In this document: positions 1-22,922 of the stretch, one piece after another
Layout of the letters: the number at the start of each line of letters is the position of its first letter
How positions within the stretch are numbered: position 1 is the stretch's first letter
Virus record (IMG/VR): IMGVR_UViG_3300014820_000015
Location: 1 to 22,922 of that record
DNA from: a virus
Length of the DNA: 22,922 nucleotides
Strand: one strand, 5' to 3'
Made by a program: the position numbers and the translations under genes
The notes under the pieces: generated by a model
Told to the model about the DNA's origin: nothing
Seen by the model: only the letters and a program-made list of their open reading frames with translations
Database searches by the model: none

Positions 1-304
1 CGCCAGCGCGGACGACGTCCACCTTGTAGAACCGATAGGCCGGCGAGCGCTCGACTGTGAGGATCAAACCCGTGGCGTCGACCGTGGGTGTGAATTTGCT
101 GCCGGCGATGTCGACATAGGTTCCGCCAACGGTGAGGCAACCCTGTACTTTGACGTAGTTGCCGGCATTGAAACTGCCCAGGCTGAAGATGAAAGCCACG
201 CCATCGAACTCCGCGGTGTCAACCGGCGTCGACGCGATCTCCGTGGTGCCCGTGGCCGTGGCCGCGTCCGTCTGCGTCAGCGTCGTTTCCTTGAAAAGAT
301 TCAT
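1..304 (-). CDS. Partial head or neck structural protein (3' end outside window)
   Basis: The frame opens at an ATG at 304, preceded by GAGGG seven bases upstream, and stays open to the window edge, so 101 N-terminal residues are visible. The protein starts MNLFKETTLTQTDAATATG and then alternates short polar and hydrophobic stretches that look beta-rich (for example FDGVAFIFSLGSF and LTVGGTYVDIAG). No signal peptide, membrane segment or catalytic motif is visible. I do not recognise the family. Lying directly downstream of the major capsid gene, beyond a strong stem-loop, it is most likely a head decoration, head-completion or neck protein. That role is inferred from gene order, not from sequence similarity. 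Confidence 0.7.
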   Translation of the reverse strand, partial: MNLFKETTLTQTDAATATGTTEIASTPVDTAEFDGVAFIFSLGSFNAGNYVKVQGCLTVGGTYVDIAGSKFTPTVDATGLILTVERSPAYRFYKVDVVRAG

Positions 305-346
305 CGTGTGTCCCTCGAAAAGGGTTTTTGATTTCAGGTCTAAAGA

Positions 347-373
347 AGGGCCGGCCACTCTGCGGCCGGCCCT
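347..373 (-). terminator. Stem-loop after the major capsid gene, likely intrinsic terminator or attenuator
   Basis: A perfect 10-bp inverted repeat (AGGGCCGGCC pairing with GGCCGGCCCT) encloses a 7-base loop. It lies 41 bases past the capsid stop codon. On the minus strand the stem is followed by TTCTTT, a short imperfect U-tract. The next gene starts 43 bases further on, so this is more likely partial termination that keeps capsid transcript above the downstream genes than a full stop. An mRNA-stabilising hairpin is the main alternative. Confidence 0.6.
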
Positions 374-413
374 CAACAATTCAAATCTCAAAAGGGCCGG
401 TGATCAGGATCGC

Positions 414-1784
414 TTAGGCGTGCTGCAACAGCCCAGCCACCGGGTGCGTCCCAGCGTCCAGCAACTTGCCGTCCACCCGCGTCCACACCATCAGGCCGAT
501 CTGCAGCTTTTCCATGTAACGCTCGCCGAACCGAACCATCTGCAGCCCGCGAACACGCCGAATCTTGTACTTCGAAAAATCGCCGTACAGCAGGGTGTGC
601 TGGCTTGCCGCGGGCACGCCCGCCGTCAGAGTGGCCATGTCCTGGTTGATGGTCAAGGGATCGCCGTCAATGGTATCGGGGACCGCCACGTTGATGCCCG
701 CGGTCACGCCGCCGGCAAGGAACAGCGGTCGGCCGTTGCCATCCACCATCAGCTTGATCGCCAAAAGCGCCGTGTCGTGGAACATCCACCGGGCTTTCTG
801 CCGGTACAGCGGATCCACCAGATGCTTCGTCTTGAGCATCTCGGCATACGTGAACGCCGTCGCCGACGCCGTGGTGATCTTGTTGGAGCTGGCGAACACG
901 GTGGTATCGATGCCGGTGGGGCCCTGCACGCCGAGCCCGACGGTGAACTGGTTGTTTAGCCGGCGTCCCAAGCGAATCTGCAGCATCGGAACCATGTACG
1001 CTTCCGGATCGAAGGCTGAGTCCTGCAGCAAGGTCAGCGGCAACAGCACGATCCCGGAGTCGCGCAGATACGCCGACAGGTTGATGATCCCGTAGGTCGG
1101 GTCCATCGTGGTGTCGGTGGTGCCGCCGGCCGCGGCGTTTTCCGCCAGATCCTCGCCCGTCTGCGCGGTGTCGTTGATCGACGGCCAGGGCAACAGGGCG
1201 CCGTCGCTGGTGTCCTGCGTGTCAGCCACCTCCAGCATCCCGCCGTAAGTCTTGAGCGCCACATCGAGTTGCTTCTGGAAGTCCTGGGGAATCGTGTAAG
1301 CCCCGCCGCCGCCGATCTGCGTGGAAAGCGCCCGCAGGTGCTCATCCGAAAGCGCCATCTCCGCCTTGCAGAAATCCATGTAACTGCGGTCCTCGGCGTC
1401 CAGGCCCCCGCCGTGCTCCGGCCCAAGGATCCACTTGCGGGTGGTGTTGGCCTGCTTCCGCTTCCGCTGCTCGGGCTTCAGCGCGCGATATTCGCCCCAC
1501 TGGCTGTCCCGATCTTCCTGGGTGTTGATGTTCTCCCGCCCGCCGTTGCGCTTCCGCAACTCCCCATCCACCAGCGCCCTCTCGGCGTCGAGCTGCTGCT
1601 CGATCACGTCACACTGGCCGCGGAGGGTCATGTCCTCCGCATGCAGCGTTTTGAACTGCGAATCCTCTTCCGTGTTCAAGCCCCGCTTTTCAGCGGCCGC
1701 CTTCGACACGAGGGCATTCGACTTGTCGCACGCATCTTTGCGCTTCTCACGCAGCTCTTTCAACCGGGTAGCAAGCACGCTCAT
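414..1784 (-). CDS. HK97-family major capsid protein
   Basis: 456 residues from the ATG at 1784, which has GGAGG seven to eight bases upstream; the frame is open further 5' but that part looks like untranslated leader. Residues 1-100 are charged and helical (starting MSVLATRLKELREKRKDACD), resembling the delta/scaffold domain that the prohead protease removes in HK97-type phages. From about residue 150 the protein has the HK97 capsid character: IGGGGAYTIPQDF, then a region with ADTQDTSDGALLPWPSIND, a central segment with FTVGLGVQGPTGI, and a C-terminal GDFSKYKIRRVRGLQMVRF block typical of the A-domain and the end of the fold. The prohead protease lies two genes upstream, consistent with N-terminal processing. 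The gene has a separate promoter and leader and is followed by a stem-loop, as expected for the most abundant virion protein. Confidence 0.93.
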   Translation of the reverse strand: MSVLATRLKELREKRKDACDKSNALVSKAAAEKRGLNTEEDSQFKTLHAEDMTLRGQCDVIEQQLDAERALVDGELRKRNGGRENINTQEDRDSQWGEYRALKPEQRKRKQANTTRKWILGPEHGGGLDAEDRSYMDFCKAEMALSDEHLRALSTQIGGGGAYTIPQDFQKQLDVALKTYGGMLEVADTQDTSDGALLPWPSINDTAQTGEDLAENAAAGGTTDTTMDPTYGIINLSAYLRDSGIVLLPLTLLQDSAFDPEAYMVPMLQIRLGRRLNNQFTVGLGVQGPTGIDTTVFASSNKITTASATAFTYAEMLKTKHLVDPLYRQKARWMFHDTALLAIKLMVDGNGRPLFLAGGVTAGINVAVPDTIDGDPLTINQDMATLTAGVPAASQHTLLYGDFSKYKIRRVRGLQMVRFGERYMEKLQIGLMVWTRVDGKLLDAGTHPVAGLLQHA

Positions 1785-1989
1785 GGCGGCCCTCCGTAAA
1801 GCGCCGCCGGTAAAGTTGTCTCTTGCGCCCATGCAAAAACGACAACGAGCCGACGGCAATGAATCTTGTTCATCACTGTCAGCTCGCAAGGATCTCGGCC
1901 CAAGGTAGCTGGCGTCTTGCTTCAACAGGCGTCCGGAACTCGGCCCGGCTCACCCGCCTCCACAGGGGCAGATAAGTTGTTACGCTCTA

Positions 1990-2019
1990 ACTATGACAAC
2001 ACAGCCCATCATTTGTCAA
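1990..2019 (-). promoter_or_regulatory. Sigma70-like promoter for the major capsid gene
   Basis: On the minus strand a consensus TTGACA (2019-2014) is followed after 18 bases by CATAGT (1995-1990), a 4/6 match to the -10 hexamer. It begins ten bases past the stop of the upstream 55-aa gene, in the only real non-coding gap of the head module. A 10-bp palindrome AAGAATTCTT (2022-2031) abuts the -35 and could be an operator. Transcription would start near 1983 and leave a leader of about 200 bases. The leader contains a 30-codon ORF (1873-1781) whose stop overlaps the capsid start as ATGA; whether it is translated is unknown. Confidence 0.55.
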
Positions 2020-2029
2020 GAAAGAATTC

Positions 2030-2197
2030 TTAGGCGGTATGCTCTTTGGCCTCGCGTGCGTGATATTCCTCGAGCGCCTCCATGATGTCGTCCGCAAGGT
2101 CGTAATCGTCGGGGTAAAGTGCTTCCCGCAATTTGGCTTGCAGTCGCCTCCTTGCCTCCTCCTCCTCCTTGGTTAGTTTTTTCGCCTCGTCAGGCAT
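2030..2197 (-). CDS. Small highly charged helical protein
   Basis: 55 residues from the ATG at 2197, chosen because GGAGG lies six bases upstream; the longer open frame upstream is Trp/Gly/Arg-rich and looks non-coding. The protein starts MPDEAKKLTKEEEEARRRLQ, continues with a YPDDYDLADDIMEALEEY segment and is almost entirely predicted helix with an acidic C-terminal half. No cysteine, membrane segment or known motif is seen. It sits between the nuclease gene and the capsid gene and ends just before the capsid promoter. A scaffold or chaperone-like role would fit the position but cannot be shown from the sequence. Confidence 0.6.
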   Translation of the reverse strand: MPDEAKKLTKEEEEARRRLQAKLREALYPDDYDLADDIMEALEEYHAREAKEHTA

Positions 2198-2233
2198 GGC
2201 GATCCTCCATCGAATAGCTGCATTTCCGCTCAA

Positions 2234-2242
2234 AGTATAACA
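2234..2242 (-). promoter_or_regulatory. Possible extended -10 element upstream of the 55-aa gene
   Basis: The minus strand reads TGTTATACT, a TGn extended -10 with a 5/6 match to TATAAT, in the 49-base gap between the nuclease stop and the 55-aa gene start. No good -35 hexamer is visible at the right spacing. This is a weak call from sequence alone. Confidence 0.25.
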
Positions 2243-2246
2243 GGTT

Positions 2247-2714
2247 TCATAACCCCAGAGCCCTCCCCACCAGCTCAAACGTCCCCGGCCCCAGCACCAC
2301 CTCCGGAAACACCCGCAATCCCCGCCACCCACACGCCGCCGCCAAATTCCCCTTCTCATGATCCCGCCGCACCGCCGCCCCCCGGTTATGACCCCCGCCA
2401 CCCTTCATAAACACCCCTCCGTCGATCTCCAACGCCAGCTTCTGATCCACCCACGCCAGGTCAAACCGAAACTTCCGATCCTCCAAAAACTTAAACTCCG
2501 CCACCGGCTCTGCAATGCCACGCCGCCGGCAGCGCTCGATAAACTCCGCCGCCAGCCATTCGCTCTTTTTGATCCCCCGCTTCACCCTCGCTGACACAAC
2601 GCTGTCACCCCCCCCGGTCCCCCTGACAACCGGCCCACGCCGTGCCCGCGTCGCCGCCAACTGCAGCTTCACCCGCGCCCGCACCTCCGGCCTCAACTCC
2701 GACAACCGCACCAT
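2247..2714 (-). CDS. Phage endonuclease of the PD-(D/E)xK (VSR/DUF559-like) type
   Basis: 155 residues; the ATG directly follows the stop of the upstream 72-aa gene. The first 50 residues are basic (MVRLSELRPEVRARVKLQL and so on). The C-terminal two thirds carry the nuclease pattern: a fragment ending in KFRFDLAWVDQKLALEIDGG, with an Asp, then E-x-D-G on adjacent strands, then GGGGHNRGAAVRRDHEKGN, then GWRGLRVFPEVV. This arrangement (RFD...LALEIDGG...H.RG...D.EK.N....GWR..R) is what I know from small VSR-like or resolvase-like phage nucleases. Being within the head module, it may act in packaging or resolution of branched DNA. An 8-base G run (2608-2615) codes a Gly repeat in the linker. Confidence 0.75.
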   Translation of the reverse strand: MVRLSELRPEVRARVKLQLAATRARRGPVVRGTGGGDSVVSARVKRGIKKSEWLAAEFIERCRRRGIAEPVAEFKFLEDRKFRFDLAWVDQKLALEIDGGVFMKGGGGHNRGAAVRRDHEKGNLAAACGWRGLRVFPEVVLGPGTFELVGRALGL

Positions 2715-2933
2715 TCACTTCCTCCGCCGGCACTGCTCCATCGCCCGCAACACCGCCAAGCGATTCCGCCGCCACTCATTCTCCGGAAGCCAAACCAAAT
2801 CGCCCGTGTCCTTCCCTATGTCCGAATCGAGAGTCAGCCGCAGCATCTCGTCCACGCTGATCTTCCCCTCCATGTAAAGATCGCGGCCGATGCTGGCCCG
2901 GGCGTCGAGATATTTCTGCGTGCGCTCCGGCAC
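2715..2933 (-). CDS. Small hypothetical protein in the head operon
   Basis: 72 residues from a GTG at 2933, two bases after the stop of the prohead protease gene, with a G-rich GGGGGATGAG stretch as its likely ribosome binding region. The stop TGA is immediately followed by the ATG of the nuclease gene. The protein is helical and charged (YLDARASIGRDLYMEGKISV ... ENEWRRNRLAVLRAMEQCRRRK) with a conserved-looking DTGDLVWLPE stretch in the middle. I do not recognise the family. Tight spacing on both sides supports it as a real, coupled gene. Confidence 0.6.
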   Translation of the reverse strand: MPERTQKYLDARASIGRDLYMEGKISVDEMLRLTLDSDIGKDTGDLVWLPENEWRRNRLAVLRAMEQCRRRK

Positions 2934-2934
2934 C

Positions 2935-3639
2935 TCATCCCCCCATCTCGCTCATCATCTTCGCCACCGCCGGATCTTCCATGGGATGCGTCAGCGCCCG
3001 CTTCTGGCAACCCGGGCACTCCGACTCCTTGCACGCCGCACACCCATCGCACGAACAGTCGACGCACTTGCCGTCCTGGCACGCCGCACACTCGCAGGTG
3101 CACCCATCCTCCCGCTTCTCCCAAGCCTTCATCGATCGCACCGCCGCCGCCGTGTCCGGATACGCCGGATACGTCACCACCGACACATCGAACAAATCCA
3201 CATCCATCAGATCCCGCACCACGTTCCCATCCTGCTTCCCCCAGCGATCGGCCACCGTTCGGAATCCAAAACTCATCTGCGTGATGTCCCCCCGCTCCAT
3301 CGACACCGCCAGGTCCCGCGCATAGCTGGTGTCCGGCATGTCGATCTCCACCGCCAGCCCCGTCTCGTCCTCCGTCATCCGCAGCGTCCCCGCGGCAGAC
3401 CGCCCCAATACCATGCTGCTCTCGTGATCCACCAGCGCCCGCACATCCTGCTTCTCCCGGATCGCCCGCGAAAAACACCCCGGCTTGATCGTCTCCCGAA
3501 ACCCGCCCAGGTCCTCGCTGGGCTTGTCGAACATCGCGGCATAACCCCGCACCATCTTCCCCTTTTCCCCCGCGCGCGTCTCGATCTTCAAATTCTGCAC
3601 CGCAAACGTCCGCTTCTCAAGTCCCGCAATCGTCGTCAT
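2935..3639 (-). CDS. HK97-type prohead protease (U35) with Cys-rich C-terminal tail
   Basis: 234 residues. The protease matures the capsid by cleaving scaffold/delta domains inside the prohead. Residues 28-160 show the family pattern: GKMVRGYAAMFDKPS, then GGFRETIKPGCFSRAI, then DVRALVDHE with the expected catalytic His72, then GDITQMSFGFR with the expected Ser123, then MDVDLFDVSVVTYPAYPDT ending the core. After the core, residues 180-211 hold eleven cysteines in about 32 residues (180, 182, 184, 187, 192, 195, 197, 200, 203, 208, 211), arranged as CxC and CxxC pairs. This metal-binding-like tail is not part of the usual protease. It is followed by a short Met-rich end (HPMEDPAVAKMMSEMGG). 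Neighbours are the portal and a second, degenerate protease-like gene upstream and the capsid downstream. Confidence 0.88.
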   Translation of the reverse strand: MTTIAGLEKRTFAVQNLKIETRAGEKGKMVRGYAAMFDKPSEDLGGFRETIKPGCFSRAIREKQDVRALVDHESSMVLGRSAAGTLRMTEDETGLAVEIDMPDTSYARDLAVSMERGDITQMSFGFRTVADRWGKQDGNVVRDLMDVDLFDVSVVTYPAYPDTAAAVRSMKAWEKREDGCTCECAACQDGKCVDCSCDGCAACKESECPGCQKRALTHPMEDPAVAKMMSEMGG

Positions 3640-3668
3640 AAATCACCAGCCTTTCGCGCTGAAAAAAA

Positions 3669-4139
3669 TCATTCCACCACAATCTCAATCCCCGTGATCT
3701 CCCCCGCCATCACCGCCCGCAGCCGGGCCACCTTCTCCGGCTCCTTCTCTCCATGAACGATCGGCGGTGTCCACCACTCCTTCGTCGCGTGGAACGTAAA
3801 CGTTACATCCTTCGCCTTCACACACGCCTCCAGCAGCGCCTGACCCTCCGGGCCGTCCGCCACCCGCAGCGAATAACTCACCCCGTCGATCTCCTCCTTC
3901 AACACCACGCCGCCCTCCGCCTTGCGCAGCACCACCCCGCCAATCGTCGCCACCACGTCGCCACCCCGCGCAATCGCCTCCCGAAACGCCCGCAACACGA
4001 AAACTTCCGTGTACGGAATCCCATTCGCTGTCTCCAGCCCCCAGATCGGCCGCCCATACCTCACCAGGTACCCGCCCACCGCCAGCACCCTGGGAAGATC
4101 CCCGTGCTCCGTCATCACCCGCGTCTCTGGATGGCTCAT
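3669..4139 (-). CDS. Degenerate prohead-protease-like protein (probably inactive)
   Basis: 156 residues from the ATG at 4139, which overlaps the portal stop as ATGA. By eye it aligns along its length with the neighbouring prohead protease: AVGGYLVRYGRP with the MVRGYAAMF strand, TEVFVLRAFREAIARGGDVVATIGG with RETIKPGCFSRAI...DVRALVDHE, KDVTFTFHATKEWW with GDITQMSFGFR...RW, and ARLRAVMAGEITGIEIVV with VRDLMDVDLFDVSVV. The catalytic His is replaced (Gly68 at the matching place) and the Ser by Thr (Thr115). It therefore looks like a fold-level relative that has lost catalysis and may be a structural or regulatory partner of the active protease. This is a manual alignment; a structure-based comparison is the decisive test. 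Confidence 0.6.
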   Translation of the reverse strand: MSHPETRVMTEHGDLPRVLAVGGYLVRYGRPIWGLETANGIPYTEVFVLRAFREAIARGGDVVATIGGVVLRKAEGGVVLKEEIDGVSYSLRVADGPEGQALLEACVKAKDVTFTFHATKEWWTPPIVHGEKEPEKVARLRAVMAGEITGIEIVVE

Positions 4140-6037
4140 TGCTTCCTCTTCGTTAAAACTTCCATCAGCTGCTCCGCGAGCCGCCGGCCCGCCCACCCCG
4201 GATACTCTTCCTCATGCGTCCGCAGCCCCGCCTCGATCGACCCCACCGGCATCTTCAACATTGCCCCCCGCCGCGCCTCGATCGACGACTCGGCAAACGC
4301 CTGGACGACATCGCCCGCATCGCCTCCCACCAGCTCCACCACCGCGGCCGCCGACTCCGCCAGGGCCTCCGCCAACTGCCCCCGATGCTCCCCATAAAAC
4401 TTTGCCGCCACGACCCCAAACCCCTCCGGCTTCACCGCCGCCTTGCGCAGTGCATTCACTTCCTTCCTCACCATCCGCCGCACCGCCGACGTAAACAACC
4501 GCTCCGCCAGCTTCCGCGCCTTGTCCTCCGGTGCCGGATCCGCCGGCGGCGCAACTCCGCCTGCAGGCGAAGCCCCGTCTTTCCCCACCAGCGTAATCGG
4601 CCGGCGAACGACCCCCTCTTCGCTCCAGGCCTCCGTCACTTCCTTGCTCGCCTCCGGCATCTCCAGCATCTTCCGCAGGTATGGCTCGTCCGCGGCCTGC
4701 GGCGTGATCGCGCCCGACCGCACCAGGATCCCGATCGTGTTGGCGATCGCCGCCACGTCCCGCCCCTCACCATCCCCCTCGCCGTCCCCAGACCCAGCCG
4801 CGGCCGGGGGCTGCATCTGGTTCTTGGCAATCTGCGAATCCACCAGCGGATGAGCCTTGTCCGTCGGCACCATGTTCTGCGGACTCAAGTAAATATCCCC
4901 GCCCTCCACGGGGTTCAGCCCCAGCCGCTTCCGCACGTCGTTCACCGACAAATAACCCCACTGCCGCCCCGCCGCGAAAAACGCCTGCTGTGCCGGCATG
5001 TCCGCCATCAGCAGCTTCGTCAAATCAAACCCTACGAAATACTCGCTCCCCGCCCCGAACAACTTCCGGCTGACCTCCTGCTCCCACTTGTTCAGCCACG
5101 GGCTCAGACAGTACATCACGAACTCGATCGCCTGCTGCTCGATGTTGTTGTTCGTCGAACGTTCAAGGTTCATCGCCATGTGCGGCGGAACCCGGTACAA
5201 CCGGCAGATCTCCAACCCCTGAAAATTCCGGCTCTCCAAAAACTGCGCATCCACGAGCCGCATCCCGATCGCCTCAAACTTCACCCCCTCATCCAGCACC
5301 GCCACCCGGTGCGCATTCGCCACGCCCTGGTTGGCCGCATTCCATCGCGCCAGCACCCCGGCCCTGCCCTCGGGCTTCAGCTTGCCCGGATGCGTCAACG
5401 CCCCGCCAATATTGGTCCCGTTGCCGTAGAACGCCGCGGTGAAAATCTCCTGCGCCTTCCCCGTGGCAATCGCCTCCCGCGCAATCCCGACCGGCGACAG
5501 CCCGCTCACCCCGTTCATGGATAACCCCGGCAGATGAATGATCTCATCCTTGTCGAACGTTTGTCCTGGCCCGTCTCCCTCCAGGCGATACACCAGCCGC
5601 CCCGCCTGCCGCTCCGGATGCACCCGGTCGCTCCGCAGCGGGATCGCTTGCACGCTCGACCGCCCCGCCTTCAAAATCCGCGCATACCCGTTGCCCCACA
5701 AACACTGCCACGCCTGCAGCGTCTCCTTGAACACCGCCGCCGACTGCTCCTCATTCGCCTCGATCCCCAGCATGTAACTCTCCGGCCGATCGTTCACCAC
5801 CTCCGACCGATCCGAATCCACCCGCCGATAAACTTTTAATGGCAGCGTCCCCAGCGACTCCGCAATCACCTTCACGCACGTGTACACTGCCATGTACGTC
5901 AACGCCGTCTTCTCGTTCACCTGCACGCCGGCGCGGGTGGGGCCGCCGCCGAAGATGTCCGAAAGTTGGTAGGCCGAGATCGGCACGTTGGGATTCTCCA
6001 AACTCCGCCGCTCGAAAGGTGCCGCCAGAATGCTCAC
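4136..6037 (-). CDS. HK97-family phage portal protein with long C-terminal extension
   Basis: 633 residues from a GTG at 6037 that overlaps the upstream stop as GTGA. The portal is the dodecameric DNA channel at one head vertex and docks the terminase. Family features: NEKTALTYMAVYTCVKVIAE near residue 45, the WGNGYARIL segment near 115, GLSPVGIAREAIATGKA near 180, FLESRNFQGLEICRLYRVPP near 265 and ERSTNNNIEQQAIEFV near 293. The usual HK97 portal core of roughly 400-430 residues ends near SPQNMVPTDKAHP. About 200 further residues follow: an acidic Gly-rich linker (GSGDGEGDGEGRD), a helical block, a Pro-rich linker and a second helical block (RRMVRKEVNALRKAAVKPEG ... FYGEHRGQLAEAL). The extension is probably helical and may form a longer crown or barrel. 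Confidence 0.92.
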   Translation of the reverse strand: MSILAAPFERRSLENPNVPISAYQLSDIFGGGPTRAGVQVNEKTALTYMAVYTCVKVIAESLGTLPLKVYRRVDSDRSEVVNDRPESYMLGIEANEEQSAAVFKETLQAWQCLWGNGYARILKAGRSSVQAIPLRSDRVHPERQAGRLVYRLEGDGPGQTFDKDEIIHLPGLSMNGVSGLSPVGIAREAIATGKAQEIFTAAFYGNGTNIGGALTHPGKLKPEGRAGVLARWNAANQGVANAHRVAVLDEGVKFEAIGMRLVDAQFLESRNFQGLEICRLYRVPPHMAMNLERSTNNNIEQQAIEFVMYCLSPWLNKWEQEVSRKLFGAGSEYFVGFDLTKLLMADMPAQQAFFAAGRQWGYLSVNDVRKRLGLNPVEGGDIYLSPQNMVPTDKAHPLVDSQIAKNQMQPPAAAGSGDGEGDGEGRDVAAIANTIGILVRSGAITPQAADEPYLRKMLEMPEASKEVTEAWSEEGVVRRPITLVGKDGASPAGGVAPPADPAPEDKARKLAERLFTSAVRRMVRKEVNALRKAAVKPEGFGVVAAKFYGEHRGQLAEALAESAAAVVELVGGDAGDVVQAFAESSIEARRGAMLKMPVGSIEAGLRTHEEEYPGWAGRRLAEQLMEVLTKRKQ

Positions 6038-6261
6038 GAATCACCCGCTCTCTGTGCCAGTTTGAACTTCATCACTCTACCCATCACCACATCGCCGATC
6101 AGCAACCCGCCGCCCACCAGCAGGCCCGCCGGCGGATACACCCACCCAGCGCCGCCCGCCAACAACAGCGTCCCCAGGGAAAACACCACGAACTCCCCGT
6201 TCAAGCTCGCCAGCCGCCGAACCTGCTTCCGCACCTTCAAAATCAAACGCCCAAAAATCAT
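6034..6261 (-). CDS. Small membrane-type protein between terminase and portal
   Basis: 75 residues; its ATG overlaps the terminase stop as ATGA and its own stop overlaps the portal GTG. After a basic N-terminus (MIFGRLILKVRKQVRRLASL) the region from about 24 to 60 is strongly hydrophobic and Gly-rich (FVVFSLGTLLLAGGAGWV, then PPAGLLVGGGLLIGDVVMG), consistent with two short membrane segments or a hairpin. The C-terminus is basic. I know similar tiny hydrophobic ORFs at this position in other phages but no function for them. Overlaps on both sides argue that it is real. Confidence 0.6.
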   Translation of the reverse strand: MIFGRLILKVRKQVRRLASLNGEFVVFSLGTLLLAGGAGWVYPPAGLLVGGGLLIGDVVMGRVMKFKLAQRAGDS

Positions 6262-8087
6262 CCGCGCCCTTCCGCTTGCCGGCCTTCGTCGTCGTAACCA
6301 CTGCCCCCGCCGTCCACCTGCAACATCGCCCGCGCCATCGCCGTCACGATCGCCGCTATCCCGTCGATCTTCTCCGTGCTCTTCTTCTTCGACGGCTTGA
6401 TGTTCCCCGCCGGGTCCTGCTCGATCGACACGTTCGAAGCCATCCAGTCCAGCACCGGATTCCCGTCGTGTCCGAAACGCCTCGAGGTCACCAGCTTCTC
6501 AAACTCCTTCGCCGGCTCCGACAGGGATCGGTATCCCTGGCCAACCTCCACCACCGTCAGCCCCTCCTCCTGCAGTTGGATCGCGATCTGCGTCGCGTTC
6601 CACGGGTCGTAAGCCACCTCCACGACCTCAAACACCCTCGCCATCTCGAAAATTTCGCTCTTGATGTACTCGTAATCGATCACGTTCCCCGGCGTCAGCT
6701 TCAAATGCTTCTCCCGACCCCAGGTCAAATATGGCACCGACGCCTTCTTCTCCCGCATCTCCGCCGTCGCCTCCGGCACGTACATCCGCACCTTCGCCTG
6801 CCAGTTGGGATCGTCCTCCGTCGGCGGAAACACCGCCGCCACCGACGCCACGTCCAGCTTGGAGGAAAGGTCCATACCCATGAAGCACCGCCGCCCCGCC
6901 AGCGCCTCGTCGGGAATCTTCCGCTGGCATTCCCGCCATTTGTCCATCGGGATCCACAGCGTCACCTGCGACGTCTGCCGGTTCATATGTTTCTGCAGGA
7001 ACTCGTTCTGCGCCGAAGGCATCTCGATCGCCTTCCGGCACTTGGCACGCAGATCCTCCAGGCTGACCGAGATCCCCAGGTTCGGATTCGCCTTGATCCA
7101 GCACCCGCCGCCATCGGCCGTCAGTCCTTCACGCCATTCGTCCTTTTCGTCGATCGCGTAGATGATCGCGAAGTAATTGTCGTCCTCAATGATCCCGTCC
7201 AGGATCTTCTGTGCGTACTTCTGCTCCTCCTGGTCCACGTTCACTGTGCCCGTGCCCGCGGTGGTGATGATGAAAATCAGCGGCTGCCGGCGAGCGCCAG
7301 TGCCAGAGTCCAGGACGTCCAACATGCCGCGGGTCTTGTGCGCGTGCAGCTCGTCAATGATCGCCCCATGCACGTTCAATCCGTCCGTCGTGTCCTCATC
7401 CTGCCCCAACGGCTCGAACTTGCTCCGCGTCTCCGGGATGTTCAGGTTGTTTTTGAAAACCTTCACCCGCCGCAGGAGATCCGGCGACTTCTTCACCATC
7501 GCCACCGCATCCCCATGCACGATGCAGGCCTGGTCCTTCTTCGTCGCCGCCGAATACACCTCCGCACCATTCTCGTTGTCGGCCACGAGCAGGTACAGCC
7601 CCACGCCGGCCGCCCACGTCGACTTCCCGTTCTTCCTGGCGACTTTCACATACGACGTACGGAACCGCCGCACAAACTCTCCGGGCTCCTTTGGATCGGG
7701 CTTTTTCCAGCCAAAAAGAACCCACAAAATGAACTGCTGCCATGGCTCCAGCACGATCGTCTGCCCCGCCCACTCCCCTTTGCTGTGCTTGCAGAACTTA
7801 AAAAAACGGATCACGCGATCGCCGCCGGCCGGGTCAAACACCAGCCCACGCTTCGCCGCCGTCTCCAGATCCCGACGATGCCTCTCCACCGCCTTCCTCA
7901 CCCACTCGCCCACCACGATCTTCCCGTCCAAAACGTCCTGCGCATACTGCTCCGCCGGATGCAGCGGAACAATCGGCACCGCCGGCGCCTTCACCCGCGC
8001 CTTTGTACGTAGTCCCGCCTTCAGGCGGCTCCCCTTCTTCTTGCTTCTGACTACTGGCTTCTTACTTCTCTTCTTCTTCCTGATCAT
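6258..8087 (-). CDS. terL: Terminase large subunit (DNA packaging ATPase/nuclease)
   Basis: 609 residues from the ATG at 8087, overlapping the small-subunit stop as ATGA; the longer upstream frame is Gly-rich non-coding shadow. The N-terminus is very basic (MIRKKKRSKKPVVRSKKKGS). ATPase motifs: a Walker A variant VARKNGKST near 149-157, Walker B GAIIDELHAHK near 241-251 with the Asp-Glu pair, and the coupling motif ITTAG near 274-278. The C-terminal RNase H-like nuclease shows the acidic residues in MGMDLSSKLD (Asp near 406), AYDPWNA (Asp near 494) and EKIDGIAA (Asp near 575). This is the Terminase_1 type found with P27-like small subunits. It cuts concatemers and drives DNA into the prohead through the portal, encoded two genes downstream. 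Confidence 0.95.
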   Translation of the reverse strand: MIRKKKRSKKPVVRSKKKGSRLKAGLRTKARVKAPAVPIVPLHPAEQYAQDVLDGKIVVGEWVRKAVERHRRDLETAAKRGLVFDPAGGDRVIRFFKFCKHSKGEWAGQTIVLEPWQQFILWVLFGWKKPDPKEPGEFVRRFRTSYVKVARKNGKSTWAAGVGLYLLVADNENGAEVYSAATKKDQACIVHGDAVAMVKKSPDLLRRVKVFKNNLNIPETRSKFEPLGQDEDTTDGLNVHGAIIDELHAHKTRGMLDVLDSGTGARRQPLIFIITTAGTGTVNVDQEEQKYAQKILDGIIEDDNYFAIIYAIDEKDEWREGLTADGGGCWIKANPNLGISVSLEDLRAKCRKAIEMPSAQNEFLQKHMNRQTSQVTLWIPMDKWRECQRKIPDEALAGRRCFMGMDLSSKLDVASVAAVFPPTEDDPNWQAKVRMYVPEATAEMREKKASVPYLTWGREKHLKLTPGNVIDYEYIKSEIFEMARVFEVVEVAYDPWNATQIAIQLQEEGLTVVEVGQGYRSLSEPAKEFEKLVTSRRFGHDGNPVLDWMASNVSIEQDPAGNIKPSKKKSTEKIDGIAAIVTAMARAMLQVDGGGSGYDDEGRQAEGRG

Positions 8088-8569
8088 GCCCCGATCCTCC
8101 CCAGGACCGGATTCCCCAGAAACTCCGCAAACGCATCCTTCTCCGGCGGAGCCTCCGCCTTCATCTTCGAACGACTCGACGGCGTAAGCCCGAAATGCTC
8201 CGCCAGCTTCGCCCACTCCAAATAAAACTTCCCCCGCAGCACCACCCACCCGCTCGGTGCCTGGTATCCGCTCTCCGTCTCCTGGATCAACCCCCCCGGC
8301 TTGGACGTCTCGACGTCCGCCTCCTTGTACTTCCCCCACGCGCTGCACATCACCTCAAACGCCGGCAGATCCGACTCCTTCAACACCCCCGACTTCTGCA
8401 GCATCCCGTAATGCCGATCCCAAAACGCTAACGCCTCGCCCTTCATCCCCCGCGGCGCCTGGAACCCGTCGGGCGCACTTCGAAACTCCGGCTCTCGCGC
8501 GTTGAGCTTCCGCTTCCCGGGATTCCCGGCAAGTTTCTTCAACGCTGTTGGTTTCGCAGGCCTGCCCAT
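8084..8569 (-). CDS. terS: Terminase small subunit, P27 family
   Basis: 161 residues from the ATG at 8569. The N-terminus MGRPAKPTALKKLAGNPGKR is the hallmark opening of the P27 small terminase family, followed by LNAREPEF and a helical core (GEALAFWDRHYGMLQKSGVL, then ESDLPAFEVMCSAWGKYKEA), and a C-terminal WAKLAEHFGLTPSSRSK segment, also typical. It recognises the packaging site and recruits the large subunit, which follows with a four-base overlap. An HNH nuclease gene lies just upstream, an arrangement known from cos-type HK97-like phages. Confidence 0.92.
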   Translation of the reverse strand: MGRPAKPTALKKLAGNPGKRKLNAREPEFRSAPDGFQAPRGMKGEALAFWDRHYGMLQKSGVLKESDLPAFEVMCSAWGKYKEADVETSKPGGLIQETESGYQAPSGWVVLRGKFYLEWAKLAEHFGLTPSSRSKMKAEAPPEKDAFAEFLGNPVLGRIGA

Positions 8570-8573
8570 GAAA

Positions 8574-8654
8574 CTATTTCCTGTCCTTCAATCGCCGCAG
8601 CCGCCGCATCGCCCGCCGGATCTTCTCACGCAGTCTTCGCTCTGCCAACCACAT
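8574..8654 (-). CDS. Tiny Arg-rich ORF (26 aa), or shifted C-terminus of the upstream gene
   Basis: An ATG at 8654 inside the end of the 87-aa gene opens a 26-codon frame starting MWLAERRLREKIRRAMRRLR and ending five bases before the small terminase start. GGAGG lies nine bases upstream of the ATG. Over a third of the residues are Arg and the codon bias is GC3-rich like the neighbours. It could be a free mini-protein, an amphipathic basic helix that might bind nucleic acid. Alternatively, a one-base shift in the 87-aa gene would give that protein this basic tail. I cannot decide between these from the sequence. Confidence 0.35.
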   Translation of the reverse strand: MWLAERRLREKIRRAMRRLRRLKDRK

Positions 8655-8889
8655 CGGGATAATCCTCCGCAACAAGCAAGTACCGCCGGCCATCCGGCAA
8701 CACCGTGACAATCACCTCCGCCTCCGCGATCACATCCACCTCCATCAGCAGAATCTCGATCGTCGCCCGCGGCACTTCCTTCACCGTCAGGTTGATCGCA
8801 ATGTTCCGCACCCTCGGCAACCTCTCTCCCGTCGGCAGCGTCACCGTCGCATCATTCAACTTGCCGCCGCTTTGAATCCTCACCTTCAT
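8626..8889 (-). CDS. Conserved-type small phage protein (87 aa)
   Basis: Start chosen at the ATG at 8889, overlapping the HNH stop as ATGA, with GGAGG about nine bases upstream. The protein starts MKVRIQSGGKLNDATVTLPT and looks beta-rich, with alternating strands (NIAINLTVKEVPRATIEILL, then VDVIAEAEVIVTVLPDGRRY). It ends acidic (LLVAEDYPDVV). Small beta proteins with a GGK.xDTxV-like opening are common near terminases, but I do not know a function. The basic 26-codon frame overlapping its 3' end could be its true C-terminus if the sequence carries a one-base indel. Confidence 0.65.
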   Translation of the reverse strand: MKVRIQSGGKLNDATVTLPTGERLPRVRNIAINLTVKEVPRATIEILLMEVDVIAEAEVIVTVLPDGRRYLLVAEDYPDVVGRAKTA

Positions 8890-9194
8890 CTGCCAAACCC
8901 TCCGTCTTCCGTCGCCGTCTTCACCCCGTGACAGCTCGCACACAACGCCTGGTGATTGTCCGAGTCCCAGAACAGCTGTTCATCCCCCTTGTGCGGCACA
9001 ATGTGATCCACTAGCGTCGCCGGCTCAGGCCCTCGCCCGTCCCCCAGATGCTTCACGCACAGCGGGTTCTGTGCCAGGAAGATCTTCGCGTACCGCTGCC
9101 ACCGACTCCCGTATCGTAGCGCCGCCGACGTCGGCCGCGTCTCTGCACGCTTCCGCTGAATGTCCTTCCCATGTGTTGGCGGCCGCGTCGGCAC
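8886..9194 (-). CDS. HNH endonuclease
   Basis: 102 residues from a GTG at 9194, with GAGGG upstream. The N-terminus is basic (MPTRPPTHGKDIQRKRAETR) and precedes the nuclease domain. The HNH core is clear: NPLCVKH, then ATLVDHIVPHKGD (D-H metal/catalytic pair), then LFWDSDNHQALCASCHGVKT with the Asn, His and second Cys pair that would hold a structural zinc. Phage HNH proteins next to the terminase genes (HK97 gp74 is the known example) stimulate terminase cleavage at cos. The same role is likely here because the small terminase is two genes downstream. This suggests cos-type packaging. Confidence 0.92.
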   Translation of the reverse strand: MPTRPPTHGKDIQRKRAETRPTSAALRYGSRWQRYAKIFLAQNPLCVKHLGDGRGPEPATLVDHIVPHKGDEQLFWDSDNHQALCASCHGVKTATEDGGFGR

Positions 9195-9205
9195 AATGAA
9201 AACCC

Positions 9206-10318
9206 TCAGACGTTAAAATTGGGAACCAGATAGGTGTCGGCAGCCGGCACCGTGATCTCAAATAACCCGCCAAACGCCCCACGCACCGTCCACGCCGAAG
9301 TCTGCGGAAGCGCAATCGCCACAAGCCCGGTGCCATCGGCGATGGCCGTACGGGTCTCATCCACAAACCCATTGCCGTTGCCCGTGGGCGCCGTCTTACA
9401 GCGAAAGGTGAACGCATGGCCGCTCATCGCCGCGCCGTTGTGTCTGGCAATAAATCCCACAGTGCAGTCGCTCGGATCGGTCGGAACCGGAAGCGAGGCG
9501 TCGGTCATGACCTTCGTAAAGCTGACGTGGGTGCCGTCGATCGCGATGGTGGTGGGGGTGAAGCTGTATCCGCCCTTGGTGATACTGAGGGTGTAATCGC
9601 CGTCGTCCAGCGAGAACGTTGCGATACCGCTGCCATCAGTCTGGACAAGCTGCGTATTGGAGCCCTGGGTGATGCGGACGAGTGCTGACGACAGGGCGAT
9701 GGGCGTGGCGTCGGTGACCGTGATCGTGACCGCGTTGGCGCCAGTGAAGACGAAGATCGCGGCGATGACACCCTGTGCGGCGATGGCGTTGGGAGAGTCG
9801 GCTGAGTCGGTGCCGATGAGGTTAGTTTGAGGAATAACGACGTTTTCAATGTCGCTGATGAGCGTTGAGGTGTTTGCGTTAGCCGAGCCCGATTGCGCTG
9901 CCGCAATAGAAGCATCACCCCCGATGGTTAAAAGCATCGTGGAGTTTGCGGATGCGACATCCGCATCATCCATCAGGCTCTCCCAGGATGCGTTGGTGTC
10001 GCTGGAGTTGGAACTGATCGCACGCACCCGCAGCTTCTGTCCGCTGAGCACTCGCACCGGCCCCCAGGTCACAGCAAACACCGCGTCCGCCGCGGCATCC
10101 TTGGCCACGGAAAACGAGACCGGCACACCGAGCTTGACGTTGGACGCATCCAGCAACTGCACCTTCAGCGTGATCACAGCGGCGGCGCCGTTGAGGTTGG
10201 AGAGCAGCAGTCGACCGCTGACCCAGCCATCTATGGCGGCGGCGTAGGTGGCAACCGTCGCCTCGGCCGCGATGCTGAGTCCGGTGCCCGTTTGGCTAGA
10301 GAGATTCACGACGCTCAT
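9206..10318 (-). CDS. Large virion protein, probably tail fibre or host-contact protein
   Basis: 370 residues; the ATG overlaps the stop of the preceding frameshifted gene as ATGA. The first 140 residues are beta-rich and low in cysteine (DGWVSGRLLLSNLNGAAAVI, then GPVRVLSGQKLRVRAISSN). An Ala/Ser-rich helical middle follows. Around 230-285 a CnaB or carboxypeptidase-regulatory-like repeat is visible: VRITQGSNTQLVQTDGSGIA, then FSLDDGDYTLSITKGGYSF. The C-terminus has a second similar beta segment (GHAFTFRCKT ... DGTGLVAIALP). Such beta-sandwich repeats are common in phage fibre and adhesin-like proteins. It sits with the LamG and calpain-like genes in what looks like a host-contact cassette. 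Confidence 0.6.
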   Translation of the reverse strand: MSVVNLSSQTGTGLSIAAEATVATYAAAIDGWVSGRLLLSNLNGAAAVITLKVQLLDASNVKLGVPVSFSVAKDAAADAVFAVTWGPVRVLSGQKLRVRAISSNSSDTNASWESLMDDADVASANSTMLLTIGGDASIAAAQSGSANANTSTLISDIENVVIPQTNLIGTDSADSPNAIAAQGVIAAIFVFTGANAVTITVTDATPIALSSALVRITQGSNTQLVQTDGSGIATFSLDDGDYTLSITKGGYSFTPTTIAIDGTHVSFTKVMTDASLPVPTDPSDCTVGFIARHNGAAMSGHAFTFRCKTAPTGNGNGFVDETRTAIADGTGLVAIALPQTSAWTVRGAFGGLFEITVPAADTYLVPNFNV

Positions 10319-10601
10319 CGGACCTCCTCAGCGTTCAGTGCGGCAGGCGGTGGCAACGGCTGCTCATAGATTGGAGGCAGCGGCGAGGAGGAAACCTGCG
10401 GCCACTGCTGCCCGAAGATGGCGAGGAATGTTTCGATCGCGGCCAGGCGGGGATCGCCGGCGTACTTCGTGCGGTGTAGGCGATGTTGGCGAAACAGCCT
10501 TTGGCCGCGTCGAACATGCCAGCGAACGCCAGATCGACAGCGTCGGGTGCAGACTGGGCAGGAACTTCAGGCGCCAGAATATCAAGCGGCTTGTCGGCCA
10601 T
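10315..10601 (-). CDS. Small protein with an apparent -1 frameshift
   Basis: The ATG at 10601 has GGAGG about ten bases upstream and opens MADKPLDILAPEVPAQSAPD, then FDAAKGCFANIAYT. After about position 10473 that frame turns into Ser/Pro/Arg-rich shadow sequence. The -1 frame continues as TKYAGDPRLAAIETFLAIFG, QQWPQVSSSPLPPIYEQPLP and so on to a TGA at 10315-10317. That TGA overlaps the start of the fibre gene as ATGA, the boundary used across this operon. The -1 frame has no start codon of its own nearby. The joined product would be about 95 residues with a Pro-rich tail. No slippery heptamer is evident, so an indel is more likely than programmed shifting. Function unknown; it may chaperone or link fibre proteins. 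Confidence 0.5.
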
Positions 10602-10604
10602 GGC

Positions 10605-11324
10605 TTACTTTCCTCCGTAAATGCCGTTGAGTCCGGCGAGGTAGTGATATTGGATTCGGTCCGCGCCAAGTTCATAGTCGTAGAGCGCACACTGGGCGAT
10701 CTGGCCGGCGAAATTCTGGACGGATCCAGTGTCTTCCCCAGCCCCAATGACTAGGGCCTGAGTCTGCTGAAGGATTGTGATCTGGGTGGTTAAAGCGACG
10801 GTGCCGTCGACGTACAACTTCGTGCCGTTCGACACACCCGACTGAAATGACATCGCAACATGGTGGGGTGATCCGTCCGCGACATTGACGCTGGTCGAGA
10901 GTTCGCTCTCGCCTACCCAGTCGTAGGTCGCCAGCACGTTGTCAATGAGAAACAACCCCCAGGCGCCCTGTTTCAGAACGATCCCCCGGAATGACGCCCC
11001 CGCATCAGATGTGTTAATCCACGCTTCGAGGGTTCCGGAAGTCAGTGTGAAGTTGGAGGCAATTCCACAGGTGACAAAAGACCCCCCCCCTAAGCCGCCG
11101 AAGGTGGGCGCGCGGGATTCGTCTTTGTTGATAAGTCCGGCGCCTCCGAGCGTCACTGAACTGAATGTTCCGTTTACACCACTCCCCCTGGCGATCGTCA
11201 TCAGGTCCACGGCCGCGCTGCCGTTCACCTCGTCCAGCGGCCAATAATTGCGCGGCAATCCACCATACGCAGCCTCGGAGAGGATGGCGTTGCGGTAGGA
11301 GAGCTTATTGGCGCGGGTGAGCAT
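10605..11324 (-). CDS. LamG/concanavalin-A-like fold protein, probable tail or receptor-binding protein
   Basis: 239 residues from the ATG at 11324, preceded by AGGATCTC. The N-terminus reads MLTRANKLSYRNAILSEAAY. The rest follows the laminin-G/jelly-roll pattern: NYWPLDEVNGSAAVDL, then GSGVNGTFSSVTLGGAGLI, a FTLTSGTLEAWINTSD strand, HHVAMSFQSGVSNGTKLYVD, and the final FAGQIAQCALYDYELGADRI strand with the usual W/H-V-A ... YVDG ... G.I..v..Yd order. This fold binds carbohydrate or protein in many phage tail and surface proteins. A run of nine identical bases (11082-11090) encodes the GGGS turn near the middle and is a natural slippage site. It lies between the calpain-like gene and the fibre genes. 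Confidence 0.75.
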   Translation of the reverse strand: MLTRANKLSYRNAILSEAAYGGLPRNYWPLDEVNGSAAVDLMTIARGSGVNGTFSSVTLGGAGLINKDESRAPTFGGLGGGSFVTCGIASNFTLTSGTLEAWINTSDAGASFRGIVLKQGAWGLFLIDNVLATYDWVGESELSTSVNVADGSPHHVAMSFQSGVSNGTKLYVDGTVALTTQITILQQTQALVIGAGEDTGSVQNFAGQIAQCALYDYELGADRIQYHYLAGLNGIYGGK

Positions 11325-11331
11325 GAGATCC

Positions 11332-12618
11332 TTATCCTGCGATCGTGGTGGTGACCTTGCCGCTCTTCCTGGTGGTGGTGACGACGACGGACTGAATCGG
11401 ATCATCTGCCGGCATGTTGGTCTGCGTGTTGGCGGCGATCACCGTCACCGTCCTCGCCGCCGGCGTGCTGCCGCCGGGCCCGGTAGCGACGGCCGCGATC
11501 GTCAGCGAGGCGTTGTCTCCCAGGTTGATCGAGCCCGAGCTGGTCACGATCGGCCTCCCCGCAGCGTCGAACCCTTTGACCAGGGGAACCGCGGCCCCGT
11601 TGACCGTGATGGCGGTGGTGTCGGGGCTGGCGACGATGCCCCAATTGATCGGACTCCATGCACGCTGCTGTGTGCCGTCCGCCGAGCCGCCCGGCGTTCC
11701 GATGTTGATCGTGAGAGTGGGGGGCATCGCTGAAACCTCCGTCGCCATGCTCGCCAGGATCCTGGGCGCCGCGGGAAACGTCCCCACGTGCACCAGGTTG
11801 AAAACCTTCCCGCCCTCCACCGTCGCCGGAGCCACCCCCGTGATCCGCTTCACCGCATACCACGGCTGCGCCAGCGTCAGGTTCCGCGTGGCGGCGTCGA
11901 AGTCGATCACCCCGTAGGCGTGCCCGGCAATCCATTGCTCCAGCGAGTTCATCCCCGCCGCATCCGGCCTCGTCTGGATCCCCACCGCCTTCCCCGCCTG
12001 CATCGCCGCAATGATCGCCGCGGAATTCAGCGTGCCGTAAGAAGCATCCAGCCCCAGCGCGGCAAACACGCTGGCGATCAGTCCGAAGTTGTCCGCCGCG
12101 TAGTCGCTGATCGCGGCCTTGATGATGCACCAGGTCTTCTCCGCCAGCTCCGGCCGCACGTCACCATTCGCCGGGTGGTTGTAATCCGTGGAGATCAGGA
12201 GGCTGGTGCGGATCTGCAGGATGTAGCCCTGGTAAAACCACTGCACGATCACGGTCTTGTCGTCGACCTTGATGAAGATGTCGTCGAAGAAATTGGGCCG
12301 CAGCCGCGCCACCAGGTACATGGCGATCAGCAGGTAGCAGTCGGCGAGCTGGCCCTGGTTGATCGCGTCGGCCGTCAAAGGGCCGCTAGAAAACGTCCCC
12401 CAGGTGCTGTTGCCCATGTTGGCCACAGTGGTCTGCGTCTGCTGCTTTGTGGGCAGGGCGCCGGCCAGATCGCCCGCGGGCGTGGCGGAGGCTTCCAGGA
12501 GATGCGTCCGCTTCAGGCCGGTGCGGTGCGAGAATCGTTGCCGCTCCGCTTCCGGGCGGGTGTCGGTGCGGATCATCTCATTGATCCGCTCGGCAAGTTG
12601 CAGGGGGTGCGGAAGCAT
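11332..12618 (-). CDS. Calpain-like (C2) cysteine peptidase with C-terminal beta domain
   Basis: 428 residues; ATG at 12618 with GAGGA about nine bases upstream. The peptidase signature begins at residue 86, INQGQLADCYLLIAMYLVA, matching the calpain Q-G-x-L-x-D-C-[YW]-L-L block: Gln88 would form the oxyanion hole and Cys94 is the nucleophile. A second block, AGHAYGVIDFDAATRNLTLA followed by QPWY, matches H-A-Y-x-V ... L-x-N-P-W with His233 as the catalytic histidine; the catalytic Asn position is Gln251 here. From about 300 the protein becomes beta-rich, like an Ig-type domain (TLTINIGTPG, then NLGDNASLTIAAVATG). Calpain-like proteins are rare in phages. Activity is possible but the Asn change leaves it open. 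It could cut a host surface protein or act in virion assembly. Confidence 0.7.
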   Translation of the reverse strand: MLPHPLQLAERINEMIRTDTRPEAERQRFSHRTGLKRTHLLEASATPAGDLAGALPTKQQTQTTVANMGNSTWGTFSSGPLTADAINQGQLADCYLLIAMYLVARLRPNFFDDIFIKVDDKTVIVQWFYQGYILQIRTSLLISTDYNHPANGDVRPELAEKTWCIIKAAISDYAADNFGLIASVFAALGLDASYGTLNSAAIIAAMQAGKAVGIQTRPDAAGMNSLEQWIAGHAYGVIDFDAATRNLTLAQPWYAVKRITGVAPATVEGGKVFNLVHVGTFPAAPRILASMATEVSAMPPTLTINIGTPGGSADGTQQRAWSPINWGIVASPDTTAITVNGAAVPLVKGFDAAGRPIVTSSGSINLGDNASLTIAAVATGPGGSTPAARTVTVIAANTQTNMPADDPIQSVVVTTTRKSGKVTTTIAG

Positions 12619-12622
12619 GGTT

Positions 12623-12805
12623 TCAATTCCTCTGAGGTCTTCCGCCGTAGCGTTTTTCGAGGTAGCTTATTCTGTCTTCCAGATCTGCGACTCGGGCATA
12701 CAGAGATTTGAGCTCGGCGAAGATGGACTTTTGTTTGCAGAGTTGACCGCCTGGCCGCTTCTTGCGGCTGGGGGAGGGGTTGGCTCCATCGGCGGTCGTG
12801 GTCAT
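12623..12805 (-). CDS. Small coiled-coil protein
   Basis: 60 residues from the ATG at 12805, with GAGGAA six bases upstream. The N-terminal 25 residues are basic and disordered (MTTTADGANPSPSRKKRPGG). The rest is a heptad-like helix, AELKSLYARVADLEDRISYL, with Leu/Val/Ile at a and d positions. It ends RRYGG-like and basic. It lies directly before the calpain-like gene and may be an oligomerisation or adaptor peptide. No family recognised. Confidence 0.55.
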   Translation of the reverse strand: MTTTADGANPSPSRKKRPGGQLCKQKSIFAELKSLYARVADLEDRISYLEKRYGGRPQRN

Positions 12806-12867
12806 GGCGTTTCCTCAAAAGCCCGGCGCGCCGTGCGTGTTGCGCATCCGCGGGCGGCGCGGCGGGG

Positions 12868-13095
12868 TTACTTGGCAGGGGTAAGGTCGGATGCGTCGGC
12901 GACCTTGTGGCATAGGGTGGAGTTCATGGCGATTTGCGGGAGGTAGGTTTCTCCCTGCTTTTCGCTGGTAATGGTGTGCTCAACTTGGAGCGACACATTA
13001 CAGGCCGTCCTGTTTTGCGAGATGCTGACAACGCGGCATCGCACGTCAACCAGGTCCCCATCGGTGAGAAGTTTTCCGGCGGCATCGTGAGGCAT
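12868..13095 (-). CDS. Hypothetical small beta-type phage protein
   Basis: 75 residues from the ATG at 13095, with AAAGGA five to six bases upstream. The sequence MPHDAAGKLLTDGDLVDVRC leads into VVSISQNRTACNVSLQVEHT, a compact beta pattern with DGDLVDV and NVSL strands, and ends SDLTPAK. Gene products beginning with this kind of GDxVxVxCxV module are common among phage conserved hypotheticals, probably an SH3-like or OB-like small barrel. I cannot assign a function. The 107-base gap upstream holds a short hairpin (GCCGC-AAT-GCGGC) followed by CTTTTG, perhaps a weak attenuator. Confidence 0.55.
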   Translation of the reverse strand: MPHDAAGKLLTDGDLVDVRCRVVSISQNRTACNVSLQVEHTITSEKQGETYLPQIAMNSTLCHKVADASDLTPAK

Positions 13096-13202
13096 GTGAT
13101 TCCTTTTCAAAAGTGCCGCATTGCGGCGGAGTGTTAAAGGTCAGGGGCTTGGCCGTCAGTGATCAGACCGACGCCGGATGTCCAGTCCGGGCCCCCGATG
13201 TG

Positions 13203-13415
13203 TCAGGGGGCGGGAGCAACAGGGGCAACCGGCGCCGGCGGCGTGAGGTCCGCGGTGACCCCATTGATGTCGGCAACGACCGCGTCGTCGACGGTGTCGG
13301 CCGCGGCCACGGCGGCGGCCAGCTGGCTGCGGAGATCGGAGATGGTGGCTTTGTTGGCGGTGTCGCCGTCCTTGAGCGCCTGCACAGCCGTTGCGAGATC
13401 CTTTTTCGTGGCCAT
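13203..13415 (-). CDS. Small helical protein with Pro/Ala tail
   Basis: 70 residues from the ATG at 13415, which is preceded by a near-perfect TAGGAGG nine bases upstream. The protein opens MATKKDLATAVQALKDGDTA and continues as a long amphipathic helix (ISDLRSQLAAAVAAADTVDD), ending in a Pro/Ala-Val repeat (TPPAPVAPVAPAP). The same frame happens to be open far upstream through the hydrolase gene. I treat this as a separate gene because of its own strong ribosome binding site and because the hydrolase appears to end at 13432 in another frame. Likely a coiled-coil accessory protein. Function unknown. Confidence 0.6.
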   Translation of the reverse strand: MATKKDLATAVQALKDGDTANKATISDLRSQLAAAVAAADTVDDAVVADINGVTADLTPPAPVAPVAPAP

Positions 13416-13431
13416 TTGATCGATCCTCCTA

Positions 13432-14186
13432 TTAAGTGATGCGAGGAAGATTTGCAGCCAATAAAGCTGCTCTCTTTCCGATCGCGTTGAATTTGGTGAG
13501 CACCCCGCCACCCCATTCGTCACGCTGCCTGCCGCGCCGGCCGACGGCGCCCACGCCACCCCGCCCACCGCCACCTTAACCAGCCCCTGCACCCGTTCAT
13601 CTGACAGCATATGGCAGTGAAAAACACCCCAGGCCGTCACGTTGATGTTTTGCACGGATGCGACTGACGGATCAAATGAAGCCTCCCGCCCCGGCGAGAC
13701 AAGCGTGTCCGCCACCACCGGCACCGGCACAAACGGAACCCCGCACACGCCGATCACCCCGGGAATGATCATCTCGTTGCGCTGGTAGATGCACACCGCC
13801 CGCGCGCACACGCTCAGCGGCACATGCCAGCGATCGAGCAGGTTCGCATCCGCCGCCTGCCATGAGAAAAACTGACCGAAGTGACACGCCTCCGGAGCCG
13901 GATCCAGGAAGATCGCCAGATCGGCCCTTAAAACGGCCCCCTCCGCCGCCCAGTGATCCAGAACCCACTTCACCGCCGCGCCGCCATGGCTGTGCCCGCA
14001 CAACACCACCCGATCGAACCCCGCCACCGCGGCCTTCACGGACGCTAGCAACTGCGGATCGTCGTAGGCGAAGAATGCGGCGATGTCGCCGGCGCCGGCA
14101 AACGATTGCATCAACGCACGCAGGCCGTAGCAATCGCTGTCGGCCGGCGTGTTGAGCCCGAAGATCGTGATGAAGGCAGTGCGCAC
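13432..14186 (-). CDS. Alpha/beta serine hydrolase (lipase/esterase or LysB-like), with apparent -1 frameshift near its end
   Basis: I start at the GTG at 14186 because GGAG lies five bases upstream; an ATG at 14225 is also possible. The nucleophile elbow VVLCGHSHGGAAVKW places the Ser near residue 66. IFLDPAPEAC supplies the likely acid (Asp95) and VFHCHMLSDERVQ the His (190 or 192). This is the alpha/beta hydrolase triad in order. The formal frame continues to 13203, but after VTNGVAG the -1 frame reads VLTKFNAIGKRAALLAANLP and stops at TAA 13432-13434, directly before the ribosome binding site of the next gene. The real C-terminus is therefore probably in that frame (about 251 residues). 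Between lysis-type genes, it may attack an outer-layer lipid or ester, as mycobacteriophage LysB does. No murein-hydrolase domain is visible. Confidence 0.6.
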
Positions 14187-14224
14187 GTTTGCTCCAATGT
14201 CGCCATGCAGGCGACAAGGCGACA

Positions 14225-14884
14225 TTACTTGGGCGCGGCGTTCGCCGGCCCGTCGATAGGAAACCGCCCCGACCCCGCCCTGGCGCCCACCGCGGCCGCC
14301 GACGTGGCCTGCGCCTGCTGTGCGGTCTTGTGCGCGTTGCTCGAGTTAAACATCCCCTGCAGCAGCACGCTCACGATCCCGATGCCCGCGGCAATCAGCG
14401 TCCCGTACTGGCCGCCAAAGGTCACCGCCGCCGCCTGCGCTGTCTGTATGCCGGTGTTGATCGCCGCCTGCTGCTGCGCCTGCGTCGTGGGGGCGTTCTG
14501 GATGTTGGTGTTGAGCTGCTGCACCGCCGGCGTCAGGATCGCCAGCACCTGCGCCACCTTGTCCACCGTATCCGTCGACGTCGCCGCCGGCACGGCCGGG
14601 ACACCCGGCACAGCCGGGGCCGCGGGAGTCGTCACCGTCGTCGACGTGACCGCCGATGGAGCAGCCGGCGAAACCGGGACAACCGCCGGCGTGTTCTTCG
14701 CCGCCTGAATATCCTTCACGATCGCCGTCACCTGGGTGAGCGCTGTGGAGATCTGCTGCGACTGCTGCTGCAGCTGGCTCTGGGCTGGGTCGACGGGCAC
14801 CGTCGGCGTGAACAAAGCGCAGCCGGCAATCATTCCAAAAATAGCGAGGGTCAGCGAGCTGAGGATGAGGGACCTGAGTCTCAT
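14225..14884 (-). CDS. Lipoprotein with C-terminal membrane segment, unimolecular-spanin-like
   Basis: 219 residues from the ATG at 14884, with GGAG five to six bases upstream. The N-terminus is a classical lipoprotein signal: MRLRSLILSSLTLAIFGMIA followed by G-C, the lipobox Cys being residue 22. The mature part has a Gln-rich helix, a Pro/Val-rich spacer (PAAPAVPGVPAVPAA) and a second helix. A hydrophobic stretch near residues 159-178 (YGTLIAAGIGIVSVLLQGMF) could be a transmembrane segment, followed by about 40 polar residues. Outer-membrane lipoprotein at one end plus inner-membrane anchor at the other is the architecture of u-spanins such as phage T1 gp11, which complete lysis by fusing the membranes. 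Position between a holin-like gene and a hydrolase fits. The TAA stop overlaps an ATG as TAATG. Confidence 0.55.
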   Translation of the reverse strand: MRLRSLILSSLTLAIFGMIAGCALFTPTVPVDPAQSQLQQQSQQISTALTQVTAIVKDIQAAKNTPAVVPVSPAAPSAVTSTTVTTPAAPAVPGVPAVPAATSTDTVDKVAQVLAILTPAVQQLNTNIQNAPTTQAQQQAAINTGIQTAQAAAVTFGGQYGTLIAAGIGIVSVLLQGMFNSSNAHKTAQQAQATSAAAVGARAGSGRFPIDGPANAAPK

Positions 14885-14903
14885 GGTGATCTCCAAAAAA
14901 AAA

Positions 14904-15140
14904 CTAGATGTTCAATTTGATTTTGATCGCAGTGAGCATCTGGGTTTGCAGATGCTGGGATTTCTCAAGTCGCACAATGCGATCGTTCATTGAGCTTCCG
15001 TTGTTGGGCGTCACTTGGTGAAGGATCAGATTGATTTTCGTTGCAATTTTGAAAAGCCCTCGCACCACGGCGTAGAGGAAACCGCTGACAATCGGAATCG
15101 CGACGGCGAGTTGTATCCAGTTGTCAGTCGTTAAAGCCAC
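14904..15140 (-). CDS. Small one-TM protein, holin-like
   Basis: 78 residues from a GTG at 15140, just after the upstream TAA stop. The N-terminus carries one hydrophobic segment (NWIQLAVAIPIVSGFLYAVV, residues 7-26), then a short basic stretch and a helix containing VTPNNGSSMNDRIVRLEKSQ. The P-N-x-G-S-S-x-x-D-x-x-x-R-L-E element is one I associate with small holin or tail-adjacent proteins of actinophages (PNGGSSLRDxVDRIE-like). A holin or antiholin role fits its place before the lipoprotein and hydrolase. The assignment rests on topology and context, not on a firm match. Confidence 0.5.
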   Translation of the reverse strand: MALTTDNWIQLAVAIPIVSGFLYAVVRGLFKIATKINLILHQVTPNNGSSMNDRIVRLEKSQHLQTQMLTAIKIKLNI

Positions 15141-15145
15141 GTCAC

Positions 15146-15631
15146 TTACCCCAGAACGATTTCGCAATCCAAAGCGTCAGTCCCGGTACCGGCGATGTCG
15201 ATGGTTTTGTGTGTGGCGTCGATCGTGGTGCCGGCATTTCGCAGCAGCAGCACCTCGTCCCCCGCCGCCAGCGTCAAACTAAACCCCGTCCCCAGCAGCG
15301 GATGCCCGTTGGAAGCGCCCGTCGTCAGCGTCATCACCCCGGCGTTCGTCGATTTGGCAGTCAGCTTCAGCACCCGGGCCTTGAGCCCGTTCCCATCCAC
15401 CGCCGCCCCGTTCAACCCCGGCAGCGCCCTCAGATCGATCGTCCCCGCCCCCGCCACCAGCGCCTTCTCAAACGTCGCCTGCTTGCTCACCGCCGGCGTC
15501 GTCGTCGAATCCAGCGTCAGCGACGTATTGAGCCCGTCAAACGACACGCTCTTGCGACCCGAGCTGGCAAACGCATCCGCCACCGTCTCGATGGCGCTAA
15601 GTGCTGAGGTGTAAACAGCCTGCACAGACAC
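15146..15631 (-). CDS. Small virion-type protein (beta-rich)
   Basis: The frame is open from a TTG at 15682, but I choose the GTG at 15631 because GAGG lies five bases upstream; an upstream promoter would then overlap the skipped part. The protein begins MSVQAVYTSALSAIETVADA (after the start region) and proceeds through VSFDGLNTSLTLDSTTTPAV and TIDLRALPGLNGAAVDGNGL to GDEVLLLRNAGTTID and a TDALDCEIVLG end. The T-I-D-L-x-A-L-x-G-x-N-G-A-A-V-D-G-x-G-L signature is one I know from phage structural proteins of unassigned role. Its place just after the integrase and before lysis genes is odd for a head protein, so a minor tail or decoration protein is the most I can say. Confidence 0.55.
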   Translation of the reverse strand: MSVQAVYTSALSAIETVADAFASSGRKSVSFDGLNTSLTLDSTTTPAVSKQATFEKALVAGAGTIDLRALPGLNGAAVDGNGLKARVLKLTAKSTNAGVMTLTTGASNGHPLLGTGFSLTLAAGDEVLLLRNAGTTIDATHKTIDIAGTGTDALDCEIVLG

Positions 15632-15728
15632 ATGGACCTCATCAGCATCCCTGCTGCTAATAAAATAGATCAGATGTGCCAAGGGTAACGACGCTCAGGC
15701 ATGCCACGCCAGAGAAAGTTAGGCCTTT

Positions 15729-15755
15729 GTCCCTATAGTCGCTATCGTCGCTATG
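15729..15755 (-). repeat. Three tandem 9-bp repeats at the integrase stop
   Basis: On the minus strand three consecutive 9-mers read CATAGCGAC, GATAGCGAC and TATAGGGAC, i.e. NATAGCGAC with one mismatch in the last copy. They overlap the integrase stop codon and lead into the AT-richer gap before the next gene. Tandem iterons of this kind are typical of protein-binding sites. An Int, Xis or repressor operator are the candidates. Confidence 0.5.
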
Positions 15756-17277
15756 GTTGAGTTCCGCCCCGCACCACCCGCATCACCCTCTCCCGCTCCT
15801 CCGCCGTCAATAACGCCCACCTTTCCGCCACCTCCGCCAGCTCCCCTACCCCCCGCGCGTCGGAATGCGCGTCACTTTTCCATCCCCCCTCAATTTCCCC
15901 AGCATTTTGCGGGGTGTTCGAGTCCCTCAACGCCCAATCAGACCCACCAGATAATACCTCTTCCTGAGCTATTACCAGTGTTTTCGCCTCCTCACCCCCC
16001 TCTATCTTCCCTAACATTCCCCCACTTTCCCCACCAGGGCGCGTCGGAATGCGCGTCAACTCCGGAACGCCACCTTCCTGGATAGCACGCTGGAAGTGGT
16101 CATCCTTGGCCGGGTCGTTGAGGTAGTGGATCACCGCCACTTGGGGGGTGTTCCCGATCCAGGCGCACGCCGTCTCCAGGGGATAGGCCTGGAAGAGCTC
16201 CGTCTCCCGGCTCGCCCGCAAATTCTGAAACAGCCGCGGCCAGGGTTTTAACCCCGCCCGCTTCAGGATTCGCAGGAACTGCGTCCGCAGGTTGGCTGCG
16301 GCGCTCCTGGACCGAGTGATGACCCAATCCTCCGCCCCCTCCGGCAGCTCGTCATACGCCGCCTGGAGGGCCTTGCGGAGCTCGGGGAACAGGGGCAGGA
16401 TCCGGGCCTCCCCGCCATGATGGTGCTCGGTCTTTGGGGAATGCACGGTGAGCGAGTTTTTCTCCCAGTGGACATCGCTCCACTTCAGCGCCAGATGCTC
16501 GCTCGGGCACCGCAGCCCCCCGTACCGGCTCAGGATCACGATCAGCTTCCACTGGTTGTCGGGGCAGGCCTCCAGGGCCGCGGCGATGACGTCCTGGGTG
16601 ACGAAGAATTTCCGGGCGGCGTTGCGCTGCTGGCCGCACTTCACGCCGGCGAACGGGTTCTCCTTGATGTAGCCCCAGCGCAGCGCCTTGTTGAAGATGT
16701 GCCGCGCACAGAGGATACGCCGGGAGATCGTCGCCGCCGCCAGCTTCCGCGTCCTGGGCTTCTGCGGCTCGCCCTCCGCCGGCTTGCGATACCCGCTGGC
16801 CGCGGATCCGCGTCCAGCCTTGCGTTCCGCAAAATCATGCGTCCCCATCCAGGCATGAAAGGCGTCCGCCTCCCTGGGCCCGATCGCCAGGAGGTCCGTC
16901 TGCTTCCCGAAGTGCCCGAGCAGGCATCGCCGGGTGTGCCCGTAGGACGTCGTCGTGCCGGGCTTCACACGTAGCGCCGCAAAATATTCATCGAGGAATC
17001 GCACCAGGGTGACCGCCTCGCGCACCGTGCGTGGCGGAAAGAGTCCCGCGGCGGCGAGCTGGTCGTACATCTTCGCCGGCAGTTCATTCACCCACCGCAG
17101 CACGTCGACCGCCAGGTACTGCGGCGTGCCCAGGCACGCGATGATGCGGGTGATTTTGTCGGCGACATCTTCCGCCGCCTTCGCCGGCACCTCCCCCAGT
17201 CGCAGGCTCCGGCGCTTGCCGCCGGCCTTGAAGCTGATGCGCTTCCGCCCATTGGGATCATTCACGACACTGGCCAT
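15751..17277 (-). CDS. int: Tyrosine-family site-specific integrase
   Basis: 508 residues from the ATG at 17277, with GGAG seven bases upstream; it overlaps the preceding gene by 20 bases. Residues 1-40 are basic and could form the arm-binding domain. Residues about 85-190 are the core-binding (SAM-like) domain (AVTLVRFLDEYFAALRVKPG, then YGHTRRCLLGHFG). Catalytic domain: RYGGLRCPSEHLALKWSDV (Arg256), HSPKTEHH (Lys282), RLFQNLRASRETEL (Arg354, with Asn-Leu-Arg where most have His-x-x-Arg), WIGNTPQVAVIHYL (nucleophile Tyr385). The N-L-R and G-N changes are ones I know from Planctomycetota integrases. After the tyrosine come 120 more residues with an ALRDSNTP motif, which is the antisense of a tRNA T-arm and marks a probable attP inside the gene. 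The last part (ELAEVAERWALLTAEERERV) resembles the planctomycete integrase tail. Confidence 0.93.
   Translation of the reverse strand: MASVVNDPNGRKRISFKAGGKRRSLRLGEVPAKAAEDVADKITRIIACLGTPQYLAVDVLRWVNELPAKMYDQLAAAGLFPPRTVREAVTLVRFLDEYFAALRVKPGTTTSYGHTRRCLLGHFGKQTDLLAIGPREADAFHAWMGTHDFAERKAGRGSAASGYRKPAEGEPQKPRTRKLAAATISRRILCARHIFNKALRWGYIKENPFAGVKCGQQRNAARKFFVTQDVIAAALEACPDNQWKLIVILSRYGGLRCPSEHLALKWSDVHWEKNSLTVHSPKTEHHHGGEARILPLFPELRKALQAAYDELPEGAEDWVITRSRSAAANLRTQFLRILKRAGLKPWPRLFQNLRASRETELFQAYPLETACAWIGNTPQVAVIHYLNDPAKDDHFQRAIQEGGVPELTRIPTRPGGESGGMLGKIEGGEEAKTLVIAQEEVLSGGSDWALRDSNTPQNAGEIEGGWKSDAHSDARGVGELAEVAERWALLTAEERERVMRVVRGGTQP
15855..15874. repeat. 20-bp direct repeat, copy 1 (putative integrase arm site)
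   Basis: Identical to 16039-16058. Each copy is itself two GCGCGTC heptamers separated by GGAAT, followed by A. A similar 23-24 bp G-rich element on the minus strand lies near each copy (15884-15906 and 15995-16018). The two copies are 184 bases apart, not a multiple of three, so they are read in different frames of the integrase gene. This argues for conservation at DNA level. Confidence 0.75.
15911..15936 (+). other. tRNA T-arm/acceptor-like segment, candidate attP core
   Basis: The plus strand reads GGGGTGTTCGAGTCCCTC, then AACGCCCA. GTTCGAGTC is the canonical T-loop of bacterial tRNAs. The flanking stem pairs at four of five positions (one G-T wobble, one T-C mismatch), followed by seven acceptor-like bases and a discriminator A. 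No matching 5' half (D-arm, anticodon) is found upstream, so this is a 3' fragment, as phages carry at attP for integration into a host tRNA gene. It lies within integrase codons 448-456, between the two 20-bp repeats. Confidence 0.55.
16039..16058. repeat. 20-bp direct repeat, copy 2 (putative integrase arm site)
   Basis: Exact second copy of 15855-15874, in the same orientation, on the other side of the tRNA-like segment. In the integrase frame this copy encodes LTRIPTR, while the first encodes SDAHSDAR, because the frame differs by one. Confidence 0.75.
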
Positions 17278-17575
17278 GATTCTTCTCCGCCGGCACATCA
17301 TCGCCAGCGGCGCTGTTGTGGGCAATAAAATCCTCAAGATCCGATTTCCTGACCCGCACCACCTTCCCCCGTTTGAATCTGGGCACCGGCCACTTGCGGA
17401 ATGTTTTTGTGGAAACCCCCATCCGCTTCGCCGCCTCATCGAGCGTGATCATGTCGAACGTCTCGGCCGCGGCCGGCGTCGCCGACGGAGACGCCGCGAC
17501 CGGCACATCGTGGCTGGCGCTCTTGGTGAGTTGCGAAAGCCGCTCACCCCAGATTGCTAGATGGTTCGAGCTCAT
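17258..17575 (-). CDS. Excisionase-like helix-turn-helix protein
   Basis: 105 residues from the ATG at 17575, four bases after the stop of the preceding gene and overlapping the integrase start by 20 bases. After a 40-residue Ala/Ser-rich N-terminus the protein carries a MerR/HTH_17-type winged helix: MITLDEAAKRMGVSTKTFRK, then WPVPRFKRGKVVRVRKSDLE and DFIAHN. The order (helix-turn-helix, basic wing with R-F-x-x-G-K-x-x-R, then D-L-x-x-F-I) is that of phage excisionases and related DNA-binding adaptors. Coupling to the integrase makes a recombination directionality factor the best guess. A transcriptional regulator of the operon is the alternative. Confidence 0.75.
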   Translation of the reverse strand: MSSNHLAIWGERLSQLTKSASHDVPVAASPSATPAAAETFDMITLDEAAKRMGVSTKTFRKWPVPRFKRGKVVRVRKSDLEDFIAHNSAAGDDVPAEKNHGQCRE

Positions 17576-17579
17576 GCTG

Positions 17580-17978
17580 CTACCTGACTTCCAGCAATTT
17601 CCGAAGGCTGACTGGATTGATCCTCCACCGCGCGCGTCTAACGCCCGATCCGATGTCGCGACCGTCGAGTTTTTTAGACCAGATCATGCGGATGACCGTG
17701 CGTGATGTGACACCCAGGTCCTCCGCCGCTTCCTTCGTCGCCGGCCATCCCTTCACCGACAACCCGACTGCTTTTTCTTCTGCTTTTTCTTTTGCTTTAT
17801 CCATGGCACTCTCCAAATTCGATCCATCCTTACGATCCACGCCATCCTTAGCCCGCCCCCTCCCCCCGGTCCGAGTTTCGCGGCTGTACACGGCCGGGGA
17901 ATCCATGGTCTGGCGGGCCATCGCCTTGCGGAAAAACACCCCCCTGCCTCCTGTCGCATGCGGATCAGGCTGGCTCAC
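17580..17978 (-). CDS. Second helix-turn-helix DNA-binding protein
   Basis: I start at the GTG at 17978: it overlaps the upstream stop as GTGA and has a perfect AGGAGG seven bases upstream, giving 132 residues. An internal ATG at 17804 with GGAGAG would give a 74-residue form, so both may be made. The N-terminal half is basic and Gly-rich, with FFRKAMARQTMDSPAVYSRE. A Lys/Glu/Ala tract (MDKAKEKAEEKAVG) comes from a purine-rich DNA stretch. The C-terminal domain reads WPATKEAAEDLGVTSRTVIR, then MIWSKKLDGRDI and RRARWRINPVSLRKLLEV, a MerR-like helix-turn-helix with a wing. It parallels the excisionase-like gene next to it but the two are not close in sequence. Confidence 0.6.
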   Translation of the reverse strand: MSQPDPHATGGRGVFFRKAMARQTMDSPAVYSRETRTGGRGRAKDGVDRKDGSNLESAMDKAKEKAEEKAVGLSVKGWPATKEAAEDLGVTSRTVIRMIWSKKLDGRDIGSGVRRARWRINPVSLRKLLEVR

Positions 17979-18124
17979 GGCGTCGCCTCCTGTTTCACCA
18001 CCACGTCGATAACCGACACCATCTCCGCCCTGGTCCGATCGAGCAGCAACACCTCCGTCTCCTGCCTCCGGAGGAAGAGGCACAGGGCGTCCGCCTTCTT
18101 GAACCGATACCGGGACACCTGCAT
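17975..18124 (-). CDS. Short ORF (49 aa) in the integration operon
   Basis: An ATG at 18124 shares one base with the TGA of the upstream gene (TGATG). The frame runs 49 codons to a TGA that overlaps the next GTG. The product starts MQVSRYRFKKADALCLFLRR and ends VIDVVVKQEATP. It has a helix-strand pattern with LCLFLRRQETEVLLLDRTRA in the middle, GC3-rich codons, and perfect boundary overlaps on both sides. No family recognised. Confidence 0.55.
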   Translation of the reverse strand: MQVSRYRFKKADALCLFLRRQETEVLLLDRTRAEMVSVIDVVVKQEATP

Positions 18125-18579
18125 CACGCCGCGGGGTATTCGTGCATGGCGACGTGGCCGGCGGAGATTCGGCCGACGAGTTGTTCGCCGGCTTCCGCGG
18201 AGGGATCGTCGCGGAGGACGAGTTGCTCGGCAACGTCGCGGAGGGCGGCGGAGAGCTTTGGCTTGTTGATGCCATCGAGCTGTTGGGGCCGTTCGAAAGT
18301 GGCCTCGAAGATCTCAGGTTTGCACGCATAACGATCGCCCGTAACGCCGGTGATGATCCAGTCTCCAGGTGAAACAACGTGCGGGCCTTCGAGGGTTTCG
18401 ATGATGAGCCGGCCGGTTGGACCACCCTCGTCACAGTTATGATCCCACGTGGAATCTCCGCATTGGGGATCGCTGCATCTGGCACCCATCTCCTTCTCAA
18501 CTCCGGCCGGCCACGGGAAGCGGTCCGGGATGAATTGCTCGGCATTAACGATTACGGGCTTTCTCAGAAACTTGGCCAT
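18124..18579 (-). CDS. Conserved phage protein with TLEG...PGDWIITGV motif
   Basis: 151 residues from the ATG at 18579, preceded by AAGGAG six bases upstream. Opening MAKFLRKPVIVNAEQFIPDR, then a Cys-containing insert (ARCSDPQCGDSTWDHNCDEG; three Cys and one His), then IIETLEGPHVVSPGDWIITG and VTGDRYACKPEIFEATFE. The pattern (K-P-V-x-V-x-A-x-x-F ... T-L-E-G ... G-D-W-I-I-x-G-V-x-G-E/D-x-Y-x-C-K-P-x-I-F) belongs to a widespread phage family that I know only as conserved hypothetical. The C-terminal 50 residues (LSAALRDVAEQLVLRDDPSA ...) are an added helical part. The insert might bind metal. Confidence 0.75.
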   Translation of the reverse strand: MAKFLRKPVIVNAEQFIPDRFPWPAGVEKEMGARCSDPQCGDSTWDHNCDEGGPTGRLIIETLEGPHVVSPGDWIITGVTGDRYACKPEIFEATFERPQQLDGINKPKLSAALRDVAEQLVLRDDPSAEAGEQLVGRISAGHVAMHEYPAA

Positions 18580-18582
18580 ACG

Positions 18583-18898
18583 TCACTCCTTTATAGGATT
18601 CCTTCCAAATCGCACCGGTACGCCCGATGCGATGATTTCGATCCAGTGCTTGTCGACGACTCTGACGCGGTTGGAGAGCCAGAAGCGGGCGGCCGCGGTT
18701 AAACGGGTTGTCCATCTGAAACAGCAGCTGCTCGACGCACACCGCCTCGGCCTTCACCAGGGCGAACCGCGTCTTGCCGTGCTTGGTGCGGTAACAGATC
18801 CGCACCTTCGTCCGCCGCAGCTCGCAGATCTGGGCGAACCCCGACGGCGACGGCCTCCACGCCACCGCCTGGCCCACCGTGAGCGTCATCGTTCGCAT
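18583..18898 (-). CDS. Small protein with an apparent +1 frameshift
   Basis: The ATG at 18898 has GGAGG ten bases upstream (or five bases before the nested ATG). Frame 0 reads MRTMTLTVGQAVAWRPSPSG, then ICELRRTKVRICYRTKHGKT and VEQLLFQMDN. Near 18715 it turns into Arg/Gln shadow, while the +1 frame reads RLTAAARFWLSNRVRVVDKH, then WIEIIASGVPVRFGRNPIKE, and stops at TGA 18583-18585 next to the ribosome binding site of the next gene. The +1 frame has no usable start codon downstream of its last stop, so it must be reached from frame 0. The change falls in an AACCCG run. Product about 104 residues, basic and beta-rich. Function unknown. Confidence 0.55.
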
Positions 18899-18937
18899 TG
18901 CCGCCTCCATGCACTTTGTTTTCTCGGGGGGGGGTGA

Positions 18938-19141
18938 TCATGGCTTTACCTTCACCTTCCAGAAGTCCGCCATGTCCTGCCAGCCCGACAGCGGCACCAC
19001 GCGCGACATGTACTTCGCCACGTTCTTCACGTGCAGCTCAAAATACACCGTGCTGCCATTTCTCACCGTCACGCGCCGCATGCCCAGGTGACTCTCGAAC
19101 TCGTCACCCGGCTGCGGATCAATTCTGGGATCTCTGGCCAT
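18938..19141 (-). CDS. Small hypothetical protein (67 aa)
   Basis: Start at the ATG at 19141, with AAGGAAAG about six bases upstream; the longer upstream frame is the shadow of the J-domain gene. The protein opens MARDPRIDPQPGDEFESHLG and continues MRRVTVRNGSTVYFELHVKN, with a compact beta pattern and a final GWQDMADFWKVKVKP. P-Q-P-G-D-E-F at the start suggests an SH3-like small barrel, but I do not recognise a family. A run of nine identical bases (18926-18934) follows in the intergenic gap. Confidence 0.6.
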   Translation of the reverse strand: MARDPRIDPQPGDEFESHLGMRRVTVRNGSTVYFELHVKNVAKYMSRVVPLSGWQDMADFWKVKVKP

Positions 19142-19152
19142 CGCTCTTTCCT

Positions 19153-19785
19153 TCAGGCAATTTTGTGATGACGCTTTAACACTTCCGCCGCGCGCTGAAA
19201 CTCCACCCACTGCTCCGGCCGATCGCCAGCGTCGGGATGCAGCCGCTGGCAACCCGCCCGATACATCGTTTTGAAGGTGTCGACCGCGGTCACCATCGGC
19301 TCCCATCGCTCGGCCGTCCCCGCCCCAGTCGCCACGATCCGCGCCGCTGCCTCCACCGTCATGGCCGCCGGCATCTCAATCCCCGGCGGCAACGCTATAA
19401 AACCAGTGTATTGTTCCCCGCGTGAAGTGATCCCCGTCTCCTCCACCAGCCGCAGCCGCTGCAGTCCCAGGGAGATCGCCCGAATGTTTTCCTGCCAGCC
19501 GTGGTGGGCGTCACAGCGATAGACCATGGCGCCGTGCTTTCCAGTGAATGAGATCGCGACCCGCGGCGAGTTCGGCCGCTTGTCCGAGTAGGGCAGCCCG
19601 TCCCGCCGGATCGATACCTCCGGCATGTCCAACTGGATCACCACGTCCCCCTTCACCCGCAGGTGCTCCAGCTCCTTCTCCAGGAGATCCAGGGAACGGG
19701 CGTAGCCGACGGCATACCCACCCTTGGTGCGCTGCGGCGTCTTCGGCCGCGGCCAGTCGATCAACGGACGGGTGATGAACTGCAT
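19153..19785 (-). CDS. J-domain (DnaJ-like) phage protein
   Basis: 210 residues from the ATG at 19785, with GAGGAG seven bases upstream. The N-terminal two thirds open MQFITRPLIDWPRPKTPQRT and form a mixed domain with VVIQLDMPEVSIRRDGLPYS, then KHGAMVYRCDAHHGWQENIR, and EQYTGFIALPPG. The C-terminal 45 residues are a J-domain: FKTMYRAGCQRLHPDAGDRP followed by EQWVEFQRAAEVLKRHH, with the diagnostic His-Pro-Asp at 183-185. J-domains stimulate Hsp70 ATPase, so the phage may recruit host DnaK for replication or assembly. The N-terminal part resembles a module I recall from planctomycete or soil phage ORFs, without known function. Confidence 0.7.
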   Translation of the reverse strand: MQFITRPLIDWPRPKTPQRTKGGYAVGYARSLDLLEKELEHLRVKGDVVIQLDMPEVSIRRDGLPYSDKRPNSPRVAISFTGKHGAMVYRCDAHHGWQENIRAISLGLQRLRLVEETGITSRGEQYTGFIALPPGIEMPAAMTVEAAARIVATGAGTAERWEPMVTAVDTFKTMYRAGCQRLHPDAGDRPEQWVEFQRAAEVLKRHHKIA

Positions 19786-20096
19786 TTGAGCTTCTCCTCT
19801 ACAGTTTCCACAACTTCCCACCACTCTGTCCCGCCGAACAACTCCGCCCGCCGATCGCCTCCCGGCAGATGCACAAACCGCACGACGTCCCCGCCATCAC
19901 ATTTGAAGTAGCTGAACTTCACGCCGTCGAGCCCCGCCTTCACACCCAGGGGATACAGCAGACGGTTGCCGAATTCGTCGGTAGCATTACGCGGATCGCG
20001 CTCGTAGTTCTCCACGGCGCGCATCGATCCATCAGGTGCGTAGATGTAAAACTCCACCTTCCCGACAAGGCCATAGACTGGGATCGTCTGGTTCAC
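19761..20096 (-). CDS. Hypothetical protein (111 aa)
   Basis: GTG at 20096 overlaps the upstream stop as GTGA, and the 3' end overlaps the J-domain gene by 25 bases. The protein begins MNQTIPVYGLVGKVEFYIYA, has a VKFSYFKCDGGDVVRFVHLP core and an acidic helix near the end (WWEVVETVEEKLK). It is beta-rich and soluble. I do not recognise it. Coupled translation with its neighbours supports it as real. Confidence 0.6.
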   Translation of the reverse strand: MNQTIPVYGLVGKVEFYIYAPDGSMRAVENYERDPRNATDEFGNRLLYPLGVKAGLDGVKFSYFKCDGGDVVRFVHLPGGDRRAELFGGTEWWEVVETVEEKLKCSSSPVR

Positions 20097-20548
20097 AACT
20101 CATTCCCCCCGACCACGGTCAGCGACTTCACCGACAACTCCACCTGCACCCCCGCCGTCTTGAACGCCAGATGCAGATCCTGCACGTCGACTCCGCGAAG
20201 CCCCGCGGCCAGCGCCGTCAGCAGGTTCGCCGGCATCGCCGCCATATCCGCCGCCACCAAGGCCGCGGAGGCCCGCACCACCTTCGCCGGCGCCTCTGGC
20301 ATCACGCCGGGGGCAGCTGACGCCGGGGGCAGCTGGCGACGGATATAGGGCCGAGTCTTCTTGGCAGGCGTCACCGGCTCGCCATCCGCCCACGCCCACG
20401 TCTTACCCCCGCACTTGCGGCCCTTGGCAATGGCGGTGCTGAACCCGCCATGGTGCCTTCCCACCGACGCCCCCGCCTCTTGAACGCTGGCAAATACCTC
20501 GCCAGTTTCCACGCACTTCACGCGTCGTGGGATCTTTCCTTTCGGCAT
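20093..20548 (-). CDS. NUMOD1/IENR1-like DNA-binding protein
   Basis: 151 residues. I use the ATG at 20548 because AAAGGA lies six bases upstream. The first 55 residues, RRVKCVETGEVFASVQEAGA, then SVGRHHGGFSTAIAKGRKCG and GKTWAWAD, match the NUMOD1/IENR1 pattern of a strand (V.C.ETGEVF.S), a helix-turn-helix (EAG.S.G....FS.AI..G) and a closing G-x-x-W strand. This module binds DNA and is usually a part of homing endonucleases; here no nuclease domain follows. The rest is Ala/Pro-rich, then a helix-strand end (VDVQDLHLAFKTAGVQVELS). The same frame is open upstream to 21211, see the next entries. Confidence 0.6.
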   Translation of the reverse strand: MPKGKIPRRVKCVETGEVFASVQEAGASVGRHHGGFSTAIAKGRKCGGKTWAWADGEPVTPAKKTRPYIRRQLPPASAAPGVMPEAPAKVVRASAALVAADMAAMPANLLTALAAGLRGVDVQDLHLAFKTAGVQVELSVKSLTVVGGNEL

Positions 20549-21211
20549 GACGATTCCTTTCGTGGGTTGTTTTGGTTCTGCAACCGGCGGGGAACTCATC
20601 CCCACATCAACCGGCAAATCTCCTGCTGCTGGCGCCGCAACTCCGAAAACTGCGGATGCGCCATCACCCCCATCACCTCCGCCAGCGTCACCTCCGCCAG
20701 CGTCCAGTCTTCCCGCACCGTCATCAGGTGCCCGCACGCCGAGCACAGCACCATCGCCCCCACCCTCGGCGGCAATAGACGTCCCGACGTCTGCTTCACC
20801 CGCCGCAGCGTTATCCGGCACCCCGTGCAGTTCATCGCCGACAGGTACTTCACGATCGTTTGCACGGGCCTTCTCCTTTGCTTTCCTCCCAGGCTTCTTT
20901 CGCTCCGCCGGCAGCACTCCCGCCGCCAGCGCCGCCTGGATCTCCGCGGTCCGCGCCGCCGCAATCTCCGGATCCATCAGGTTGTAGTGCCGCTGGTCGA
21001 CGGCCGGCGCCACCCGCACACCCGTCTCCCCCCTGGCCGCGGCCGCGGCTGCACACGCCTCGCACATGAACAGCCGCGTGTCCGCCTCGGTCGGGTCCGA
21101 GCTCTGGGCCCACTCGTAACATCCATGCACGTTGCACATCTCCAAGCTGCTGCTCCGCTGCCCATTGTGGGCGGCCTGTTCGGGGATTCGATCGCGGATG
21201 ATCTTGGCCAT
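20093..21211 (-). CDS. Long open frame; its 5' part encodes a Cys-containing basic protein
   Basis: The ATG at 21211 has GGAGGG five to six bases upstream. The first 120 residues look like a protein: MAKIIRDRIPEQAAHNGQRS, a C-x4-C ... C-x2-C set at 26, 31, 50 and 53 that may bind zinc, then PEIAAARTAEIQAALAAGVL and an AT-hook-like basic end (ERKKPGRKAKEKARAN). The following 100 residues are Gly/Asp/Ala-rich with poor GC3, and the strongly coding frame there is the zinc-ribbon gene in another phase. The last 151 codons are the NUMOD1-like gene with its own start. So this 372-codon frame is probably a chance or indel-made join of separate genes. With one extra base near 20868 the 5' gene would end at TGA 20850. 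Confidence 0.4.
   Translation of the reverse strand: MAKIIRDRIPEQAAHNGQRSSSLEMCNVHGCYEWAQSSDPTEADTRLFMCEACAAAAAARGETGVRVAPAVDQRHYNLMDPEIAAARTAEIQAALAAGVLPAERKKPGRKAKEKARANDREVPVGDELHGVPDNAAAGEADVGTSIAAEGGGDGAVLGVRAPDDGAGRLDAGGGDAGGGDGGDGASAVFGVAAPAAGDLPVDVGMSSPPVAEPKQPTKGIVMPKGKIPRRVKCVETGEVFASVQEAGASVGRHHGGFSTAIAKGRKCGGKTWAWADGEPVTPAKKTRPYIRRQLPPASAAPGVMPEAPAKVVRASAALVAADMAAMPANLLTALAAGLRGVDVQDLHLAFKTAGVQVELSVKSLTVVGGNEL
20596..20865 (-). CDS. Zinc-ribbon small protein, nested in the long open frame
   Basis: 89 residues from a GTG at 20865, preceded by AAAGGAG seven bases upstream. The product opens MQTIVKYLSAMNCTGCRITL and has GAMVLCSACGHLMTVREDWT, so two C-x2-C pairs about 30 residues apart form a likely zinc ribbon, followed by a helical end (LAEVMGVMAHPQFSELRRQQ). 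GC3 is much higher in this frame than in the overlapping long frame, which marks it as the true coding phase here. Zinc-ribbon proteins of this size in phages are often transcription or replication accessories. No specific role can be given. Confidence 0.65.
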   Translation of the reverse strand: MQTIVKYLSAMNCTGCRITLRRVKQTSGRLLPPRVGAMVLCSACGHLMTVREDWTLAEVTLAEVMGVMAHPQFSELRRQQQEICRLMWG

Positions 21212-21235
21212 TAGGCCCTCCGTGGCGGGTGATGG

Positions 21236-22922
21236 TTATCGACGGCTGACGATGGGGTTGGCGTTGCTGGTGTCGAAACGGGACCGCGGCGGATCCTCGG
21301 CAAAGTCCGTGGGTGCGATCGCAGCACCAGGCGGGCGGCCATACCAGTCAGCCTTCTCGACAAACGCGACCGCCTCTTTTTCCGTGGCATCGGCGATCTC
21401 AGCCTCGAAGTGATCCCCGATCTCTCCCCCGACGAATCGCAACTCCAGTGTGTGGGCGTTGACGCGCCGCTGCACCTCGGCGACCTCCCCCGCCACCTTC
21501 ACAAAACTCCCGGTGGGGAATTTCAGCGTGGCAGGAAATGCACCCTTCTTGCCCTTGGCCGCGGCCTGCGGCTGCGGAATCTTCAACAGCTCTCGCACCT
21601 TCGCCACCAGGGCCTTCCCCTCCAGCATCGGATTCTGAGCCGTTGTCTTCCCCTTCTCGTTAAACAAAAACCCGATCTTCTTCCCGCCCTTCGTTTCGTA
21701 GCCGTAGTCGCCACCCGAAAATCCGGGGTTCCCCTTCCACTCCTCGCCGATCGCCGCCGCCAGATCGGCGTCGTCCATGCCCCGATCCCCGCGATCGGTC
21801 CACCGGCCTAGGCTGCCGGCGGTAGCATGCAGTGCCTGATCCAGGGCTTGATCCATCAAATCCACAGACACCAGCTTGACCGGTGGTGGCGCCGCCTCCG
21901 CCTTCTTCGCCGGCCGCAGATCCTTGGGCAGGAAATCCTCGAACATCGGCGCCGCCTCGATCTTCACCCCAAACGCCTTGGCCAGCCGCTCAATCACATC
22001 CGCCGGCGCCGACGCCGTCGGGAAGCCTTCCAGGTACGTGTAGCTGTGACACTTCTCCGCGGCGAGTTCCATCAGCGCCTCGAAGGACCGCACCGCCACC
22101 AGGTCGATCAGGTGAGACAGCACCGGCCCGATAGGCTTGGCCGCTGGCGGCTTCACGTCGTTCTTGTACGTGCCGTTCTGGCCCACTTCGTAACTGTCCG
22201 TCGGATATCTGTAATCCAGATCGCTGATCGCCTGAGTGTTTCCCAGAATGACCCAGGCCACGTACGTCCACGGATCCTTCTTCGCCTTCGCCTCGATCGC
22301 TTTGTCCAGCGCGCCGGTCCATTTCTGATACGCATGCCCCCACTCCACCATCGCCTTCTTCACCGCCGCCGGCGTGCTTAGCCCCAGCTCCTTCTTCACC
22401 ACCCGCTGCACGCTCTCGGGCTTGATCCACTCCGGAGACTGCTCCCGCGCCACCGCCGCCCCACCGGCATCCTCCGCGGAAATCTCCTTTTTCTTCACCT
22501 GCTCCCGCACCTTCTCCACCGCCTTCTCCTGAACCTTCAGCACACTCTTAGCCTTGGTCTCAAAACATCCCTGGTTCAGGCAGCACCCCTTCTCCGCCTC
22601 CTCGTCCGACGTCCCGAACAGCGTCCGGTCCGTCGCCGTGTTGTCCTTGCAGCCCACGCACGCCGGCTTCCCCGCAAACGCCACCTCCAGCTTCCACTGC
22701 ACCACCCGCAGCGACCGCTTCTTGTTCGCCACCATCCCCCGCACCTCCTCCACCGAGTACACCTTCACCCCGCGCCAAGCGTCGGTATTCCCCGGCGCCG
22801 CCAGCGCAATCTCCTCCCCGATATCCACCTGGTCCCCCACGTCGCCCACCATCGCCAGCTCCCGCGCCTGCCCCAGGTTGATCCGCCCCGCCGCCAGCAG
22901 ATCCCGCACCTTAACACACAGC
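21236..22922 (-). CDS. ParB-like protein with Cys cluster and long C-terminal part (5' end outside window)
   Basis: The frame is open to the window edge, so the N-terminus (ParB CTPase domain, if present) is missing; a GTG at 22909 is not the real start. The visible part begins with the second half of a ParB helix-turn-helix: RDLLAAGRINLGQARELAMV, matching the L-x-x-G-x-I-x-x-G-x-A-R-x-L motif. Downstream (GTG numbering) there is a cysteine set PACVGCKDNT and EKGCCLNQGCF (84, 87, 109, 110, 115), as in ParB-like phage proteins with a metal-binding insert. Then come charged helices and a C-terminal domain of unknown type containing WKGNPGFSGGDYGYETKGGK and a final beta segment. Roles could be plasmid-like partition of the prophage or DNA loading for replication. 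Confidence 0.75.
   Translation of the reverse strand, partial: LCVKVRDLLAAGRINLGQARELAMVGDVGDQVDIGEEIALAAPGNTDAWRGVKVYSVEEVRGMVANKKRSLRVVQWKLEVAFAGKPACVGCKDNTATDRTLFGTSDEEAEKGCCLNQGCFETKAKSVLKVQEKAVEKVREQVKKKEISAEDAGGAAVAREQSPEWIKPESVQRVVKKELGLSTPAAVKKAMVEWGHAYQKWTGALDKAIEAKAKKDPWTYVAWVILGNTQAISDLDYRYPTDSYEVGQNGTYKNDVKPPAAKPIGPVLSHLIDLVAVRSFEALMELAAEKCHSYTYLEGFPTASAPADVIERLAKAFGVKIEAAPMFEDFLPKDLRPAKKAEAAPPPVKLVSVDLMDQALDQALHATAGSLGRWTDRGDRGMDDADLAAAIGEEWKGNPGFSGGDYGYETKGGKKIGFLFNEKGKTTAQNPMLEGKALVAKVRELLKIPQPQAAAKGKKGAFPATLKFPTGSFVKVAGEVAEVQRRVNAHTLELRFVGGEIGDHFEAEIADATEKEAVAFVEKADWYGRPPGAAIAPTDFAEDPPRSRFDTSNANPIVSRR

Follow-up and report, generated by a model that had tools for sequence, protein, structure and literature searches.

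A probable attachment site within a viral integrase gene, at which integration would exchange the integrase C terminus

A viral contig of 22.9 kb from IMG/VR, which is incomplete and carries genes for phage head, portal and terminase, contains within its integrase gene (int) a segment resembling the 3′ end of a tRNA gene, with repeats on both sides. We refer to this whole stretch of 22,922 nucleotides as the window. Its arrangement raises the question of whether int harbours the attachment site of the virus (attP) and what integration would then do to the integrase (Int). We conclude that attP very probably lies inside the 3′ part of the virus's own int, with a core derived from tRNA-Val(UAC), and that integration at this site very probably swaps the C terminus of Int. 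Another contig of this virus (L003) is 99.9% identical over 13.9 kb and shows no differences in the attP/int region.

The minus-strand open reading frame that encloses int spans 15751–17439. We placed the start of int at 17277 because M-A-S is conserved there in relatives, and with the resulting protein the assignment of Tyr385 as the catalytic tyrosine, made in a sequence-only reading of this DNA, holds in its original numbering. The match of the catalytic domain to PF00589 exceeds the cutoff, and alignment with relatives revealed the invariant R, K and R in addition to Y385, with the His of HxxR and the His of LGH substituted in this family (QNLR and IGN). A tblastn search with Int gave no match among phage and plasmid records, a scan of IMG/VR with the single protein matched the same virus only, and relatives emerged when an alignment was used as the query. 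We found no prior description of this integrase family in the open-licence literature. Directly upstream of int, an open reading frame on the minus strand (17580–18545) has a weak match to PHROG 66 (excisionase and transcriptional regulator) and is a candidate directionality factor.

We scanned the core, GTTCGAGTCCCTCAACGCCCA, against 84,980 species genomes and obtained at least 120 matches. Nearly all of those inspected were the 3′ ends of tRNA-Val genes, and the anticodon was almost always UAC. Among the matches listed, tRNA-Val genes with exactly this end were present in Planctomycetota, Actinomycetota, Verrucomicrobia and others; a search for a tRNA gene ending in this sequence had been proposed as a check on the initial reading. 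That reading had placed the tRNA-like segment at 15911–15936, within int codons 448–456 and after Tyr385. Its nature as a tRNA 3′ end and its position in the gene stand, but its extent does not: the base directly 5′ of 15916 breaks the match, which leaves 15911–15915 outside and reduces the segment to the 21 bp and seven codons given in Table 1. The left boundary of this core (G-TTC of the T-loop) is where the duplicated sequence starts in many integrated relatives.

The scan also returned copies of GTTCGAGTCCCTCAACGCCCA outside tRNA genes in two Planctomycetota genomes (L120 and L047), where they lie next to sequence resembling an int tail, the arrangement expected of an attR end; these copies are probably attR remnants of related elements. 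From the Verrucomicrobia tRNA matches, only weak int matches were found. The tRNA-Val loci of five MAG contigs titled Bifidobacterium breve (L005, L083, L092, L100 and L118) resemble loci that the scan also matched in contigs with the titles Actinomycetota or Acidimicrobiaceae; the titles may be wrong.

Table 1. Positions of the integrase gene and of the putative attachment-site features in the window
Feature	Position	Strand	Basis or detail
int, tyrosine integrase, free (phage) form, 508 aa, catalytic Tyr385	15751–17277	−	ORF; Pfam PF00589; PHROG integrase; M-A-S start; best fold match lambda integrase
Phage-form C-terminal tail, codons 455–508, expected to be lost on integration	15754–15915	−	Leave-one-out tail HMM, int frame, E=1.5e-6
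Two predicted tail helices, residues about 474–488 and 492–502	15772–15858	−	AlphaFold2, pLDDT about 84–90
Tail-side arm site, units GCGCGTCG (15855–15862) and GCGCGTCA (15867–15874), 12 bp apart	15855–15874	+	41 bp before core
T/C-rich element beside core (tail-side G-rich element of the sequence-only reading)	15884–15906	+	T-run recurs in relatives
attP core GTTCGAGTCCCTCAACGCCCA, tRNA-Val(UAC) 3′ end, T-loop to discriminator base, in int codons 448–454	15916–15936	+	Exact 21-bp match
Body-side arm site, identical to tail-side site, other reading frame	16039–16058	+	102 bp after core

The two arm sites are copies of a 20-bp repeat, GCGCGTCGGAATGCGCGTCA, that are 100% identical and 184 bp apart; as 184 mod 3 is 1, they are read in different int frames. 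The window holds no further copy, even with up to three mismatches allowed, and dinucleotide shuffles yielded a mean of 0.02 matches and never two. Coding DNA of high G+C content yields many short repeats, and the tRNA-like segment and its flanking repeats could accordingly be relics or chance matches unrelated to recombination. We consider this exceedingly improbable given a 20-bp identity held out of frame, an exact 21-bp tRNA end and a layout that recurs both in att-flanked elements and in viral contigs. The shuffles, and the out-of-frame arms of relatives, led us to reject both chance and coding constraint as the cause of the repeats, in agreement with the original claim that the identity of the two copies is not explained by protein coding.

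In an arm layout common to the family, either flank of the core carries a pair of 8-bp units at a spacing of exactly 12 bp, with units such as GCGCGTCG, TGCGCCGC, CTGCACCG and GTGGTACC. Four arm units scored at least 41/48 in 17 of 26 attP sites, the maximum in block shuffles being 41, and the two arm sides were mutually out of frame in about 10 of these 17 well-scored sites. The tail-side pair starts 61–65 bp before the T-loop in 13 of the 17 sites and roughly one or more units further out in the others; in the window it lies at −62/−63, the position seen in most relatives. This distance does not depend on the frame in which the core is read, and the arm unit of one viral contig (L240) is that of the window, though its Int is only 35% identical. 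The repeats are conserved at the DNA level and not as protein, contrary to the pattern that had been named as counting against an attP here. We take the arm repeats to be a case of DNA-level conservation within a coding region and, judging by their layout, to be arm-type sites, which are probably bound by the N-terminal domain of Int. The initial reading had also noted two diverged G-rich elements beside the core. Both are genuine, if weak. On the tail side, the element overlaps a T/C-rich stretch whose T-run recurs at −25 to −22 from the T-loop in relatives and which may provide one more site for protein binding or bending; the body-side element (15995–16018) was not confirmed as a repeat.

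An AlphaFold2 model of Int, built with 28 sequences and numbered one higher than the 508-residue protein, suggests how a coding region could accommodate these sites. Model residues 1–402 form a folded lambda-like integrase, and the best match of the model in the PDB is full-length lambda Int. Residues 1–49 make up an N-terminal domain of three strands and a helix, which by its fold is a putative arm-binding domain. Model residues 403–477 (about 402–476 of the protein) form a disordered linker (pLDDT <50), and the two tail helices fall at model residues 475–489 and 493–503. By fold, Int shares with lambda integrase the three-domain heterobivalent layout (N-terminal, core-binding and catalytic), and its core, like that of lambda, is flanked by arm sites on either side. 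In lambda, attP lies outside int and Int is unchanged by integration, whereas here attP is within int. According to the model, the attachment site falls in the part of int that codes for the disordered linker joining the catalytic domain to a small tail, a segment in which frame and peptide sequence would matter little.

Recombination at this core with a host tRNA-Val gene would leave the tRNA intact and fuse the int body to antisense tRNA sequence. All catalytic residues would remain in the body retained after integration, which would span codons 1 to about 450, and with a Planctomycetota tRNA-Val the predicted prophage Int would end in ...WALRDSNPRPSRCKRDALAN. The original 54-codon two-helix tail would come to lie at the opposite end of the prophage and would lack a start there, and excision would restore the original int with its tail. 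Free virus and prophage would thereby make Ints with different C termini. From the match of the core, we infer that this virus integrates at tRNA-Val.

Integrated relatives display this arrangement in their DNA. We found Int homologues (E up to 1e-20) in 52 of 392 Planctomycetota genomes and read 64 related int loci from this phylum. A tRNA gene lies at the 3′ end of int in 49 of the 64 loci, and in 48 the int open reading frame runs antisense into the 3′ end of the tRNA, the arrangement expected of the window as a prophage. Within the set of 49, the int stop falls inside the antisense tRNA in 44, int reads through in four and the stop comes just before the tRNA in one. The targets cover 12 isotypes (Val 17, Leu 7, Met 6, Glu 5 and eight others). 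In about 20 elements the tRNA end occurs again in direct orientation, over at least 15 bp and up to 57 bp, at a distance of 4.6–16 kb; several relatives have no second core copy within 18 kb. When the element ends were rejoined in silico at the core, int continued for 41–89 codons beyond it, and at the far end of the integrated elements the displaced tail was found behind the second core copy. In about 20 integrated relatives, the C-terminal swap is present at the DNA level. The reading of the locus as attP with a tRNA-derived core was borne out by these relatives, as was the expectation that integration trades the last ~54 codons for host sequence; the attL/attR junctions that had been suggested as a check in prophages of the family lie at the core within int.

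For a tRNA-Lys element, the flanks that are split in one genome (G011) are contiguous in a related genome (G403) at 91% identity, so that the unoccupied site is visible there. No integrated copy of this very virus, with its own attL and attR, was found among the integrated relatives. Planctomycetota are its likely host, the sole basis for this assignment being that relatives of its int occur there. Three loci (L206 (G007:C129), L183 and L193) contain two int genes each and probably represent elements in tandem; in L206, it seems that the inner int continues across a shared tRNA-Glu core into its neighbour's tail. Five further loci in Planctomycetota (L169, L181, L185, L195 and L198) are integrative elements of 4.6–7 kb that carry the family integrase and are below tailed-phage size.

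Free forms were also observed. The alignment query of IMG/VR gave 80 viral contigs with relatives, and int is uninterrupted and followed through its tail in L228/L229, L240, L241 and L248/L249, and probably in L239. A clear tRNA-like core is present in L240, L241 and L248/L249. In the free-form contigs, repeats of 14–22 bp stand on both sides of the core, and these are out of frame in L228 and L241.

Many of the tails match a DLAALVxAWPxLxxxxRxxIxxMV-like pattern, the tail of the window being ELAEVAERWALLTAEERERVMRVV. A leave-one-out profile gave its highest tail score in the int frame for 19 of 20 elements, the window among them; the exception, L219, scored near zero in all frames. The pN/pS of the tails was 0.5–1.0 in the pairs tried, which were short and saturated. 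Because the tail is short and diverged, the case for purifying selection on it rests mainly on the profile and the frame test. No start codon of its own is consistently kept for the tail among relatives, and we rejected an independent tail start on this ground. The conserved tail is encoded whole, as part of Int, only in the free form.

The position of attP could still be a by-product of compact phage layout, with the tail a dispensable, functionless run-on whose exchange has no regulatory effect. The predicted disorder of the linker and a catalytic domain that is complete ahead of the core agree with such a run-on, as do the divergence of the tails, whose pN/pS is near 1 in some pairs, and the short C termini of some relatives. 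Yet two helices are predicted for the tail, which can be recognised in the int frame in elements with many different tRNA targets as well as in free viral contigs, and a run-on would not hold frame and motif; we therefore regard this explanation as unlikely, though it is the most serious of those we weighed. The members of the family with short C termini have no sign of attP within int. On a quick tree, many changes are needed to explain the presence of attP in int, partly since truncated contigs look short, and a single origin was not shown.

Having an attP inside int, and an integrase gene that integration splits, is also the situation in the archaeal virus SSV1 (PMC8371274), and by that precedent integration would inactivate Int and lock the prophage until Int was supplied by another element. 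The likeness to SSV-type integrases extends to the tRNA target. In those integrases, however, the split parts the catalytic from the N-terminal portion and so inactivates the enzyme, whereas in the present bacterial family the core comes after the catalytic Tyr and the whole catalytic domain stays on the promoter side. We judge a self-inactivating integrase very unlikely here and have rejected it, as the catalytic residues all precede the core.

In the integration-dependent immunity of mycobacteriophages such as Brujita, integration alters the 3′ end of the phage gene that bears attP. This system had been offered as a parallel to the window, and it is apt in that the 3′ end of the attP-bearing gene changes; it differs in that attP lies there in a repressor gene and here in int, and the phage Mx8 is the closer experimental parallel.

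In the Myxococcus phages Mx8 and Mx9 (IntP), attP is described as lying in int past the catalytic domain, with a tRNA-derived core, and integration as giving int a new 3′ end (PMC6070905; PMC4383910). Mx8 and SSV are cited together in the latter as integrases extending across attP (PMC4383910, citing Tojo 1996), and the recombinant Mx8 int is described in the former as active after integration, with altered specificity (PMC6070905, citing Tojo 1996 and Magrini 1999). The window core likewise follows the catalytic residues (codons 448–454 compared with Tyr385), and the new C terminus created by integration in Mx8 has its counterpart in the DNA of the relatives. The sequences of the Mx8 and window Ints have no detectable relation (best BLASTP E 0.31), the Mx8 tail does not match the family tail profile (HMM score 0.2), and we found no repeats of at least 10 bp around the core in the Mx8 segment searched. 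Unlike Mx8, the present integrases make up a large family whose members share a tail and between them use 12 tRNA isotypes. The two may have a distant common origin within tyrosine recombinases. By analogy, we describe the family as one with an Mx8-like mechanism, an independent sequence, a widespread occurrence and a conserved free-form tail.

The comparison with Mx8 suggests that the two forms of Int may differ in function. The tailed Int would favour integration, and the tRNA-tailed Int would serve excision or have altered activity. More broadly, it is possible, although we hold this only tentatively, that in this integrase family of Planctomycetota phages and small elements integration acts as a directionality switch, in which the two-helix tail serves integration and the peptide encoded antisense to any of a dozen tRNA genes suits excision or quiescence.

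Integrase genes with their own attachment site have been regarded, myxophages apart, as an archaeal peculiarity, and self-disrupting integrases as exclusively archaeal (review, PMC8371274); here such genes appear to be widespread in one bacterial phylum. The endings 'WALRDSNPRP' or 'GLEPxT' of such integrases are thereby explained as antisense tRNA; the true free-form tail lies at the element's opposite end and is overlooked in annotation. The family spans many tRNA targets, with an in-frame tail that can be encoded within Int only by the free form, and its many natural variants make the effect of the C-terminal swap on integration versus excision testable.
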